From positions 186,001-250,000 of the forward strand of contig NZ_QJTI01000002.1 of assembly GCF_003217325.1 (NCBI RefSeq): a stretch of 64,000 bases of DNA, read 5' to 3'. Below are positions 1 through 64,000 of this stretch, one piece after another. The translations under genes and the position numbers were made by a program. Numbering within the stretch: position 1 is the first letter of the stretch; each line of letters opens with the position of its first letter. The notes under the pieces were generated by a model. That model did no database searches. It was not told where the DNA came from and saw only the letters and a program-made list of their open reading frames with translations. The stretch comes from Rhodopseudomonas faecalis. GTDB taxonomy: Bacteria > Pseudomonadota > Alphaproteobacteria > Rhizobiales > Xanthobacteraceae.

Positions 1-237
1 GAGGTGACGCTGCGCACCTATTCGGACCTGCAGCAATATGTCGAGAAGTCGACCGAGTCGCTGGTGCAGTCGCTGCGCGGCGGCGATTCGCGGGTCAAAG
101 CGTTCCGGCAGATGCAGATGGATGCCGCGATCCGGTTCTGCGAAGTGCTGTACGGCCGCGATTATGCCGCCACCATGAGCCGAGCGGCGGAAAACGCCCT
201 GGTGGCGGTGGAACGCAAGGCCAGCCGCGCCAGCTGA
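1..237 (+). CDS. C-terminal part of an unidentified protein (cut by window edge)
   Basis: The frame is open from the first base and closes at 237, so the start lies outside the window; a GTG at position 4 could be an internal start but has no visible ribosome binding site inside the window. The visible part is about 78 residues, helical and charged (motifs YVEKSTESLVQSL and RFCEVLYGRDYA). I do not recognise a family. It reads in the same direction as the ccm operon and ends 123 bases before it. Confidence 0.5.
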   Translation, partial: EVTLRTYSDLQQYVEKSTESLVQSLRGGDSRVKAFRQMQMDAAIRFCEVLYGRDYAATMSRAAENALVAVERKASRAS

Positions 238-360
238 TCGCTTGCGGCGCAGCAAGGCCAGCCGGGGCGATAAATCGCGATTGCGCGGGCGTATCGGGCG
301 TGGTGTAACCGATGGCACCGGAATGCCCGATCCTGACTTCTCACCCGGATCAGCCTATTG

Positions 361-1461
361 ATGACGCTGTGGTTTGTGTTCGCGACGATGACGATCGCGG
401 CGGTGTTTGCCATCGTGTGGCCGCTTGGCCGCCGTGGCCAGCCGCTGCGCGAGGGCAAAGAGGTTGTCGTCTATAAGGATCAGCTGGCCGAGCTGGAACG
501 CGACGCCGCGGTCGGCCTGATCGGCCCGTCCGAGGCCGAGGCCGCCAAGGTCGAGATCGGCCGCCGGCTGCTCGCCGCCGCCGATCAGGAACAAAACGCC
601 GGCACCATGACCGGCCGCACCGGGATGCGCCGGGCGGTGGCCCTGATCGGATTGCTGGGCGTGCCGGCGCTGGCGGTTGTAGTCTATCTGCAACTCGGAT
701 CGCCGCAGATCGCAGGCCGGCCCTCGGCCGCGCGTACCCAGACCGCGACCGCCGCCGAACCGATCGAAAACCTGATCGCCAAGGTCGAAGCCCATCTTGA
801 GAAGAACCCGACCGATGCCCGCGGCTGGACCGTGCTGGCGCCGGTGCTGATGCGGCTGCGGCGCTATGACGACGCGGCGCGCGCCTATCGCAATGCGCTC
901 ACCTATGGTGCCGAGAGTGCCGAGCGCCGCACCGATCTTGGCGAAGCGCTGACCGCGGCCGCCGGCGGCGTGATCACCGCCGATGCCAAGGCGGAATTCG
1001 AGCGCGCGCTGGCGCTTGATTCCGATGATCCGAAGGCGCGCTATTTCACCGGCCTTGCCGCCGAGCAGGACGGCCGCAATGCCGATGCCGCCGCGATCTG
1101 GCGCGCGATGCTCGACAAGGGCCCGGAGGATGCGACGTGGCGGCCGACCGTCGAGGCGGCGCTGGCGCGGGTGTCCGGGGGCAGCCAGCCGAGCCTGGAG
1201 GCGCTCGACGCCAACAAGGATCTCAGCCCCGCTGAGCGCAACGCCATGATTCAAGGCATGGTCGACCGGCTGGCGACCCGGCTCAAGCAGAATGGTGATG
1301 ACGTCGAGGGATGGCTGCGCTTGCTGCGCGCCTATATGGTGATGGGCGAGCGCGACAAGGCGCAGACCGCTCTCGCCGAGGCGCGCCAGGCGCTGGCCGG
1401 CAACGCGGAACGCCTCAAGCAGCTCGATGCGGGACTGAAAAGCCTCGGACTGGACGGCTAA
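361..1461 (+). CDS. ccmI: Cytochrome c biogenesis protein CcmI (CycH)
   Basis: CcmI is the inner-membrane chaperone of the System I cytochrome c maturation pathway; it holds apocytochrome c for heme ligation by CcmF/CcmH. The 366-residue protein shows the family layout: an N-terminal membrane segment (about residues 2-21), a cytoplasmic loop with a helical stretch (YKDQLAELERD), a second membrane segment (about 92-111, RRAVALIGLLGVPALAVVVY), then a periplasmic tetratricopeptide-repeat region (LEKNPTDARGWTVLAPVLMRL, DDPKARYFTGLAAEQDG). A TTG directly precedes the ATG at 361; the ATG is preferred. It is the first gene of the ccmI-ccmE-ccmF-ccmH operon, the order known as cycHJKL in Bradyrhizobium. 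Promoter signals in the 123-base upstream gap are not obvious. Confidence 0.95.
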   Translation: MTLWFVFATMTIAAVFAIVWPLGRRGQPLREGKEVVVYKDQLAELERDAAVGLIGPSEAEAAKVEIGRRLLAAADQEQNAGTMTGRTGMRRAVALIGLLGVPALAVVVYLQLGSPQIAGRPSAARTQTATAAEPIENLIAKVEAHLEKNPTDARGWTVLAPVLMRLRRYDDAARAYRNALTYGAESAERRTDLGEALTAAAGGVITADAKAEFERALALDSDDPKARYFTGLAAEQDGRNADAAAIWRAMLDKGPEDATWRPTVEAALARVSGGSQPSLEALDANKDLSPAERNAMIQGMVDRLATRLKQNGDDVEGWLRLLRAYMVMGERDKAQTALAEARQALAGNAERLKQLDAGLKSLGLDG

Positions 1462-1542
1462 GCCTGGGGGCGGCCTGGCGCCGCCCGCGACACGGCCGCC
1501 GCGCAGGACGGGAACCGAAATGCAGCCATTGAAGGGGTGGCC

Positions 1543-2043
1543 ATGACGCGCAAGCAGCGACGGTTGACGATGATCGGCGGAGCGGGCGTTGTGCTCGTGA
1601 TTGCCGCGGCGCTGGTGCTGAACGCGCTGCGCGATTCCATCGTGTTCTTCTCGACGCCGCAGATGGTGGCCGAACATCCGGTGCCGCCCGGCAAGCGGTT
1701 CCGGCTCGGCGGCGTGGTCGAATCCGGCTCGCTGCAACGGGGCGATAAGCTCGCGGTCAGCTTCGTGGTCGCCGACGGCAGCGCCAAGGTTCCGGTGAGC
1801 TATCAGGGCATTTTGCCCGACCTGTTCCGCGAAGGGCAGGGCGTGGTTGCCGAAGGCGCGCTCGACGCTGCCGGCGTGTTCAAGGCCGACACCGTGCTCG
1901 CCAAGCATGACGAGACCTATATGCCTCGCGAAGTCGCCGACAGCCTGAAGAAGCAGGGCCACTGGAAAGACGACTACGCCAAGAAGCCGGGCGCTGGTTC
2001 CAGCGCCAATGCCGAACCCGCGGCGCAGGGAGCAACGCAGTGA
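1543..2043 (+). CDS. ccmE: Heme chaperone CcmE (CycJ)
   Basis: CcmE receives heme from CcmABCD, binds it covalently in the periplasm and hands it to CcmF/CcmH for attachment to apocytochrome c. The 166-residue protein starts at an ATG at 1543 (an in-frame GTG lies 6 bases upstream) with the typical MTRKQRRL start and one membrane anchor (about residues 9-28). The OB-fold domain follows. The heme-binding histidine is His122 in the motif KHDETYMP, with the family tyrosine at Tyr126. The C-terminus is flexible and Gly/Ala/Pro-rich. The stop overlaps the GTG start of ccmF, indicating translational coupling. Confidence 0.97.
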
Positions 2044-4022
2044 TTGCTGAGACCGGCCACTACGCGCTGGTGCTGGCGCTGGCGCTGGCGCTGATTCAAT
2101 CGCTGGTGCCGATGATCGGCGCCAAGTTGCGCGATCCGGCGCTGATGAATGTCGCGCGCTCGACCGCGGTCGCGCAGCTGCTGTTCGTCGGCGCCTCGTT
2201 CGTGGCGCTGGTGCTGGTCCATGTCGGCTCCGACTTCTCGGTCGCCAACGTCTTTGAGAACTCGCACTCGCAAAAGCCGCTGATCTATAAAATCAGCGGC
2301 GTCTGGGGCAATCACGAGGGCTCGATGCTGCTGTGGGTGGCGATCCTGGCGCTGTTTGGCGGCCTGGTCGCGATTTTCGGCAGCAATCTGCCGCTGTCGC
2401 TGCGTGCCCATGTGCTGGCGGTGCAGGGCTGGATCGCCACGGCGTTCTATCTGTTCATCCTGCTGACCTCGAATCCGTTTCTGCGGCTGGCCGAGGTGCC
2501 GGTCGAGGGCCGCGACCTCAATCCGATCCTGCAGGACATCGGCCTCGCGATCCATCCGCCGATGCTGTATCTCGGCTATGTCGGCTTCTCGATCTCGTTC
2601 TCCTTCGCCGTCGCCGCGCTGATCGAAGGCCGGGTCGATGCCGCCTGGGCACGCTGGGTGCGGCCCTGGACGCTGATGGCCTGGGTGTTCCTGACCCTTG
2701 GCATCGCGATGGGCTCGTATTGGGCTTACTACGAACTCGGCTGGGGCGGCTGGTGGTTCTGGGACCCGGTCGAAAACGCCTCGCTGATGCCATGGCTGGC
2801 CGGCACCGCGCTGCTGCACTCCGCGCTGGTGATGGAAAAGCGCAACGCGCTCAAGATCTGGACCATCCTGCTCTCGATCCTGACCTTCTCGCTGTCGCTG
2901 CTTGGCACCTTCCTGGTGCGCTCCGGTGTTCTCACCTCGGTGCACGCCTTCGCCACGGATCCGTCGCGCGGCGTGTTCATCCTGCTGATCCTGTGCCTGT
3001 TCATCGGAGGCAGCCTGACGCTGTATGCCTGGCGCGCGTCGTCGCTCAAGCAGGGCGGTTTGTTCGCGCCGATCTCGCGCGAAGGCTCGCTGGTGCTGAA
3101 CAATCTGTTCCTCACCACCGCCTGCGCCACGGTGTTCGTCGGCACGCTGTATCCGCTGGCGCTGGAAGTGCTGACCGGCGACAAGATTTCGGTCGGCGCG
3201 CCGTTCTTCAATCTCACTTTCGGCCCGCTATGCGTGCCGCTGTTGCTGGCGATGCCGTTCGGCCCGCTTTTGGCCTGGAAGCGCGGTGATCTGCTCGGCG
3301 CCGCGCAGCGGCTGCTGGCCGCGGGGCTGCTGGCGCTGTTTGCGGTGGCGTTGCTGTGGGCGTTTGTGCGTGGCGGCAGCACGCTGGCGCCGCTGGCGAT
3401 CGGGCTTGCAGTGTTTGTGATCGTCGGCGCGCTGGTCGATCTGGTTGAACGTATCGCGCTGTTCCGCGTGCCGCTCGGCATTTCCTGGCGCCGCGCCCGC
3501 GGCCTGCCGCGCGCCGCCTGGGGCACCGCGTTCGCCCATGCCGGCATCGGCGTGGCGCTGATCGGCATCGTCTGCGAAAGCACCTGGAACAGCGAATACA
3601 TCGCGACCATGAAGCCGAACGACAGCGCCATGGTCGGCGGCTATGAGTTCAAGCTGAACGGCCTGTCGCAGCGCCAGGGACCGAACTACCGTGAAGTGTT
3701 CGCGTCGTTCTCGGTGTCGCAGCAGGGCGCTGTGCTTGGCACGCTGACGCCCTCGAAGCGCAGCTTTGCGACCCGTGGCATGTCGACCTCGGAAGCTGCG
3801 CTGATGACGCGCGGCGTCAGCCAGCTCTATGTCTCGCTCGGCGATCTGCGCGCCGATGGCGCCGTCGCAGTGCGCATCTATCACAAGCCCTGGGTGCTGC
3901 TGATCTGGTATGGCCCGCTGCTGATGGCATTTGGCGGCTTGTTGTCGCTGTCCGATCGCCGGTTGCGGGTCGGCGCGCCGAAACCGGCCAAGGCGGCGCG
4001 TGCGCTGCAAGCTGCGGAGTAG
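2040..4022 (+). CDS. ccmF: Cytochrome c heme-lyase subunit CcmF (CycK)
   Basis: CcmF is the polytopic inner-membrane core of the System I holocytochrome c synthetase. It takes heme from CcmE and, with CcmH and CcmI, ligates it to the CXXCH site of the apocytochrome. The 660-residue protein has many membrane segments, a WWD heme-handling motif at about residues 235-254 ([19 protein letters not shown]) and candidate heme-ligating histidines next to it ([19 protein letters not shown]). A large periplasmic loop near the C-terminus (about 525-620) is followed by a last membrane segment. The start is the GTG at 2040, overlapping the ccmE stop by 4 bases. Length and motifs are normal for the family. 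Confidence 0.97.
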
Positions 4023-4026
4023 TGCG

Positions 4027-4527
4027 ATGAAGCATCTATTGGCCGCGGTGGCGACCGCGCTGGTGCTGGCAGGTGCTCCCGCGGCCTATGCCGTGCAGCC
4101 CGATGAGATCATGACCGATCCGGCCAAGGAGGCGCGGGCGCGCGAGCTGTCCAAAGAGCTGCGTTGCATGGTGTGCCAGAACCAGTCGATCGACGATTCC
4201 GACGCGCCGCTTGCCAAGGATTTGCGCGTGCTGGTGCGCGAGCGGCTCGCGGCCGGCGACAGCAACAGCCAAGTGCTCGACTATCTGGTGGCGCGCTATG
4301 GCGAGTTCGTGCTGCTGCGACCGCGCCTTGAATGGCACACGCTGATGCTGTGGCTGTTGCCGCCCTTGGCGCTGCTCGGCGGCGCGTTCGGGCTGTGGCG
4401 CTATAGCCGCAAGCGCTCGGCCGCAGCGCCCGAAATAGCCACCGCCGCGCCGACGCTCTCTGCCGATGAACAAGCGCGGCTCGACCGGCTGATGGCGGGC
4501 AACGCACCCGCACGACATGACCCGTAG
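4027..4527 (+). CDS. ccmH: Cytochrome c maturation thiol oxidoreductase CcmH (CycL)
   Basis: CcmH keeps the apocytochrome CXXCH cysteines reduced and assists heme ligation. The 166-residue protein has a Sec signal peptide (about residues 1-22, ending AYA), the redox-active LRCMVCQNQ motif (Cys47 and Cys50) and a C-terminal membrane anchor (about 105-123, LMLWLLPPLALLGG) followed by a basic tail. It begins 4 bases after the ccmF stop, completing the operon. It is the short, single-domain form; the TPR function is carried by the separate ccmI. The stop lies 3 bases from the end of the convergent CobW-family gene. Confidence 0.96.
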   Translation: MKHLLAAVATALVLAGAPAAYAVQPDEIMTDPAKEARARELSKELRCMVCQNQSIDDSDAPLAKDLRVLVRERLAAGDSNSQVLDYLVARYGEFVLLRPRLEWHTLMLWLLPPLALLGGAFGLWRYSRKRSAAAPEIATAAPTLSADEQARLDRLMAGNAPARHDP

Positions 4528-4530
4528 CTA

Positions 4531-5763
4531 TCAGTCGGCGCTGGCTCGTTCCCATTGCGGGAACGGGTCTGGCAGATGGGCATAGGCGGCCGGATCGAAC
4601 GCTTCCTCGCTATCCGCAATCAGGCATTTCTCCAGCATGGCGGTGATGCGGGCGCGGTTCATCATGCCCAGCATGCCGATGAAAACGATCTCCTGGCGGC
4701 GGTCGCCATAGATCGGGTCGAACTTGGCGAGAACCTTGGCGCGCACGCCGGCATCGACCGGCCAGCGGGCAGGCGGCACCACCACCCACCAATGCCCAAG
4801 CGCACGGACGGAAGCCAACGCGCCAGCGATGCTGAATTCGCCGGCCCAGTTCGGGCGGGTCGCCAGCCAGAAATGACCCTTGGCGCGGATCACGCCCGGT
4901 AGCGGCGTCTGCAGGAATTCGTTGAACAACTCAGGCTGCAGCGGCCGGCGTGCCCGCCAGACAAAGCTGGTCACGCCATACTCGGCATCCTCAGGCACAT
5001 GATCGGCGAAGCCATACAGTTCCTTGAACCACATCGGGTGCTGATGTGCGCGTTGGAAATCGAACAGCCCGGTGTCGAACAATTGTGATGGATCGACGCG
5101 GCCATGGTCGGTTTCGATCAGCCGGGCATCGGGGTTGAGCGCGTGGATAATGGCGCGGGCGGCGTCGCGTTGCTGCGTGGTGGCGTCCGAGACCTTGTTC
5201 ATCACGATGATGTCGGCAAATTCGATCTGCTCGACCAGCAGATTCACCAGCGTGCGGTTATCATCTTCTCCGGCGGTCTCGCCGCGGTTCGAGAGAAAGT
5301 CGGTGGACGAGTAGTCCTTGAGCAGATTGACGGTGTCGACCACCGTCACCATTGCATCGAGACGAGCGACGTCTGACAGGCTGAGGCCGGTTTCCTCGCG
5401 GAATTCGAAAGTTGCGGCGACCGGCAGCGGCTCGGACACGCCGGTGCTTTCAATCAACAGGTAGTCGAAGCGGTTTTCCTCGGCGAGACGGCGCACTTCA
5501 ATCAGCAGGTCATCGCGCAAGGTGCAGCAGATGCAGCCATTGGTGAGCTCGATCAGCTTCTCCTCAGAGCGGCTGAGCGTGGTCTCCTCGCGTACCAGAT
5601 CGGCATCGATATTGACCTCGCTCATGTCGTTGACGATTACCGCGACCCGGCGGCCCTCGCGATTGTTCAGCACATGATTGAGGAGGGTGGTTTTTCCGGC
5701 TCCGAGGAAACCCGACAGCACCGTCACCGGGAGGCGAGGCACAGAATCCTGACTGTTCGACAC
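4531..5763 (-). CDS. CobW/G3E-family metal-chaperone GTPase, probably Zur-controlled
   Basis: A 410-residue G3E GTPase of the COG0523 group. The N-terminal GTPase domain has the Walker A motif GFLGAGKTT (residues 18-26), the metal-binding CxCC motif GCICC (Cys77, 79 and 80), an ESTGVSEP motif and a guanine-specificity motif MNKVS. The C-terminal CobW_C domain follows (about 260-400). Such proteins insert or allocate zinc (or cobalt) to client enzymes, especially during zinc limitation. The start is a GTG at 5763; no ATG is available near it. A 24-base palindrome matching the Zur operator lies 11-34 bases upstream of the start, so zinc-starvation induction is likely. The gene is monocistronic and convergent with ccmH. 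The client protein cannot be told from the sequence. Confidence 0.93.
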
Positions 5764-5773
5764 TTACATCACC

Positions 5774-5797
5774 AATGTAATGTTATAACATCACATT
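5774..5797. promoter_or_regulatory. Zur box (zinc uptake regulator operator)
   Basis: A 24-base inverted repeat centred between 5785 and 5786 with the core TGTTATAACA; of its 12 base pairs only one (5779/5792) is mismatched. It fits the Zur operator known from alphaproteobacteria (core ATGTTATAACAT, flanked by A/T-rich arms) and lies directly upstream of the GTG of the CobW-family gene. Such sites are repressed by zinc-loaded Zur. The match is by eye. Confidence 0.82.
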
Positions 5798-6017
5798 AAA
5801 TAGTATCAGGAGGTCGGTCGAGGGTCAAATTCCTTTCGGTGCGCCAGCACCGGCTGGCGCCACGCACGATTGGCCGCTGACGGCTGGGGGCGGGCGAGAT
5901 GGCGAGCGGCAACAACAACACGTTCGCGGCCGGGCCTTTGATGGGCACCCGGCCGCCGACAATCACTTACGCCTGGCGGCTCCACCGCAGCTTCGCCGCG
6001 GGGCCGTTCCCGGCCTG

Positions 6018-6506
6018 TTAGAACGGCGTAATTTCCTGCGGCAGCGCCTGGCCGGCCTTATGCAGCGCGATCCAGCGATGCAGCTCGGCGACGTGGCCGC
6101 TTTCTTCCTCCACGAATTCCTTGGCCAGCGCCTTGATCTCGGGATCAGTGGTGTTGTCGTAGATGCTCTTGTACCAGTTGAAGGCGTTGGTCTCCGCTTC
6201 GAGCGCGATCTCGAGGCCAACATCGCGGCTGATGAACGGATCGGTGCCCCAGATCGCCGCGGTCTCCGGGCTTTCCAGCCCCGGCCACTCGAATTCTTCC
6301 GGCTTCAATTCCGGAATATCGCGAAAGCCGGCGCGCGCCTGAGCATCGGCCTGGTGCATGCGCGAATAGTCCGACAATTGCCGAAACAGTTTTGCGACTT
6401 CGCGGTTGCCGCAGGACTCCATGGCATCGGCGAGTTGGCCGAAGCGCAGCGCGGCTTCCTGTTCGAGTTTGATGGAATAGGCGAGAAACTCTTCAACGGT
6501 GTCCAT
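6018..6506 (-). CDS. Rubrerythrin-like (ferritin-fold, di-iron) protein
   Basis: A 162-residue protein of the rubrerythrin/erythrin type: a four-helix bundle expected to bind a di-iron centre. The ligand pattern is visible: LEQEAALRF in helix 1, SRMHQAD in helix 2, ALEAETNAFNWY in helix 3 and an ExxH in helix 4 (FVEEESGHV). In helix 2 the glutamate seen in the neighbouring paralogue (SRLHLAEV) is an aspartate here, so one ligand is altered. The start was placed at the ATG at 6506 because GGAG lies about 8 bases upstream and the homology to the paralogue begins there; an ATG at 6566 would add 20 unsupported residues. Likely roles are iron or peroxide handling. It sits downstream of the ferredoxin-ferritin fusion gene and is probably co-transcribed with it. 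Confidence 0.88.
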   Translation of the reverse strand: MDTVEEFLAYSIKLEQEAALRFGQLADAMESCGNREVAKLFRQLSDYSRMHQADAQARAGFRDIPELKPEEFEWPGLESPETAAIWGTDPFISRDVGLEIALEAETNAFNWYKSIYDNTTDPEIKALAKEFVEEESGHVAELHRWIALHKAGQALPQEITPF

Positions 6507-6620
6507 TGTGGTGCTCCGTGATTGACCGACGACGACGTGATCAGCGGCCAGAAATGGCTTGGCCAATCGCGTCGGTGTCGAAGTCAGCGCGACTAAGCGC
6601 GCTGCAGGGGCTGAACGGTG

Positions 6621-7526
6621 TTACGCCGGCTGGGGCGCGGCGTGCCGGATCGCCCACTCTTCCTGGGTGATCCAGGCCTCCAGAATTTTGACGTGGTCGG
6701 CTTCTTCCTTGACGAACTCACGCGCGGCCGCCGCAACCTCCGGGTTCTTGGTGGTGGCTTCGACGGCGCCGTAAAATTCGTAGCCGCGGCGCTCGCCTTG
6801 CAGCGCCACTTTCAGGGCGCCGAGCCGGGTGATGGCTGAATCGCCGGCCCAATCCGCCGAGGCTTCCGGCGAAGCGTGGTTCGGCCAGGCATAATCGGGC
6901 GGCACGTGCTTGCTGAGATCGATGCTGCCGGCGCGCGCCTTCACCTCAGCCAGATGTAGTCGCGAGAAGTCGGCGAGTTGCTTGAACAGTTTGGCGACTT
7001 CGGCATTGCCGACTTTCGCCATTGACGCGGCGAGGTCATCATAGTGCTGCGCGGCATCTTCTTCGACCTTGGCGGCGTAGCCGAAGAATTCATCGAGCGC
7101 GTTGATCTCCATGCCGCCTTTGTAGGTGCGCGCCACGCTGGTGACGTGCGGACGCTGCGCCGGCAGCGTCTTGTCGCCCTCGAACGACACCAGAATGTCC
7201 TCATGGCGCACGAAACACTGGCAGGCCAGCCGATAGGGCGGCGGTACGTCATTGACTTCGGCGTTTTCGATCTCCTCCTTGGTGATCTTGCCGAGCTGTT
7301 TCAGCAGCTCTTTTTCTTTTTCGGTCAGCGCCACCGCCGATTTGGCGAGTGGGTTGAAGTGCTCGACCTTGACCAGGCAGGAGCCGCATTCGCCGTCCTG
7401 GCAGTCGAAGGGGATCGGAATCTTATGCGCTTTGGCGACAGCCAGAATAGTGCCGCGATCACCGGCGACCGCGTAAACCGTGACATCTCTCGCCATGACC
7501 GGCGAGGAAAACGTAATATTGGCCAC
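6621..7526 (-). CDS. Fusion protein: [2Fe-2S] ferredoxin domain plus rubrerythrin-like domain
   Basis: A 301-residue two-domain protein. Residues about 10-115 form a plant-type [2Fe-2S] ferredoxin with the cluster motif CQDGECGSC (Cx4Cx2C) and the distal cysteine in RLACQC. After a linker, residues about 140-300 form a rubrerythrin-like four-helix domain (AAKVEEDAAQHYDDLA, SRLHLAEVKAR, ALQGERRGYEFYGAVE, FVKEEADHVKILE with ExxH). The start is the GTG at 7526: the sequence GGAGAAGG lies about 5 bases upstream and the protein then begins with ferredoxin-like residues. The fusion suggests the ferredoxin supplies electrons to the di-iron site of its own C-terminal domain, or of the adjacent stand-alone paralogue; this is inference. 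The substrate (peroxide, oxygen or a metabolite) is unknown. Confidence 0.88.
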   Translation of the reverse strand: MANITFSSPVMARDVTVYAVAGDRGTILAVAKAHKIPIPFDCQDGECGSCLVKVEHFNPLAKSAVALTEKEKELLKQLGKITKEEIENAEVNDVPPPYRLACQCFVRHEDILVSFEGDKTLPAQRPHVTSVARTYKGGMEINALDEFFGYAAKVEEDAAQHYDDLAASMAKVGNAEVAKLFKQLADFSRLHLAEVKARAGSIDLSKHVPPDYAWPNHASPEASADWAGDSAITRLGALKVALQGERRGYEFYGAVEATTKNPEVAAAAREFVKEEADHVKILEAWITQEEWAIRHAAPQPA

Positions 7527-7827
7527 GACCTTCTCCCGTTTCGCAAGCACGGCGCGGAAGGACCCACGACGTGTTGTCGCGCTGCATGGCAAGAACCAGG
7601 CCAACGGGAACTTGCGGATTATCAGAGACTTAACATTGTCGGGAATCCGCCTGATCGGCTGCGGCCGGACACGGTTTTGTCAGGACGCCGACAAAGCCGG
7701 ATCTGAACTGGCAAGATTACGAAAGATTAATTCCCTCGCCAGCGCGCGGTAAGGAGGCAACCCCCATTTTCTGGACCACACGGTGCGCTGATCGCACCAC
7801 AGCCATTTCAGGTTCCGGAGATTTTGG
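7527..7827. promoter_or_regulatory. Divergent intergenic region between the ferredoxin-ferritin operon and degP
   Basis: About 300 bases with no convincing gene. It must hold the promoters of the leftward ferredoxin-ferritin genes and of degP. The degP ribosome binding site is GGAG at 7817-7820. A GGAACTT at 7607-7613 resembles a -35 element of envelope-stress (ECF) promoters, but no matching -10 element is evident. Confidence 0.5.
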
Positions 7828-9393
7828 ATGACCAACCGCCCGACGATGTCCCCGCAAGAGAAGTCCTCGCACCGTTCGGTGCTGTCCGCGCGCAAATGGG
7901 CCTTGATGGCCAGCGTGGTCGCCGGTCTCGGTGCCGGCGCGTATGGCCTCGGGATCAACGGTGCTGGCAACTGGTTCAGCACGCCAGCGGCGGCGCAGGT
8001 TTCGAGCGAAGTCCGCAAGGTGGCGCAGCCGGTCGGCTTTGCCGACATTGTCGAGCGCGTGAAGCCCTCGGTGATTTCCGTGAAAGTGCGGATGGGCGAT
8101 CGTGGCCGCGATGATGTGGCCGGCCTCAGCGACGACTCGCCGTTCCAGCCCGGCTCGCCGATGGAACGCTTTTTCCGCCGGTTCGGCGGGCCCGATGGCA
8201 TGCCGCCCGGCATGCGCGGCAATCGCGGCCGCGGCATGGTCACCGGCCAGGGCTCCGGCTTCCTGATCTCGGCCGACGGCTATGCGGTCACCAACAATCA
8301 CGTGGTCGACGGCGCCGACAAGGTCGAAGTCACTACCGATGACGGCAAGACCTACACCGCCAAGGTGATCGGCACCGATGCCCGTACCGATCTGGCGCTG
8401 ATCAAGGTCGAGGGTGGTTCCAACTTCCCTTACGCCAAGCTGTCGGAAGGCAAACCGCGCATCGGCGACTGGGTGCTGGCAGTCGGCAACCCGTTCGGTC
8501 TCGGCGGCACGGTGACGGCCGGCATCGTCTCGGCCTCCGGCCGCGATATCGGCAGTGGTCCGTATGACGACTTCATTCAGATCGACGCGCCGGTCAACAA
8601 GGGCAATTCCGGTGGCCCGGCGTTCAACGTCGAAGGCGAGGTGATTGGCGTCAACACCGCGATCTATTCGCCCTCGGGCGGCAATGTCGGCATCGCGTTC
8701 TCGATCCCGGCCAATACCGTGCAGGCGGTGATCACCCAGCTCAAGGATAAGGGCATGGTCAGCCGCGGCTGGATCGGTGTGCAGATTCAGCCGGTGACCC
8801 AGGAGATCGCCGACAGTCTCGGCTTGAAGAAGGCCGAGGGCGCGCTGGTCGCCGAGCCGCAGGCTGATGGCCCGGCCGCCAAGGCTGGCATCGAGTCCGG
8901 CGACGTGATTATCGGCGTCAACGATACCCCTGTGAAGGATGCGCGCGAGCTGGCCCGCACCATCGGCGGCTTTGCGCCCGGCAACACCGTGAAGCTCAAC
9001 ATCATTCACAAGGGTAAGGAGAAGGTCGCCAATCTGACGCTTGGCCAGTTGCCCAACACCATCGAAGCCAAGGCTGATTTCGACCGCGGCGATGTCGGTC
9101 GCGGCGCCGATGTGCCGCGGCTCGGCCTGACCGTGGTGCCGGCTTCGAGCGTTGCGGGCGCCGGCAAGGAAGGCGTGGTGGTCACCGATATCGATCCCAA
9201 GGGGCTCGCGGCCGATCGCGGCTTCAAGGAAGGCGACGTGATCCTCGAAGTCGGTGGCAAGGCGGTGGCCGGCGCCGGTGACGTGCGTGATGCGCTCGCG
9301 GCCGCCAAGACCGAGAACAAGAACAGCATTCTGCTGCGGGTGCGCAGCGGTGGTGCCTCGCGCTTCGTGGCGTTGCCGCTCGCCAAGGGCTAA
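7828..9393 (+). CDS. degP: Periplasmic serine protease DegP/HtrA (DegQ-like)
   Basis: An ATP-independent trypsin-like protease and chaperone that degrades or holds misfolded envelope proteins. The 521-residue protein has an N-terminal membrane or signal segment (about residues 22-57, ending in an AAAQ-type cleavage region), a protease domain with the catalytic triad His158 (TNNHVVDGA), Asp188 (DARTDLALIKV) and Ser251 (GNSGGPAF), and two PDZ domains (about 300-390 and 420-515). The region 105-135 is the Gly/Pro/Met-rich LA loop. Ribosome binding site GGAG lies 7 bases before the ATG. It is followed at 234 bases by a two-component system on the same strand, the order seen in Rhodopseudomonas and Bradyrhizobium. 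Confidence 0.95.
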   Translation: MTNRPTMSPQEKSSHRSVLSARKWALMASVVAGLGAGAYGLGINGAGNWFSTPAAAQVSSEVRKVAQPVGFADIVERVKPSVISVKVRMGDRGRDDVAGLSDDSPFQPGSPMERFFRRFGGPDGMPPGMRGNRGRGMVTGQGSGFLISADGYAVTNNHVVDGADKVEVTTDDGKTYTAKVIGTDARTDLALIKVEGGSNFPYAKLSEGKPRIGDWVLAVGNPFGLGGTVTAGIVSASGRDIGSGPYDDFIQIDAPVNKGNSGGPAFNVEGEVIGVNTAIYSPSGGNVGIAFSIPANTVQAVITQLKDKGMVSRGWIGVQIQPVTQEIADSLGLKKAEGALVAEPQADGPAAKAGIESGDVIIGVNDTPVKDARELARTIGGFAPGNTVKLNIIHKGKEKVANLTLGQLPNTIEAKADFDRGDVGRGADVPRLGLTVVPASSVAGAGKEGVVVTDIDPKGLAADRGFKEGDVILEVGGKAVAGAGDVRDALAAAKTENKNSILLRVRSGGASRFVALPLAKG

Positions 9394-9519
9394 GCGCGCC
9401 CGCAACAATTGAGACTGTCGTCGGTCCGCCCCCACCGCGACCGTCTCAGGGAACGGGCTCCGGTCCGTTCCCATCGAAACCTTCCGCAGGAGAAAGCCCC
9501 CCTCCGTCGGAAGGCTGGC

Positions 9520-9563
9520 GGGCGGCGAGGTGCCCCCAAGCTTCGCCGCCCGTTCCGCTTTTT
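9520..9563 (+). terminator. Weak candidate terminator after degP
   Basis: A 9-base-pair GC-rich stem (9520-9528 with 9543-9551) is followed eight bases later by a five-T run (9559-9563). A second hairpin lies upstream (9449-9456 with 9465-9472). Both sit in the 234-base gap between degP and the response regulator. The distance between stem and T-run makes this doubtful as an intrinsic terminator; the pair may be an intergenic repeat instead. Confidence 0.3.
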
Positions 9564-9627
9564 CGGAGGCGCGCCGCGCCTTGCCAGCGCCGCCTGAGCG
9601 CGCCATGGTGAGAAAGACCTGCCCGCC

Positions 9628-10320
9628 ATGACCCAAGCCGACAACGAAATGCGCCTGCTGATCATTGAGGATGACCGCGAGTCTGCGGACTATCTGGTGA
9701 AAGCGTTCCGTGAGGTCGGCCATATCGCCGACCACGCCGCTGATGGCGAGGAGGGCCTCGCGCTGGCCGAAAGCGGCGATTACGACGTGCTGGTCGTGGA
9801 CCGCATGCTGCCGAAACGGGACGGGCTGTCGGTGATCGGTGCGCTGCGCGACAAGGGCAACCGCACGCCGGCGCTGATCCTGTCGGCGCTCGGCCAAGTC
9901 GATGACCGCATCAAGGGCCTGCGCGCTGGCGGCGACGACTATCTGCCCAAACCTTACGCCTTTGCCGAATTGCTGGCGCGGGTCGAAGTGCTGTCGCGCC
10001 GTCAGGGTGGCCCCGCCGAGGAAACCAGCTACAAGGTCGGCAGCCTCGAACTCGACCGGCTGTCGCATCGGGTGATGCGCGGCGGCGAAGAATTGACGCT
10101 GCAACCGCGCGAATTCCGGTTGCTCGAATATCTGATGAAGCATGCCGGGCAGGTGGTGACCCGCACCATGCTGCTCGAAAATGTCTGGGACTATCACTTC
10201 GATCCGCAGACCAACGTCATCGACGTGCACATCTCGCGGCTGCGCGGCAAGATCGACAAGGGCTTTGACCGGCCGCTGCTGCACACCATCCGCGGCGCCG
10301 GCTACATGATCCGCGAATAG
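9628..10320 (+). CDS. OmpR/PhoB-family response regulator
   Basis: A 230-residue DNA-binding response regulator. The receiver domain (residues 8-125) has the acidic pocket EDD (14-16), the phospho-acceptor Asp58 in VVDRMLP and the conserved lysine in LPKPYAF. The C-terminal winged-helix domain (about 135-228) carries the usual LTLQPREFRLLEYLM and VIDVHISRLRGKID motifs. The ATG at 9628 is used; an internal ATG at 9649 is also possible. Its gene is 4 bases upstream of the cognate histidine kinase. The closest type is the CusR/QseB-like group; the stimulus is unknown, but proximity to degP suggests envelope conditions. Confidence 0.93.
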   Translation: MTQADNEMRLLIIEDDRESADYLVKAFREVGHIADHAADGEEGLALAESGDYDVLVVDRMLPKRDGLSVIGALRDKGNRTPALILSALGQVDDRIKGLRAGGDDYLPKPYAFAELLARVEVLSRRQGGPAEETSYKVGSLELDRLSHRVMRGGEELTLQPREFRLLEYLMKHAGQVVTRTMLLENVWDYHFDPQTNVIDVHISRLRGKIDKGFDRPLLHTIRGAGYMIRE

Positions 10321-10324
10321 TGCT

Positions 10325-11764
10325 GTGACCGCTTTCGGCAAGCTGATCAGGACCACCGCGTTTCGTCTGACGCTGGTCTATCTGTTTCTGTTCGCGCTGT
10401 TTGCGGCGTCGCTGCTCGCTTACTTCGCCTGGAACACCAGGCGGCTGATCACCGATCAGATCACCACCACCGTCAATGGCGAGGTCGAAGAGATCGCCGA
10501 CATCTATTCGCGGCGCGGCCTGCGCGGTCTGGTGTTCACGCTGGAAAACCGCGCGCTGCGGCCCGGCGCCAATCTCTATCTGGTGACCACGCCGGCCGGG
10601 CAGGCGGTGGCCGGCAACATCGCTTCGCTGGCGCCGGGCGTGATGGCCACCAATGGCTGGTCGGAAACGCTGTATCGCCGGCTCGACGATCAGGATGCGC
10701 CGCATCACCGCGCCCTGGTCCGGGTCACTCAGCTCAGCGGCGGATTTCGTTTGTTAGTCGGGCGCGATCTTGAGGAGCGCCGCCGCTTGTTCGGCGTGGT
10801 GCGCTCGGCCGCGCAATGGTCAGTGCTGGTGGTGGTGGTGCTCGGGCTCGGCGGCGGCGTGTTCGTCGGCCGGCGCGTGCTGCGCCGGATCGACGCCATG
10901 ACCGGCACCGCGCAGCGCATCATGGCTGGTGATCTGTCGGGCCGACTGCCGGTGGGCCGCAGCGGCGATGAACTCGACCGGCTGGCCGAAAACCTCAACG
11001 CCATGCTGGAGCGGATCGAAGCCTTGATGATGGGCTTGAAAGAGGTGTCGGACAACATCGCCCACGACCTGAAGACGCCGCTCACCCGGCTGCGCAACCG
11101 CGCCGAGGAGGCGCTGGCGAAATCGCGCAGCGAGCCCGAATATCGCGCGGCACTGGAGCGCACCATCGAGGAATCCGACGGACTGATTCGGACCTTCAAC
11201 GCGCTGTTGATGATCGCGCGCGCGGAATCGGGGCAGGCGCGCGACAATATGGTCGATTTCGACGCCGCCGAGATCGCCGGCGGCATCCACGAATTGTATG
11301 AGCCGCTCGCCGAAGACAACGGGCTGACCTTGCGGATCGAGGCGCAGCCGGCGCAATTGCGCGGCAATCGCGAATTGATCGGCCAGGCGCTCGCCAATCT
11401 GGTGGAAAATGCCATCAAATACGGCCGCTCGGACCAAGCGGACGCCGCGCCAGCCTCCCAGGAAGTGCTGATCGAGGCCCGCCGCGAAGGCTCTCAGGTG
11501 CTGTTGTCGGTCACTGACCATGGTCCGGGCATCCCGGAGGCGGACCGCAGCCATGCCGTGCAGCGCTTTGTTCGCCTGGAGGCGAGCCGGACCTTGCCGG
11601 GCTCCGGGCTCGGCCTTAGTCTGGCAGCCGCGGTCGCCACCCTGCATGGCGGCGAATTGCGGCTCACCGACGCGGGGCCTGGTTTGCGCGCCACGCTTGC
11701 ATTTCCAGCGCGCGCGGGTGATGCACAGTCAGCAACGCAGACTGCAGAACAGAAATCGGCATGA
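10325..11764 (+). CDS. Sensor histidine kinase paired with the upstream response regulator
   Basis: A 479-residue membrane kinase: first membrane segment at about residues 13-35, a periplasmic sensor loop of about 120 residues, second membrane segment at about 160-185, HAMP linker, HisKA domain with the phospho-acceptor His247 in NIAHDLKTPLTRLRN, and a HATPase domain with N box (NLVENAIKYG), G1 (DHGPGIPEADR) and G2 (GSGLGLSLAAAV). The start is the GTG at 10325. The stop overlaps the ATG of glnE by 4 bases, so kinase and GlnE translation are coupled. Confidence 0.93.
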   Translation: MTAFGKLIRTTAFRLTLVYLFLFALFAASLLAYFAWNTRRLITDQITTTVNGEVEEIADIYSRRGLRGLVFTLENRALRPGANLYLVTTPAGQAVAGNIASLAPGVMATNGWSETLYRRLDDQDAPHHRALVRVTQLSGGFRLLVGRDLEERRRLFGVVRSAAQWSVLVVVVLGLGGGVFVGRRVLRRIDAMTGTAQRIMAGDLSGRLPVGRSGDELDRLAENLNAMLERIEALMMGLKEVSDNIAHDLKTPLTRLRNRAEEALAKSRSEPEYRAALERTIEESDGLIRTFNALLMIARAESGQARDNMVDFDAAEIAGGIHELYEPLAEDNGLTLRIEAQPAQLRGNRELIGQALANLVENAIKYGRSDQADAAPASQEVLIEARREGSQVLLSVTDHGPGIPEADRSHAVQRFVRLEASRTLPGSGLGLSLAAAVATLHGGELRLTDAGPGLRATLAFPARAGDAQSATQTAEQKSA

Positions 11765-14727
11765 CCCTTTCCGCGATCGACGCGGACCTCCCTGAACTGG
11801 CAACGCGCTTTGCGGCCGGTCCGCAGCTATTTGACCCTGAGGCCGCCACCGCGCGGCTCAACGACTGGCTCACCGAATTGGAGCCGGCCGCTGCCGACGG
11901 GTTCCGCGAGCTATTCGCATCGACGCCGAAGGCGCAGATCGTGCTGCAGGCGATCGTGGAAGCGTCGCCCTATCTGTTCGATCTCGTGCGCGCCGATCCG
12001 CCGCGCGCGCTGCGGCTGCTGCGCAGCGACCCCGATCAGCAGCTCACCGCTCTGATCGCGCGCACCGAGGCCGAAATTCTCGCGGCCAGCAGCGAAGCTG
12101 CTGCGATGACCATCCTGCGGCGCATGAAGGCCGAAGCCGCGCTGCTGATCGCCCTATGCGACATCGGCGATGTCTGGCCGGTGATGCGGGTCACCGAAGC
12201 GCTGACCGACATTGCGGTCACCGGCGTGCAGCAGGCGCTGCGCTATCAATTGCGCCAGGAAGCCGCGCGCGGCCGCTTGCAGCCGCCTTGCACCGATTTC
12301 CCGGAGCAGGGCAGCGGCCTGGTCGTGCTCGCGATGGGCAAGATGGGCGCGGGCGAGCTGAACTATTCCAGCGATATCGATCTGATCGTGTTCTACGATC
12401 TCGAAGCGCCGACGCTGGCGCCCGATATCGAGCCGCAGCCATTCTTCGTGCGCGTCACCCAGGCGATGGCGCGCATGCTGTCGCAGCGCACCGGCGATGG
12501 CTATGTGTTCCGTGTCGATCTGCGGCTGCGCCCCGATCCGGCTTCGACCCAGGTGGCGATCTCGACCGCCGCCGCGATGGATTATTACGAGCGCGAAGGC
12601 CGCACCTGGGAGCGCGCGGCGATGATCAAGGCGCGGCCGTGCGCCGGCGACGCCGAGGCCGGCGAGCGGGTGATCGCGGAGATCGCGCCGTTCGTGTGGC
12701 GCAAGCATCTCGACTTCGCCGCGCTCGCCGATGTTCATGACATGAAGCGGCAGATGCAGACGTTCCGCGGCCAGACCCAGATCGCGGTCGAAGGTCACAA
12801 CGTCAAGGTCGGCCGTGGCGGCATCCGCGAAATCGAGTTCTTTGCGCAGACCCAGCAGTTGATCGCGGGCGGCCGGCATCGCGAATTGCGGGTGCGGCCG
12901 ACGCTGACCACGCTCAACATTCTCGCCGCCAGCAATTGGATCACGACGCAGGCGCGCGACGAACTGACCGAAGCCTATCTGTTCCTGCGCCGGGTCGAAC
13001 ATCGCTTGCAGATGATCGCCGACGAACAGACCCACGCGCTGCCGGAAGACGAGGCCACGATCGAGCGCTTTGCGCGCTTCCTCGGCTTTGCCGACCGCGC
13101 GGCATTTGCCGAGCAACTGTTGGCGCATCTCAATTGCGTGCAGGGCCATTACAGCAAGCTGTTCGAGGCCGACGAGGTGGTCGACGCGGCGTCGCTGCCG
13201 CCGGTCGACTACGCGGCCGGCCCTGAGGATCAGCGGCTTGCCGAGCACCTGGTGTCGCTTGGCTTCAAGAAGCCGGCGATGGTGGCGGAAACGTTGCGGC
13301 AATGGATGGCCGCCGAGTATCGCATCCTGCGCGTCGACTCGACGCGCCGCGCCTTCCTTGAATTCGTGCCGACCCTGGTCGATGGGCTGGCGCGCGCCGA
13401 GCAGCCCGACAATGCGGTGATCGCGTTCGACCGGCTGCTGCAGGAACTGCATCGCGGTGGCCGGCTGGTGGCGCTGCTCAGCCAGAACAAGGAACTGGTA
13501 GCGCTGGTGGCGCTGGTGCTGAGCGCGGCGCCGCGGCTCGGCGACATGGTGGCGCGGCAGCCGCAGATCATGGACGGCCTGATCGATCCGCGGTTCTTCG
13601 GCGCCATGCCGGACCGGCGCGAATTGTCGTCGCGCCTGGCGGCGACGCTGGCCGATGCCGGCTCCTATGAAGAGTTTCTCGATCGGCTGCGGCTGTTCGG
13701 CCAGGAGAGCCTCTTCCTGATCGGCACCCGCATCCTGTCGGGCACCGTGTCGACCCAGCAGGCGTCGATCGCGTTCGCCGATGTGGCCGAAGGCATTGTC
13801 GACACGGTCCATGGCCTGGTGATCGATCATTTCAGCGCGCAATACGGCCGGATCGCCGGCCAGCAGACCGCGATCCTGGCGATGGGGCGGCTCGGCAGCC
13901 GCGAGATGACGGCATCGTCCGATCTCGATCTGATCCTGATCTACGATTTCGACGAGGAGCAGCCGGATTCCGACGGGCCGCGCTCGCTGCACGGCGCGCA
14001 ATACTTTGCGCGCTTCACGCAGCGGCTGATCTCCGCCTTCACCACGCGCACCAATTACGGCGTGCTGTATGAAGTCGACATGCGGCTGCGGCCGTCCGGA
14101 CGCGCCGGCCCGGTGGCATCGCGGCTTTGCGCTTTCGCTGATTATCAGGACCACGAGGCCTGGACCTGGGAGCACATGGCGCTAACCCGGGCGCGGGTGA
14201 TCTCGGCCTCGCCGGAATTCCGTGCCAAGATCGAAGGCATCATTCGCGAGATCCTGACCCGGCCGCGCGACCGGCTGGTGATCGCCAACGATGTCGCCGA
14301 AATGCGCCGCGCGATCGCCCAGGAAAAGGGCGAGGACGATATCTGGGATTTGAAATACGCCGCCGGCGGCCTGATCGATATCGATTTCATCGCTCAGTAT
14401 CTGCAACTGGTGCACGCTGCCGAGATGCCGGACATTCTCAGCGTCGGAACGGTCACGGTGCTCGACAATGCCGCGCGGCTCGGCGTGTTGCCGAGCTCCG
14501 ACGCCGACGTGCTGCGCGGCGCGGCGCGGCTCTATCACAACCTCACGCAAATTCTCCGGCTGTGTGTCAGCGAAAAATTCAGCCCCGCCACTGCCGGCGA
14601 GGACCTGCTGCGCGCGCTGGTGCGGGCCGGCGATGCGCCGGACTTCTCGTCGCTGGAAGCGCGGGTCAAGGAGACCCAGGCCGAGGTGCGAGCGGTGTTT
14701 TCGGCGCTGTTGCAGATCGAGAGCTGA
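11761..14727 (+). CDS. glnE: Glutamine synthetase adenylyltransferase/deadenylase GlnE
   Basis: Bifunctional enzyme that adenylylates glutamine synthetase (inactivating it) when nitrogen is plentiful and removes AMP when nitrogen is scarce, under PII control. The 988-residue protein has the expected duplicated nucleotidyltransferase domains. The N-terminal deadenylase has the motif MGKMGAGELNYSSDIDLI; the C-terminal adenylyltransferase has MGRLGSREMTASSDLDLILIYD. A helical regulatory linker separates them. The ATG overlaps the histidine kinase stop. Length is normal for the family. Confidence 0.96.
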   Translation: MTLSAIDADLPELATRFAAGPQLFDPEAATARLNDWLTELEPAAADGFRELFASTPKAQIVLQAIVEASPYLFDLVRADPPRALRLLRSDPDQQLTALIARTEAEILAASSEAAAMTILRRMKAEAALLIALCDIGDVWPVMRVTEALTDIAVTGVQQALRYQLRQEAARGRLQPPCTDFPEQGSGLVVLAMGKMGAGELNYSSDIDLIVFYDLEAPTLAPDIEPQPFFVRVTQAMARMLSQRTGDGYVFRVDLRLRPDPASTQVAISTAAAMDYYEREGRTWERAAMIKARPCAGDAEAGERVIAEIAPFVWRKHLDFAALADVHDMKRQMQTFRGQTQIAVEGHNVKVGRGGIREIEFFAQTQQLIAGGRHRELRVRPTLTTLNILAASNWITTQARDELTEAYLFLRRVEHRLQMIADEQTHALPEDEATIERFARFLGFADRAAFAEQLLAHLNCVQGHYSKLFEADEVVDAASLPPVDYAAGPEDQRLAEHLVSLGFKKPAMVAETLRQWMAAEYRILRVDSTRRAFLEFVPTLVDGLARAEQPDNAVIAFDRLLQELHRGGRLVALLSQNKELVALVALVLSAAPRLGDMVARQPQIMDGLIDPRFFGAMPDRRELSSRLAATLADAGSYEEFLDRLRLFGQESLFLIGTRILSGTVSTQQASIAFADVAEGIVDTVHGLVIDHFSAQYGRIAGQQTAILAMGRLGSREMTASSDLDLILIYDFDEEQPDSDGPRSLHGAQYFARFTQRLISAFTTRTNYGVLYEVDMRLRPSGRAGPVASRLCAFADYQDHEAWTWEHMALTRARVISASPEFRAKIEGIIREILTRPRDRLVIANDVAEMRRAIAQEKGEDDIWDLKYAAGGLIDIDFIAQYLQLVHAAEMPDILSVGTVTVLDNAARLGVLPSSDADVLRGAARLYHNLTQILRLCVSEKFSPATAGEDLLRALVRAGDAPDFSSLEARVKETQAEVRAVFSALLQIES

Positions 14728-14906
14728 CGCTCGATCCCGGTCATTAAGCGTGCTGTGATCGCGGCGGCATGACGCGCGCGATCGACACTGACGCGCACTG
14801 TAATCCCGATACTGAACCACAACGACCGGCTCTGCCGGGCGTTGTCATGATGGCGCTGTCGTCAAGGACGGCGGCTGTCGGTTGCTGTTGTGAGGTCGGT
14901 GCGTGC

Positions 14907-17222
<2,316 letters not shown>

Positions 17223-17456
17223 ACCTCTGGCCCCCAACGGATTGCCCAAACCTGAAGTGTCCGAACAGCCCCCCGGCCGCCTCGAATCGAGCCGATTTGA
17301 ATCGAGTTTTCGCAGCCTGTCGAGAGTCAACAAATCCTTAACGCGAAAAATATCTTGTCCAATGCGAAATAGCGACACGTCGAAGTGATCTGGTGAGTCC
17401 GAAACGAGAACGGTTAATGATTCCGGCTGCATTATTCGCAGCCGGCAGGTTCCCGA

Positions 17457-18839
17457 TCAATCGGCATTCGGCGGTTCGGCGTGACTAATCACACGCTTCA
17501 CCGTCGGGAACGCGCGGCGCAGCTCGCGTTCGATTTCGTCGCAATGTTCGTGCACCGTGATCACGGTCATCAAGGGCGCAGCACGGCAATGGAAGTTGAC
17601 GATCTCGCCGCCCTCGGTGTCGCGCACCCGCACGCTATGAATGTCATGGATCACGCTGTTGGAGGCGAACCGTGACAGCGCCTGCTTGATCTCGGCAACG
17701 CGGGCCGGCGCAGCGTCGGTGCCGTGCGGCATCTCCGGCTCCATCGGCTCGATATGGGTATCGACCTCGACATCGGTGCCGAATTCCTCGCGGATACTGT
17801 CCTCGAGCCTGTGAGCGATGTCGTGCGCCTCGATCAACGGCAGCTCGCCATCCACTTCGAGATCGATCGACACCGTGAGCTTGCCGCCGAGATCGTGCAC
17901 CGTGACGTGATGCACCGCGAGGCCCGAGTTGCGGGCGATCACCATGATCCGCTCGCGCACGCTCTCGTTGCTATGCGCCACCGGAATCGCGGTGAAGGTG
18001 AGGTCGGTGTGGTCGAGCAGCGCGGTCACCGCCTCCTGGGCGCGGCGCTTGATCTCGGCGATGCGATCGGCCGGATAGCTGCGCGGCACCTGCACGTCGG
18101 CGTCGATGAAATGGGTCGGGCCGACCATTCTCACCCGCAGCCGTTCGACGCCGACCACGCCGGGCACCGCGCCGATCGCGGCACGCGCCTGGTCCGATAC
18201 GCCATCGGGGGCGCGGTCGAGCAGGGTCTGGATGGTGGAGCGGCCCAGCCGATAGCCGAGCGCCGAGATCATCACCGCGACGCCAATCGCGGCCGCGGCG
18301 TCGCCCCAGACATAGCCGAACGCCGATAGCGTGAGGCCCGCGATCACCGCGAACGAACTCAGCACGTCGGAGGCGAAGTGCAGGGCGTCGGCGGCCAGCG
18401 CCTGGCTCTTGGTGGCGACCGCGGTGCGATGCAACGCACGGGCGCGCCACAGATTGACGACAATGTCCACGAACAGGATGCCGAATGCCAGCGGCGAGAA
18501 CGCCGGCGGCGGCGCTCCTTCGCTCAGCCGGCTATAGGCTTCCACCAAAATGCCGCCCGCCAGCACATAGAGCAGCGCGATCACGCCGAGCGCCGACAGG
18601 CTTTCGAATTTGCCGTGGCCGTAATGGTGAGCCTCGTCGGCCGGCCGATCCGAGACCCGCACCACAAACCAGGTGACGATCGTTGCCACCAGGTCGATCG
18701 AGCTATGCAGCGCTTCGGAGATCAGCGCGAGACTGCCAATGGCAATGCCAATAGCGAATTTGGCCGCGGCCATGCTGGCGCTCGCCAGCACGGACACGGC
18801 AGCAACACGGGCTTTGAGGGCAGCTGCGTTCTCGCTCAT
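17457..18839 (-). CDS. Cation diffusion facilitator (CDF) metal efflux transporter
   Basis: A 460-residue CDF transporter that exports divalent metals (zinc, iron or manganese type) by proton antiport. Six membrane helices occupy roughly residues 10-205, with the HxxxD metal-binding pairs HSSID in helix 2 and HFASD in helix 5. The cytoplasmic part is unusually long (about 250 residues) and looks like two successive ferredoxin-like dimerisation domains, where most CDF proteins have one; the duplicated segments are near VRMVGPTHFIDADVQV and VHDLGGKLTVSIDLEV. Metal specificity cannot be set from sequence alone. Confidence 0.92.
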   Translation of the reverse strand: MSENAAALKARVAAVSVLASASMAAAKFAIGIAIGSLALISEALHSSIDLVATIVTWFVVRVSDRPADEAHHYGHGKFESLSALGVIALLYVLAGGILVEAYSRLSEGAPPPAFSPLAFGILFVDIVVNLWRARALHRTAVATKSQALAADALHFASDVLSSFAVIAGLTLSAFGYVWGDAAAAIGVAVMISALGYRLGRSTIQTLLDRAPDGVSDQARAAIGAVPGVVGVERLRVRMVGPTHFIDADVQVPRSYPADRIAEIKRRAQEAVTALLDHTDLTFTAIPVAHSNESVRERIMVIARNSGLAVHHVTVHDLGGKLTVSIDLEVDGELPLIEAHDIAHRLEDSIREEFGTDVEVDTHIEPMEPEMPHGTDAAPARVAEIKQALSRFASNSVIHDIHSVRVRDTEGGEIVNFHCRAAPLMTVITVHEHCDEIERELRRAFPTVKRVISHAEPPNAD

Positions 18840-18989
18840 GCGCGCGGGTTTAGCAGGGCGATCGCGATCGGAAAAGCGCCCGCTAGTGGCGGCCGCGCCT
18901 GCGGGCGATCGATCTAGGACTGGTTCCGAACAACGGCGACGGCAACAGCAGGCCGGCGCGCCGTTGCCATCACCACCGCTGAGACTGCG

Positions 18990-19964
18990 TCAATATAGTC
19001 CCGCGACCTTGGCGCGCTGGATCACCAGGCCGAGCACGGCATCGATCGCCGGGGTCGGAATGCCGGTGAGCCGGCCCATCTCCTGAACGACGGTGACCAG
19101 CGGATCGATCTCCATCGGCCGGCCGCGCTCCAGGTCCTGCAACATCGAGGTCTTGTGCGCGCCGACCTTGCGGGCGCCTTCGATGCGGCGTTCGACATCA
19201 ACCCGGAATGTGACGCCAAAAGTCTCGGCGATCGCCTGGGTCTCCAGCATCATCGCCTTCGACAGCGCGCGCGTCGCTGGTTCCGAGCAGATCACATCGA
19301 GCGTGGCGTGGGTCAGCGCGCTGATCGGATTGAAGCAGACATTGCCCCACAATTTCAGCCAGATCTCATCGCGAATCCGGTCCAGCACCGGCGCCTTCAG
19401 CCCGGCGGCCTCGAACAGTTTTGACAAGCGCTCGACGTCGGCCGTGCTCTCGCCAGACGGCTCGCCGATCGGAAACTTGTCGCCATAGATGTGCCGGATC
19501 ACACCCGGGCTTTCCAGCTCGGTGGCCGGATAGACAATGCAGCCGATGCCGCGCTCCGGGCCGAGCTCGCGCCACTGCCGGCCGCCCGGGTCGATGCTCT
19601 CCAGCGTCGTGCCCTCGAACTGATTGCCGTGCCGATAGAAGTACCAATAGGGGATGCCGTTCACCGCGGTGACGATCCGGGTGTGCGAGCCGAGCAATGG
19701 CTTGATCGCATCGATCGCGCCGGTGATGGAATGCGCCTTCAGGCAGATGATCACGACATCCTGCACGCCGAGTTCGGCGGGATTGGCCGTGGCGCGCACC
19801 TTTTCGACGCGCTGCTGGTCACCGATCAGCAGTTTCAGGCCGTTCTGCTGCATCGCTTCGAGATGGGCGCCGCGCGCCACCAGACTGACCTCGGCGTCGG
19901 TCCGCGCCAATTGCACGCCAAGATAGCCGCCGATCGCGCCGGCGCCGTAGATGCACACCTTCAA
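18990..19964 (-). CDS. Ketopantoate reductase family (PanE/ApbA-like) 2-dehydropantoate 2-reductase
   Basis: A 324-residue NAD(P)H-dependent reductase with the Rossmann motif GAGAIGGYLG near the N-terminus and the C-terminal helical ApbA domain (KLWGNVCFNPISALTHATL, KTSMLQDLERGRPMEID). The family reduces 2-dehydropantoate to pantoate for coenzyme A synthesis, but many paralogues act on other 2-oxo acids. The start is a TTG at 19964, supported by the strong ribosome binding site GGGAGG about 5 bases upstream. It lies 60 bases downstream of frc on the same strand and may share its transcript, so a role beside oxalate metabolism is possible. Confidence 0.9.
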   Translation of the reverse strand: MKVCIYGAGAIGGYLGVQLARTDAEVSLVARGAHLEAMQQNGLKLLIGDQQRVEKVRATANPAELGVQDVVIICLKAHSITGAIDAIKPLLGSHTRIVTAVNGIPYWYFYRHGNQFEGTTLESIDPGGRQWRELGPERGIGCIVYPATELESPGVIRHIYGDKFPIGEPSGESTADVERLSKLFEAAGLKAPVLDRIRDEIWLKLWGNVCFNPISALTHATLDVICSEPATRALSKAMMLETQAIAETFGVTFRVDVERRIEGARKVGAHKTSMLQDLERGRPMEIDPLVTVVQEMGRLTGIPTPAIDAVLGLVIQRAKVAGLY

Positions 19965-20024
19965 AGCAACCTCCCAGCCAATCTGGTCTCAAACAAATCG
20001 AACGCCGTGCACCGCCATCATTAC

Positions 20025-21302
20025 CTATTCGGCGGCGGCCTGGCGCTGCGGATCGAGCGCGCCGGAGGCGCGGGCATCGGCGAGTTGCGCGTCGGAAAAG
20101 CCGAGCACTTCGCGTAGCACCTCGTCGGTGTGCTCGCCGAGCAGCGGCGAACGTTTCACCTCGGTCGGGCTGTCCGACATTTTGATCGGGTTGCCGACCG
20201 ACAGATATTTGCCGCGCGTCGGATGATCGACCTCGACCACCGTGCCAGTGGCGCGCAGCGATTCGTCTTCCATCAGCTCCTTCATCGACAGGATCGGGCC
20301 GCACGGAATGTCGTGCTCGTTCAAAATGTCCATGGCCTCGAACTTGGTCTTGGTCATGGTCCATTGCTCGATGCGCGCGAAGATCGCGTTGAGGTGTTTG
20401 AGCCGCGCGGCCGGCTTGGCGTAGTCGGGATGGGTCTTCCACTCCGGCTCGCCGATCACGTCGCAGATCTTCTCCCACACCGGCGCCTGGGTGATGACAT
20501 AGATGTAGGCGTTCGGGTCGGTCTCCGAGCCCTTGCACTTCAGAATGCGGCCGGGCTGACCGCCGCCGGAATCATTGCCGGCGCGTGGCACCGCTTCGCC
20601 GAACGGGATGTCTTCGCCGAACTGGCTGTATTCCTTGAGCGGGCCATGGGCCAAGCGCTGCTGGTCGCGCAGCTTGACGCGCGTCAGGTTCAACACGCCG
20701 TCCTGCATGGCCGCGGTGACGCGCTGGCCGCGGCCGGTGCGGGTGCGTTGATAGAGCGCGGTGACGATGCCGAGCGCGAGATGCAGCCCGGTGCCGGAAT
20801 CGCCGATCTGCGCGCCGGTCACCAGCGGCGGGCCGTCGCGAAAGCCGGTGGTCGAGGCGGCGCCGCCGGTGCATTGCGCGACGTTTTCATAGACCTTGCA
20901 GTCTTCATAAGGGCCGGGGCCAAAGCCCTTGATCGACGCCACGATCATCTTGGGGTTGATCGCCTGAATGGTCTCCCAGGGAAAGCCCATGCGATCGAGC
21001 ACGCCGGGTCCGAAATTCTCGACCAGCACGTCGCATTGCTTGATCAGCTCGGTCAGCAGTTCCTTGCCCTTGGGGTTTTTGGTATCGAGCGTGATCGAAC
21101 GCTTGTTGTGGTTCAGCATGGTGAAATACAGGCTGTCCACATGAGGGATGTCCTGCAACTGGCCGCGGGTGATGTCGCCGGAGCCGGGACGCTCGATCTT
21201 GATAACGTCGGCGCCGAACCACGCCAGCAGCTGCGTGCAGGTCGGGCCGGACTGAACATGGGTGAAATCCAGAACGCGAACGCCATCGAGCGCTTTGGTC
21301 AT
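20025..21302 (-). CDS. frc: Formyl-CoA:oxalate CoA-transferase
   Basis: A family III CoA-transferase that moves CoA from formyl-CoA to oxalate, producing oxalyl-CoA for decarboxylation in oxalate catabolism. The 425-residue length and the sequence across the whole protein fit Frc closely (starting [20 protein letters not shown]). The catalytic aspartate is Asp168 in QIGDSGTG, equivalent to Asp169 of Oxalobacter Frc. The glycine-rich loop GGGQ (SGGGQPGRI) is present. The ATG has GGAG about 8 bases upstream. The partner oxalyl-CoA decarboxylase gene is not in this window. A GntR-type regulator gene lies just upstream on the same strand. Confidence 0.94.
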
Positions 21303-21338
21303 CGAGTTACTCCGCCGTTTCTAACTGCAATTTCAACT

Positions 21339-21423
21339 CGTCATGGCGAGCGAAGCGAAGCCATCCAGGGGCGCAGAGCAGGGAGCGCTGGATGGCTTGG
21401 TCGCTTCGCTTCTCGCGATGACG
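21339..21423. repeat. Imperfect palindromic intergenic repeat
   Basis: Left arm 21339-21368 and right arm 21388-21423 are near-perfect reverse complements (CGTCATGGCGAGCGAAGCGA against the end ...CGCGATGACG, with a small insertion in the right arm), separated by about 19 bases. This is the style of the palindromic elements scattered between genes in Rhodopseudomonas and Bradyrhizobium. It lies between frc and the GntR-type regulator gene. Only one copy is seen here. Confidence 0.8.
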
Positions 21424-21473
21424 CGGGATCGGTCTGATCGCGCGCGCAAGATGGTGAACCGGCCGCGCGGTGG

Positions 21474-22169
21474 TCATGCCAACAGCTCCTGGCCGTGGGT
21501 ATCGACATAAGTGGCGAGCGCCAGCGTGTGATCGCGCGAGCGGCGTTCGGCGGCTTCGGCGTCGCGCTGCTCGAGCGCTTCGATGATCGCCAGATGTTCG
21601 GGCAGCGAGGCGGCGATGCGATCGGCGCGGCCGATGGTCAACTGCCGATAGCCGCGCACATGCAGCAGGATGTCATTGGTCATCTTGATCAGCGTCGGCG
21701 ATTGCGACAGCGAGATCAGCGCCTGATGAAAGGCGATGTTGGCGCGCGAATATTCCTCGATGTGATGCTGCGGCTGGTGGTCGTCGCAAAAGTCTTTGAA
21801 GAAGTCGCGCAGCGCCGCGATGTCGTCTTTCTTGGCGACCGCGGTGATCAGGCGCGCTGCCATGCTTTCCAGCGCCGCCCAGGCGCGGATCATGTCGACG
21901 ATCTCGATCTTGGTCTTGCGCACCACCATGATGCCGCGCCGCGGCACGATTTTTACAAAGCCATCCTGCTCCAGCATGGCGATCGCTTCGCGGATCGGGG
22001 TGCGGCTGACGCCGAGCCGTTCGGAGAGCGCACGCTCGTCGAGCATCACCGGCTCGGGTGTGGCGTAGATGTCCATCTTTAAGATGGCATCCTTGAGCGC
22101 CTCATAGGCCCGGGCCTTATAGCTGGTCTCCGGCACCAGCCGGGCGATCGACAATTCCGCTGCATCCAT
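21474..22169 (-). CDS. GntR-family (FCD subgroup) transcriptional regulator
   Basis: A 231-residue regulator: N-terminal winged helix-turn-helix (ALSERLGVSRTPIREAIAMLEQDGFV) followed by an all-helical FCD ligand-binding domain (YSRANIAFHQALISLSQSP, LPEHLAIIEALEQRDAEAAE). FCD regulators usually sense organic acids. The ATG at 22169 is chosen because helix-turn-helix homology starts soon after, and because a probable operator lies upstream of it at 22261-22272; an ATG at 22286 would place that site inside the gene. It is likely to control the adjacent frc gene, but that is inference from position. Confidence 0.9.
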   Translation of the reverse strand: MDAAELSIARLVPETSYKARAYEALKDAILKMDIYATPEPVMLDERALSERLGVSRTPIREAIAMLEQDGFVKIVPRRGIMVVRKTKIEIVDMIRAWAALESMAARLITAVAKKDDIAALRDFFKDFCDDHQPQHHIEEYSRANIAFHQALISLSQSPTLIKMTNDILLHVRGYRQLTIGRADRIAASLPEHLAIIEALEQRDAEAAERRSRDHTLALATYVDTHGQELLA

Positions 22170-22733
22170 CCTTGCCAATCCCTGCGCGGTCGCTCTGCCG
22201 GTCTTGCGCGCAATGCAAAGCGGCGCGAGTGCCGGTGCCTCGGTTCTTTGCGAGTAATTCGTGGCATACCACATCCCAGTGGTCAAGGCGCGTCCCGGCG
22301 CTGCCGATCGCGGGGAGGCGGCGCGTTCGCCAGTCCTGAAACAGAGTGAAAAGCCGCCGGTTCGGCGGGCGAAGGCGGTGGATCACGACAGTTTGCGCGA
22401 AAACGTGCGCCTCGGGATCGATCGAGTGGCGGCTGGGGAGACAATTCGCCACTTGTTCCGGTGTGCGTGGCGAACTAACGGCAATAGCGGTTGGCACGCA
22501 ATTCGCTGTGCAACAACCAAAGACAAACCGGGGGCCCGGCTTGGCAAGCCGCAGCTTCGTGATCTAAACCAGCGTTAGAATTTCCGTTTAAGAAAGGCTT
22601 AACGGCGCCATTTGTCGAACTCTGCCAATCGCACAGCGCGGTCCTTGGGCATCAACTGCACAGCCTAGCCGCCGGACAAGCCGTTTCACTTCTGCCAGCG
22701 AACCCCACGGAATTCCCCAGCCAGGATGACGCT
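22170..22733. other. Divergent intergenic region between the GntR-type gene and kup
   Basis: About 560 bases with no convincing coding sequence on either strand. It should contain the promoters of the GntR-type gene and of kup. Apart from the candidate operator at 22261-22272, an imperfect palindrome of about 22 bases around 22583-22605 (CCGTTTAAG ... CTTAACGG) is the only structure I can see. The kup ribosome binding site AGGA is at 22723-22726. Confidence 0.5.
22261..22272. promoter_or_regulatory. Candidate GntR/FCD operator
   Basis: The near-palindrome GTGGCATACCAC resembles the TGGTATACCA-type operators bound by FCD regulators. It lies about 90 bases upstream of the GntR-type gene, where an autoregulatory site would be expected. 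Single site, judged by eye. Confidence 0.4.
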
Positions 22734-24599
22734 ATGAGCCAGCAAAAGACCCTCAGCGCCGGATTGCTGATCAGCGCCATAGGCGTGGTGTACGGCGACA
22801 TCGGCACCAGTCCGCTGTACGCCCTCAAGGAAACCTTCTCGGGCCATCATCCGATTCCGGTGACACCGGAGAACATCCTTGGCGTACTGTCATTGGTGTT
22901 CTGGACCGTGATGATGCTGGTGACGGTGAAATACGTCATCATCATCATGCGCGCCGACAACCACGGCGAGGGCGGCAGCCTGGCGCTGCTGGCGCAGGTC
23001 ACCGAGCTGACCAAGGGTTTTCGCGTCCAATACCCACTGATGCTGCTCGGGGTGATCGCCGCGGCGCTGTTCTACGGCGACAGTATGATCACGCCGGCCA
23101 TCTCGGTGCTGTCCGCGGTCGAAGGCCTCGAAGTGGTCGCGCCGCAGTTCAAATCCTATGTGGTGCCGATCACCGTCGTGGTGCTGACCGCGCTGTTCTT
23201 CCTGCAGAAGCGCGGCACCGGCTGGGTCGGCATGTTGTTCGGCCCGGTGATGACCATCTGGTTCCTGGCCGTTGCCATTTTGGGCATCATCAATGTGGTG
23301 GCCGCGCCGCACGTGCTGGCCGCGATCAACCCGCTGTATGCCGCCGACTTCATCGTCAAGCACCCGCTGCTGAGCTTCTTCGCGCTCGGCTCGGTGGTGC
23401 TGTCGGTGACCGGTGGCGAGGCGCTGTACACGGATATGGGCCATTTCGGCAAACTGCCGATCCGCATCGCCTGGTTCGCCCTGGTGTGGCCGTCGCTGCT
23501 GCTCAATTATTTTGGCCAGGGCGCGCTGCTGATCACCGAACCGGAGGCGATTCAGAACCCGTTCTTCCGGCTCAGCCCGGATTGGATGGTGGTGCCGATG
23601 GTGCTGCTCGCCACCTGCGCCACGGTGATTGCCTCGCAAGCGGTGATCTCGGGCGCGTTTTCGGTGGCCCGGCAGGCGATCCAGCTCGGCCTTCTGCCGC
23701 GCATGACCATTGTGCACACCTCGGGCTCCGAGGAAGGGCAGATCTATGTGCCGTTCACCAATTGGACGCTGTACATCGCGGTGATGGCGCTGGTGATCGG
23801 CTTCCAGTCGTCGAGCAATCTGGCCGCGGCCTATGGCATCGCGGTCACCAGCACCATGATGATCGACACTATTCTGGTGGCGTTTGTGATGGCGCTGCTG
23901 TGGCGCTGGCCGCTGGCGGTGGTGATCATTGTGGCCGGCTCACTGCTGATGATCGACCTCGCGTTCTTCACCGCCAACGTCATTAAGGTGGCGCAGGGCG
24001 GCTGGTTCCCGGTGTTCATCGGCATCCTGTCGTTCACCGTGCTGACCACCTGGCGCCGCGGTCGCGAACTGGTGCGCAACCAGGTCAAGAAGCTGGCGGT
24101 GCCGCTCGATGTCGTGATGCGCGCGCTCGGCTCGGACATCGCCCGCGCCCGCGGCACGGCGGTGTTTTTGACCGCGGCCACCGACGGCGTGCCGCCGGCG
24201 CTGCTGCATAATCTGAAACACAATCAGACGGTGCATCAGCGCGTGGTGCTGGCGACGGTGATGACCACCGACTCGCCCTATGTGCCCGATAGCGAGCGCA
24301 TCGAGCTGACCACGCTCGGCAACGGCTTCTACCGGCTGCTGATCCGCTACGGCTTTATGCAGACGCCCGACGTGCCGGCGGCGCTGGCGCTATGCAAGCC
24401 GCTCGGGCTCGAGTTCAACATGATGTCGACCTCGTTCTTCTTAAGCCGCGAGAGCTATGTGCCCAGTCTCAATCCGGGCATGGCGTTGTGGCGGGAGCGG
24501 CTATTCACCTTCATGACGCTGAACGCGACACGGGCGACGATCTTCTTCAAGATCCCGACCGACCGGGTGGTCGAACTCGGTACGCAATTGGAAATCTGA
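22734..24599 (+). CDS. kup: Low-affinity potassium transporter Kup
   Basis: KUP/HAK/KT-family potassium uptake protein of the inner membrane, working as a proton-coupled importer. The 621-residue protein starts MSQQKTL, shows the family signature [17 protein letters not shown] at the first membrane helix, about twelve membrane segments up to roughly residue 440, and a C-terminal cytoplasmic domain ([24 protein letters not shown]). Length and order are normal. It is monocistronic; a long hairpin lies immediately after the stop. Confidence 0.95.
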
Positions 24600-24600
24600 G

Positions 24601-24637
24601 CAGGGTCTCAGCCCGGGTTACCCGGGCGGAGACCCTG
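24601..24637. terminator. Long perfect hairpin between the convergent kup and cysteine-rich protein genes
   Basis: Two nested perfect stems (24601-24609 with 24629-24637, and 24611-24618 with 24620-24627) form one long GC-rich hairpin between two convergent genes. There is no T-run on either side, so it is a structure-only terminator candidate, possibly serving both directions. Confidence 0.5.
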
Positions 24638-24662
24638 ACGATGATCTCAGCGATCGATCGGC

Positions 24663-24923
24663 TTAGCGGCTGATCGGCGCCATCCGGCCGCCGCCGGTGG
24701 TGTCGAGCGCGGTCTTACAGTCCGGCGAAACCTTGTCGCGATTGCGCTCCAGGCAGGCGCGCACTTCGCCGCTGCCATGCGCCAGGCCGCGGCAATAAGT
24801 GTCGATATCCTTGGCGCAGATCGTGCCGACCGGGCCGCGGCCGTCTTGAGCCAGCGCCGGCGCCGCGGCGCTGATCGTCAGCACCGCGATGGCGGCGGCG
24901 GTCAAAGACAAGAGCTTGGTCAT
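24663..24923 (-). CDS. Small exported cysteine-rich-repeat protein
   Basis: An 86-residue protein with a clear Sec signal peptide (MTKLLSLTAAAIAVLTISAA, cleavage near ALA/QDG) and a short mature domain with four cysteines (TICAKDIDTYCRGL, EVRACLERN, SPDCKTAL). The spacing resembles one unit of the cysteine-rich repeat of Golgi apparatus protein 1, found in many small alphaproteobacterial periplasmic proteins of unknown function. The ribosome binding site AAGGAG is about 6 bases before the ATG at 24923. Confidence 0.82.
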   Translation of the reverse strand: MTKLLSLTAAAIAVLTISAAAPALAQDGRGPVGTICAKDIDTYCRGLAHGSGEVRACLERNRDKVSPDCKTALDTTGGGRMAPISR

Positions 24924-25240
24924 GATGATCTCCTTGTTGCGGCGGGTGGGGCGTGTCGTTGGGCAGCCTCGGTCCGCCAAAATGCTTGCCTGAAACGGGC
25001 CGCGCGGGCGCGATGGGCGCGCGGGCAAGCAGCGGGTGCGGCAAGAGGCGCCCGCAGGTAACTTGCACCGCAAAAGCGCGATGGCGGCGCCTGACGGCGT
25101 CGCAGAGGTGACAGCCGAAGGCGTGACGGCCCGAGCTGAACGCCTGCGCAGCGTCGGCCGCCGCGGTGGCAGCAATATGACCTAGTTCCTGCGGCGGACC
25201 GTTTGGCGCGGCATCGCCATGAGCGGTTGTGGTGGTCTGG
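24924..25240. other. Intergenic region without recognisable gene
   Basis: About 320 bases between two leftward small genes. It includes the upstream region of the cysteine-rich protein gene. No reading frame with good codon use and no hairpin with a T-run is seen. Confidence 0.5.
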
Positions 25241-25423
25241 CTACGCCGCCGGCTTGGCGATCTTGCGCGCCACCAGCACCGAAATCGGCATGGCGAGCAC
25301 GAAGCCGGTAGCGACCGCGGCCGGGATCAGTTGGTCATTGGCAGCCACAAGGACGGCCACCATGCACATGCCGGCCAGCGTCGCGCCGCCGATGATCCAG
25401 ATGAGGATTGCGATCTTGAGCAT
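25241..25423 (-). CDS. Small two-helix membrane protein
   Basis: A 60-residue hydrophobic protein with two predicted membrane helices (about residues 5-28 and 33-51) and a short basic C-terminus (RKIAKPAA). Ribosome binding site GAGGGGG about 6 bases before the ATG. Similar short proteins are common and uncharacterised in Rhizobiales. It is the last intact host gene before the prophage. Confidence 0.75.
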   Translation of the reverse strand: MLKIAILIWIIGGATLAGMCMVAVLVAANDQLIPAAVATGFVLAMPISVLVARKIAKPAA

Positions 25424-25660
25424 ATCTACCCCCTCTTGCGGAGATGCAGCGAGTGTCTGCCGTTCCCGGAATACCGCATTGAGCTATAGCAATACCCGTC
25501 AGCCTGTTTGATAGCGGAACCGGCCGCGCTTGCAGCCTCGTTGAATTACGAGGGGGATGTGGCTTGCCTGCCAAGGGGCTGCCGTGCTTGAGCTGGGCTC
25601 GCTGTGAGCCGGGGCGAGCGCTTGCCGCCGCGGCGCAACTGGATCGGATGTTAGGACGCC

Positions 25661-25720
25661 ATGCTGGATCGGACGTTTGCCGTCGCGCCGATGATCGACT
25701 GGATTGCGTCCGCGGAATAA
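25661..25720 (+). pseudogene. dusA: 5' fragment of dusA interrupted by the prophage
   Basis: The ATG at 25661 (AGGA 5 bases upstream) opens with MLDRTFAVAPMIDW, the characteristic N-terminus of tRNA-dihydrouridine synthase A (FMN-dependent reduction of uridine in the tRNA D-loop), normally followed by TDRHCR and some 300 more residues. Here the frame becomes IASAE and stops at 25720. An in-frame TAG at 25652 excludes an upstream start. The rest of dusA must lie beyond the right end of the prophage, outside the window. dusA is an established attachment gene for prophages and genomic islands, so this is read as the attL side of an integration; phages of this type usually restore a full gene at the other end. 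Confidence 0.85.
25681..25712. other. Probable attL core within dusA
   Basis: The identity to dusA is kept through the codons for VAPMIDW (to about 25712) and lost afterwards, so the strand exchange lies in this stretch. The exact core cannot be fixed without the attR copy. Confidence 0.65.
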
Positions 25721-25723
25721 GCC

Positions 25724-25759
25724 AAAAAAAACAGAGCCTTGCCGGGGGCTTGGCTCTGT
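25724..25759 (-). terminator. Intrinsic terminator of the leftward early operon
   Basis: Perfect 8-base-pair stem ACAGAGCC/GGCTCTGT (25731-25738 with 25752-25759) with eight consecutive A on the + strand (25724-25731), i.e. a U-run after the hairpin for leftward transcription. It lies 33 bases past the stop of the PrtN-like gene and just inside attL, so it ends prophage transcription before the host DNA. Confidence 0.88.
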
Positions 25760-25791
25760 TTGTACTAAGTACATGTGCTGGCACCGGGCGT

Positions 25792-26055
25792 TTACGGGCG
25801 CGTCATCTGCTCAAGCTCCTTTGCCGCAGCAGCCCGCCGGGCATCCAGATAGGCGGCGAGGTCTTGGAGGTGCACGCCGCGGGCGGCCTTCTGGCTCCCC
25901 TCGATCCGCATCAGCGGCAGCTTGATCTCGCCGCGGCACATCTTGCGGACCAGCTGCTCCAATTGCAGGTGCGGGAAGTAGTCGGCCTGCACAATTTCGA
26001 TCGGGATCACGGCCCGGCCGGCGTATTGCGCCATGAGCAGGAATGCGGTGTTCAT
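25792..26055 (-). CDS. Pyocin activator PrtN-family protein
   Basis: An 87-residue protein matching PrtN over its length (MNTAFLLMAQY.GRAVIP, YFPHL..EQLVRKM..GEI.LPLMRIE.SQKAARGVHL.DLAAYLDARR). In Pseudomonas PrtN activates pyocin genes; in Rhizobiales prophages PrtN-like proteins are often found at an early-operon end. The ATG at 26055 has AAAGGAG about 9 bases upstream, and its first base pairs overlap the stop of the preceding gene (ATGA). It is the last gene of the leftward operon. A role as a late-gene or induction regulator is inferred from PrtN only. Confidence 0.85.
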   Translation of the reverse strand: MNTAFLLMAQYAGRAVIPIEIVQADYFPHLQLEQLVRKMCRGEIKLPLMRIEGSQKAARGVHLQDLAAYLDARRAAAAKELEQMTRP

Positions 26056-26258
26056 CGGCTCGGCTCCTTTTGCGGATGTGCCGGCGCAAGGATCGCGTCG
26101 GCGATTTCGAGGCAGAATTCGTTGGCGGCGTCGGCCGGGTGGATATACCCGGCCGCCTCGCACCCCTTCTCAATGATGTCGCCGGCCGGCTTGCCGTTGG
26201 TCTCATCTGCGCCGCCGGCCTCAATCGCGGCGATGATCTGGTTCAGGGGTTGGCTCAT
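26052..26258 (-). CDS. Phage protein of unknown function
   Basis: A 68-residue acidic, helical protein (MSQPLNQIIAAIEAGG, ANEFCLEIADAIL) that I do not assign to a family. Start at the ATG at 26258 with AAGGAAG upstream; its stop overlaps the start of the PrtN-like gene by 4 bases, so both are translated together. Confidence 0.7.
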   Translation of the reverse strand: MSQPLNQIIAAIEAGGADETNGKPAGDIIEKGCEAAGYIHPADAANEFCLEIADAILAPAHPQKEPSR

Positions 26259-26268
26259 TCTTCTTCCT

Positions 26269-26883
26269 TCATTTCGCTTCCTGGCTGTCGATGTTGGCGC
26301 GGATCGTTCGGAACGTGATCGCCACAACCTCGGGATTGGCGGCCCAAGCCTCGGGGCCGTAGAGGCTGCTCCATAGGTCGCGAAATTCTTCGGCTGGCGA
26401 TGGGTCCCACTCGTCCGGGAATTCCGAGTTTGCCCCCAACGTGCCGCGGCATCCTTCCGCAACGGCATCAGCCTCGCTGATATCCTGCAGCCGCTCGATC
26501 TGGACTCCGGTGACGATCAGCGTGAGGCGCGACGCCCAGCGCGGCATGTGGATGGAAGGGCGCCAGCGATACCCCACCTCCTCGATCGTCTCGGGGATAC
26601 AGTCGAAACCATATATCTTAGCGCATTCCGGATAGTCAGCCTTGGTTACGAGCCACGGCGGATCAACCGTTCCGACCTGCGCAAAAGCCTCTTTAACCCA
26701 CAACCGATCGCCGGGCTTCAAAGCCTGCCATGGCGTTGGCTTTTCAAAGCAGTCTTTTGGGTCAGTGAGTACGCCTCGCTGGCGGTTGTTTTTCCCCCAC
26801 GCGAGCTGCCGCGCCTGCGTCTTGCGGCCATCGAGCGCCGCTAGGATCATCGGTGCAGGAAAACGGATCGACCTGTCCGCCAT
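26269..26883 (-). CDS. Phage protein, ASCH-like fold suspected
   Basis: A 204-residue protein of a widespread phage group, with the conserved blocks PMILAALDGRKTQAR, KPGDRLWVKEAF, RWRPSIHMPRWASRLTLIV and RLQDISEADAVAEG, followed by FRDLWSSLYG. The start-to-middle pattern (a short beta strand, then GxKTxxxR, then a GD.LWV turn) resembles ASCH/PUA-type RNA- or nucleotide-binding domains, but this is a by-eye comparison. Starts at the ATG at 26883, sharing one base with the stop of the DUF5131 gene. The two genes are often neighbours in phages. Confidence 0.75.
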   Translation of the reverse strand: MADRSIRFPAPMILAALDGRKTQARQLAWGKNNRQRGVLTDPKDCFEKPTPWQALKPGDRLWVKEAFAQVGTVDPPWLVTKADYPECAKIYGFDCIPETIEEVGYRWRPSIHMPRWASRLTLIVTGVQIERLQDISEADAVAEGCRGTLGANSEFPDEWDPSPAEEFRDLWSSLYGPEAWAANPEVVAITFRTIRANIDSQEAK

Positions 26884-28013
26884 CACTGCGCCCCCGGCGT
26901 GCCGTTGTGTAGGATGCCGTCAAGCAAGCGGCCCGCGGCGCGCTTGCCGAGGCGGTAGACGCTCGTTTGGTCGCCATGGCTCCATCCCCCATCGCGATCT
27001 CTTTCGGCCCACGGGCAGCGCGCCCAGCCCGGCAGAATGGCGTCTTCCGGCGACTGGTCTTCCGGCACCCATTCGCCCCACCGTTTAAACAGGAACGGGA
27101 TGCCGACCGCAGCGCATTGGTCACGGAGGCCGCGCGCCCAATCGGGGTGCAGCGGCCGAGCCTTCGGCCCGCTTTCGCCGCCGCAAATCACCCAATCCAC
27201 GCCGCGATCGAACGGATCATCAACCCCGTGTACCGGATGCACATTCGTTTTCCCGGTGAGCGCATCGAAGGTACACTTCGGGTCGTTCTCGCTGCGCAGC
27301 CGGCCGCGCAAAAGCATCGGCAAAAGATCAATGTCGGTGAGATCAATCGGCCCCAGCAGCGGCACAGCGCTGACAAAACGCACAGCTGCCGGCGTCGCCA
27401 GAAGGTTCGGAATGTGCTCGTTTGCGCGCTGCTGATCCTCAACCGCTACTCCGAGCCGAAGGTTCGGAAGCGGCCACGCCATGAGCGTCACGTCGTCAGG
27501 TTCTTCTGGGTTTGGGCCGACGCTGGTAACCGGCCAATCGTCGGCCATCATCCGCGACGGCGAGATGATGCTCGCGATCACCATGTCCAAGATAGAGCGC
27601 GCGATGCGCCCCGGCGTTGCAGGGTCAGAAACCCACGCCCTCATCTTCTCGCTACGCCTTGTCGAGAGCTCAAACGTATGCTGCGGCGCCAGCGTCATCG
27701 CGGCGAACACGAGATCACGCCAAGCGTCGGGGACGCTTTCGTTGAACAGGTCGCTATGGGGACAAACCAAGATGCTGCGGGGCCGCCGCCATCGCATAGG
27801 CTGAAGCAACGTCCCCTTGTTGAGTTTCACCGAGCCGGACCACGCTGGGCCGGCGTCCGTCATGTTGACGAAGCCAGTGCGCAACAGACGTTTCAGCGCT
27901 GGCGTCTCCCTCAGCCCCATCGCGCAATCATCGCAGCCCGAGGAGACCGCCGAGCAGCCGCTGATCGGCTGCCAAGCTTGGTTGGTTCTTTTGATCTGGT
28001 GTTCATTCCTCAT
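26883..28013 (-). CDS. Phage Gp37/Gp68-family (DUF5131) protein
   Basis: A 376-residue protein with the hallmark N-terminus AWQPISGCSAVSSGCDDCAM, a cysteine cluster (GC..VS.GC..C) followed by phage Gp37/Gp68-family blocks (ILVCPHSDLFNESVPDAW, LPNLRLGVAVEDQ, VPLLGPID, DWVICGGESGPKARPLHPDWARGLRDQC, PFLFKRWGEW). The family is structurally related to radical-SAM-like barrels but its reaction is unknown; here the third cysteine spacing differs from the classical CxxxCxxC. It overlaps its upstream neighbour by 4 bases. Confidence 0.85.
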   Translation of the reverse strand: MRNEHQIKRTNQAWQPISGCSAVSSGCDDCAMGLRETPALKRLLRTGFVNMTDAGPAWSGSVKLNKGTLLQPMRWRRPRSILVCPHSDLFNESVPDAWRDLVFAAMTLAPQHTFELSTRRSEKMRAWVSDPATPGRIARSILDMVIASIISPSRMMADDWPVTSVGPNPEEPDDVTLMAWPLPNLRLGVAVEDQQRANEHIPNLLATPAAVRFVSAVPLLGPIDLTDIDLLPMLLRGRLRSENDPKCTFDALTGKTNVHPVHGVDDPFDRGVDWVICGGESGPKARPLHPDWARGLRDQCAAVGIPFLFKRWGEWVPEDQSPEDAILPGWARCPWAERDRDGGWSHGDQTSVYRLGKRAAGRLLDGILHNGTPGAQ

Positions 28014-28432
28014 GCTTCATTGCTCCACTTCGCCCGGCCGAACCGGCGGCTCGGCCACTTAGATTTCCGGGCGGGGCGATCCTGCGCCGCATCGGGCTCG
28101 CCCTTGGCGAGCAGCCTGCGCCGGAATTCCTCTTGCGCCTTGGCGACGCGCTTGGTCTTGGCGATGGCTGGAATGTCGATCTTCGCCGTCCGCTCGCGAT
28201 GATCGGCCTTCGGCATCGGGTCCAAATTCCAGGGCTCGTCGGGCCCACCCGCGGCGTGCGGGATCGGGTAGTGATTGAACTCGAAACGGCTGACGATCTG
28301 GTCGGCCGTCAGCCGCTTGGCCTCGTCGTGCGGGATCACCGGGACGAGGCGGCCGGCATCGTCTGGCCGCTTCATCTGTAGCAGCGCTGCGGCGAGCTTG
28401 ATTTTCAGAGGGATATGGCGGCGATTTGCCAT
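28010..28432 (-). CDS. HNH-endonuclease-like phage protein
   Basis: A 140-residue basic protein. The central block FEFNHYPIPHAAGGPDEPWNLDPM, followed by KADHRERTAKID, has the spacing of an HNH nuclease core (HY..PH...GG...P.NL.P), as in a frequent Bradyrhizobium phage protein. Cysteine pairs seen in many HNH enzymes are absent, so activity is uncertain. Start ATG at 28432; preceded at 2 bases by the stop of the next upstream gene. Confidence 0.75.
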   Translation of the reverse strand: MANRRHIPLKIKLAAALLQMKRPDDAGRLVPVIPHDEAKRLTADQIVSRFEFNHYPIPHAAGGPDEPWNLDPMPKADHRERTAKIDIPAIAKTKRVAKAQEEFRRRLLAKGEPDAAQDRPARKSKWPSRRFGRAKWSNEA

Positions 28433-28434
28433 GG

Positions 28435-28635
28435 TCAGAGTGTCAGTTCTTGTTGCGATAGCGCGGCGCGGCCGGCCTCGGTGAGCACATAGCGCCTGCG
28501 GAACCGATCGATGGTGATCAGCTTGCGGGCGTATAGTTCGGCACAGATCGAAAGGCCGACCGCCAGCGACTTGTCGGGATACAGCAGCGCCAGAATGTGC
28601 CGCTCCCGGCGCGTCAGCGGGCGGGGCTTCTTCAC
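28435..28635 (-). CDS. Small winged-helix-like phage protein
   Basis: A 66-residue protein (LTRRERHILALLYPDKSL, RRRYVLTEAGRAAL). The ending with a beta hairpin and TEAGRAAL is typical of small winged-helix DNA-binding proteins. The GTG at 28635 overlaps the stop of the upstream gene (GTGA). Function unknown. Confidence 0.7.
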   Translation of the reverse strand: MKKPRPLTRRERHILALLYPDKSLAVGLSICAELYARKLITIDRFRRRYVLTEAGRAALSQQELTL

Positions 28636-28808
28636 GTTGGCGGCGCCTCATTCCAGCACTCCCGCGCCGTGCTGATCTCCAAGCGCACCGCGAGGTATGC
28701 GGAGCGCAGGAAAACCCGGACCTCGTGCGTGATTGCTTCTGCGATGCCCCATGGCAGGGCCACGGCGACGCATGCGCGCCACACGATGACTTGAGCTTTC
28801 ATCATCAT
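28632..28808 (-). CDS. Very small phage protein of unknown function
   Basis: A 58-residue frame starting MMMKAQVIVWRACVAVALPW, with a mildly hydrophobic first half and an amphipathic second half (VFLRSAYLAVRLEIS). Both ends overlap neighbours by 4 bases (ATGA at 28805-28808; GTGA at 28632-28635), which fits the packing of this operon and is the main reason to call it a gene. Confidence 0.7.
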   Translation of the reverse strand: MMMKAQVIVWRACVAVALPWGIAEAITHEVRVFLRSAYLAVRLEISTARECWNEAPPT

Positions 28809-29002
28809 CGCACCGTGAAGTGATAGCGCGTCGCGTCGGCGCCGGCCTTATCAAGCCAGACCTCGACTTGAAGCATTGCCGTCGCGGCGCTCGCGCCGTC
28901 GCCTTCCTTGGCGCGCTCCATTGCATAGGTCATCATCTTCGACGCGATCGATGCCCACCCTCGGCCAATCGCTGAGCTAACGGTCTTGCTTCGCTGGTTC
29001 AT
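28805..29002 (-). CDS. Small phage protein of unknown function
   Basis: A 65-residue protein (MNQRSKTVSSAIGRGW, MTYAMERAKEGDG, VEVWLDKAGADATRYHF). No family recognised. Start ATG at 29002 overlaps the stop of the upstream gene by 4 bases. Confidence 0.68.
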   Translation of the reverse strand: MNQRSKTVSSAIGRGWASIASKMMTYAMERAKEGDGASAATAMLQVEVWLDKAGADATRYHFTVR

Positions 29003-29436
29003 GAAAAACGCCCGTAATAGCTGGTTCGCCCGTATTTCTGTTTCATCGCCGCGAGGTGCACGCGCCTCAACGCGATGATCTGCTTCGCGGTAAGGCGGCC
29101 GCGCTCCTTCCATTGCCGGTGCAGGCTCTCGATGAAGCTGTTCGCGAACTCGGCGGTGGTCAGTTCTTCGAACATCGCCTCGATATCGTCGGCGTCGCCA
29201 TCGTCAGCGTCGTTGCGCTTGGCTTGCTGCCGGCGCTGCGATGGCGGGGGAGGCGGCGGCTGGCGCCGCGGCGGGTCGGCGGCTCGCTGCGGCTGCCGAC
29301 CTGAGCCAAGCACTTCGGACCAAGCCAATGATGCGTCGGCGAGCATCCTGTTAGCCATCCGCAGGGCGCTCAGCGCCTCGTTGTCGTTTGATGATGTGGT
29401 TAGCATCATCAGCTTAATCAGCCGCGTTCGATCCAT
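28999..29436 (-). CDS. Phage protein with proline-rich linker, unknown function
   Basis: A 145-residue protein: an N-terminal helical block (MDRTRLIKLMMLTTSSNDNEALSALRMANRML) like that of DUF2786-type phage proteins, a proline- and arginine-rich linker (RRQPPPPPPSQRR), an acidic stretch and a C-terminal helical part (FANSFIESLHRQW, LTAKQIIALRRVH). The ATG at 29436 is chosen; an ATG at 29475 is possible but overlaps the upstream gene. An inverted repeat (GCGAGGGG/CCCCTCGC, 29446-29467) spans the stop of the upstream gene just before this start and could influence its translation. Confidence 0.72.
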   Translation of the reverse strand: MDRTRLIKLMMLTTSSNDNEALSALRMANRMLADASLAWSEVLGSGRQPQRAADPPRRQPPPPPPSQRRQQAKRNDADDGDADDIEAMFEELTTAEFANSFIESLHRQWKERGRLTAKQIIALRRVHLAAMKQKYGRTSYYGRFS

Positions 29437-29453
29437 CGAGATGTTGCGAGGGG

Positions 29454-30188
29454 TTATGCCCCCTCGCACTCCCATTGCTCGTTGGTCGCATAGTACCGGG
29501 CGCGGCAGCGATCAGTCGCCGCGTGCCCGATCTGATGGCACCAAACGCAATAAGGTTTGCTGCGCGGCGCCGGCTCGGAGTTGTCGGGCATCTGCGGGGC
29601 CGTCGGCCGCCGGCCGGTGGCATAAAATGCAGCGCTGCGCGCCATTTTGAGATGGGCGACGATTTCAGCGACGGTCTGCTCGAACGTATTTTGCTCCGTG
29701 AGCCGCTCCACCATCTTCCGGACGAAGCTCTCAAAGCTATCCGGCAGCGTCGCCGCCGCTGCGTCGAACGCCGCCTGCGCATCACCCAGGGCCTTGCGCG
29801 CATCATCGGGCAGCCGGATGTCCTGTTTCAGGTTGTAGCAGGCGTTTGCCATCTGCCGCGCGTAATGCAGCGACAGCGTGGTTTTCGCGTTGGCTCCCCT
29901 CTGCGCGCGCTCGACAGCCTCGGCGATCCGGCTCGCGACGAACACAATGTTGCCCTCGTAGATCGTCCACCCGTTCTCGGGGGCGGCGCCCGGCTGGCTC
30001 GGCCGATGTGCCGGCTTCGCGTTATCCTGCAACGCCCGCTTCGTCGTCATAACGATGCTGGGCAGCACCGTCTCGATGCGGTCCATGGTGCGCAGGGCGG
30101 CGGCGATCAGTTGGCACTCCTCGCCTGTGAGGGGAATTGTTTTTTCGTCGGACGCGAAGGCGTCAGCGAGTTTGCTAATCGTGGTCAT
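29454..30188 (-). CDS. Phage protein with C-terminal zinc-knuckle-like motif
   Basis: A 244-residue mainly helical protein (TGEECQLIAAALRTMDRIETVLPSIV, VASRIAEAVERAQRG, YARQMANACYNLKQDIRLPDDAR). Near the C-terminus is YCVWCHQIGHAATDRC, with CxxC-x4-H-x5-C spacing like a zinc knuckle, which often binds single-stranded nucleic acid. It lies beside ssb, so a role in DNA processing is possible. Start ATG at 30188 with AAGGAA upstream. Confidence 0.75.
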   Translation of the reverse strand: MTTISKLADAFASDEKTIPLTGEECQLIAAALRTMDRIETVLPSIVMTTKRALQDNAKPAHRPSQPGAAPENGWTIYEGNIVFVASRIAEAVERAQRGANAKTTLSLHYARQMANACYNLKQDIRLPDDARKALGDAQAAFDAAAATLPDSFESFVRKMVERLTEQNTFEQTVAEIVAHLKMARSAAFYATGRRPTAPQMPDNSEPAPRSKPYCVWCHQIGHAATDRCRARYYATNEQWECEGA

Positions 30189-30204
30189 GGTGTGTTCCTT
30201 GGCT

Positions 30205-30651
30205 CTAGAAGGGGATGTCGTCATCCATCGGGATGTTCTGGCTCGGCGCGCGGCCGGCGCTGCGGGGTGTCCCGCTGTCGCCCCCGCCATCGCCCCCGCC
30301 GCTGCCGCCGAGCAGGATCAGCTGCGCGTTGAACCCCTTGAGGACGATTTCTGTGGTGTATTTCTCGACGCCGTTCTGATCGGTCCATTTGCGGTGCTCG
30401 ATCGCGCCCTCAACGAGGCATTTAGAGCCCCTGCGCAGATACTGCTCGGCGACGTTGCACAGACCTTCCGTCCAGATCACGACGCGATGCCACTGCGTCT
30501 TCTCTTTCCGCTCGCCTGTATTTTTGTCCCGCCAGCTCTCTGACGTAGCGATCGAGAAGTTGACGACGCGCGAGCCATTTTGCAGCCTTTTGCATTCTGG
30601 ATCGCCGCCCAGGCGACCAATCAAGGTCGCCCGGTTCATATCGCCGGCCAT
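30205..30651 (-). CDS. ssb: Single-stranded DNA-binding protein
   Basis: A 148-residue phage SSB: an OB-fold domain (NRATLIGRLGGDPE, VVNFSIATSESWRDKNTGERKEKTQWHRVVIW, LRRGSKCLVEGAIEHRKW) then a glycine-rich linker and the acidic C-terminal tip DDDIPF used to recruit partner proteins. It protects single-stranded DNA during phage replication and recombination. It belongs to the recombination module with the SbcC-like ATPase, probable annealase and exonuclease genes upstream. Confidence 0.95.
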   Translation of the reverse strand: MAGDMNRATLIGRLGGDPECKRLQNGSRVVNFSIATSESWRDKNTGERKEKTQWHRVVIWTEGLCNVAEQYLRRGSKCLVEGAIEHRKWTDQNGVEKYTTEIVLKGFNAQLILLGGSGGGDGGGDSGTPRSAGRAPSQNIPMDDDIPF

Positions 30652-30664
30652 TGCACTGCCCCCT

Positions 30665-31054
30665 TTAGAACTGCTGGCGCGCGGCGCTATCGATGGATGC
30701 CACGCGCTGTTCGATGCGGGCGACTGCGGCCTCGACGCTGTTCAGCGTGGTGTCGATGGCGCCGAGCCGGGTCATTGCGCTTTTGATCTGGGCCAAGTCG
30801 GTTGTCATGTTGGCGGCGATCGCAGCGAAGTCAGCCGGCTCAGCTTCCGGCGGCTTGCCGAGCTTGCCGAACATTTCGGTTCGGATGCGGGCGACGTGCG
30901 CGGCGGAGAGGCGCGGGGCGGCCTTGCGGGCAATATCTTCGTCCGTCAGGCCGCCGGCATAGAAGAATGCCCCGTCGCCCGTCGGAGACAGATGGCCTTT
31001 GAGCGCTTCGTGGATAGCAATCGTTTCTTGGGTAGTTGCGATGATGCGGGCCAT
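30665..31054 (-). CDS. Phage protein with C-terminal coiled coil, unknown function
   Basis: A 129-residue protein. The first half is globular (MARIIATTQETIAIHEALKG, LTDEDIARKAAPRL); the second half is a likely coiled coil (ANMTTDLAQIKSAM, TLNSVEAAVARIEQRV). Ribosome binding site AAGGA before the ATG at 31054. It lies directly upstream of ssb. No family recognised. Confidence 0.75.
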   Translation of the reverse strand: MARIIATTQETIAIHEALKGHLSPTGDGAFFYAGGLTDEDIARKAAPRLSAAHVARIRTEMFGKLGKPPEAEPADFAAIAANMTTDLAQIKSAMTRLGAIDTTLNSVEAAVARIEQRVASIDSAARQQF

Positions 31055-31081
31055 GGCTTGTCCTTGCTATGCGGTGGTGGA

Positions 31082-31408
31082 TTAGGCTTCGGCCGGGGCT
31101 TCGGCCGGGGCTTCGGCCGGGGCTTCGGCCGGCGGCGGGATCACCACGTCGGGCATCGCGCCGTCGAGCAGATCGGCGAGCGCGCGCAGAGTGCCGGCGG
31201 CCTTGCGGGCACTGTCCTGATTGTTGGCGATCCGGCTGTGGAAGTCGCAGGCGGCGTGGATTTCGATCGTCGCTCCTACCGGGATGCTACGGTCGCGGAA
31301 CGGCCACCCTTTGTCGTAGCTGGACGAATACCCTGCCGCTTTGACGATTTCGTAATCCGACATCTGCACGAGGTAATCGTTGACCCCGGCCGTCCCGATG
31401 ATTTTCAT
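31082..31408 (-). CDS. Phage protein with C-terminal PAEA tandem repeats
   Basis: A 108-residue protein (MKIIGTAGVNDYLVQMSDYEIVKAAGY, RDRSIPVGATIEIHAACDFHSRI) ending in four PAEA units encoded by a perfect 12-base tandem repeat. The globular part suggests a small beta-rich phage protein of unknown role. Ribosome binding site AAGGAG before the ATG at 31408. Confidence 0.78.
   Translation of the reverse strand: MKIIGTAGVNDYLVQMSDYEIVKAAGYSSSYDKGWPFRDRSIPVGATIEIHAACDFHSRIANNQDSARKAAGTLRALADLLDGAMPDVVIPPPAEAPAEAPAEAPAEA
31085..31132. repeat. Four perfect copies of a 12-base tandem repeat
   Basis: GGCTTCGGCCGG repeated four times without mismatch, inside the C-terminal codons of the gene at 31082-31408. 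Encodes (PAEA)4 on the minus strand. The number of copies could vary between strains by slippage. Confidence 0.95.
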
Positions 31409-31438
31409 TGCAATGCTCCTTGCGTGGGGTGGGGCCGC

Positions 31439-32743
31439 TTACGCGGCGGCCCCTGCTTCGGTGGCGATGACTTCGCCATTTTCGATGACGACGAACGATT
31501 TGCCGCTCGCGTTGATCTTCTCGACCCAGCACTGATAGTCCGCGCCTTCGACCATCTCAGCGAGGATCGCCATGCTATCGTCATCCAGATCGTTGCCGTG
31601 CCGGATGCGCAGCACGCGCAGTTTCGGGTTCATCCGCATTGCGATGGCGATTGACGTGCGCAGCTGCTCGGCGGTGCTGGCCTGGTCGAAGGGCAGGCCG
31701 TTGAGCAGCACAGCGCCGTCGTCAAACGAAAGGCCGGGAACGGGCAGCTGCGCCGCGGCGATCTGCGCGGCGAGCGCTTCCTTGCGCCGGTCCATAGCGG
31801 CGGTCAGCGCCTGCGCCTGTGCTTCGATGCCGGTTGCCTGTTCCAACAATTCGGCGTGGCGCTGTCGCGCCGCGACATGAGCGTTTGTGCGCTTCGCGGT
31901 TGCGATCTGCTCGACCAGCGCCGCGGTGTCGATCGGATCGGGCAGGGGCGGCGCGGCTTCCAGCTTGGCGCGCATCGATGCCGCGTCGGCGGCATAGCGG
32001 TCCGCCTGCGCGTTCAGTTCCTTGACGTGTTCCAGAAGGTCCGCGGCTTCCTTCCGGCGCGCGTCCGCCGTCACCTCAGCCTGCGCGATGTCGGTCTTCG
32101 CCTGCTCCCGGCGCGCCCGGCGCTGCGCGACCTCGGCGTTGTGCTGGCCGGCCGCCTCCAATTCGGCGACCAACGCCGCCTCATCGATCGGCTGCTTCGG
32201 CGTGCCGATCGGCGCCTCGATGCCGGCGGCCTGGGCGCGCAGCGTCTTGGCCTGCCGGTTGAGATCGGTGCGGGCGGCGAAGTCCTCCTTGTTCGCTTTA
32301 TCGACGCCGTCGAAGTCGATCTCGGGCATCAAGTCGCGGATCATGCGCCACTGCGTCTGCGCGTCCGCGTTGGCGAATTCGAGCGGGTCGAAGGTCAGCG
32401 CGCCGACCAGATCGTCCAGCACCTTTTGCGGCGACGGCGCGCGATTGCCGGCGGCATTCTCCACGATCAGCGACGTGGTGAAATCGTCGTCGCCCTTCCG
32501 CTCGAACTTGCGGGTCACCTTGATCTCGCCGAGGTCGAGCCTGATCCGGGCGCTATCGGCGCCGCGGCGGATCGGCGCCGCTTGAATGTGCTTAGCCCCC
32601 GCCAATGCCCACCAGATCGCATCGAGCACGCTGGTTTTGCCGTTGCCGTTCTTCCCGGTCACCTCGATCACAGCCCCGCTAGGGGCAATTTCGACGGCCG
32701 TGAGTTTCTTGACGTTTTCTGCGATCAGTCCGACGATTTTCAT
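31439..32743 (-). CDS. SbcC/SMC-like AAA ATPase of the phage recombination module
   Basis: A 434-residue ATPase starting MKIVGLIAENVKKLTAVEI, with the Walker A motif GKNGNGKTS, a long coiled coil (about residues 160-330, rich in Ala/Glu/Arg/Gln) and a C-terminal domain with ELV-like block STAEQLRTSIAIAMRMNPKLRVLRI and DDDSMAILAEM, equivalent to the signature and Walker B region. The architecture is that of RecN/SbcC/Rad50 proteins in miniature. Likely assists the exonuclease/annealase system in processing DNA ends. Confidence 0.85.
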   Translation of the reverse strand: MKIVGLIAENVKKLTAVEIAPSGAVIEVTGKNGNGKTSVLDAIWWALAGAKHIQAAPIRRGADSARIRLDLGEIKVTRKFERKGDDDFTTSLIVENAAGNRAPSPQKVLDDLVGALTFDPLEFANADAQTQWRMIRDLMPEIDFDGVDKANKEDFAARTDLNRQAKTLRAQAAGIEAPIGTPKQPIDEAALVAELEAAGQHNAEVAQRRARREQAKTDIAQAEVTADARRKEAADLLEHVKELNAQADRYAADAASMRAKLEAAPPLPDPIDTAALVEQIATAKRTNAHVAARQRHAELLEQATGIEAQAQALTAAMDRRKEALAAQIAAAQLPVPGLSFDDGAVLLNGLPFDQASTAEQLRTSIAIAMRMNPKLRVLRIRHGNDLDDDSMAILAEMVEGADYQCWVEKINASGKSFVVIENGEVIATEAGAAA

Positions 32744-32767
32744 GATGTGCTTTCTCGTGGTTGGTAG

Positions 32768-33040
32768 TTACGGGTGGCCGAATGCGCCGCAGTACCCAAG
32801 TTGGCGGGTCGCCTGCTGAGTGCCTTCGGGTGATGCGATGTGGACGGTGCATTGCAGGCGCCACGCCATGCAGTCGGAGGCTATGCACCGACACGACGCT
32901 GGGATTGCGCCGCCGTGCGTGCTGAGCGCGTCGCGGTTCACGCCGCCGATGATCTCGCCGCCCGAGACGCCGAGTTCGCGCCGCGCGATCCGCGCGTGCG
33001 GGCACCATTTGGTGCGGGCATCGCTATCCGTTGCGATCAT
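32768..33040 (-). CDS. Small phage protein with cysteine motif
   Basis: A 90-residue protein with cysteines in CPHARIARRELG and in RCIASDCMAWRLQC. The CxxxxCMAWR pattern recurs in the gene at 36337-36612 and is common in small phage proteins; it may bind a metal. Its ATG overlaps the stop of the upstream gene by 4 bases. Function unknown. Confidence 0.75.
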   Translation of the reverse strand: MIATDSDARTKWCPHARIARRELGVSGGEIIGGVNRDALSTHGGAIPASCRCIASDCMAWRLQCTVHIASPEGTQQATRQLGYCGAFGHP

Positions 33041-33249
33041 CGGGCGGCCTCCATTTTCCGGCGGATTTGGGATCGGATCATCGGTTCAAAGCGACGGCTG
33101 GCGATGCTCCCGCTGTGCACGGGGATCGATAGCGGGCGCCCGCCAGCTTCAAACTCGGCAATGGTGTGGCGCCTGCCCGGGCGGATGCGGACGTTAGTCC
33201 CGCCAAGGGCTTCAATCGTCTTTGCGACGCTGCGATGGAGCGAATTCAT
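33037..33249 (-). CDS. Small HicA-like phage protein
   Basis: A 70-residue basic protein (SVAKTIEALGGTNVRIRPGRRHTIAEFEAGGRP, FEPMIRSQIRRKM). Its alternation of basic strands and end helix resembles the HicA/double-stranded-RNA-binding-like fold seen in short phage proteins, but the catalytic histidine context of HicA toxins is not clear. Overlaps both neighbours by 4 bases. Confidence 0.7.
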   Translation of the reverse strand: MNSLHRSVAKTIEALGGTNVRIRPGRRHTIAEFEAGGRPLSIPVHSGSIASRRFEPMIRSQIRRKMEAAR

Positions 33250-33512
33250 TTCGCGGCCCCCAGCGCTTTGCGCACTTCGCGGTTCAGCTTGTCGTGGTGG
33301 TCTGCAAGCAAGCAGACGACGCGGCGCGCCACAGCCGGGTGCTTGAGGTCCGCGGGCGCTACGCCCGCGAATTTCTGCCGGCGCGCAATCTCAGCGACGC
33401 GGCCCATGTTGCAGTCGAACAGCGCGGCAATGTCGTGCTGATACATGCTCGGCAACAATGCGCGGATCAGCGCGGCGTCGTCGCGGGTCAAAGTGCGGGA
33501 TGCCTCGGTCAT
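33246..33512 (-). CDS. Small helix-turn-helix phage protein
   Basis: An 88-residue protein with a likely helix-turn-helix (LIRALLPSMYQHDIAALFDCNMGRVAEIARRQKF) followed by a helical tail (VVCLLADHHDKLNREVRKAL). Start ATG at 33512, five bases after the stop of the probable annealase gene. A DNA-binding role is inferred. Confidence 0.74.
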   Translation of the reverse strand: MTEASRTLTRDDAALIRALLPSMYQHDIAALFDCNMGRVAEIARRQKFAGVAPADLKHPAVARRVVCLLADHHDKLNREVRKALGAAK

Positions 33513-33517
33513 GGCAG

Positions 33518-34594
33518 TTACTCCGCGACTTTTGCCGGCGCCGGCTCGGCATCGTGGCCGGCCTTCCATGCCTCGGCCTCGGCCTCGCGGCCGGGGGCGC
33601 GGTATTCCGGCGGGATTGCGCGCTTCGCCATCCCGTCGCGCTTTGCCTGGGCGCCGCGCGCGCGAGCAGTGACAATGATCAGGTCAGTGGCGGGAAGCTT
33701 CTCACCAGCTTCCGGCATTTCATCAACTTGGGCGCCAGAGTTGTCCGAGCCGCTTTCCTGATCGGCCGGCTCGGGTTCATTGTCAGACAGCGGGTTGCTA
33801 ATGACCTTGTGCACGGGCGCCTCGGGCCGTGTGCCGCGCAACAGTTCCTCCGCGGAAGTTTCGCCGTTCTTCAATCCCGAATAGATCGCGCGGAGCGTGA
33901 CCATCGTATCTAGATCGATGTCATCGACACCCTTGACGCCCAGGATCGCGAACACCTGGTCGGGCAGCAACCCGAAGTGGGCGAGCGAGGCAATGGCGGT
34001 TTCGCGGCGCGCAGAAAGCGTTTTCGCGTCGCCCCGGATCACCTGCTCGGCCGCGTCCATCCCCTTGCGCCAAACGCCCTTCGGCACGCCCGCGAGGATG
34101 GCATTGCGCCGGGCGATCGAGCAGGCGGCGTTGCCGGTGACAGCGATCATGTCCTCGTTGTAGAGCCGGCCCTTCTTGTCGCTGATCCGACGCTGAACCG
34201 TGCAGCGCGTCCCGCGGTTCGTCTGCAAGTCGTGAAACACACCTTCGGCGACGATCAATTTGTTGACGCGGTCGATCGTTACGACGGTGGCGCTGTCGCG
34301 GCAGTTGCCCCATTGCGAGGCGATGATTTCGGCAAGCCGGATCGAAGGGCCGCGCAGCGTCTTGCCCCCACGCGGCAGGGCATAGACGCATTCGGCGGCG
34401 GTTTGTTCGTCCAGCGTAGCCAGCGCCTTAATAGCATCGACAGCCGCTTGAATGGATCGGGGGAAATTTCGGGCGGTGGCGACTTGGCTGTCGATCTCGA
34501 CGCGCGCCAGCGCGCTCGCCATCGTGGTGTCGAGCAGCGCCGGCAAGTCGCCCTCGATCACTTCGCCGTTGCTGGTAATGATGTCGTTGCTCAT
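33518..34594 (-). CDS. Probable phage single-strand annealing/recombination protein
   Basis: A 358-residue protein of a broad phage family with the blocks ECVYALPRGGKTLRGPSIRLAEIIASQWGNCR, GVFHDLQTNRGTRCTVQRRISDKKGRLYNEDMIAVTGNAACSIARRNAIL. I know no experimental function for this family, but it regularly sits beside an exonuclease and SSB, as RecT/Erf annealases do, and here it lies between the PD-(D/E)XK exonuclease and the SbcC-like ATPase genes. The C-terminal third is acidic and Pro/Ala-rich. Start ATG at 34594. Confidence 0.82.
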   Translation of the reverse strand: MSNDIITSNGEVIEGDLPALLDTTMASALARVEIDSQVATARNFPRSIQAAVDAIKALATLDEQTAAECVYALPRGGKTLRGPSIRLAEIIASQWGNCRDSATVVTIDRVNKLIVAEGVFHDLQTNRGTRCTVQRRISDKKGRLYNEDMIAVTGNAACSIARRNAILAGVPKGVWRKGMDAAEQVIRGDAKTLSARRETAIASLAHFGLLPDQVFAILGVKGVDDIDLDTMVTLRAIYSGLKNGETSAEELLRGTRPEAPVHKVISNPLSDNEPEPADQESGSDNSGAQVDEMPEAGEKLPATDLIIVTARARGAQAKRDGMAKRAIPPEYRAPGREAEAEAWKAGHDAEPAPAKVAE

Positions 34595-34619
34595 TTGGTC
34601 CTCGGTTGCTTGGGGCGGA

Positions 34620-35663
34620 TTAGCGGCGGCCGAACCACATCGGCAGGTCGGCCGGGTCGAGTTCTTGGATGGGCTCGCGCTTGAGCCACATGCCGTCGCC
34701 GTATTTGCGGCGGCAAAGCACGAACGCTTTGAGCGCGGCCTCGCGGTAGATCGCGGCATCGCGGAGGATGCTATTCTCGGGCGACAGCGAGCACGCCCAA
34801 GACGACGGCGCGCCTGTCGTTTGGAAGAAGACAAACGCGAACCCGTACTCCGCCTGATCGGCTACCTTCCGCAGCCATTGCGGATCGTGGTCGCCGAAAA
34901 CGGCGCCATCCTTGACGAACTGACGAATGAAGGAGCGCCCGCGCATGTAGTGCGCAGCCTGCAAGTCCATCCTTCGCTCAGCGAAGCGGATGCGGCAAAG
35001 CGGCGGGAAATCCATCTCTTTCGGATTAGAAGTGGATTTGAGGTCGCCGATCCCGCGGATTTTGAGGTAATCAAACAGCGCTTTGCAGCGCACCGGCTCG
35101 CCGTCGATCGTCTCGGTCCAGATCACCGCGACCTCGGGCATGCCGCCGTCGAACGCATGTTCGAGGTCGGGGTTGTCGGCGATCAGCGCTGACGAGATGA
35201 TAATGCGGTCGTAGTCATCGGCCTTGAGGATCGTGCGGCCTTCCTTCTCGGCGCGTTCCTTGATGTCGTCCTCGATCTTGACGCCCGGATCAGCGAACAG
35301 GGCTTGGGCAATCTTCTCGGCTTTGCTGCGCAGCGGCTTGATATCGCGTTTGCGTAGCCATGCCGCCAGATCGGCGTCGGTGCGCAACATGTCGTCGCTG
35401 GTGTCCTCGCGCTCGTAGAGCCGGTTGAACTTCTCCTCGCCTTCCAGCACACGGACGTGCACAGCGCGGCCGAAAGTCTTGAACGCACTGTCCGTGTCGG
35501 TAGGGCGCAGCGGGTTAAGCCGACTATTCCACCAAAATTCCGCGGGGTTCAGCAGCAGGCGACGGACATCCCCGGACCCAAGCCCTTCATGGGGGTGATA
35601 AACGGCATCGGCGTTTACGCCGAAGTGGATGCCATCCGGCAGCATTTCGTCACTTGTGTCCAT
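34620..35663 (-). CDS. PD-(D/E)XK-type exonuclease (RecE/lambda-exonuclease-like)
   Basis: A 347-residue nuclease. Visible motifs: FGRAVHVRVLEGEEKF (helix with the conserved histidine), then CKALFDYL and GIGDLKSTSN, giving the D...D-x-K active site, and a conserved glutamine/tyrosine helix (RRMDLQAAHYMRG). This is the layout of phage RecE/Cas4-like 5'-3' exonucleases that resect ends for an annealase. The ATG at 35663 with GAGAG 7 bases upstream is used; an ATG at 35675 is also possible. It overlaps the upstream coiled-coil gene by 14 bases. Confidence 0.86.
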   Translation of the reverse strand: MDTSDEMLPDGIHFGVNADAVYHPHEGLGSGDVRRLLLNPAEFWWNSRLNPLRPTDTDSAFKTFGRAVHVRVLEGEEKFNRLYEREDTSDDMLRTDADLAAWLRKRDIKPLRSKAEKIAQALFADPGVKIEDDIKERAEKEGRTILKADDYDRIIISSALIADNPDLEHAFDGGMPEVAVIWTETIDGEPVRCKALFDYLKIRGIGDLKSTSNPKEMDFPPLCRIRFAERRMDLQAAHYMRGRSFIRQFVKDGAVFGDHDPQWLRKVADQAEYGFAFVFFQTTGAPSSWACSLSPENSILRDAAIYREAALKAFVLCRRKYGDGMWLKREPIQELDPADLPMWFGRR

Positions 35664-35910
35664 GCGCGCTCTCATTGTTGGTGGGCAGTGGGCCGAATTT
35701 GGCGACGTAGCGACCGACCTCTGCTTCAAGCAGATCGATCTTGGATTGATGCTCGGCGGCCTTCTGTTCCGCGCAGCTGCGGCGGCGCACTTCCTCTTGA
35801 GCGATTTCGCGCTGCTCGTCGGCGCGTTGCCGCGCCTTGTGCTTTTCGACGGCAGTGTCGACAGCGAATTCGAGAAGATCGGCAAATGCCTCACGCAATG
35901 AGTAGTCCAT
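35650..35910 (-). CDS. Coiled-coil phage protein, unknown function
   Basis: An 86-residue protein dominated by a charged coiled coil (KHKARQRADEQREIAQEEVRRR, SKIDLLEAEVGRYVAKFGPLP). It overlaps the exonuclease gene by 14 bases and could be its small accessory protein, but this is only positional. Confidence 0.72.
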   Translation of the reverse strand: MDYSLREAFADLLEFAVDTAVEKHKARQRADEQREIAQEEVRRRSCAEQKAAEHQSKIDLLEAEVGRYVAKFGPLPTNNESAHGHK

Positions 35911-35918
35911 GTGAGCCT

Positions 35919-36176
35919 CTATGCCCGGCCTTGCGCCGGCATTTTCGTTAGCGTGTGATACTCGCGCGCAAGCGCGCGCTGATCGTCGTCAGGGGTGGTG
36001 TGGCCGCCATCCACAAGGCCGTTTCGCCAGCCGTGCCAGAATGAACGAGACGCATCGGGCGGGCATTGGCCGCCAGCGAAGCCGATCAAATAGCCGGCGG
36101 TTACTTCATCAGCGTCCAGCGCGGCTAGATCGCGGGTGGTGCTGACGGGCTGGCGGTTTCCGGGGGCTGCTGTCAT
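35919..36176 (-). CDS. Ribosome modulation factor (Rmf)-like phage protein
   Basis: An 85-residue protein. The block AGYLIGFAGGQCPPDASRSFWHGWRNGLVDGG matches the Rmf pattern (G...G..GKS...CPY......R..W..GWR.G). Rmf dimerises and silences ribosomes in stationary phase in gammaproteobacteria. A phage-borne copy could alter host translation, or the small fold may have another use here. The ATG at 36176 overlaps the stop of the upstream gene by 4 bases. Confidence 0.75.
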   Translation of the reverse strand: MTAAPGNRQPVSTTRDLAALDADEVTAGYLIGFAGGQCPPDASRSFWHGWRNGLVDGGHTTPDDDQRALAREYHTLTKMPAQGRA

Positions 36177-36340
36177 GACGGCGATGCGCCATGGGCGCGA
36201 CGATACTTGTCAATCATCTCGTTGAGTTTGGCGGCAGTCCGCTCGCAGCCGATGGCATACCCCCACGCGAATGCGGCAGCGCCGAGCGCGATCGCCGAGC
36301 AGACGAAGGCGCTAGCGTAGACGATGTGCAGCGCTGTCAT
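36173..36340 (-). CDS. Small single-helix membrane protein
   Basis: A 55-residue frame (MTALHIVYASAFVCSAIALG, AFAWGYAIGCERTAAKLNEM) with one membrane helix and a short charged tail. It overlaps both neighbours by 4 bases (ATGA at each end), as its neighbours do. Function unknown. Confidence 0.72.
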   Translation of the reverse strand: MTALHIVYASAFVCSAIALGAAAFAWGYAIGCERTAAKLNEMIDKYRRAHGASPS

Positions 36341-36612
36341 TGTTGGCCCTCAGCGATCCCGATCAAGCCGCAGAAACCGACGCGATCGACGCGGTGGCGC
36401 TGCCATGTGTGGCCAACCCAACCGTTGGTGTCGCGATATTCGGTCGGGCCTTCCCAGCCGTCTCCATTGGGGCGCGCGCCAATGGCGGTGAACGCGACTT
36501 CGGTTTCATCTTCGGCCCACCGCCACGCCATGCACTCCTCACCGAGGCAGAGCGGGTTACGCTCGACGCATGGGCACGCTTTCCGCTTGGCTTCTTCTTC
36601 CGTCGTAAACAT
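36337..36612 (-). CDS. Small phage protein with CxC and CMAWRW cysteine motif
   Basis: A 91-residue protein starting MFTTEEEAKRKACPCVERNPLCLGEECMAWRW; the clustered cysteines suggest a metal site. The remainder is beta-rich with tryptophans (TNGWVGHTWQRHRVDRVGFCG). The CxxxxCMAWR part is shared with the protein at 32768-33040. Function unknown. Confidence 0.76.
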   Translation of the reverse strand: MFTTEEEAKRKACPCVERNPLCLGEECMAWRWAEDETEVAFTAIGARPNGDGWEGPTEYRDTNGWVGHTWQRHRVDRVGFCGLIGIAEGQQ

Positions 36613-36627
36613 CGCGTATCCTTGTAG

Positions 36628-37245
36628 TTAGCTACGTCCAATGATGGCGCATGGCCCGATCCGCGTTGCGCGGATCGTCCCGTCAGCCTTGCGGGCCAAC
36701 AGCGACCGCGCCGCAGGCCCTTCGAACTTGAGGCAGGTGAAGCCGTCGTCGCCGCACGCGACAAATAGACAGGCGTCTGCGCCGCCTACCTTGCAGACAG
36801 TCTTTTCCTCGCCCGGGGGGATCACCGCTTCATTGCCTCTCTTGTGGTAGAGGCGGCCGGGTACTTCGTCGGCAGGATCGGCGCGAAGGAGTAGCGACGT
36901 TTCGCTAGCCTCGAAGATCACGCCGCGGCCGTTCATCCGCATCATGGCGTCCTCGAAGTACGCGGCGACGTTCACAAAGCCGAAGCTCTCGCGCGAGCGC
37001 AGGATCAGGCCGCCGCCGATAGTTTCCCAATGCAGCTCCCAGCGCGCGGCATTGCGTGGGTAGAGCCCGTAATGAGCGTGGCCGTATTCGTGGACGCACG
37101 GCTTGCCGCGCCAGCGGATCGCCGCGCGCCAAAAGTCTCGGCGGATGTCCACGGCGCCGATTTTCCACGGGCTTTCCCACGTCAGGTATTCGAGGCGCCC
37201 GATGTGGATGACGTCGAGCGGTTCGTTCTTGCGTTCCTCAGTCAT
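36628..37245 (-). CDS. Phage protein of unknown function
   Basis: A 205-residue protein with many aromatic and charged residues (ESPWKIGAVDIRRDFWRAAIRWRGKPCVHEYGHAHYGLYPRN has HEYGHAHYG, resembling a zinc-protease HExxH-like stretch but with EYGHA spacing). I recognise no family. The stop lies 15 bases before the start of the downstream gene; the start overlaps the RlpA-like gene by 4 bases. Confidence 0.75.
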   Translation of the reverse strand: MTEERKNEPLDVIHIGRLEYLTWESPWKIGAVDIRRDFWRAAIRWRGKPCVHEYGHAHYGLYPRNAARWELHWETIGGGLILRSRESFGFVNVAAYFEDAMMRMNGRGVIFEASETSLLLRADPADEVPGRLYHKRGNEAVIPPGEEKTVCKVGGADACLFVACGDDGFTCLKFEGPAARSLLARKADGTIRATRIGPCAIIGRS

Positions 37246-37607
37246 CGCAACACCTCGTAGTGGATGTTGGCCACGCCAGAGGTGGTGATGCCGATCGCTC
37301 GGGCAGCGCCAAGCGAAAGGTCGAACAATCGCCCGCGGACAAATGGGCCGCGATCGTTGATGATCACAACGATAGAATGGCGGCCACGGGTGATCCGCAC
37401 GCGGCTGCCAAATGGAAGCCAGCGATGAGCGGCCGTCATGCCGTGCGGGTCAAAGCGGCGGCCTGATGCAACACGGTTGCCGTGTGAGTAGTAAGAAACA
37501 ACTCCGTATCCGCTGGTGAGCGGCTTTCGGGCAGGCTTGGCTTCCGCCGCTTCGCAGGCGAGCATTGCTGCAACGAGCGAAAGGCGGGTGATGGCGGCGC
37601 GCATCAT
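37242..37607 (-). CDS. RlpA-like double-psi beta-barrel protein with signal peptide
   Basis: A 121-residue exported protein. Residues 1-23 form a signal peptide (MMRAAITRLSLVAAMLACEA). The rest is an RlpA-type double-psi beta-barrel: GVVSYYSHGNRVASGRRFDPHGMTAAHRWLPFGSRVRIT, then VVIINDRGPFVRGRLFDLSLGAARAIG, including the (V/I)NDRGPF catalytic-type block. Cellular RlpA cleaves denuded peptidoglycan glycans at the septum. There is no lipobox and no SPOR domain. Presence in the early operon rather than with lysis genes is notable. Confidence 0.88.
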   Translation of the reverse strand: MMRAAITRLSLVAAMLACEAAEAKPARKPLTSGYGVVSYYSHGNRVASGRRFDPHGMTAAHRWLPFGSRVRITRGRHSIVVIINDRGPFVRGRLFDLSLGAARAIGITTSGVANIHYEVLR

Positions 37608-37846
37608 CGTGCTCCGTTTTCGCGACGGGAGCGGCGCAGGATCGCGGCGACGGCAGCGGCGATCGCAATGAGCGCGGCGATTGCGCCGACGATCGCATAA
37701 GCGACCATGATCAGGGCGACCACTTCGGAGCCGCTAAGCTCGCTGGCGGCAGCGTCGGCGGGGCAGATGACAGCGTAGGCGATGAGCCAAACGGCGATTG
37801 CAAAAGTGCCGCAGACCGCATCGCAGATGCGTTCGGAGATCGACAT
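37604..37846 (-). CDS. Small two-helix membrane protein of the early operon
   Basis: An 80-residue protein with two membrane helices (about residues 13-30 and 43-69) and a basic C-terminal tail (RRSRRENGAR). Its stop overlaps the start of the RlpA-like gene by 4 bases, so the two are probably made together and may act together at the envelope. Confidence 0.74.
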   Translation of the reverse strand: MSISERICDAVCGTFAIAVWLIAYAVICPADAAASELSGSEVVALIMVAYAIVGAIAALIAIAAAVAAILRRSRRENGAR

Positions 37847-37915
37847 GATGCTGATACCATTGATGGGGTTAGTGCGGGCGGCGCCCCGCGATCAGGCAGG
37901 GCGCCGGATCAGGCG

Positions 37916-38983
37916 TTAGGCCGCTTCCAAGATTTCGCGCCAGTCTTTGCGCGACATTGAGAGCACGGCGCCGCCGGCTTCCTCGAATTCGATCGAGCGG
38001 TCGTAGTCCTTGACCGTGTGGGCCTGATGGGTCACAGCGTTGAGGAGGCCCCAGGCGGAAAGATCGGCCCCCTCGATCAAGGAGCGGAGGATGCCGCCCC
38101 GCTCGCTTTCGCTAGCGCCGACCTTGCGGCCAAGCACTTCGACGGCCTTCGCCGGATCGCCTGTGACGCGCTGCTCGGTCAGCTCAGACATGCGGCCGAC
38201 CGTCTCGGCAAATCGAACATCATCGACAGACGCCCGTACCATGTCGCGAACTTTAAGGAGCACTGCGCGGTCATCCGCGCGCTTAGTATCGTCGGCCCAA
38301 AGCGCAGCGTTGTCCTCGATCTGGCGGCCGACGTGGTAGGCGCGAAAAGCGCCATCGGCGATGATCATCCCGTTGAGGCAGGCGAGGCGGTAGATCAGCG
38401 GCCGGACGGACACGCTCCCAAGCCCGACCTCGGAATTGCTGATAATGACGCCGGCCTGCACGCGGTCGCCAACTTTGACCTCGCCGCTGATCCGCGGCGC
38501 GACCGCTTGGATATACAGCCGGGCCTCAGTCATCTGGCACGACACGATCTTGACGTCCGGGATTTCGGCGAGGATCGGCAAAGCGACCGACGCGATTTCC
38601 TCGTGATCGATCCGCTGATATCGGTTGGAGAGGAAAGCCCGAACGTCGCCTCCGAGCGTGCGGATCATCCGCTTCTCGGGCTTGGTAGCAAACCAGTGAT
38701 TGACGTTGGACGCGAGGAGGCCGCGATCTGCCGGCGTCCCGGCGAGCAGCCGGTTATAATACTTGGCCGGGATCGCAAGCCGCTCGCCGATCTGGCTGTG
38801 AGCGATAGGCCGAACTGGGTAGGAGCCGCCTGCCATCCCTTGGGCATGAACGTCAATCCGCGCCACACCGTCGTCATCAACACCCATTTCCAGCGCGGAG
38901 GTGTGAGCGATCAGGTCGTGCTTCAAGCTCTTGGCGCCCTCGATCTGGGCGGCCAATTGTTGCAGTGATATCCCCACTTGCAT
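37916..38983 (-). CDS. DUF932 (phage/plasmid-like) protein
   Basis: A 355-residue DUF932 protein, the first gene of the leftward operon. Typical blocks are HSQIGERLAIPAKYYNRLLAG, RTLGGDVRAFLSNRYQRIDHEEI, VIISNSEVGLGSVSVRPLIYRLACLNGMI and GLLNAVTHQAH. The family is frequent on plasmids and phages; its biochemical role is unknown, with DNA replication or recombination suspected. The start at 38983 lies 25 bases from a repressor-type operator (39008-39025). Confidence 0.9.
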   Translation of the reverse strand: MQVGISLQQLAAQIEGAKSLKHDLIAHTSALEMGVDDDGVARIDVHAQGMAGGSYPVRPIAHSQIGERLAIPAKYYNRLLAGTPADRGLLASNVNHWFATKPEKRMIRTLGGDVRAFLSNRYQRIDHEEIASVALPILAEIPDVKIVSCQMTEARLYIQAVAPRISGEVKVGDRVQAGVIISNSEVGLGSVSVRPLIYRLACLNGMIIADGAFRAYHVGRQIEDNAALWADDTKRADDRAVLLKVRDMVRASVDDVRFAETVGRMSELTEQRVTGDPAKAVEVLGRKVGASESERGGILRSLIEGADLSAWGLLNAVTHQAHTVKDYDRSIEFEEAGGAVLSMSRKDWREILEAA

Positions 38984-39007
38984 TTTGTACCCCTAATGAA
39001 AGCCTGT

Positions 39008-39025
39008 CTTGCCAAATCAGGCAAG
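39008..39025. promoter_or_regulatory. Repressor-type operator upstream of the leftward operon
   Basis: CTTGCCAAATCAGGCAAG has CTTGCC/GGCAAG arms and matches the 18-base site at 40042-40059 in length and arms (12 of 12 arm bases). It lies just upstream of the first leftward gene, the place for an OL-type operator. A further left half site, CTTGCCAAATC, is at 39119-39129. Confidence 0.75.
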
Positions 39026-39144
39026 GATCAGGCTATGCCGCGCAAGGGGTCATTGCAAGCGGGACTTTACGGTTCTGGCAATCGTGACAGCTTTTTGAGG
39101 GAGAATGAGAAAGACTTGCTTGCCAAATCTGTAATGATCCAATT

Positions 39145-39185
39145 ATTAAAATAAAGGGGGTTCCCCCCCTAAGGGGGGACCCCCT
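39145..39185 (-). terminator. Probable terminator of the repressor transcript
   Basis: A hairpin with about 13 base pairs and one bulged base (left arm 39155-39168, right arm 39173-39185, loop about 4 bases) is followed in the leftward direction by a T-rich tract (TTTATTTTAATAATT, complement of about 39141-39154). It lies about 95 bases past the repressor stop. Confidence 0.65.
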
Positions 39186-39277
39186 GATCATTTATAATAA
39201 TGATATCAATCAATTGATTGTTGATTAGATAGTTACCGATCCTTGCGGGTGGGTTGTTGGGAATGGGCGCTGTGAGA

Positions 39278-40000
39278 TCATAGCGCTCTGAAGTGGCCGG
39301 CGGCTCGGCCGACAAGTTTCACGGCTGGATTGCTTGGGTGCATTGGGGGTAGGCTGCCGTCGGCGGTCGTCAGCATCAAGGAGATGCCGCCTTCTGCCGG
39401 CCCCGCCCCAACCTCGGCGCGACAGAGGAACGCGGCGCCGCCAGCCAGAACGACCCATAGGCCGGGTTCATTTACCTCTGTGCGGGATCGATCCACGACG
39501 ACATAGTCCCCTGCGTTGACTGCCGGGGCCGCGGTTGGCCGCGTAACGCGCATGATCGTCAGCGCATCGGCGCTCGTGTGTAGCATGTTCCGCACGACAT
39601 CGGCGGGGATGCACCAATGCGCGATGGCGGCCTTATCGGCGTCTTGAGCTGAGCCCTGGCTTGCAAGCGATCGGCTTTGCACTTCGGGGATGCGGGACGC
39701 GAAACTAACGCACTGCGCAGATGGGCGCGCATTGCGCCAGCTTCTTCGCCCTTTTGGTTCTGGCGGGGTAAGGTCTGGCGCTGGCCCGACCCCCGACGTC
39801 AGCCACGCAAGAGGAACTTCCAGCGCCTCGGCTGCGGCGGTCAGGTTGTCGATCGATGGCTTGGTTTTGTCCTTCTCCCATTGCTGGACTGCTGCGTGCG
39901 ACACCTGAACGATCTCGCCGAGATCGTCCTGGCTCATATTGCGGGACCTCCGGGCCGCCCGAAGTCGCTGGCCCAACGTATCAAGATCGTCAGATGACAT
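39278..40000 (-). CDS. CI-type phage repressor, S24-like domain without the catalytic dyad
   Basis: A 240-residue repressor. The N-terminal helix-turn-helix of XRE type is clear (LGQRLRAARRSRNMSQDDLGEIVQVSHAAVQQWEKDKTKPSIDNL). The C-terminal domain has the S24/LexA-like fold pattern (VNAGDYVVVDRSRTEVNEPGLWVVL), but the serine motif GDSM is replaced by RPTA and the lysine region by FLCRAEV, so self-cleavage seems unlikely. The ATG at 40000 has the strong ribosome binding site AAGGGGGG. It is divergent from the Cro-like gene and should bind the CTTGCC palindromes. Confidence 0.9.
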   Translation of the reverse strand: MSSDDLDTLGQRLRAARRSRNMSQDDLGEIVQVSHAAVQQWEKDKTKPSIDNLTAAAEALEVPLAWLTSGVGPAPDLTPPEPKGRRSWRNARPSAQCVSFASRIPEVQSRSLASQGSAQDADKAAIAHWCIPADVVRNMLHTSADALTIMRVTRPTAAPAVNAGDYVVVDRSRTEVNEPGLWVVLAGGAAFLCRAEVGAGPAEGGISLMLTTADGSLPPMHPSNPAVKLVGRAAGHFRAL

Positions 40001-40040
40001 TTTTTCCCCCCTTGAGGATCGGTTAAAGGCTGAAAGGTAA

Positions 40041-40060
40041 GCTTGCCAAAATTGGCAAGC
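40041..40060. promoter_or_regulatory. Repressor operator between repressor and Cro-like gene
   Basis: GCTTGCCAA-AA-TTGGCAAGC, a perfect 9-base inverted repeat with 2-base spacer, sits midway in the 108-base divergent region, as an OR-type operator. Related sites are at 39008-39025 and, more loosely, 40365-40381. Confidence 0.85.
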
Positions 40061-40108
40061 GCTGCTTAATTCGGCTCCGCACTGATTTGCAGGTAAGGGG
40101 TTATTACC

Positions 40109-40318
40109 ATGGGCGCGAAAACTGGCCGGGACGAAATCGTCGCGGAGATCGTGGCGAACAAGGGCTGGCGTACAGAAATCCAACAGCGCTGCGGCATCAC
40201 TCGGCAAGCAATCGATAACTGGCGTCAAGTCCCGCCCGAGCGCGCGCGGATTGTCAGCGATGTGACCGGCTACCCCCTCCATATCCTGCGCCCCGATGTG
40301 TTCCCCGATCCGACATAA
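40109..40318 (+). CDS. Cro/YdaS-like helix-turn-helix protein
   Basis: A 69-residue DNA-binding protein with the YdaS/Cro-type helix-turn-helix (EIVANKGWRTEIQQRCGITRQAIDNWRQVPPERARIVSDVTGYPLHILRPDVFP). It is the first rightward gene and divergent from the repressor, the position of Cro. The strongly basic NWRQVPPERAR turn is typical. Ribosome binding site AGGTAAGGGG lies before the ATG. Confidence 0.88.
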   Translation: MGAKTGRDEIVAEIVANKGWRTEIQQRCGITRQAIDNWRQVPPERARIVSDVTGYPLHILRPDVFPDPT

Positions 40319-40352
40319 GCGCCATGCGCAATAGTATCGGCGACCAGTTATG

Positions 40353-40381
40353 TTGCAAGTAAAACTTGCAAAAAATGCAAG
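40353..40381. promoter_or_regulatory. Overlapping palindromes, candidate Cro or repressor sites
   Basis: Two overlapping inverted repeats: TTGCAAGT-AAA-ACTTGCAA (40353-40371) and CTTGC-AAAAAAT-GCAAG (40365-40381). A further half site TTGCAAGC is at about 40388-40395. The arms differ slightly from the CTTGCC sites, so a different protein (Cro-like) could prefer them. They lie 44-72 bases upstream of the GcrA-like gene. Confidence 0.6.
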
Positions 40382-40424
40382 CTGTCGTTGCAAGCGCTGA
40401 TCGCGCAACAACAGGGGGCCTATC

Positions 40425-40865
40425 GTGAGCATGGTGGTTTGGACGGCCGAAATGTGCCGGCAGCTGTCTGAAATGGACGCCAGCGGCATGACGCGCGCTG
40501 CTATGGCTGCGGAATTGGGGGTTACCGTCAATTCCGTTGTCGGGAAGCTCTATCGCATCAGGCGCGGCCATGGCGCTGGCGGCGCCATGCCTTTAGGCCC
40601 GCGCCGCCAGCGCGCTGCAAAGGCCAAGTCGCCAACCGCGGATGATGCGCGGATTGCGTCGTCAATCCCCCCTGGTGCTGTCGGGTTGATGTCGAGGCGG
40701 CGCGATCAATGCGCCGCGGTTCTGGATTGCTGCGGCCCCGACGGCTTCGCAGTGATGTGTGGGGCGCCTGTCCATCGGCGGGATTACTGCGCCGATCACT
40801 ACAAGCGGTTCTTCATCCCCGTGAAGTGCGCACCACGCGAGCGCAATTCCGCGCCCGCGGAATAG
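40425..40865 (+). CDS. GcrA-like cell-cycle regulator homologue
   Basis: A 146-residue protein of the GcrA type. The N-terminal part, VVWTAEMCRQLSEMDASGMTRAAMAAELGVTVNSVVGKLYRIRRG, matches the GcrA helix-turn-helix (WTDE....L......G.SA..IA..LG..TRNAVIGK..RL). The C-terminal part contains CCGPDGFAVMCGAPVHRRDYCADHYKRFF, like the zinc-like end of GcrA. GcrA is a sigma70-associated activator that reads methylated GANTC sites in Caulobacter. The GTG at 40425 has AGGGGG six bases upstream; an ATG at 40431 is also possible. Confidence 0.85.
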   Translation: MSMVVWTAEMCRQLSEMDASGMTRAAMAAELGVTVNSVVGKLYRIRRGHGAGGAMPLGPRRQRAAKAKSPTADDARIASSIPPGAVGLMSRRRDQCAAVLDCCGPDGFAVMCGAPVHRRDYCADHYKRFFIPVKCAPRERNSAPAE

Positions 40866-40877
40866 GGAGAGAGGACC

Positions 40878-41240
40878 ATGGCCAAGCCAGCCGCAGCCTC
40901 GAATAGTTACGACCCGGAATTGGTCAAGTCGCTCGTTAACAAGATCGAGGGGTACGTTGTCGATCTGAACAGCGAGCGCGGAAAGTACATGAAGGCGTGC
41001 CGCTCGATCCGCGAGAGTATTTCGGGCGTCTATCAGGAAGCGAAGGCCCGGGGCATCCCGAAGAAAGAGCTTCGGATCATGATCGACACGCGCGCAAAGC
41101 TGGCCGCAGCCCGCGCCACGATCGAAGAACTCGAGCGCGATCAGCAAGAGACGATCTTGATGCTCGCCGAAGCATTCGGCGAGGCGGCGGACCTGCCGCT
41201 GTTCAAAGCCGCGATCGAGGCATCCGAAAACGACGATTAG
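40878..41240 (+). CDS. DUF2312/GapR-like nucleoid-associated protein
   Basis: A 120-residue helical protein matching GapR/DUF2312 (LVKSLVNKIEGYVVDLNSERGKYMKACRSIRESISGVYQEAKARGIPKKELRIMIDTRAK ... ILMLAEAFGEAADLPLF). Chromosomal GapR clamps overtwisted DNA and supports topoisomerases ahead of replication in Alphaproteobacteria. The first half has an unusual, longer insertion compared with GapR. It follows the GcrA-like gene at 12 bases. Ribosome binding site GAGAGG. Confidence 0.85.
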   Translation: MAKPAAASNSYDPELVKSLVNKIEGYVVDLNSERGKYMKACRSIRESISGVYQEAKARGIPKKELRIMIDTRAKLAAARATIEELERDQQETILMLAEAFGEAADLPLFKAAIEASENDD

Positions 41241-41248
41241 TTAGCACG

Positions 41249-41285
41249 GCCCGGCGGCGCTGCTGCCGCCGGGCGCCCTTTCCAT
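41249..41285 (+). terminator. Hairpin after the GapR-like gene
   Basis: A perfect 10-base-pair stem (41249-41258 with 41265-41274, loop of six) is followed by CGCCCTTTCC. The T content is low, so it may be a weak terminator or an mRNA end-protecting hairpin between the GapR-like gene and the next gene. Confidence 0.45.
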
Positions 41286-41301
41286 CGAACATGAGGCAAG
41301 C

Positions 41302-42045
41302 ATGTCAGGGGGCAGGCGACTTCTTCCGATCTCAGTCGAGGTCGAAGGCGATAGATCAAAGCGACGGCGCGTCTATCGCTTCCAATGCTCGCGCTGCGGC
41401 GCGCAGCATGACGTATCAGCAAACACGCACGGCGGCGCGCGCGCGAGAGAGGACTTGATGAAGGTTCTCGCCCGCGCCGGTTGGGAGCTTGGACACAAGC
41501 CGAACCGCGACATCTGCCCGACATGCGCCGGCATGATCAGGCGCAAAGCCCACGCACAAATGAAGGAGCCCCCGATGCCGACCGTTCAGCCCGCGCCCGT
41601 CAAAGCCGAGCCGCCGCGTGAGCTTGGCGTCGATGATGCTTTGATCATCGCCGAAAAGCTGACCGAAGTGTATGCCGGCCGCGACAAGGGATACGGCGAC
41701 GGCTGGTCGGACAAGCTTGTCGCCGAAAGCCTGAACGTCCCCCGCGATTGGGTTCGCCAAATCCGCGAGAAGCGCTTCGGCCCAGCGGCCGATAGCGAGG
41801 ATGTTCGCGCCGCGCTCGGCGAGGCCAGAGCTGTCGCCAACGACGCGGCGACGATGCTCAAGGCTGTGTCGGGATCGCTGGACCGCCTGGACGTCATCAA
41901 GACGCAATGCGCGGCAATGGCAGCGGAAGCCGCCGAACTCCACGCGACGATCGACCGGCAATTCCGCAACCAGGTAGGCGAGTGCTCGCGGACGCTCGGC
42001 CGTATCGAGCGCGGGATTGCGGCGATCGAAAAGGTGGTCGTCTGA
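41302..42045 (+). CDS. Phage protein with N-terminal zinc-ribbon and C-terminal coiled coil
   Basis: A 247-residue protein. Near the N-terminus are two CxxC pairs (FQCSRCGAQHD and DICPTCAGM) about 40 residues apart, likely a zinc-binding site. Then LVAESLNVPRDWVRQIREKRFG suggests a helix-turn-helix. The C-terminal 90 residues form a coiled coil (EARAVANDAATMLKAV, CSRTLGRIERGIAAIEKVV). Role unknown; DNA-binding likely. Confidence 0.78.
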   Translation: MSGGRRLLPISVEVEGDRSKRRRVYRFQCSRCGAQHDVSANTHGGARAREDLMKVLARAGWELGHKPNRDICPTCAGMIRRKAHAQMKEPPMPTVQPAPVKAEPPRELGVDDALIIAEKLTEVYAGRDKGYGDGWSDKLVAESLNVPRDWVRQIREKRFGPAADSEDVRAALGEARAVANDAATMLKAVSGSLDRLDVIKTQCAAMAAEAAELHATIDRQFRNQVGECSRTLGRIERGIAAIEKVVV

Positions 42046-42572
42046 TGGCTTGGGCTGGGGACATTCTGGCGCTCGATCTCGCCAAGACCACCGGCTGGGC
42101 TTACGGCGCCCCCGGTGAGGAGCCGATTTATGGCTCGGTGACGTTCGGCAATGAAAACACAACGCGGGCGCGTGTTCTGCGCAATTGCCGCGAATGGATG
42201 GTCAGCTTCCTAGTCGCCAGCCCGGCGCGGCTGGTCGTATTCGAGGCGCCGCTGACGCCCGGCCAATTGCAGGGGCACACGAACATCGACAGCATTCGGC
42301 TGCTAATCGGTATCGCCGAGACCGTGGACGAGTTGCTGTTCGATCGCGCTGACGTCCGTGAGGCGCGCGTGTCGGACGTTAGAACGTTCTTCCTTGGCAC
42401 CAATCGGATTAAACGCGCAGACGCCAAGGACGCCACCAAATACAAATGCCGGAAGCTCGGTTGGTCGCCGCAAGATGACAACGCGGCCGACGCCCTGGCG
42501 CTGTGGTGCTATCAGGCCGCGCACATGGCGCCCCAGCATTCTGTCAAGCTCCTGCCGCTGTGGGGCGCCTAA
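42045..42572 (+). CDS. RuvC/YqgF-like resolvase or nuclease
   Basis: A 175-residue protein of the RNase H/RuvC fold: first acidic strand in ILALDLAKTTGWAYG, second in LVVFEAPLTPG and final D-x-x-D helix in DDNAADALALWCYQ. This arrangement is typical of phage Holliday junction resolvases (RuvC-like). The ATG at 42045 shares one base with the stop of the preceding gene (TGATG). It may resolve branched replication or packaging intermediates. Confidence 0.85.
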   Translation: MAWAGDILALDLAKTTGWAYGAPGEEPIYGSVTFGNENTTRARVLRNCREWMVSFLVASPARLVVFEAPLTPGQLQGHTNIDSIRLLIGIAETVDELLFDRADVREARVSDVRTFFLGTNRIKRADAKDATKYKCRKLGWSPQDDNAADALALWCYQAAHMAPQHSVKLLPLWGA

Positions 42573-42964
42573 TGTCGCGGCAGCGGGCAAATCGATGGAC
42601 GCCGGCCCGAGCTGCGCGCGCAGCGTATCTTGCCGGCCGCGGCTGGTCTTATGAGCAGATCGCGGATGAGATCGGCGGCATTAGCGGCAAGTGGCTTGGC
42701 GTCAAACTGCGCGCCTGGGGCGCGCGAGCGTCGCGCCGCCGAAAGGGGCTTTGCCTAATCGCGTGCCTGTCGCCAATTGCCACGTCGCGATTGACGATCG
42801 CCGCGAAGGCCCGCGGGGTGCCGCTGGATGATTTAGCGGCCAAGATACTATCAGTCGTCGCCTGCGAGAACCTGACCGACAGCATTCTGGATGATGGGGT
42901 TAAGACTATGCTGGGGCGGGACTTGGCCCCGGCGCCGCGCAAGCACAGGCGCCCGCAGTCATGA
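42572..42964 (+). CDS. Phage helix-turn-helix protein, GcrA-helix-like
   Basis: A 130-residue basic protein starting MSRQRANRWTPARAARAAYLAGRGWSYEQIADEIGGISGKWLGVKLRAWG, a helix-turn-helix similar to the N-terminal domain of GcrA. A second motif, LTIAAKARGVPLDDLAAKILSVVACENL, looks like a ribbon-helix-helix-type helix. Start at 42572 overlaps the stop of the RuvC-like gene (TAATG). Possibly a second DNA-binding regulator of the operon. Confidence 0.78.
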   Translation: MSRQRANRWTPARAARAAYLAGRGWSYEQIADEIGGISGKWLGVKLRAWGARASRRRKGLCLIACLSPIATSRLTIAAKARGVPLDDLAAKILSVVACENLTDSILDDGVKTMLGRDLAPAPRKHRRPQS

Positions 42965-44115
42965 GCAACGACACCGACCCCGCATTCCAGGCATGGGTTG
43001 ATCGCGCCCGCGAGGTCAGCCTTGAGGCGGCTGCGGCGATGGCCGGCGCCAAGCTCAAGCGCAGCGCCCACGAAATGATCGGGCCTTGCCCGAAGTGCCT
43101 CGGCACCGATCGGTTCAGCATCAACGAGGGGAAAGGGCTGTGGAACTGCCGCGGCGCAGAGGGCGGCAACGACAGTATTTCGCTGTTGATGCACGCGGGC
43201 GGATTGCCGTTCCTTGCGGCTTGCGAGCAGCTGACTGGCGAGGCGCCGCCGCGCGACGGCCGGCAGATCGACGCCGATATTGTTCGCGAGCGCAAGGAAG
43301 AACGCCGCGACCGGAAGATCAGCAAGGAGCAGGATGAACAGCGGCGTTCCGATTGGCAGGCGCAGGCGGTATCCGATCTCTGGCGCAAAGCGCTGCCGTT
43401 CGGCGGCAGCTTCGCGGAGGCTTATCTGGCGCGCCGCGGCGTTACGCTGACGCCCGATCAGTGCGAGAACCTGCGTTTCATCCCATCGCTGGAATATCGC
43501 GGCTATGCAGACGAGCAGGCGCAGGCCGAAACGTCGCTCGGTGAATTCCCGGCGATGGTGGCCGCTATGCGCGACCCGGCCGGCGGGATCGTCGCCGTCC
43601 ATCGAACGTATTTGGCGCCGGATCGGCCGGTGAAGCTGGTCCCGCCGGGCGACCGCAACCGCAACAAGGCGAAGAAGGTTTTCGGCAAGGCGCGGGGCTC
43701 GATCATCTGGCTCGGCCGCCCGTGCCCGGTTGTCGCTATTGGCGAGGGCATTGAGACGGCCGGCGCGTGGTATGCGCTCGGCATCGGCCCGGATGAGGTG
43801 ACGATCGCTGCGGCCTATTCCCTCGGGAACATGAGCGGCGGCGCCACCGATACGATGCGCCACCCGACGATTAAGGGGCGGACAATCTACAACGGCATTC
43901 CCGACCAAGATCGGCCGGGGATCATCCTGCCCGATTGGGCCCGCGAAGTGATCCTGCTCGGCGACGGCGATAGCGACGGCCCGACCACCGTTGCGCATCT
44001 TCTGACCGCCGGCCGGCGCTACCGCGCCGCCGGGAAGGCGGTCTCGGTCCACATGGCACCCGAGGGGAGCGATTGGAACGACGTCCTCATGGGATGTATG
44101 GAGGGCGCGGCGTGA
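42961..44115 (+). CDS. Phage DNA primase (zinc-finger plus TOPRIM)
   Basis: A 384-residue primase. The N-terminal zinc finger is CPKCLGTDRFSINEGKGLWNC (Cys43, Cys46, Cys63), followed by a charged linker. The TOPRIM domain is VVAIGEGIETAGAW (EGxE) and VILLGDGDSDGPT (DGDxD). P4-alpha-like primases have the same organisation. It should make RNA primers for phage replication and pairs with the downstream ATPase. The ATG overlaps the preceding stop by 4 bases. Confidence 0.9.
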   Translation: MSNDTDPAFQAWVDRAREVSLEAAAAMAGAKLKRSAHEMIGPCPKCLGTDRFSINEGKGLWNCRGAEGGNDSISLLMHAGGLPFLAACEQLTGEAPPRDGRQIDADIVRERKEERRDRKISKEQDEQRRSDWQAQAVSDLWRKALPFGGSFAEAYLARRGVTLTPDQCENLRFIPSLEYRGYADEQAQAETSLGEFPAMVAAMRDPAGGIVAVHRTYLAPDRPVKLVPPGDRNRNKAKKVFGKARGSIIWLGRPCPVVAIGEGIETAGAWYALGIGPDEVTIAAAYSLGNMSGGATDTMRHPTIKGRTIYNGIPDQDRPGIILPDWAREVILLGDGDSDGPTTVAHLLTAGRRYRAAGKAVSVHMAPEGSDWNDVLMGCMEGAA

Positions 44116-45416
44116 CCAATATGCCCGCGATCCAATCGTTTGAGGATTTCGAGGCAGCGGCGCTCGAAATCTGCCGCCCGAAGCTCAAGAGCCGCTTTGG
44201 AGCGCTCGCTTGGGAGGACTTGGATCAGCCCGGCCCGGAGCATGAATACTTAATCGATGACTTTTTGACGATCGGCGACAAGTCCATCATCGGCGGCCCT
44301 AGCCGGTCCGGCAAATCGTTCCTTGCAATTGATGCGGGCATGTCGATCGCCCGCGGTGTACCGTTCTTTCAGCGCGATACGGTGCAGGGATTGGTTATCT
44401 ATCAGGCTGGCGAGGGCGCGAGGGGCGTCAAGAAGAGGCTGCGCGCCTATCGCAAGCACCACAACATCTCATCTGGGACCCGCGTTCCGTTCGTGCTCCT
44501 GCAGTCGAAAATCGACCTCTATTCGGCGGATGGGGACACCACGCCGCTGATCGAAGAATGCAAAGCTATCGCGGACATGTACGACGTGCCGCTGCGCGCC
44601 CTATTTATCGACACTTTGGCGACTGCGACTGCCGGCGCCGATGAGAACAGCGGAAAGGACATGGGCGCCGTCATGGCGAACATCGATCGCATCGTCCAGG
44701 CGCTGCCGGGCACGCACGTAGCGCTCGTCCATCACCTGAACGCCGCAGGCACCAAGCTGCGCGGGCATTCATCGATCTTCGCGAACATCGACCAGGTCAT
44801 AATTGTGACCCGCGACGAAGAAACGAACATTCGAACAGCGACCCTCGACAAGCAAAAGGACGATGAGGACGGCGTTCGTATCCGCTTCAGGCTGAGAAAA
44901 GTTGAGATCGGGGTGCGGCCGAATGGGAAGCCGCTGACGTCCTGCGTTGTGCAGCCGCTCGGCGGGGAGGCCGATATCAAGCCCGGCGGCGAGAAAAAGG
45001 ATCAGGGCGTCCGCCTGAACGCCGATGAGAACATTGTCTTCCGCGCGCTGCTTCAAGCGCTCCAAGCGCACGGTGAACGGCCCGCCGGCCACGCATCGAT
45101 CCCAGAGACGTCAATCGCTGTGCGTGCCTCGCATTGGAAGGCCGCATATCAGGCGATCGACCCGGCGGCATCCGACGATGACGACGAGAAAACGATCACC
45201 GATCGCGTCAATAAGGCGCTCAAGAGCGGCGGCGCGAAGCTGATGCAATACGGCGTCATTAAGCGCGACAACCCGTTCGTCTGGCTGACAGGAAAGCCGG
45301 TTCGCGGATTTGAGCGCGCTGTGGCTGCGTTCGAACTGCCCCGCCCGCCGCTATCAGGCGGCGACACGTCATGGGCGGACGGCCTCGACCAAGAGATCAA
45401 CGGGAGTGACTTGTGA
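44112..45416 (+). CDS. RepA-like AAA ATPase/helicase
   Basis: A 434-residue RecA-fold ATPase of the RepA/AAA_25 type: Walker A GGPSRSGKS in IIGGPSRSGKSFLAIDAGMSIARG, Walker B in RALFIDTLATAT, sensor stretch HVALVHHLNAAG, followed by VIIVTRDEETNIRTATLDKQKD. It likely acts as the replicative helicase for the primase encoded just upstream. The GTG at 44112 overlaps the primase stop by 4 bases and has GGAGG about 6 bases upstream; an ATG at 44121 is also possible. Confidence 0.9.
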   Translation: MTNMPAIQSFEDFEAAALEICRPKLKSRFGALAWEDLDQPGPEHEYLIDDFLTIGDKSIIGGPSRSGKSFLAIDAGMSIARGVPFFQRDTVQGLVIYQAGEGARGVKKRLRAYRKHHNISSGTRVPFVLLQSKIDLYSADGDTTPLIEECKAIADMYDVPLRALFIDTLATATAGADENSGKDMGAVMANIDRIVQALPGTHVALVHHLNAAGTKLRGHSSIFANIDQVIIVTRDEETNIRTATLDKQKDDEDGVRIRFRLRKVEIGVRPNGKPLTSCVVQPLGGEADIKPGGEKKDQGVRLNADENIVFRALLQALQAHGERPAGHASIPETSIAVRASHWKAAYQAIDPAASDDDDEKTITDRVNKALKSGGAKLMQYGVIKRDNPFVWLTGKPVRGFERAVAAFELPRPPLSGGDTSWADGLDQEINGSDL

Positions 45417-46249
45417 GTGATCCTGTCTTGCGTGTCCTAAGCCTTGGCGCAGGCGTGCAATCAACTACCTTGGCGCTTATGGCAGCCCACGGAGAAATCG
45501 GGCCGATGCCCGATTGTGCGATCATGGGAGACACCGGGTGGGAGCCTGCCGCTGTCTATGACCATCTTAGATGGTTGATGTCAGGGAACGTGCTGCCGTT
45601 CCCCGTTCATATCGTGTCGGCGGGCAATATCCGCGATGATCTTGTCGCGCGTAGCAATGGCGAGGGCGGGCGGTTCATCACTGTGCCGTTCTTCCTCAAG
45701 CACGCGAACGGCAAGCATGGCATCAGCCGGCGGCAATGCTCCAACCACTACAAGATCGAGCCTGTGCGAAAGAAGGTTCGCGAACTGCTCGGCAAAGGCC
45801 CCAGGGATCGCATCGCGCCGGGGGCTGTCGAGAAGTGGATTGGTATTTCGACCGACGAGATCATCCGCGCGACGCCATCTCGCGTTCGGTTTGAGGTCAA
45901 TCGTCATCCGCTGATCGAAAAGCGGATGAGCCGACAGGATTGCCTCGCTTGGCTGAAGCGCAACGGCTATCCGCCCCCGCCGAAGTCATCGTGCATCGGG
46001 TGCCCGTTCCACTCTAATTCGATGTGGCGAGATATGAGAGACAACGACGTTGGCGCCTGGGCGGATGCTGTGGAGATCGACCGCATTATTCGCAACCCGG
46101 TCGATCGCCCAGGCGTTCCCAAGATGCGGGGTTCTCAGTTCATGCACGCGCAGCGCATCCCACTGAGCGATGTTGATCTGTCAACCGCGGAGGATCGCGG
46201 GCAGTTGAATATGTTCAATCACGAATGCGAGGGGATGTGCGGTGTTTGA
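45413..46249 (+). CDS. PP-loop ATPase of the PAPS-reductase type
   Basis: A 278-residue protein with the adenine-nucleotide alpha hydrolase fold: LSLGAGVQSTTLALMA (PP-loop), then DTGWEPAAVYDHLRWL, RRQCSNHYKIEPVRKKVREL and, near the C-terminus, CIGCPFHSNSMWRDM, a possible iron-sulfur or zinc site. Phages often carry such proteins; sulfur transfer to DNA or tRNA is one proposed role, but nothing here proves it. The GTG at 45413 overlaps the ATPase stop by 4 bases, inside the replication operon. Confidence 0.84.
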   Translation: MSDPVLRVLSLGAGVQSTTLALMAAHGEIGPMPDCAIMGDTGWEPAAVYDHLRWLMSGNVLPFPVHIVSAGNIRDDLVARSNGEGGRFITVPFFLKHANGKHGISRRQCSNHYKIEPVRKKVRELLGKGPRDRIAPGAVEKWIGISTDEIIRATPSRVRFEVNRHPLIEKRMSRQDCLAWLKRNGYPPPPKSSCIGCPFHSNSMWRDMRDNDVGAWADAVEIDRIIRNPVDRPGVPKMRGSQFMHAQRIPLSDVDLSTAEDRGQLNMFNHECEGMCGV

Positions 46250-46739
46250 TGCCAGCAAGTTCAATCCGCTGGAAGACGGCCCGATGGGTGATTTCATCCC
46301 GCCCGAATGGACAGGCCCGCATGCCGGGAAGCGGCTCGCCGAGGCCTTCCAAACGCTCGCCGGGGTGCCGATCAAGGCTCACGGCGCGATGGTGACAGCA
46401 TGGCCCGACTACGTGCGCGATGCCGCCGATGAGATCAGCGATGAGGGTGAGCAGCGGCAGCCCCAGCGCCGCCGCTTCGCGCCGGCTGAGATTTCGCACA
46501 TGGAGGAGGCGATCTCCTGGCCGAGCCGCATTCTCGGCGGCGTCCCGGCGCAAATGCGGATTGTCCAGTTGATCGCTATCGCGCGGGCGTTCTCCCGCGA
46601 TGACGACGAATTGTTGAGGCGGCAGGAGCGGCTTTGCCAGCGCCGTGGCTGGTATTTGCCGACTGTGCTGCGTCAGAACCGTCGCGGGCTGCAAATGGTC
46701 GCCTGGGCACTGAACAGGGAAGGATTGCAGCCGTGGTGA
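46242..46739 (+). CDS. Phage protein of unknown function
   Basis: A 165-residue protein (MFDASKFNPLEDGPMGDFIPPEW, HMEEAISWPSRIL, LRRQERLCQRRGWYLPTVLRQNRRGLQMVAWALN). The C-terminal helical block with many arginines looks nucleic-acid binding. The GTG start overlaps the PP-loop gene by 8 bases. No family recognised. Confidence 0.78.
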   Translation: MFDASKFNPLEDGPMGDFIPPEWTGPHAGKRLAEAFQTLAGVPIKAHGAMVTAWPDYVRDAADEISDEGEQRQPQRRRFAPAEISHMEEAISWPSRILGGVPAQMRIVQLIAIARAFSRDDDELLRRQERLCQRRGWYLPTVLRQNRRGLQMVAWALNREGLQPW

Positions 46740-46930
46740 GCGTCGCTATCAACGACCAGCGGGTGAGGCGCATCGCCGGCACGAGCGATTTCGAACTTGT
46801 GACAGCCAGTGATCTGCGGCGGCTTTTGAACGCGGGGTTCGATACCAACGAAATCGGCCGCGCGTATTTCGTCCATGAAGCAAGGGTTTGGAATAGGATC
46901 GTGCATGATGACCCAGCAGTGCGTTTTTAG
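46736..46930 (+). CDS. Small helix-turn-helix-like phage protein
   Basis: A 64-residue protein (VSVAINDQRVRRIAG, DLRRLLNAGFDTNEIGRAYFVHEARVWNRIV), with a helix-turn-helix-like stretch near its C-terminus. The GTG at 46736 overlaps the preceding stop by 4 bases. Function unknown. Confidence 0.68.
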   Translation: MSVAINDQRVRRIAGTSDFELVTASDLRRLLNAGFDTNEIGRAYFVHEARVWNRIVHDDPAVRF

Positions 46931-47150
46931 TCGGGAATGGCAGGTCGCGCGCGATGGCGCCGGCTTCGCTGTCATCGAGAGCGACCCGGCGGCACCGGGC
47001 TCGACGGTCTTTCACGGGTTGCCAAGTCGCGAAGCTGCATTGGCGTTCATCGATCAACGCCGGGACGCTTTCGAGGCTTGCATTGAAACCCAACTGAGGA
47101 CCATGAACGATGAACTTGCCCTTCGTATGCGAGGTGCGGATCAACATTGA
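46905..47150 (+). CDS. Small phage protein, unknown function
   Basis: An 81-residue protein (MMTQQCVFSREWQVARDGAGFAVIESD, LPSREAALAFIDQRRDAFEAC). The first half is beta-rich and the second half helical. The ATG at 46905 has AGGAT upstream; it overlaps the preceding gene by 26 bases. No family recognised. Confidence 0.65.
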   Translation: MMTQQCVFSREWQVARDGAGFAVIESDPAAPGSTVFHGLPSREAALAFIDQRRDAFEACIETQLRTMNDELALRMRGADQH

Positions 47151-47352
47151 CGGCAAAACGCTGTCGCTATCAAAGGCGATCATGCCCCTCGATCTGGCGG
47201 CGATTGCGCCGCCGGCCGATCCTGCCGCCGGCCTGTCCCCCGAGAATGCCGCGGAATTCCACGAGCGCGCCGAGCGCCGGGATCGGTTCGTGTCCGCCCT
47301 TGGCGCATCCATCGCCCGCGAGATCACCGAGGGGCTGTTCCATGCCCGTTGA
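47110..47352 (+). CDS. Small phage protein, unknown function
   Basis: An 80-residue protein (MNLPFVCEVRINIDGKTLSLSKAI, AEFHERAERRDRFVSALGASIAREI). The ATG at 47110 has GAGGA about 9 bases upstream, but the gene overlaps its predecessor by 41 bases and the next by 11, so one of the three calls may be in error. Confidence 0.6.
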   Translation: MNLPFVCEVRINIDGKTLSLSKAIMPLDLAAIAPPADPAAGLSPENAAEFHERAERRDRFVSALGASIAREITEGLFHAR

Positions 47353-47977
47353 ACTCGAAATCCCGCACGGCGCGACCAAGGAATATCTGCTCGCGTTCGG
47401 TGTCGCTGCGGTATATGTGGCGGCCCCGCTTTCCGGCGAGCCCGCGGCGATCGGCGTCGCGCGGGACCTTGGCCGCGCCCTCGCGAAGCTGCGCGAGCGA
47501 TGGCAGCCGGCGATTTTCATCAACTACGCGATCTGGACCTCCAATCATCAGCGCGCCGAGGCGATCGTTGATGAGGTCGCCGCGGTATTCGGGCCGTCGC
47601 TGGCGAGCAGCACCAAGGGCGTCTTTGAGGTGCGCGGCGAACGGCTGGTGGGCGCGATTGATGCTGTCATTGATCGCAACGGCTGGACGGCGACCCGGCA
47701 TGATGTCGCGCTCGGGCGTGTCCGCGCCGCCATCGATCATCTCGACACCGCGCTGGCGCAAGCCAAGGCGGCCGGCGGGCTAAAGTTCTTCAACACGGCG
47801 TTCAAGAACTATCGGCAGCAAGCCATGAGCCGCGGCGAGCGGTTCATGACCTATGGCGAGGCTTACAACCGCTTTCGCCGGCACATGGTTGCGCAGATCG
47901 CAAGCCGGCCGGCGCATGGTAAAGCCGCGGGGCTTGAGTATGGCGATGCACTCAAGGTCGTTTTTAGGAGGGGCTGA
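47342..47977 (+). CDS. Phage protein of unknown function
   Basis: A 211-residue protein starting MPVELEIPHGATKEYLLAFG, with a TM-like but probably buried segment AFGVAAVYVAAPLSGEP and a helical C-terminal half (FKNYRQQAMSRGERFMTYGEAYNRFRRHM). The middle stretch (AIVDEVAAVFGPSLASSTKGVFEV) suggests a mixed fold. Not recognised. Confidence 0.75.
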   Translation: MPVELEIPHGATKEYLLAFGVAAVYVAAPLSGEPAAIGVARDLGRALAKLRERWQPAIFINYAIWTSNHQRAEAIVDEVAAVFGPSLASSTKGVFEVRGERLVGAIDAVIDRNGWTATRHDVALGRVRAAIDHLDTALAQAKAAGGLKFFNTAFKNYRQQAMSRGERFMTYGEAYNRFRRHMVAQIASRPAHGKAAGLEYGDALKVVFRRG

Positions 47978-48210
47978 TGTTGGAATTCCGGCCGACCAAA
48001 TACGCGAACACCGACGAGTTCGGCGGGGCCAAGCTTTACCGCGGTGATGATTGGCTCGGCACAGTTTGGCGTCACGTCTGCGGTTGGTCATGGGTCCTTG
48101 TATGCCACCCGGCGAAGCCGGGTGGAGGCGGCGATGACTTCGCCGATGCGGCCGCGAAGTTGATCGCGGCACTGCGCGAGTTTGAAGCGTGGGTGGTTAG
48201 TAGCGAGTGA
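47977..48210 (+). CDS. Small phage protein, unknown function
   Basis: A 77-residue tryptophan-rich protein (LGTVWRHVCGWSWVLVCHPAKPG, LREFEAWVV). The ATG at 47977 shares one base with the preceding stop. No family recognised. Confidence 0.65.
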   Translation: MLEFRPTKYANTDEFGGAKLYRGDDWLGTVWRHVCGWSWVLVCHPAKPGGGGDDFADAAAKLIAALREFEAWVVSSE

Positions 48211-48344
48211 GCAGCGAACTAATCGCGTCGGCGCAATAAATAATTGCGATTTTTTGTAACGTGGGGCTCGCCACGTCATCAGTCCGCCGATAATATCATA
48301 ACAAGATCAACGGGATAGATGATCCCAAGGCAAGGACGAAGTAG

Positions 48345-48545
48345 ATGACCATCAGCAAGCTTTCCCCCGCAGACCTCGGCATCCTGGCCGCCGCGCTCGA
48401 TGATGCCCGCTCCCAGCGCCTGGGCGATGATGGCATCTGCGATGAGATCGCCCGTGCGATCATCGTGAACGACATCGCCCACGGCGATGCGGCCAAGAAG
48501 CTGGCCTATGAATACGTCCATTCGTACATCAAGGCTCGCGCTTAA
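48345..48545 (+). CDS. Small acidic phage protein, unknown function
   Basis: A 66-residue helical protein (LSPADLGILAAALDDARSQRLGDD, IVNDIAHGDAAKKLAYEYV). Preceded by AAGGACG, a usable ribosome binding site, and by an AT-rich gap (48211-48344) that could contain a promoter. Followed by a hairpin at 48562-48583. Confidence 0.7.
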   Translation: MTISKLSPADLGILAAALDDARSQRLGDDGICDEIARAIIVNDIAHGDAAKKLAYEYVHSYIKARA

Positions 48546-48561
48546 CGCGCGGAGCTGGATC

Positions 48562-48590
48562 AGGGCGGCCTCAGGGCCGCCCTCTGTTTG
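48562..48590 (+). terminator. Probable terminator after the gene at 48345
   Basis: A perfect 9-base-pair stem (48562-48570 with 48575-48583; AGGGCGGCC/GGCCGCCCT, loop of four) is followed by CTGTTTGT. The T content is modest, so it may be partial. Confidence 0.6.
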
Positions 48591-48610
48591 TCAAGGCAAG
48601 GACAAAGGCA

Positions 48611-48865
48611 ATGACCTGCAAGCAAGAACTCACCGACCGAAGCCTCGAACTGTTCCTTGCGTATGCAAAGGACGCTGTGAATTGGTCGGGCACCCCGGCT
48701 GTTGGCGGCAATGTCGGCGGCTCCAAGGCAGACCGCGGCAACCTGACCCAGCTAAAGCAGGCAGGGTTGATCACGACGTTCGTTGAGGATGGGTGCGCGT
48801 TTATTGAATTCACGCCGGCCGGCGCCGCGCTCGCGGCCAAGCACGACATCAACGTGAAATGCTAG
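48611..48865 (+). CDS. Small phage protein, unknown function
   Basis: An 84-residue protein (ELTDRSLELFLAYAKDAVNWSGTPAVGG, LTQLKQAGLITTFVEDGCAFIEFTPAGAAL). The final block resembles a winged-helix wing. Ribosome binding site AAGGACAAAGG upstream of the ATG. No family recognised. Confidence 0.7.
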   Translation: MTCKQELTDRSLELFLAYAKDAVNWSGTPAVGGNVGGSKADRGNLTQLKQAGLITTFVEDGCAFIEFTPAGAALAAKHDINVKC

Positions 48866-48878
48866 GAGGGAGGCGCCG

Positions 48879-49229
48879 ATGAAGCGTGAAGCATCGTTCG
48901 ATCTGATGGGCGATCGCTATCAGTTCGATTTCAAGCTGTGCTCGCCGGAGAGGGGGTGGGCGCAGATCGACACCCGACAGGACGCCCCCTATTACGGGAC
49001 ATGGTGCAACCCGACCACCCGGGAAATTGTCAGCTACAGCGAGGGCGACATCAGCCGCGCGTGGGCCGAGAATGCAGATGATTTCAAGGCCGAGCTTCGC
49101 CGCGTTGTCGATTGGCACCGGGAGCGGGGCTTCTTCATCGGGATCGACCCAATCACCGAGCCGATCCGCGACGCGCTGGTCGAGCTCGGCTTCAACGGCG
49201 ACCTGCACGAGATTTGGAGGAAGGGCTGA
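48879..49229 (+). CDS. Small phage protein, unknown function
   Basis: A 116-residue protein (FDLMGDRYQFDFKLCSPERGWAQIDTRQDAPYYGTWCNP, WAENADDFKAELRRVVDWHRERGFFIGID). It reads as a compact alpha-beta domain with an exposed tryptophan cluster. Ribosome binding site GGAGGGAGG about 12 bases upstream. No family recognised. Confidence 0.76.
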   Translation: MKREASFDLMGDRYQFDFKLCSPERGWAQIDTRQDAPYYGTWCNPTTREIVSYSEGDISRAWAENADDFKAELRRVVDWHRERGFFIGIDPITEPIRDALVELGFNGDLHEIWRKG

Positions 49230-49234
49230 AATCC

Positions 49235-49441
49235 ATGCGTTTTAGAGTAGGCGATCGAGTGCGATACGCCGACGCCTTTTGCAAGGATACGAGCACGACC
49301 GATGCCGGCGAGCGCGATATGGCCGCCCGGCGGGGGGAAGTTGTTCGAGTTTTCAAATCTGGCGCTCTGTGCGACGTCGATTTCGGCGACCAATTCATCC
49401 AGTTCGAAACTGGTACGCCGAACCTGGTGCTGGGCGACTAG
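49235..49441 (+). CDS. Small beta-barrel phage protein
   Basis: A 68-residue protein (MRFRVGDRVRYADAF, RRGEVVRVFKSGALCDVDFGDQFIQFE) with the alternating pattern of a small SH3-like barrel, as in other short phage proteins that begin with a (F/V)xxGDxVR motif. It is the last gene before the terminator at 49464-49498. Confidence 0.74.
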   Translation: MRFRVGDRVRYADAFCKDTSTTDAGERDMAARRGEVVRVFKSGALCDVDFGDQFIQFETGTPNLVLGD

Positions 49442-49463
49442 GGTTCGTTCGTCCGCTTCGCTT

Positions 49464-49498
49464 TCGGCGCCCGGCCTTGCCGTGGCGCCGATTTTTTT
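49464..49498 (+). terminator. Intrinsic terminator ending the middle operon
   Basis: Perfect 8-base-pair stem TCGGCGCC/GGCGCCGA (49464-49471 with 49484-49491) directly followed by seven T (49492-49498). A textbook rho-independent terminator for rightward transcription, 23 bases past the last middle gene. Confidence 0.92.
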
Positions 49499-49753
49499 GG
49501 CTGGTGCCGAGCGACACAGCATTCGTCAAGTAATGCCGGGCAGGCGCATACTTCTTGTGGTGGCGAGCGCTGTGCTCGACACAATATAACGCGTTGCAAC
49601 CCCGCCGCGGGCGATTGACCAGCGCCGCGATTTGCTGCCCCATACGCGCGCTCGCTCGATGGGGGGCGTGCGCCCACCCCTTGGCGCTGCGCGGTTGCCA
49701 ATCCGCCTTCTCCCCCACGCTGAGCCTCGGCTACCACCCAATGGCAAGCCGTA

Positions 49754-49793
49754 GCCCGCCGCCCGCCTTGCCTCGGGCGGCGGGCCGTTTTAT
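49754..49793 (+). terminator. Second strong hairpin before the late genes
   Basis: A perfect 12-base-pair stem GCCCGCCGCCCG/CGGGCGGCGGGC (49754-49765 with 49774-49785, loop of eight) is followed by CGTTTTA. It lies 9 bases upstream of the first late gene and looks like a terminator, so late transcription must either start after it or be antiterminated. Confidence 0.75.
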
Positions 49794-49802
49794 GGGGGCG
49801 CT

Positions 49803-50396
49803 ATGTCCGGGCTGGAACTCAAGGTCGAATTCGACCCCGCGAAGGTTACGCGCTTCCACAACATGGTTGCCGTGCTGGGATCAGATAAGGCGCGCCTCGC
49901 GATGTGCCGCGCGCTGAACCATGAAGGCGACAAAGCCCGCACCAAGGTCATCGCCGCCCTGACTGATCAGACCGGCTTGCAGCGGCAGGTGATCGCCCGG
50001 GCAGTCAAGCGGATCGGCGCTTATGACGGCAGCAACGGGGGCGGCGCCCGGATGCAGTACCTCATGGAGAGCGCGGGCGGCGACGTCCGGCTCAAGTTCT
50101 TCCGATCTCGCGAAACGCAGTCCGGCGTCACCGCGTATCCCCACAACACGCTGACGCGCTTCCCGCATTACTTCATCCGCGGCGGCAAATGGCCGGCCCG
50201 CGTGGCGCTGAAATTCGGGGGTGAGGTGAAGTATCGCGCCGGCAAGTCCCGGCTGCCGATCAAGACGGCCAAGTCAGGCGTGGTGATCCCGGCAGAGATG
50301 GTGCAGGGGGCGACTGCCGACGCATTCCAGGGCGCAGCCGGCGGGATGGCGGACCGCATCATGCACGAGCTGACGTACCTGATGGGCGGGGTGTAG
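49803..50396 (+). CDS. Minor tail protein Z-like protein
   Basis: A 197-residue protein of the lambda gpZ/minor-tail-Z type: VTRFHNMVAVLG, RLAMCRALNHEGDKARTKVIAALTDQTGLQRQVIARAVK, then a beta-rich part ending IKTAKSGVVIPAEMVQGATADAFQ. In lambda, gpZ is needed for correct positioning of DNA at the tail end. Here it precedes the terminase genes, separate from the tail module. Assignment rests on pattern, not search. Confidence 0.72.
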   Translation: MSGLELKVEFDPAKVTRFHNMVAVLGSDKARLAMCRALNHEGDKARTKVIAALTDQTGLQRQVIARAVKRIGAYDGSNGGGARMQYLMESAGGDVRLKFFRSRETQSGVTAYPHNTLTRFPHYFIRGGKWPARVALKFGGEVKYRAGKSRLPIKTAKSGVVIPAEMVQGATADAFQGAAGGMADRIMHELTYLMGGV

Positions 50397-51163
50397 GAGC
50401 TGGGTCATGGCCGGCGGCGACGCCGGGCCGCGGCCTCTTGATGGCCTGGGCCGGGGTGCGCAGCGCCGAGCATCTGGTGGCATTGGCGGGGCAACAGCTC
50501 GCCACCGCCTGGCGGACTTGCCGCGGCCATCCTGCTCCATAGGAGGGGAGGGGACCCCAATCCTTCGCCCTGGCCCTGGCAGACGCGCGCCGCGCTAGGG
50601 CGGTGGCACCACCCACCCAAGGGGGCTCCCCATGGGGGGGTACCCCACTTACCCCACCAAAACCGCATGACCCATGCGCACAGCGCAGGACGAGCGGGGC
50701 CGGCTCCGGCTTGGGCTGCCCCATGCCAGCGCCATCAGGCGCGAGGGGCATGGGGCACAGAACCCCTAGGATGGTCGCTGATGGGCGTTCGACCGCCCCA
50801 ATCTCTCAAGGGAACCGAGCGCGAACCCATGCCCAGCGCCCCCGACTGCCCCGTCAAAGGTACTTGTGGCGGGGCGAGGGGGCTGCGCGGGGGAGGAGCC
50901 CAATACTTTTGAAAAGTTGGGCGGACAAAAAATCGGTTTTGTTTTGGTCGGCGGGGGGCGGCCGGCCGTGTGATACCGCCGCGGCGGCAAGGCGGGCGGC
51001 GTTGTCCTGCGGAAAACGCATAGGTCGCGGGTGGCCACCCGTTCCATCCGCCGGGCGGTGATCCGCCTCCATGATCATTCGTGGGCGCAACTGCTGCCGC
51101 CCGAAAGGCCCGGCCGGGTATGTGCTGCGTCCCGGCCGGGCGCCAATCTGCTGTAGGTTGCCG
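50397..51163. other. Long GC-rich non-coding region with RNA-like structures
   Basis: About 770 bases where I cannot support a gene: frames on both strands give low-complexity Gly/Pro/Arg sequence. It includes tight inverted repeats, the best at 50718-50756 (10-base-pair outer stem plus nested 5-base-pair stem), a G/C-run block CCCCATGGGGGGGTACCCC around 50629-50648 and an A/T pocket at about 50908-50948. A small frame at 50441-50542 (33 codons, MAWAGVRSAEHLVALAG) has good codon use but no ribosome binding site. Functions such as cos, packaging site or non-coding RNA are possible. Confidence 0.55.
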
Positions 51164-51943
51164 ATGACTATCGAGAAGACATGGCCCGCCGACAAAGTTG
51201 AGCGGTGGCCGATCGCCGACATTCGCCCTTATGCCCGGAACACAAAGCGGCATCCGCCGGAGCAGGTCGGGCAGATCGCTGCGGTGATCAGCGAGCTGGG
51301 GTGGACAACTCCGATCTTGGTTGACGAGAGCGGCGAGATCATTGCCGGGCACGGCCGCTATGAGGCGGCGAAGCTGCTCGACCTCGATGAGGTGCCGGTG
51401 ATCGTTGCGCGCGGCTGGACCGATGATCAGGCCCGCGCCTATCGGATCGCCGACAACAAGCTGGCGGAGAACGCTGAGTGGGACGAGGACCTGCTTAAGC
51501 TGGAAATCGGCGATCTCGCCGCGGCTGATTTTGACACGGGCTTGCTTGGGTTTAGCTCGGATGAGATCGACGCCATGTTGGCGCCGGTCGATCCCAAGGC
51601 CGAGCAGCGCGCATCGCATGGGCGGCTATCGGAGCGGTTTGGCGTCCCGCCGTTTTCAGTTCTGAGCGCCCGCGATGGGCGGTGGCAGGAGCGCAAGCGC
51701 TCTTGGCTTGGCCTCGGCATCCAATCTGAACTCGGCCGCGGCGCGCTGGCGAAGGATCATGGCGCCAGCGCCGGTGAGCAGGGCGAAGGCGGGCGCTCAT
51801 ATCGCAGCAAGGTCGCCCCGGGCGGCTCGCTGATGCCGGCGCGCGATCCCAAGACGGGCAAGATCGTTCGGTCTGACAGCCGCGGGCGCCCCGTCAAAGG
51901 CACCGGGAAGAAAGGGAAAGGCCGCGCCAATGCGGAAGCCTGA
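51164..51943 (+). CDS. ParB-like nuclease-domain protein
   Basis: A 259-residue protein with an N-terminal ParB/sulfiredoxin-like domain: VERWPIADIRPYARNTKRHPPEQVGQIAAVISELGWTTPILVDESGEIIAGHGRYEAAKLLDLDEVPVIVARG, containing the ADIRPY..N box and GHGRYEAA box. The C-terminal part is basic and disordered (VKGTGKKGKGRANAEA). In phages this domain normally precedes a DNA methyltransferase, often in one protein; here the methyltransferase is a separate gene overlapping by 14 bases. Confidence 0.88.
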   Translation: MTIEKTWPADKVERWPIADIRPYARNTKRHPPEQVGQIAAVISELGWTTPILVDESGEIIAGHGRYEAAKLLDLDEVPVIVARGWTDDQARAYRIADNKLAENAEWDEDLLKLEIGDLAAADFDTGLLGFSSDEIDAMLAPVDPKAEQRASHGRLSERFGVPPFSVLSARDGRWQERKRSWLGLGIQSELGRGALAKDHGASAGEQGEGGRSYRSKVAPGGSLMPARDPKTGKIVRSDSRGRPVKGTGKKGKGRANAEA

Positions 51944-52877
51944 CGCAAAGACGTTCAACACGGGCGGCGCTTCGCCTGCTGCCGCGCTTCGGCGCAAGGG
52001 CGATCGCAAGGCCGGCAGATCAGGGCTGACGTTCGGCGAGATGGCGCCCAAGTATTCGGGCGAGGGCGGCGAGTTGCCGACCACCGGGACGTCGGTGTTC
52101 GACCCTGTGCTGTGCGAGCTGGCCTATCGCTGGTTCTGCCCGCCCGGCGGCGTCGTGGTCGATCCCTTCGCTGGGGGCTCGGTTCGCGGCTTGGTCGCGG
52201 CGAAGCTGGGGCGCCAATACTACGGCGTTGACCTCCGCGCCGAGCAGATCGAGGCGAACCACGAACAGGCCGCGCGCATCACGCCGGACAACATGCCGAC
52301 CTGGGTTTGCGGGGACAGCGCGCAGATCATCGGGCTTCTCGCCGGGGTCGATGCTGATTTCGTGTTCTCATGCCCGCCATACGCGGACCTCGAAGTCTAC
52401 AGCAACGATCCTCGCGACCTGTCAACGATGGACTATGAGGACTTCCGCGCAGCCTATGCCGACATCATCGAGCGGACATGCCAGCTGCTCAAGCCGGATC
52501 GCTTCGCTTGCTTCGTTGTGGGGGATGTGCGCGACAAGGACGGCATGTATCGCGGGTTCCCGTGGCACACGATTGAGGCGTTCCAGCGCGCCGGCCTGCG
52601 CCTGTACAACGAGGCTGTGCTGCTGACGGCGATTGGCTCTCTGCCAATCCGCACCGGCAAGCAATTTCAGGCGTCGCGCAAGCTCGGCAAATCGCACCAG
52701 AATGTCCTCGTCTTCTGCAAGGGCGATCCGGTCAAGGCAGTGGCCGCGATCGGTGATGTCGAATTTGGTGAGGGCGAACCGGGGACGATCGACCTCGGCG
52801 CCGCGTTGGATGCGGCAGGAGATGCCGATGATCTGGTGAGCGACCCCTGGGCCGAAGATGAAGGTAGCAATGTCTGA
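51930..52877 (+). CDS. DNA (adenine-N6 or cytosine-N4) methyltransferase
   Basis: A 315-residue methyltransferase with AdoMet-binding motif I as DPFAGGSVRG (residues 78-87) and catalytic motif IV as SCPPY (147-151). The amino group target (N6-adenine or N4-cytosine) fits the xxPPY motif. The order I before IV, with the target-recognition region after IV, is visible. It has no cognate restriction gene beside it, so a protective role against host restriction or marking of phage DNA is plausible. The ATG at 51930 overlaps the ParB-like gene by 14 bases. Confidence 0.9.
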   Translation: MRKPDAKTFNTGGASPAAALRRKGDRKAGRSGLTFGEMAPKYSGEGGELPTTGTSVFDPVLCELAYRWFCPPGGVVVDPFAGGSVRGLVAAKLGRQYYGVDLRAEQIEANHEQAARITPDNMPTWVCGDSAQIIGLLAGVDADFVFSCPPYADLEVYSNDPRDLSTMDYEDFRAAYADIIERTCQLLKPDRFACFVVGDVRDKDGMYRGFPWHTIEAFQRAGLRLYNEAVLLTAIGSLPIRTGKQFQASRKLGKSHQNVLVFCKGDPVKAVAAIGDVEFGEGEPGTIDLGAALDAAGDADDLVSDPWAEDEGSNV

Positions 52878-53067
52878 TCTTCCGAAAGCATCATTCGGTG
52901 AAATCGCCGACGCTCTGGTCTCGCTGCATGGCTTGATCGACGAAAACGGAAAAAACGTTCGCTTGATCTGGGTCGGCGAGCCCGTGTTCGAGGCGATTAT
53001 CTCAGGGCTTCGGCTCCTGCATTCGCAGGGTGTCGTGCCGGCGGTGCGGCCAGATGCAGTCCATTGA
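52870..53067 (+). CDS. Small phage protein, unknown function
   Basis: A 65-residue protein (LPKASFGEIADALVSLHGLIDENGKNVRLIWVGEPVFEAIISGLRLL). The ATG at 52870 has GAAGG about 7 bases upstream; an ATG at 52858 is also possible. It overlaps the methyltransferase gene by 8 bases. No family recognised. Confidence 0.72.
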   Translation: MSDLPKASFGEIADALVSLHGLIDENGKNVRLIWVGEPVFEAIISGLRLLHSQGVVPAVRPDAVH

Positions 53068-53088
53068 GTTCCCCGCGCGGTTGGCATG

Positions 53089-53115
53089 AAAAAGGGGCGC
53101 CCTTGCAGGCGCCCC
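53089..53115 (-). terminator. Terminator of the lone leftward gene
   Basis: A stem GGGGCGCC/GGCGCCCC (53094-53101 with 53108-53115) is preceded on the + strand by five A (53089-53093), i.e. a U5 run after the hairpin for leftward transcription. It follows the stop of the minus-strand gene at 53138 by 23 bases. Confidence 0.78.
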
Positions 53116-53137
53116 CTCGCATTGAGCCGCGGCAAGA

Positions 53138-53986
53138 TTACGCGGCGGGCTGGCTCAAATATACCCGCGTCACGGGGCCTTCTTTCTCGTGCCGGACTTC
53201 CAGGCCGTAGGACTTCGCGAACTTCTTCGCCCGGACGAGGACGCTGATGTCCACGAGGCCGATGGCCTTCATGTCCTTGGTGGTCGCGCCCTCGGGGCGG
53301 ATCAGCAGGTCATAGACCTGGCGGGAGATCGTCCCCTCGCGCGGCGCGTTTCCGTCGGTCGGCGCCTTCGCGGCTTGGGCCTTGGGCGCCTGCGTCTTGC
53401 GCACCACGATCTCGCGCTCCGGGCTGGCCGCGCGCCGCGCCTTGGCGGCAACGGCGGCCTTTTCTTCCTCGGTCATCGGCGGGCGCAGGAGCGACGCCGG
53501 GATTTGCAGCGGATCGCGCTCGGGCATCGCAGCCGGCGTGGGCTCGGCCTTGGGATCGGCCGCCGGCTCGGCCGCCGGCGCCGCGGCGCCCTTGCTGGGG
53601 ATCGTGTAGCGCCAGCCGCGCTCGTCGCTGCCTGCGACCTTGAAATCTTCGCCCGGCTTGGCTTGCGGGTTGTTCAGCTCCTTGCGAGCGGCGCGCACGG
53701 CTGCGGACTTGGCGGTGTAGGTCTTCGACATGGTATTAACCCCGTGAGTAGTTGCGTTGAGGCTGTACCGCTTGCACAGCGCGTCGATGCCGGCGGCGAT
53801 TAGTTCCGCGGGCTTCATGCCAAGCTGCTCGTAAAAGCGCCCGTTTTCGAACGCCTCGTGGGCTCGCTTGATCGCCGGGCCGTGCTTCCCAAGTTCGGGA
53901 AAGCGGGCGGCGATCCGCAGCGCTTCGCGCCAATCGGCACGATCCGCCGCGGCCTTGAGCCGCGAGAGTTTGGTTGCCTGTGTCAT
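53138..53986 (-). CDS. Lone leftward phage gene (moron-like), two-part protein
   Basis: A 282-residue protein on the opposite strand to all late genes. Residues 1-78 resemble a short phage protein often found alone (LSRLKAAADRADWREALRIAARFPELGKHGPAIKRAHEAFENGRFYEQLG). After MSKTYTAK a disordered, Ala/Pro/Lys-rich part follows, and the last 60 residues form a possible winged helix (GTISRQVYDLLIRPEGATTKDMKAIGLVDISVLVRAKKFAKSYGLEVRHEKEGPVTRVYL). It has its own terminator and a divergent promoter region with terS, the organisation of phage morons. It may be two genes fused. Function unknown. Confidence 0.8.
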   Translation of the reverse strand: MTQATKLSRLKAAADRADWREALRIAARFPELGKHGPAIKRAHEAFENGRFYEQLGMKPAELIAAGIDALCKRYSLNATTHGVNTMSKTYTAKSAAVRAARKELNNPQAKPGEDFKVAGSDERGWRYTIPSKGAAAPAAEPAADPKAEPTPAAMPERDPLQIPASLLRPPMTEEEKAAVAAKARRAASPEREIVVRKTQAPKAQAAKAPTDGNAPREGTISRQVYDLLIRPEGATTKDMKAIGLVDISVLVRAKKFAKSYGLEVRHEKEGPVTRVYLSQPAA

Positions 53987-54085
53987 CGGTTACTTGCCAA
54001 TCTGTCCGGCCTTGCCTTGCCGGCTGTCGCGACACTATGCGCAACACTAACAAGTTCAACCTCCTCAACCGTTGTTAGCGAAAAA
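53987..54085. promoter_or_regulatory. Divergent promoter region of the lone gene and terS
   Basis: The 99-base gap has a half operator CTTGCCAA (53994-54001; compare the repressor sites), an AT-rich part and a short inverted repeat CTAACAA/TTGTTAG (54047-54053 with 54072-54078) directly before terS. The half site is the reason to suspect that the repressor also controls this point. Confidence 0.45.
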
Positions 54086-54595
54086 ATGTCGAGCCAGCAG
54101 GAAGCGCCGCAAGCCGGCATGATTACCACTGAGCAGGCGGGCCGCTTGCTGATGGTAACAGGCGAGCGCGTCCGGCAACTAATCAAGTCGGGATATGTGC
54201 CACGACCTGTCAAGGGCGTGATCCCGTTAGTTGCTGCCGTTCAAGGATACATCAAGTTCCTTAAGGACGAAGATCGCCGGTCGAGCAAATCGGCCGCAGA
54301 TAGCCGCGTGCGCGATGCGCGCGCAAAAGAAATTGAGCTCAAGATCGCGCGGCAACAGCGCGAACTACTCCCAACAGAGGAGGCGGTCGCCCTGTGTAAC
54401 CGCGTGGTCGGCTTGCTGATCTCGCGCGTCGCGGGCTTGCCCGCCGAATTCACGCGAGATTTGAATGAGCGTCGCCGGCTGGAAGGCTCCATTGACGCAA
54501 TCCGCGTCGAAGTGGCCGATCTCATTCGAGAATATCGTCTCTCCCTGCCTGTCGTTGGAAACGATCATCCGGCCGGCGGCGAGGGTAACGCCTGA
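54086..54595 (+). CDS. Terminase small subunit (Nu1-like)
   Basis: A 169-residue small terminase. The N-terminal helix-turn-helix (ITTEQAGRLLMVTGERVRQLIKSGYVPRP) recognises phage DNA; the middle (SVRDARAKEIELKIARQQRELLPTEEAVAL) is a coiled coil for oligomerisation, and the C-terminal helix (RRRLEGSIDAIRVEVADLIREYR) binds the large subunit. The ATG at 54086 is used; no good ribosome binding site is visible. Upstream of the large terminase gene, overlap 41 bases. Confidence 0.9.
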   Translation: MSSQQEAPQAGMITTEQAGRLLMVTGERVRQLIKSGYVPRPVKGVIPLVAAVQGYIKFLKDEDRRSSKSAADSRVRDARAKEIELKIARQQRELLPTEEAVALCNRVVGLLISRVAGLPAEFTRDLNERRRLEGSIDAIRVEVADLIREYRLSLPVVGNDHPAGGEGNA

Positions 54596-56477
54596 CGTTT
54601 GGGGTACCCAACGCATCTATCCGCCGACTGCCGGTGTGCCGGGGCGCCGCGATCCTCACCTAACGCCATACACGGTGGCGTTCGGCCGGGCCGCGATGAT
54701 CGGCGCAGCAAAGCGCGCGGTGCTCGTCTGTGGCGCGCAGATGGGCAAAACCGATACCGAGCTCGACCTGATCGGCTGCAAGCTGGACACCCAGCCGGCG
54801 CCGATCCTGTATGCCGGGCCGTCGCTCGACTTTATCCGGGACCAGTTCGAGCCGCGGTTGAACGAACTGTTTGACCAATCCGCGACGCTGTCACTCAAGG
54901 TCACGCGCGGCAAATCGAACAGGAAGACGCGCAAACTAGTTGCCGGCGTGCCGGTGCGCCTTGCGCATGCTGGATCATCGACCGCCCTAAAGTCGGACCC
55001 GGCGGCGCTCGCCATCGTGGACGAGTACGACGAAATGCTTGCGAACGTCCGCAAGCAAGGCGACCCGCTCGGGCTAATTGAGGCCCGAGGCCACACATAC
55101 GCGGATTTCGTCGCGGTTGTTTCCTCGACACCCTCCGTCGGGGCCGTTGAAACGGAGATCGACCAAAAGTCCGGCCTTGAATTTTGGAAGGTCGCCGCCG
55201 CCACTGATCTGTTCTCGCCTATCTGGCGCCTCTGGCAGGAGGGCACGCGCTATCATTGGACGTGGCGCTGCCCGCATTGCGGCGGCTGGTTCATCCCTCG
55301 ATTGAAGCTGTTGCGGTGGCCGAAGAATGCGACGCCAGCCGAAGCGCTGCGCTCGGCGTACATCGCCGCGCCGTGCTGCGGGGGTGTCGTAGAGGAACGC
55401 CATAAGGCTGCGCTGAATGCGCAGGGCATCTATGTCGCCCCGGGGCAAACGATCAACGACCTTGGGGAAGTTGAAGGCGCCCCGCCGGAAAGCTCCACGG
55501 TGTCGTTTTGGGTGTCCGGGCTCTGCTCGCCATTCAGAACGATCGGCCAGCGCGCTGAGGCTTATCTCCAAGCGCTGGCGAGCGGCGAGAACCCGAAAAT
55601 TCAGACGGCGGTCAACGCCGACTTCGGCGAGTTGTGGACGCCAACCGGCGCCGACACCCCGGATTGGGCAGAGGTTGCGGCGCTTCGGCTGCCGTATCAG
55701 GCCGGCGACGTGCCGGATGGCGTTGTGTTTCTGACGGCCGGCATCGACGTTGGTGCTCGCCGGCTGCACTACGTCATTCGCGGTTGGGGTTCGCGACAGG
55801 AAAGCTGGCTCATTGAGCATGGCGTCCTGTGGGGCGACACGCACTTGCCGCACGTCTGGGACGATCTGGCCGGGTTGCTTGCAAACAACTACGGCGGGCT
55901 AACTATCCGTAAGGCGTTTGTAGATGCCGGCTTCCGGCCTGGGCGAAAAGACAACGTGCCTGTGCACATGGTCTATGAGTTCTGTCGGAAGCATCAGCGC
56001 ATCGCTCTGCCGTCGAAAGGGTACGACCATCGTGACGCGCCCGTTTCGCTGAGCCGTATCGAAGTAGTCCCGAGCGGCAAAAAGGCGAAGTACGGGCTCG
56101 ATCTCGCGTTGCTCGATACGGACATGCTCAAGTCATTTGTGCATGGACGCATTCTTTGGGATGCGGCCTCGCCGGGGGGCTGGCACATCCCGGAAGATGC
56201 GACGGACGAATATTGCAAGCAGGTAGTAGCGGAAAGCCGCGTGCCGAAGCCGAAAGGCGGCTTCATGTGGGTTCGGACCGGGGAGAACCATTACCTCGAT
56301 TGTGAGGCGATGGCCTACGGCGCGGCGTATCTGCTCCGCGTGTTCATGCTCAGGGATGGCGCGAAGCGGCCGAAGCCGCCCGCGCCGCCGCCTAAACCAA
56401 CCAGCGCAACCATCCCAGCCGCAGCGCCCCCGCGGGGCTTGGCCGGGCTTGCGCGCCTCAACCAGATGGGACGCTAA
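54555..56477 (+). CDS. Terminase large subunit (lambda gpA type)
   Basis: A 640-residue packaging motor and nuclease. Walker A is CGAQMGKT (residues 59-66), Walker B is in ALAIVDEYDE, and a zinc-ribbon-like pair follows (CPHCGGW and CCGG). The nuclease domain is in the C-terminal half (GVVFLTAGIDVGARRLHYVIRGWG, then KAFVDAGFRPGRKD). The gpA family cuts concatemers at cos sites. The TTG at 54555 is chosen because the ATG at 54465 would overlap terS by 131 bases. Confidence 0.9.
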   Translation: METIIRPAARVTPDVWGTQRIYPPTAGVPGRRDPHLTPYTVAFGRAAMIGAAKRAVLVCGAQMGKTDTELDLIGCKLDTQPAPILYAGPSLDFIRDQFEPRLNELFDQSATLSLKVTRGKSNRKTRKLVAGVPVRLAHAGSSTALKSDPAALAIVDEYDEMLANVRKQGDPLGLIEARGHTYADFVAVVSSTPSVGAVETEIDQKSGLEFWKVAAATDLFSPIWRLWQEGTRYHWTWRCPHCGGWFIPRLKLLRWPKNATPAEALRSAYIAAPCCGGVVEERHKAALNAQGIYVAPGQTINDLGEVEGAPPESSTVSFWVSGLCSPFRTIGQRAEAYLQALASGENPKIQTAVNADFGELWTPTGADTPDWAEVAALRLPYQAGDVPDGVVFLTAGIDVGARRLHYVIRGWGSRQESWLIEHGVLWGDTHLPHVWDDLAGLLANNYGGLTIRKAFVDAGFRPGRKDNVPVHMVYEFCRKHQRIALPSKGYDHRDAPVSLSRIEVVPSGKKAKYGLDLALLDTDMLKSFVHGRILWDAASPGGWHIPEDATDEYCKQVVAESRVPKPKGGFMWVRTGENHYLDCEAMAYGAAYLLRVFMLRDGAKRPKPPAPPPKPTSATIPAAAPPRGLAGLARLNQMGR

Positions 56478-56478
56478 C

Positions 56479-56721
56479 ATGGCGACGCCTGAACAAATCG
56501 CGCTTTGGCGGCAGCAGCTCGCCGAAGCTGAGGCGGCGTATCACGAGGCTCGAATGAGCGGGTCCGTCAACCGCATCCGCCACGGTGACAAGGAGGTTCA
56601 AACAGGCCGCGTCTCGCTTAGTGAGCTTGCCGGCTACATCGCGGAGCTTCGGGGCAAGTTGGCCGAGGCAGGCGTGAATGTCGGCGGCGGTCGCGGCAAA
56701 GCGCGGCGGGTGGTGTTCTGA
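56479..56721 (+). CDS. gpW-family head-tail joining protein
   Basis: An 80-residue protein matching gpW: MATPEQIALWRQQLAEAEAAYHEARMSGSVNRIRHGDKEVQTGRVSLSELAGYIAELRGKL. GpW plugs the portal and allows tail attachment. The gene lies 1 base after the large terminase stop and shares one base with the portal start, the lambda order (A-W-B). Confidence 0.92.
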   Translation: MATPEQIALWRQQLAEAEAAYHEARMSGSVNRIRHGDKEVQTGRVSLSELAGYIAELRGKLAEAGVNVGGGRGKARRVVF

Positions 56722-58346
56722 TGTCCAGCAAAGCTACCGCTCTGTTCGACCAGTATGGCGACCCGATCCGGAGCGTTGGCAACCGTGGTCGCGTCATGGC
56801 TGGCGGCTTCCGCGGCGCGTCGTATTCCGACCCCGACCTCGCCGCCTGGACACCGAACCTGTACTCGGCCCATGCCGCGTACATGGGGGACCGGAACCCG
56901 CTGGCGGCCCGCGTCCACGATCTTGTCCGCAACGACGGATGGACGGCGGGCGGCGTTACGCGCGTTGTTGACACGATCATCGGCGCCCAATTTCGGCTGA
57001 CGTCGAAGCCGATCGCGCGCGTCCTTGGCATTGACGACGATGCCGCGGACGAGCTTGCCAACAACATCGAGGCCGAGTTCTCGATGTGGGCTGACGACCC
57101 CGACTGCTATTGCGACGCCGGGCGTCGGAACAGCTTCACCGGCAATCTAGGGCTCATGTTTCGACACCGCCTTGTGGATGGCGAGGCGCTGGCAAAGATC
57201 GAATGGCTACCCGGGCGCGGCGGCATTTATTCGACCGCGGTCAAGGTGATCGACCCGGATCGGCTGTCCAACCCGCACAACCAGATCGACACCGTATCGC
57301 TGCGCATGGGTATCGCGCTGGGCGCGCACGAGGAGCCGATCGGCTATCACATCCGCATGGCGCATCCCGGCGATGCCGGGGTCTACAATCCGAACATCTG
57401 GCGGTGGGAGTATTTCGCGCGCGAGACGACATTCGGCCGCCGGATGATGGTGCATGCGTTTGAGGCGGAGCGGGCCGGGCAGGTTCGCGGCATCTCGGTG
57501 CTTGCGCCGATCATCAAGAAGCTTCGGATGCTCGGCCGCTACGACGAGGCCGAATTGCAGGCAGCGGTTATCAACGCCGTCATGGCGGCGATCGTTGAGA
57601 GCCCGTTCGACCACGAGCAGTTTGCAGCCGCGCTCGCTGGCGGCGACGAGCTGTCGTCGTATCAGACGCAGCGCCTCGGCTATTACGACGCCTCACCGAT
57701 CAACCTCGGCGGCGCAAAGATGGCGTTCGCCTTCCCGGGCGAGAAGGTGACGCTGACGAAGCCGAGCCACCCGAACAGTGTGTTCGAGCACTTCGTTCGA
57801 GCAAGCCTGCGCAATGTCGCGTCGGCGCTCGGCATGTCCTACGAGCAGCTGTCCATGGATTGGGGGCAGGTCAACTACTCGTCCGCCCGTGCCGCCCTGC
57901 TTGAAGTGTGGCGCGGCTACACCGCGCGGCGCGGTCACTTCGTCGCCCAGGCTGTCCAACCGATCTATGCGGCATGGTTGGAGGAGGCGATCGACAAGGG
58001 GCGCGTCAAGCTCCCTTCCGGCGCGCCTGACTTCTATGCGGCGAAGGCGGCCTACTGCGCCGCGCGGTGGATCGGCCCCGGCCGCGGCTGGGTTGATCCG
58101 CTCAAGGAAGCGCAGGCGTCTGCGTTCCGCATCGCGAGCGGGCTGTCCACGCTTGAGCGGGAAACCGCCGAAGCGGCGGGCGAGGATTATCTCGAAAACC
58201 TTCGGCAGACCGCACGCGAGCGCAAGGAGATCGCTTCGCTCGGGATGGACTGGAAGCAGTTCCGATCGCAACCCGGCGGCGCGGCGCCGCCGGCTGACGA
58301 CGACGAAGAACCGCGGCCGAAGAAGAAGCGAAAGGAGCCGGCATGA
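56721..58346 (+). CDS. Portal protein (lambda gpB family)
   Basis: A 541-residue portal protein, the dodecameric ring through which DNA enters the head. Typical blocks: NPLAARVHDLVRNDGWTAGGVTRVVDTIIGAQFRLTSKP, LMFRHRLVDGEALAKIEWLPGRGG, RVIDPDRLSNP-like KVIDPDRLSNPHNQIDTVSLR, GRRMMVHAFEAERAGQVRGIS, LGMSYEQLSMDWGQVNYSSARAALLE, SAFRIASGLSTLERETAEAAGEDYLENLRQ. Length normal. Its stop overlaps the protease start by 4 bases. Confidence 0.94.
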   Translation: MSSKATALFDQYGDPIRSVGNRGRVMAGGFRGASYSDPDLAAWTPNLYSAHAAYMGDRNPLAARVHDLVRNDGWTAGGVTRVVDTIIGAQFRLTSKPIARVLGIDDDAADELANNIEAEFSMWADDPDCYCDAGRRNSFTGNLGLMFRHRLVDGEALAKIEWLPGRGGIYSTAVKVIDPDRLSNPHNQIDTVSLRMGIALGAHEEPIGYHIRMAHPGDAGVYNPNIWRWEYFARETTFGRRMMVHAFEAERAGQVRGISVLAPIIKKLRMLGRYDEAELQAAVINAVMAAIVESPFDHEQFAAALAGGDELSSYQTQRLGYYDASPINLGGAKMAFAFPGEKVTLTKPSHPNSVFEHFVRASLRNVASALGMSYEQLSMDWGQVNYSSARAALLEVWRGYTARRGHFVAQAVQPIYAAWLEEAIDKGRVKLPSGAPDFYAAKAAYCAARWIGPGRGWVDPLKEAQASAFRIASGLSTLERETAEAAGEDYLENLRQTARERKEIASLGMDWKQFRSQPGGAAPPADDDEEPRPKKKRKEPA

Positions 58347-59272
58347 ATGGGCTGGTCTATCCCGAGATTGCCACACGCATTTTCGGCACACCGCTGATGA
58401 TGCACCCGGGCAAGGCGGCCTCGATCCTGTCGGCGATCGGCGGACGCCTTGTTGACGGCGGGCTCGAATTCGAGGGCGCGGTTCCGATCGCGCACGTCGC
58501 ATTCGAGCGCGGGCGGCCGAGCGCCGCGCGCATCTCGGATCGCATGGGGCGTTACTACGACGCCAACAAGATCGACACGCTCGATCGCGTCGGCAATGTC
58601 GCCGTGATCGGCATCGAAGGGACGCTCGTTCACAAGGGCGCGTTCATCGGGATGTCGTCGGGGCGGACGAGCTACCAGGGGCTACAGACGCAGATCAAGC
58701 GTGCTGCCCTGGACAAGTCGATCGCTGGTGTCGTGTTCGAGGTTGATAGCTTCGGCGGCGAGGTCGCCGGGGCATTCGAGACGGCCTCGATGATCGCCGA
58801 GCTAGGGCAGATCAAGCCGACGATCGCGATTTTGACCGACCACGCACTCTCGGCTGGATACCTGCTCGCCAGCGCGGCGAAGCAAGTCATCATGCCGCCG
58901 CACGGCCGCGCCGGATCGATCGGCGTCATCACCCTTCACGCGGACTATTCGGCCGCGCTGGCAAAGAACGGGGTTCGCGTCACGATCCTCGCAGCCGGCG
59001 AGCATAAGGCCGATGGCAACCCGTATGAGCCGCTCCCGAAGGAAACCGCGGACCGCATCCGCGGGGGTCTGGGGAAAGCCCGGCAGAGCTTTGCCGAGCA
59101 CGTTGGTCGCTTCCGCGGCAGCCGTTTGACTGCGGCGGCGGCGCTGGCGACCGAGGCTCAGGATTATGACGGCAGCGATGCCGTTGCCCTGGGTCTCGCC
59201 GACGCTGTTGGCAATGCCAACGCTGCGTTCAGCAGCTTCATCGCGGCCGTCAACAAGCGCCGCCACCACTGA
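58343..59272 (+). CDS. S49-family prohead protease (lambda gpC-like)
   Basis: A 309-residue serine protease of the SppA/S49 type that cuts the scaffold during head maturation. The catalytic serine is Ser170 in DHALSAGYLLAS and the lysine is Lys222 in HKADGNPYEPLP; the 52-residue spacing equals that of lambda gpC (Ser166/Lys218). Flanking blocks GVVFEVDSFGGEVAGAFE and RAGSIGVITLHADYS are also conserved. The ATG overlaps the portal stop by 4 bases. Lambda Nu3 scaffold is encoded inside gpC; here the scaffold-like part is the separate next gene. Confidence 0.94.
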   Translation: MNGLVYPEIATRIFGTPLMMHPGKAASILSAIGGRLVDGGLEFEGAVPIAHVAFERGRPSAARISDRMGRYYDANKIDTLDRVGNVAVIGIEGTLVHKGAFIGMSSGRTSYQGLQTQIKRAALDKSIAGVVFEVDSFGGEVAGAFETASMIAELGQIKPTIAILTDHALSAGYLLASAAKQVIMPPHGRAGSIGVITLHADYSAALAKNGVRVTILAAGEHKADGNPYEPLPKETADRIRGGLGKARQSFAEHVGRFRGSRLTAAAALATEAQDYDGSDAVALGLADAVGNANAAFSSFIAAVNKRRHH

Positions 59273-59283
59273 GAGGACCATCT

Positions 59284-59748
59284 ATGAACAACAGTCTTTT
59301 GGCGGCTGTGAACGCTGCCGCCGATGCCCCGGATCAGGGCGCCACGGCCCGCGTGATCGACGCCAGCGCCGCGCAGATCGCCCAGGCCCGCGCCGAGGGC
59401 TTTGCCGAGGGCGAGCAGAAGGGGCGCGCCGAAGCCGTTAAGACCGAGCGCACCCGCTGCGCTGCAATCCTGGGCGCGGAAGCCGCCAAGGGCCGCGAGG
59501 CCATGGCGCACTTTTGCGCCTTCGAGACGGACATGTCCGCAGATCAGGCGGTCGCGATGATGGGCAAAGCCCCGGCGCTGGAAGCAACCGCGCCCGCGAT
59601 GGCCGCTCAGTCGCCGCTCGATCGCGCCATGTCGAAGTTCGCAGGCCCCGTCGGCGCTGACGCGCAACCCGCGGTGCAGAGCGCATCGATCGACTTCGGC
59701 GGCATTTACGCCGCCCGTCAGGCGGCGGTCGCCGCGGCGCGCAAGTAA
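59284..59748 (+). CDS. Scaffold-like head assembly protein (Nu3-like)
   Basis: A 154-residue protein, 11 bases after the protease gene. It starts with a long helix (IAQARAEGFAEGEQKGRAEAVKTERTRCAAILGAEAAKGREAMAHFCAFETDMSADQAVAMMGKAP) followed by an Ala/Pro-rich tail. Sequences like this form the C-terminal part of many phage S49 proteases, i.e. the scaffold. So it is most likely the separate scaffold partner. Confidence 0.85.
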   Translation: MNNSLLAAVNAAADAPDQGATARVIDASAAQIAQARAEGFAEGEQKGRAEAVKTERTRCAAILGAEAAKGREAMAHFCAFETDMSADQAVAMMGKAPALEATAPAMAAQSPLDRAMSKFAGPVGADAQPAVQSASIDFGGIYAARQAAVAAARK

Positions 59749-59786
59749 TCCTCGGCAGAGCCAGAGAAGCAAGGAGAGAAAGAGCA

Positions 59787-60161
59787 ATGGGTGTTCTGAC
59801 CGAAGGTCCCCGCAAGGGCAATTTCATCTTGTCCGAAGACGACGAGGGCCGGCTCTCGCGCGACATCATCACCGTCGCGGCGGGCTCGGGCAAGCTCCGG
59901 CCCGGCACTGTGCTCGGCATGGTCGCCGCGTCCGAGAAGTACGTGCCGTCGCCGGAAGCCGGCAATGATGGCTCGCAAGTCGCTTCGGCGTGTCTGATCG
60001 ATGAAGTCGATGCGACCGACCATGACGTAGAGACGACCGGCATCATGCGGCACGCCGAGGTCAATCACCACGGCCTGTACTACGACGCCAGTGTGGACAC
60101 CGACGCCAAGAAAGCCGCGAAGCACGCGCAGCTCAAGGCGGCCGGCATCGTCGTCCGCTAA
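59787..60161 (+). CDS. Head decoration protein (lambda gpD-like)
   Basis: A 124-residue protein of the gpD type: LTEGPRKGNFILSEDDEGRLSRDIITVAAGSGKLRPGTVLGMVAAS, CLIDEVDATDHDVETTGIMRHAEVNHHGLYYDA. It binds the outer capsid as trimers to stabilise it after expansion. Ribosome binding site AAGGAGA before the ATG. It precedes the capsid gene; a hairpin with a T-run lies in the gap. Confidence 0.93.
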   Translation: MGVLTEGPRKGNFILSEDDEGRLSRDIITVAAGSGKLRPGTVLGMVAASEKYVPSPEAGNDGSQVASACLIDEVDATDHDVETTGIMRHAEVNHHGLYYDASVDTDAKKAAKHAQLKAAGIVVR

Positions 60162-60198
60162 GCGTCCGAACTACCAACAATCCATCCACCTGTTTGCG

Positions 60199-60233
60199 AG
60201 CCCCGCGGCGAAAGCCCGGGGCTTTCGCTTTTT
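60199..60233 (+). terminator. Terminator-like hairpin between gpD-like and gpE-like genes
   Basis: An 8-base-pair stem GCGAAAGC/GCTTTCGC (60208-60215 with 60221-60228, loop of five) is directly followed by five T (60229-60233). A competing stem AGCCCC/GGGGCT (60199-60204 with 60218-60223) overlaps it. It would cut transcription between the decoration and capsid genes unless partly read through. Confidence 0.8.
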
Positions 60234-60244
60234 GAGGGACAAAA

Positions 60245-61267
60245 ATGCCCGAAATTCTCGACGTCTTCGCTGGCGACGCTTTCAGCTTTATGTCGCTGAC
60301 CGCCAGCATCAACAAAATCCCGTTCGTCCCTGGCCGCCTTGGCAGCTTCGGGCTGTTCAACGAAATCCCCGTCCCGACGACGAAGATCGCAATCGAGGAA
60401 GTCGCTGGGCAGCTGAGCCTCGTTGCGCCGTCGCCGCGTGGCGGCCCCGGCGAGACCCGGCCGAAGCTGGGCCGCAACGCCCGCACGCTGAACGTGCCGC
60501 ACTACCAGCTCGATGACAACATTCTCGCCGATGAGGTGCAGAACGTTCGCGAGGCCGGCCTCAATATGGGCATGCGGACTGTTGACACCTACCTGTCCGG
60601 GCGGATGAGCCTGTTCACCGCGAACCTCGACGCTACCCTTGAGCACCAGCGTGTTGGCGCAATCAAGGGGCTGATCCTCGATCGCGATGGCAACACGATC
60701 TATGACCTGTTCAGCGAGTTCGGCGTCCAGGCCGAGGCCCCGGTCAATTTCGCACTGACCACCGGGACCACGAAGGTTCGCAGTAAGTGCACGCAGGTCG
60801 TTCGCACGTTGGCGAAGAACCTCGGCGGCGTGGGCTTCAATGGCGTGATCGGTATGGCCGGCGATGACTTTTGGGACACGCTGATCGACCATGACGAGGT
60901 TCGCGAAACCTACAAATATCAGGAGGGGCGGGCGCTTCGTGACGGCGTTGCGTTCCAGACGCTGAATTACGGCGGCATCACGTTCGAGAACTACAAGGGA
61001 TGGGTTGGCGGCTTCGATGGCTCGCCGGTCGTGCCGTTCATCGAGCCGAACGAATGCCGCTTCTTCCCGGTTGGGGTCCCGAACCTGTTTCAAACCTATT
61101 TTGCGCCGGCCGACTACCAAGAGACGGTCAACACCCTCGGGTTGCCCCGCTATGCAAAGTCGATCCCGTCTGACAACGGCAAATCGACCCGGTTGGAGAT
61201 GCAGACCAACCCGCTGTCGATCTGCACGCGCCCGCGCGTGCTCATGCGGGGCAAGGCAAGCGCCTGA
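60245..61267 (+). CDS. Major capsid protein (lambda gpE-like)
   Basis: A 340-residue HK97-fold capsid protein of the gpE family. Typical blocks: FSFMSLTASINKIPFVPGRLGSFGLFNEIPVPTTKIAIEE, LNVPHYQLDDNILADEVQNVREAG, ATLEHQRVGAIKGLILDRDG, NYKGWVGGFDG, CRFFPVGVPNLFQTYFAPADYQETVNTLGLPRYAKSIP. The ATG at 60245 lies 12 bases after a terminator-like hairpin. Confidence 0.95.
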   Translation: MPEILDVFAGDAFSFMSLTASINKIPFVPGRLGSFGLFNEIPVPTTKIAIEEVAGQLSLVAPSPRGGPGETRPKLGRNARTLNVPHYQLDDNILADEVQNVREAGLNMGMRTVDTYLSGRMSLFTANLDATLEHQRVGAIKGLILDRDGNTIYDLFSEFGVQAEAPVNFALTTGTTKVRSKCTQVVRTLAKNLGGVGFNGVIGMAGDDFWDTLIDHDEVRETYKYQEGRALRDGVAFQTLNYGGITFENYKGWVGGFDGSPVVPFIEPNECRFFPVGVPNLFQTYFAPADYQETVNTLGLPRYAKSIPSDNGKSTRLEMQTNPLSICTRPRVLMRGKASA

Positions 61268-61325
61268 TCGGTGTGCTGGCTAAAGCCTCCCGGCCGATGA
61301 GGCCGGGGGGCGCTTGGGGACTATC

Positions 61326-61730
61326 ATGTCGCAATTCTTGGAGCGCTGGGACCGCATATCGCGGCAGATCGACGGGTATATGGGCGAGCGCGTCCGCATC
61401 ACGCCGCGGATAGCGAGCGAGTACGCCGAAGGCGCGCCCGATCCCGCCCGGCCGGCGCGGGACATCAAAGCGGTGTTCTCGAAGGGGCAGGAAGCGGACC
61501 CGATCGACCGCGGCCGGCGCGGCGGCAGAATGCAGGGGTCGAGCCTGATGGCGACCTCGCCGACGACGCTATGGGTTCGTGCAGCTGTTTACGCCTCGCT
61601 CGGTTACGAGCTTGTCCGTGGTGATGCAGTCACGCTGCTCGATGCGCCGGGTCAGCCAACTTATGCGGTTTCACGCGCTACGCCGTCTGACCTTGGCGAC
61701 GTAACGCTCATCCTGACAGACGAGGGCTGA
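61326..61730 (+). CDS. Probable head-tail joining protein
   Basis: A 134-residue protein directly after the capsid gene (MSQFLERWDRISRQIDGYMGERVRITPRIASEYAEG, IKAVFSKGQEADPIDRGRRGGRMQGSSLMA, LVRGDAVTLLDAPGQPTYAVSRATPSDLGDVTLIL). Position and beta-rich pattern fit lambda FII-like joining proteins. Start at the ATG at 61326 with GGGGA 6 bases upstream. Confidence 0.76.
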   Translation: MSQFLERWDRISRQIDGYMGERVRITPRIASEYAEGAPDPARPARDIKAVFSKGQEADPIDRGRRGGRMQGSSLMATSPTTLWVRAAVYASLGYELVRGDAVTLLDAPGQPTYAVSRATPSDLGDVTLILTDEG

Positions 61731-62525
61731 ATGAGCCTAGTTAATCTCGCGCTGCGGCTTGTTACGATCCATGCGCTGCGCGGCGCTACGTATGCCGACG
61801 AGCGTGTTTACGACAGCCAGATCGACGCGATTGACGAGCGCATCACAAAAGAGAAGGCGCCCGTCATCGTCGTCTATATCGATGACGACAGCTGTCGGCC
61901 AATTGGCATGGACCTGCTGGACGGGGAGCGCAATGTCTCTCTGGTTATCGAGGTCTCGGTTGCAAGCCGCGTGGAGGCAACCGAGCCGGGCGGCGCCGAG
62001 CAAATCGTCATCCCGCACACTGACCCCGGCCTTGAGGCCGCGATCAACATCATGGGCCGGCAAATCACCCGCGCTCTGGCGGCCGCCGACACCGAATGGG
62101 CGCAGCTCTGGCGATCGTTCGTCATGCGCGTCAACTCGATCAATTCCATTCGCGGCGCCAGCGCGGAAAAGGGCGTCCGCTGGGCTGCGCGGCAGATCAT
62201 CATTGGTTGCGAGACGATGAGCGAGCCGGAATTCGGCGCCCCGGCAGCGCCGGGCGGCCCTTGGGCGCGTCTGATCTCTGCGCTCGCGGCGATCCCGGAT
62301 CGGGAGCCGATGTCTCGCCTGATCGCCGCCGAGATCGCGACGCCGCCGCTCCCGGATTGGCGGCGCGCAGCGGCTTCGCTGGGCGTCAACCGGGATACTG
62401 CCGCAGCGATCGGCATAGCGCCGATTGATGACGCCGCCGACGGCATCGCCGCGGCAGAAATCGTCATCGAGCCGGATGACGGGGCGCAAGGCGTCACTGT
62501 CTCGCTGGATGAGGCCACGCAATGA
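61731..62525 (+). CDS. Phage protein, possible tail completion
   Basis: A 264-residue protein (MSLVNLALRLVTIHALRGATYADERVYDSQIDAIDERI, VVYIDDDSCRPIGMDLLDGERNVSLVIEV, VIPHTDPGLEAAINIMGRQITRAL). Its position between the head joining gene and the gpV-like gene, and its N-terminal alpha-beta pattern, suggest a tail completion or tail terminator role. The C-terminal part is acidic and Ala-rich. Starts immediately after the preceding stop. Confidence 0.8.
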   Translation: MSLVNLALRLVTIHALRGATYADERVYDSQIDAIDERITKEKAPVIVVYIDDDSCRPIGMDLLDGERNVSLVIEVSVASRVEATEPGGAEQIVIPHTDPGLEAAINIMGRQITRALAAADTEWAQLWRSFVMRVNSINSIRGASAEKGVRWAARQIIIGCETMSEPEFGAPAAPGGPWARLISALAAIPDREPMSRLIAAEIATPPLPDWRRAAASLGVNRDTAAAIGIAPIDDAADGIAAAEIVIEPDDGAQGVTVSLDEATQ

Positions 62526-63076
62526 TCCCAGCGGAAGTTCTTGAGCTGATGACGCGCGTCGCCGAGATCGAGCGCAAACTTGACGGCATGTTCCGGCACG
62601 GCCGTGTCGCGGCGCGCAAATACGACGACGACGCGAAGCGCTGGCACGTTCGGCTCCGCGTCGGCGGCACCGATGCCGAGCCGATGCTGGGGCCGTGGGT
62701 GCCATATTCGCAGGTGGCGTTCGGCAATGGCGCTCTGAATGTTCATTACGTGCCGCAGGTCGGCGCCCAGATGACGATGCTTTCGCCCGCTGGCGATCCT
62801 CAACAGGCTGTCGCTATCCCGCTGACGTGGTGGAGCGATCACCCGGCGCCCAGCAAAGACCCGGGCGCGGTCGTGGCGACATTCGGCAAGGTTCAGCTGA
62901 CGGTCAAAGACGGCGTGGTCGAAATCGCGGTCGGGCAGATCAAGCTGCGCGTCACGGGCGATCGTGTCGAGACGATTGGAGCGACGTTCCTTGGCCTGGA
63001 TAGCGCGGGCGAGGGCGCGCCGCGGGCAAAGGTCGATCCCGACCAGCCGGCGAAACAGGTATTCGCGAAGGTGTGA
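62522..63076 (+). CDS. Baseplate assembly protein V (P2 gpV-like)
   Basis: A 184-residue baseplate spike protein: MIPAEVLELMTRVAEIERKLDGMFRHGRVAARKYDD, RVRLRVGG-like WHVRLRVGGTDAEPMLGPWVPYSQVAFGN, VPQVGAQMTMLSPAGDPQQAVAIPLTWWSDHPAP, then a beta-helix tail (FGKVQLTVKDGVVEIAVGQIKLRVTGDRVE). P2 gpV punctures the membrane. The ATG overlaps the preceding stop by 4 bases. Confidence 0.93.
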   Translation: MIPAEVLELMTRVAEIERKLDGMFRHGRVAARKYDDDAKRWHVRLRVGGTDAEPMLGPWVPYSQVAFGNGALNVHYVPQVGAQMTMLSPAGDPQQAVAIPLTWWSDHPAPSKDPGAVVATFGKVQLTVKDGVVEIAVGQIKLRVTGDRVETIGATFLGLDSAGEGAPRAKVDPDQPAKQVFAKV

Positions 63077-63078
63077 GT

Positions 63079-63483
63079 ATGGCTGGAATGGATCGCGAAA
63101 CCGGCCGGCTGCTGGACGGCTGGGACCATGTTGTGCAGTGCTTGATGGAGCTGTTCACGACTGGGTTCGGCGCACGAGCTATGCGCGAATGGTTCGGGAC
63201 GCTGGTCCCTAAACAGCTCGGCAACAACTTGGTCCCAAGCCTTGTCGTGAACATCTACTCGGCTATTTGCACGGCCATCGAGCTGTGGGAGCCGCGCTTC
63301 CGCGTCATCAAAATCACGCCATTGCAGACCAGCGCTGAGAAGGTGCGGCGCGGCGTGCTTGGCATCCGCATCGACGGCGAGTACCGCCCGCGTGCTTTGG
63401 AAGGCGATCTTACGCCCGAAGGGATGCGCGCTGTTCACGTTGATTGGTCCGGCGGTTCCTTTTCCGTCCGGCGCGCTACCTGA
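63079..63483 (+). CDS. Baseplate wedge protein, gp25/gpW family
   Basis: A 134-residue protein: MAGMDRETGRLLDGWDHVVQCLMELFTTGFGARAMREWFGTLVPKQLGNNL, typical of P2 gpW/T4 gp25 baseplate wedge proteins. The ATG at 63079 has GAAGG 7 bases upstream; a GTG at 63073 that overlaps the preceding stop is less well placed. The stop shares one base with the gpJ start. Confidence 0.92.
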   Translation: MAGMDRETGRLLDGWDHVVQCLMELFTTGFGARAMREWFGTLVPKQLGNNLVPSLVVNIYSAICTAIELWEPRFRVIKITPLQTSAEKVRRGVLGIRIDGEYRPRALEGDLTPEGMRAVHVDWSGGSFSVRRAT

Positions 63484-64000
63484 TGGGGGTCTCGGTGTCG
63501 TCAACTCGTTTCGTTACTCTCGACCTGTCGCTGTTGCCCCCGGCGAAGGTGGTCGAAGAGCTCGACTTTGAGGCGATCCTTGCCGATCAGAAGGCGTGGG
63601 TGATGGCGCGATGGGAGGAGGTCCGCAAGAAGCGGCCCGGCCTGCCGGCGTTCGACACGCTCGGGCTCGAAACCGAGCCGATGACGATCATTCTCGAAAG
63701 CTACGCCTTCCGCGAGACGATCGTTCGCGGCGTGATGAACGACAAGGCGAAGGCGAGCATGCTGGCATACGCCAGCGGCAGCGACCTTGACCACATCGGC
63801 GCCGGCTACGACTGCTTCCGGCTGACGCGCTCCCCTGCGGACCCTACGGCGTCGCCGCCGGTCGCCGCCGTGATGGAAAGCGACGAAGACTATCGGAGCC
63901 GTATCCAGCTTGCCCCGAACGCCTTCTCAACGCTCGGCCCCGCGGGGGCCTATATCTACTGGGCGCGCACGGTCGCCCCGACAGTCAAGGACGCTAACCC
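63483..64000 (+). CDS. Baseplate assembly protein J (P2 gpJ-like), N-terminal part
   Basis: The frame is open from the ATG at 63483 to the window end (172 codons seen). It matches gpJ: FVTLDLSLLPPAKVVEELDFEAILADQKAWVMARWEE, LETEPMTIILESYAFRETIVRGVMNDKAKASMLAYASGSDLDHIGA, ESDEDYRSRIQLAPNAFSTLGPAGAYIYWAR. GpJ forms the edge of the baseplate. The missing C-terminal part lies outside the window. Confidence 0.94.
   Translation, partial: MGVSVSSTRFVTLDLSLLPPAKVVEELDFEAILADQKAWVMARWEEVRKKRPGLPAFDTLGLETEPMTIILESYAFRETIVRGVMNDKAKASMLAYASGSDLDHIGAGYDCFRLTRSPADPTASPPVAAVMESDEDYRSRIQLAPNAFSTLGPAGAYIYWARTVAPTVKDAN

Follow-up and report, generated by a model that had tools for sequence, protein, structure and literature searches.

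A prophage in dusA of Rhodopseudomonas faecalis and candidate arm-type sites of dusA-specific integrases

Integrative elements of the DAI family are described as targeting the 5′ end of dusA, with 21-bp semiconserved repeats at both ends, an integrase gene next to dusA and a new dusA 5′ end that comes from the element; a PrtN-like gene was reported in 60/94 of the islands, and 48/94 were prophages (Farrugia et al. 2015, PMC4482086). For Vibrio dusA elements, RdfN (PF11112) is described as the directionality factor that is needed for excision, and in the elements related to IMEVchUSA3 the promoter and the DusA N-terminus are supplied by the element, with int and rdfN lying across attP (PMC8409611). 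The nearest characterised kin of the DAIs is given as Rci (PMC4482086), and Rci recombinases are said to be without an arm-binding domain (PMC8138268).

The window analysed here is a stretch of 64,000 nucleotides of Rhodopseudomonas faecalis (G000:C2:186001-250000, in a genome of 4.07 Mb and 62 contigs). The element that begins in it resembles the DAI elements in its dusA 5′ target, end repeats, adjacent int, replaced DusA start and PrtN-like gene, and it resembles IMEVchUSA3 in its RdfN with PF11112, its element-derived DusA N-terminus and the placement of int and rdfN across attP. By its sequence it is an ordinary member of the known dusA-specific DAI family; dusA targeting and the replaced DusA start are a known habit, and the prophage itself is ordinary. 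IMEVchUSA3 is, however, described as a mobilizable island under AcaCD control (PMC8409611), whereas this element is a contractile-tailed prophage, and its integrase is predicted to have the arm-binding domain that Rci shufflon recombinases are reported to lack (PMC8138268). Furthermore, the abstract, results and concluding remarks of PMC4482086 describe no arm sites, while the relatives examined here appear to have both an arm-binding domain and paired words on the two arms. Arm sites of attP were not found in the papers searched, and titles and abstract openings, with most subscription journals outside the search, returned no paper linking dusA integrases with arm-type sites. As a whole, the locus is best explained as a dusA prophage of 56,233 bp from core to core, with an RdfN and with arm words in attP that are read by Int, a reading to which we assign a probability of about 0.88.

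Ends, gene content and empty site of the element

The frame at 25661 reads ATG, then M L D R T F A V A P M I D W I A S A E, and ends in TAA at 25718-25720 (Table 1), confirming the preliminary description, which had taken it for a DusA N-terminus followed by a stop. That description had further proposed a prophage in dusA with attL at this place and phage genes after the stub. Both proposals hold, since the 28-bp core recurs exactly at a second place and a related genome has the site empty, and phage genes are present from 25792 on. The attR core lies beyond the window end and would correspond to 81909-81936 in window numbering. The first 27 bases of the core, with at most 3 mismatches, occur at only 2 places in the 4.07-Mb genome (reversed control, 0), and a looser core pattern matched in 26 of the 61 genomes searched, with two copies in this genome and one in each of the other 25.

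Table 1. Features of the element and its left boundary (window positions unless a locus is named)
Feature	Position	Strand	Remark
Orphaned host dusA 5′ end	25661..25720	+	ATG to TAA just past core, 19 codons
attL core, 28 bp, TTTGCCGTCGCGCCGATGATCGACTGGA	25676..25703	+	identical to attR core, G000:C2:267909-267936
Intrinsic terminator, leftward transcription	25724..25761	-	between core and P′ arm, downstream of rdfN
P′ arm TGTACTAAGTACAT, proposed weak Int arm-type site(s)	25761..25774	.	proposed from relatives
rdfN, PrtN/PyocinActivator-family recombination directionality factor, 87 aa	25792..26055	-	PF11112, phrog_1300
Prophage gene, DUF5131	26883..28013	-	PF07505
Prophage single-strand DNA-binding protein	30205..30651	-	phrog_44
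Prophage primase/helicase, two overlapping ORFs	42961..45416	+	phrog_510, phrog_906
Terminase large subunit, GpA type	54465..56477	+	PF05876/PF20454, phrog_15
Portal protein, lambda family	56721..58346	+	PF05136
Head maturation protease	58343..59272	+	phrog_53
Major capsid protein E	60245..61267	+	PF03864
Integrase, tyrosine type	L005:18525-19694	-	PF00589 E 2.7e-16

The second core copy lies inside an intact dusA (PF01207 match at C2:267915-268829) that opens MPDFSENSAKSMIRRFAVAPMIDWTDSRCR, and two other Dus matches occur in the genome, on C17 and, weakly, on C44. A restored dusA with an identical core and a tyrosine recombinase had been anticipated at the right end, and all three are seen on reading past 64000. 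The GC content of the element is 63.5%, against 64.9% in the left flank. Alignment with a sister strain, which had been suggested as a check, finds dusA uninterrupted and the site empty in the same-genus genome G014 (locus L026), where left flank and dusA are contiguous; identity is 81% over 998 columns and then 90% over 72 for the left flank, and 96.7% over 986 for dusA. The G014 gene opens MLDRTFSVAPMIDWTDSR (MLDRTF, then VAPMIDW, translated by eye), which is the start orphaned in the window, and the host start has therefore been cut off and replaced. In its place the restored dusA has a new in-frame 5′ end, MPDFSENSAKSMIRRFAVAPMIDW as against the native MLDRTF of G014. Since the element supplies a dusA start of its own (MPDFSENSAKSMIRR...), the first DusA codons are exchanged on integration and the host start remains behind as an orphan. 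A chance reading frame at 25661 was also considered and was set aside, given the exact repeat of the core and the unoccupied site in G014. An attL, an attR in an intact dusA 56 kb to the right, a DAI-type int, an RdfN-type gene and an empty site are thereby shown at the level of sequence.

A single sigma-70-like match, TTGGTA-17-TACAAT (L005:19741-19769), is found within L005 19650-20000; it lies ahead of the restored dusA and overlaps the arm words described below. Since it does so, one may conjecture that arm-bound Int might also regulate dusA and int.

At the left end, the leftward intrinsic terminator that had been noted after the dusA stub proved real on folding of the minus strand: 25718-25766 folds at -19.6 kcal/mol (z -3.5; 1/200 shuffles as good), with an eight-U run on the 3′ side of which three are paired. 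A consensus terminator scanner with a loop limit of 8 bases reported plus-strand versions of the 25724-25761 hairpin only. When the window and the P′ arms of L172, L179 and L182 were compared by eye, several elements showed a terminator-like hairpin between the core and the P′ sites and others an IHF-like sequence at that place; the two are possibly interchangeable bends. The first phage gene, absent from the earlier predictions, is a PrtN/RdfN excisionase, a small PF11112 protein that adjoins attL and lies across attP from int (PF11112 E 4e-27 and phrog_1300 excisionase E 2.6e-29, both on the longer ORF 25792-26163). The candidate Int arm sites between the core and this gene had not been predicted either. 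NCBIfam gave nothing for RdfN and, for Int, one match far under the cut-off.

Tail sheath and baseplate-like proteins are also encoded between the element ends, and together with the head genes they indicate a contractile-tailed phage; these assignments come from a scan of 20 proteins, out of 74 greedy ORF calls with starts in 25792-80524. An IMG/VR record of 55,863 bases (L231, IMGVR_UViG_2740891854_000002) encodes an integrase 100% identical to that of the present element from residue 14 on; it stops inside int and is therefore without attR and dusA. In 29 of 80 viral-contig integrase loci, the sequence opens directly with the integrase match.

The int gene is divergent from dusA, with 230 bp from its start to DusA residue 21. 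An integrase of the DUF4102 type had been predicted here, and this prediction found no support: Pfam at E ≤0.001 gives PF00589 only, with no N-terminal DUF4102 domain, and the relatives of the enzyme adjoin dusA as in the DAI family. Relatives at E ≤1e-30 occur in 38/397 genomes of the order, and relatives are 31-64% identical. The 75 loci of the genome collection that encode a relative, together with 30 others, form a set of 105 loci that includes the element's own, holds some species twice and is partly redundant. In 93 of the 105, dusA is present in the available flank; it is divergent from int in all 93, and each of them has, on the int side of the core, an open frame with a potential start codon. 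The remaining 12 loci (L048, L052, L053, L087, L110, L129, L130, L131, L133, L134, L139, L140) have no dusA in the flank; some have little flank and some have enough, so that these may use other target genes. The integrases of the Burkholderia phages AH2 and BcepIL02, which both appear among the DAI hits of Farrugia et al. (2015, PMC4482086), are 53% and 45% identical to this Int, respectively.

Repeated words on both sides of the core

Among the 83 usable int-to-core arms (P arms), 57 are nonredundant, and in these GTAC is enriched (88 against 23 expected), as are other words. A repeated 8-mer score of at least 2.9 was reached by 94% of the 83 P arms and by 16% of 249 shuffles. Typically a P arm holds two direct copies of a word, spaced by about 20 bp, together with a third that is inverted; in several betaproteobacterial elements the order is direct, inverted, inverted. 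The word itself differs by lineage: GTACAACA, TTACAACA, GTGCTACA, TTGCTACA, GTACTGCA and GTACAGCA were found, as were GTACGACA, GTCCTACA, GTGCAACA, TTGGTCCA, GTATCACA and more. The int-proximal 60 bp of L116, L118, L121, L122 and L124 show direct, inverted, inverted copies, another geometry for GTGCTACA.

The opposite (P′) arms were reached through rdfN, for which a PF11112 match was present in 24/30 and 22/30 entries (a few species twice). Among 43 genome pairs of an rdfN locus and an int locus, the rdfN-side core was found in 23 (14 + 9). P and P′ arms of own partners share a mean of 12.96 7-mers, against 4.35 with others (0/20,000 permutations); for at least 4 of these 23 pairs, whose arms lie on different contigs, membership of one element is assumed. 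At G415:C275 a second, partial integrase match (5056-5874) adjoins the rdfN used as the attL partner of L055, and this pairing may therefore join two elements.

Free phages offer a contiguous attP, and seven of eight were used (Burkholderia AH2, BcepIL02, DC1 and CSP3, Rhizobium RHph_Y3_1, Pseudomonas Haddon and Marinobacter AS1); the eighth, OQ658365, has dusA beside int. When the 23 pairs and the seven phages were combined, with 19 of the 30 words set by hand, the own word was found in the own P′ arm at 7/8 or better in 25/30 elements, compared to 24% of foreign combinations (0/20,000 permutations); the five that missed were the window's element, L104, L112, L103 and L119. At this level, 41 of the P′ sites were inverted and 2 were direct, with a spacing of 11 or 12 bp between inverted neighbours in 15/16 cases. 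IHF-like sites at 8/9 or better were present in 10/30 P′ arms against 2.4 in shuffles, none of them in the window's element, and are suggestive only.

In the present element GTAC occurs at C2:267697, 267720, 267743 and 267762, and inverted at 267769. Its P arm (C2:267694-267775) holds TTGGTACA, TCGGTACA and a third near copy, and the P′ arm TGTACTAAGTACAT would be a weak, inverted counterpart of TTGGTACA; to the automatically called word it fits only loosely, below 7 of 8. The Int of this element has L17 K19 A21 M23 R30. The same five residues are found in L284, which is at most 62% identical to the first set of integrases analysed below, and its words are TTGGTACA and TTGGAACA.

Integrase residues and the letters of the word

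In phage lambda, attP has arm sites on both sides of the core, on the P and P′ arms. The present system is similar in the N-terminal arm-binding domain, here predicted, and in candidate arm sites on both sides of the core, and it differs in that the arm word varies from lineage to lineage and can be linked to particular residues. The predicted Int model (mean pLDDT 86, pTM 0.68; residues 21-30 lower, mean 75) has an N-terminal three-stranded sheet and a helix as in lambda-type arm-binding domains, with strands at 2-8, 14-24 and 27-35 and the helix at 38-52. Its best PDB match by Foldseek is full-length lambda Int on DNA (1z1b_A; 385 alignment columns, 17% identity, TM 0.51, rmsd 13.9 over all domains), and a profile search of PDB sequences gave two weak matches, chains of IntI4 and XerA. 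In the model, residues 17, 19, 21 and 23 take alternate positions on the second strand, and residue 30 is on the third.

The relation between word positions (p1 onwards) and Int columns was initially analysed in 54 nonredundant integrases, whose words were framed by eye before looking at Int. Residue 23 was the best of 290 columns for p1, residue 30 followed by 21 for p3, and residue 17 for p5 and p6 (287 columns for p6). From 80 viral-contig loci, the 46 that include upstream DNA were then added, along with 8 phages, which left 45 after identity filters; this set was not blind, since arms and residues were on view before the dyad-based caller and residue 19 were settled. An earlier regex caller, which matched the hand words in 43/54, was replaced by the dyad-based caller, which uses DNA only and passed 80 of 99 nonredundant elements at the 95% null level and 74 at the 99% level; of the 19 failures, 11 are betaproteobacterial or from Burkholderia phage. 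The frames set by eye for the window, L039/L042 and L104 later appeared incorrect; L036 and L039 received new frames from the dyad-based caller, L042 is outside the nonredundant set, and L104 is among the failures. In five automatic calls the frame seems to be off by 1-2 bases; they are included in the 80-element analysis and were dropped from the tree test.

Across all 80 elements and 296 Int columns, residue 23 ranked 1 for p1, residues 30 and 21 ranked 1 and 2 for p3, residue 19 ranked 1 for p4, and residue 17 ranked 1 for both p5 and p6; p2 and p7 vary little and single out no contact residue. The 40 added elements alone gave rank 1 to residue 23 for p1, ranks 1 and 2 to residues 21 and 30 for p3, rank 2 to residue 19 for p4, and ranks 4 and 1 to residue 17 for p5 and p6. 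The pairings in the 80 elements are as follows: K23 occurs with G (48/52) and M23 with T (16/18) at p1, R21 with G (22/23) and R30 with A (47/54) at p3, Q19 with C (60/68) at p4, L17 with A (20/23) and T17 with T (21/28) at p5, and H17 or Q17 with G (6/7) at p6. Exceptions are L308, with GTGACA-type words and LQAKR, and L305/L307 as against L225, which share the five residues and differ at word position 4.

Independent pairs were drawn from a catalytic-domain tree of 75 elements. For p1, residue 23 differed in 83% of 18 such pairs and in 11% of control pairs (rank 1 of 357); the control pairs are less distant (median 0.45-0.48, compared to 0.62-0.75), an effect that benefits all columns equally. 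A close natural pair on this tree is L101/L238, at a catalytic-domain distance of 0.16, in which K23 goes with GTGCTACA and M23 with TTGCTACA. Residue 17 ranked 1 for p5 (21 pairs) and p6 (8 pairs), column 368 came first for p3 with residue 30 second and residue 21 fourth (10 pairs), and residue 19 was weak for p4 (7 pairs; rank 16 of 356). The order 23, 21, 19, 17 along word positions 1, 3, 4 and 5-6 is as would fit a sheet laid in the major groove of the DNA, going by the predicted model.

A proposed attP complex and its alternatives

In the circular phage, attP would run int, P arm, phage dusA start, core, stop and terminator, P′ arm, rdfN. The core-binding and catalytic domains of Int would occupy the core, and its N-terminal three-stranded domain would bind 8-bp words on both arms as lambda Int does, the P words being mostly direct, direct, inverted and the P′ words inverted, often two at 11-12 bp. 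Residues 23, 21 (with 30), 19 and 17 would read word positions 1, 3, 4 and 5-6, and RdfN may shift the complex towards excision. We consider it likely, from the covariation of proteins and arms, that these residues specify the arm sites of dusA integrases in this manner, with lineage words matched on both arms and largely readable from the protein, such that elements share the same dusA core and have private arm sites. If this is true, natural protein and DNA pairs from many lineages would allow the site choice of an arm-binding domain to be tested directly, and the arm-site pattern would be of help in delimiting whole attP sites in genomes. Many elements may also be able to share a single crowded target gene in this way, each integrase acting on its own arms.

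The repeated words could instead be operators of RdfN or of a phage repressor, as their position just upstream of int and their overlap with the promoter-like match before the restored dusA might suggest. Operators would not be expected to explain word copies on both sides of the core or a layout resembling the P and P′ arms of lambda, and the covariation with RdfN in the 43 pairs is informative: the best z for an RdfN and an Int column was 2.3 and 18.9 at p1, 6.3 and 14.8 at p3, 4.8 and 8.3 at p4, and 4.0 and 7.5 at p5, Int columns thus outdoing every RdfN column. At p6 the best RdfN column (7.3) covaries about as strongly as Int 17 (6.9), above which Int columns 4 (8.7, the best) and 20 also score, and position 6 alone can therefore not tell Int from RdfN. 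RdfN is the less likely reader of the words because its covariation is weaker at four positions and about equal at one, and we regard operators as a highly improbable explanation of them.

Shared ancestry, by which related integrases would simply lie beside related arms, is more improbable still as the only source of the association, even though the integrase closest in its catalytic domain already gives 0.73 of the six word letters correctly, compared to 0.55 for chance pairs. The five residues predict 0.83, and none of 500 random five-column sets did as well. The other residues of the arm-binding domain come near this when close relatives are allowed (0.80), but with partners above 60% identity barred the five residues give 0.70 against 0.53 for the catalytic domain and 0.57 for the rest of the arm-binding domain. 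Ancestry alone would also not account for the independent pairs, in which residues 23 (p1) and 17 (p5 and p6) lead some 355 columns, or for the way in which the residues occupy alternate positions of one strand and follow the word in order. Finally, the element might be a remnant that is no longer able to excise. Its P′ arm looks weaker than those of its relatives and is without an IHF-like match; the int and rdfN frames are nevertheless open, the two cores do not differ, and the element has head, tail and replication genes, so loss of excision seems rather doubtful to us. The reading that we prefer remains a dusA prophage whose Int reads arm words in attP.

Repeated words beside int were also seen by eye in four distant gammaproteobacterial members, mEp460, YeP1, SMHB1 and Acinetobacter MD-2021a, and in mEp460, YeP1 and SMHB1 they are found on the far side too.
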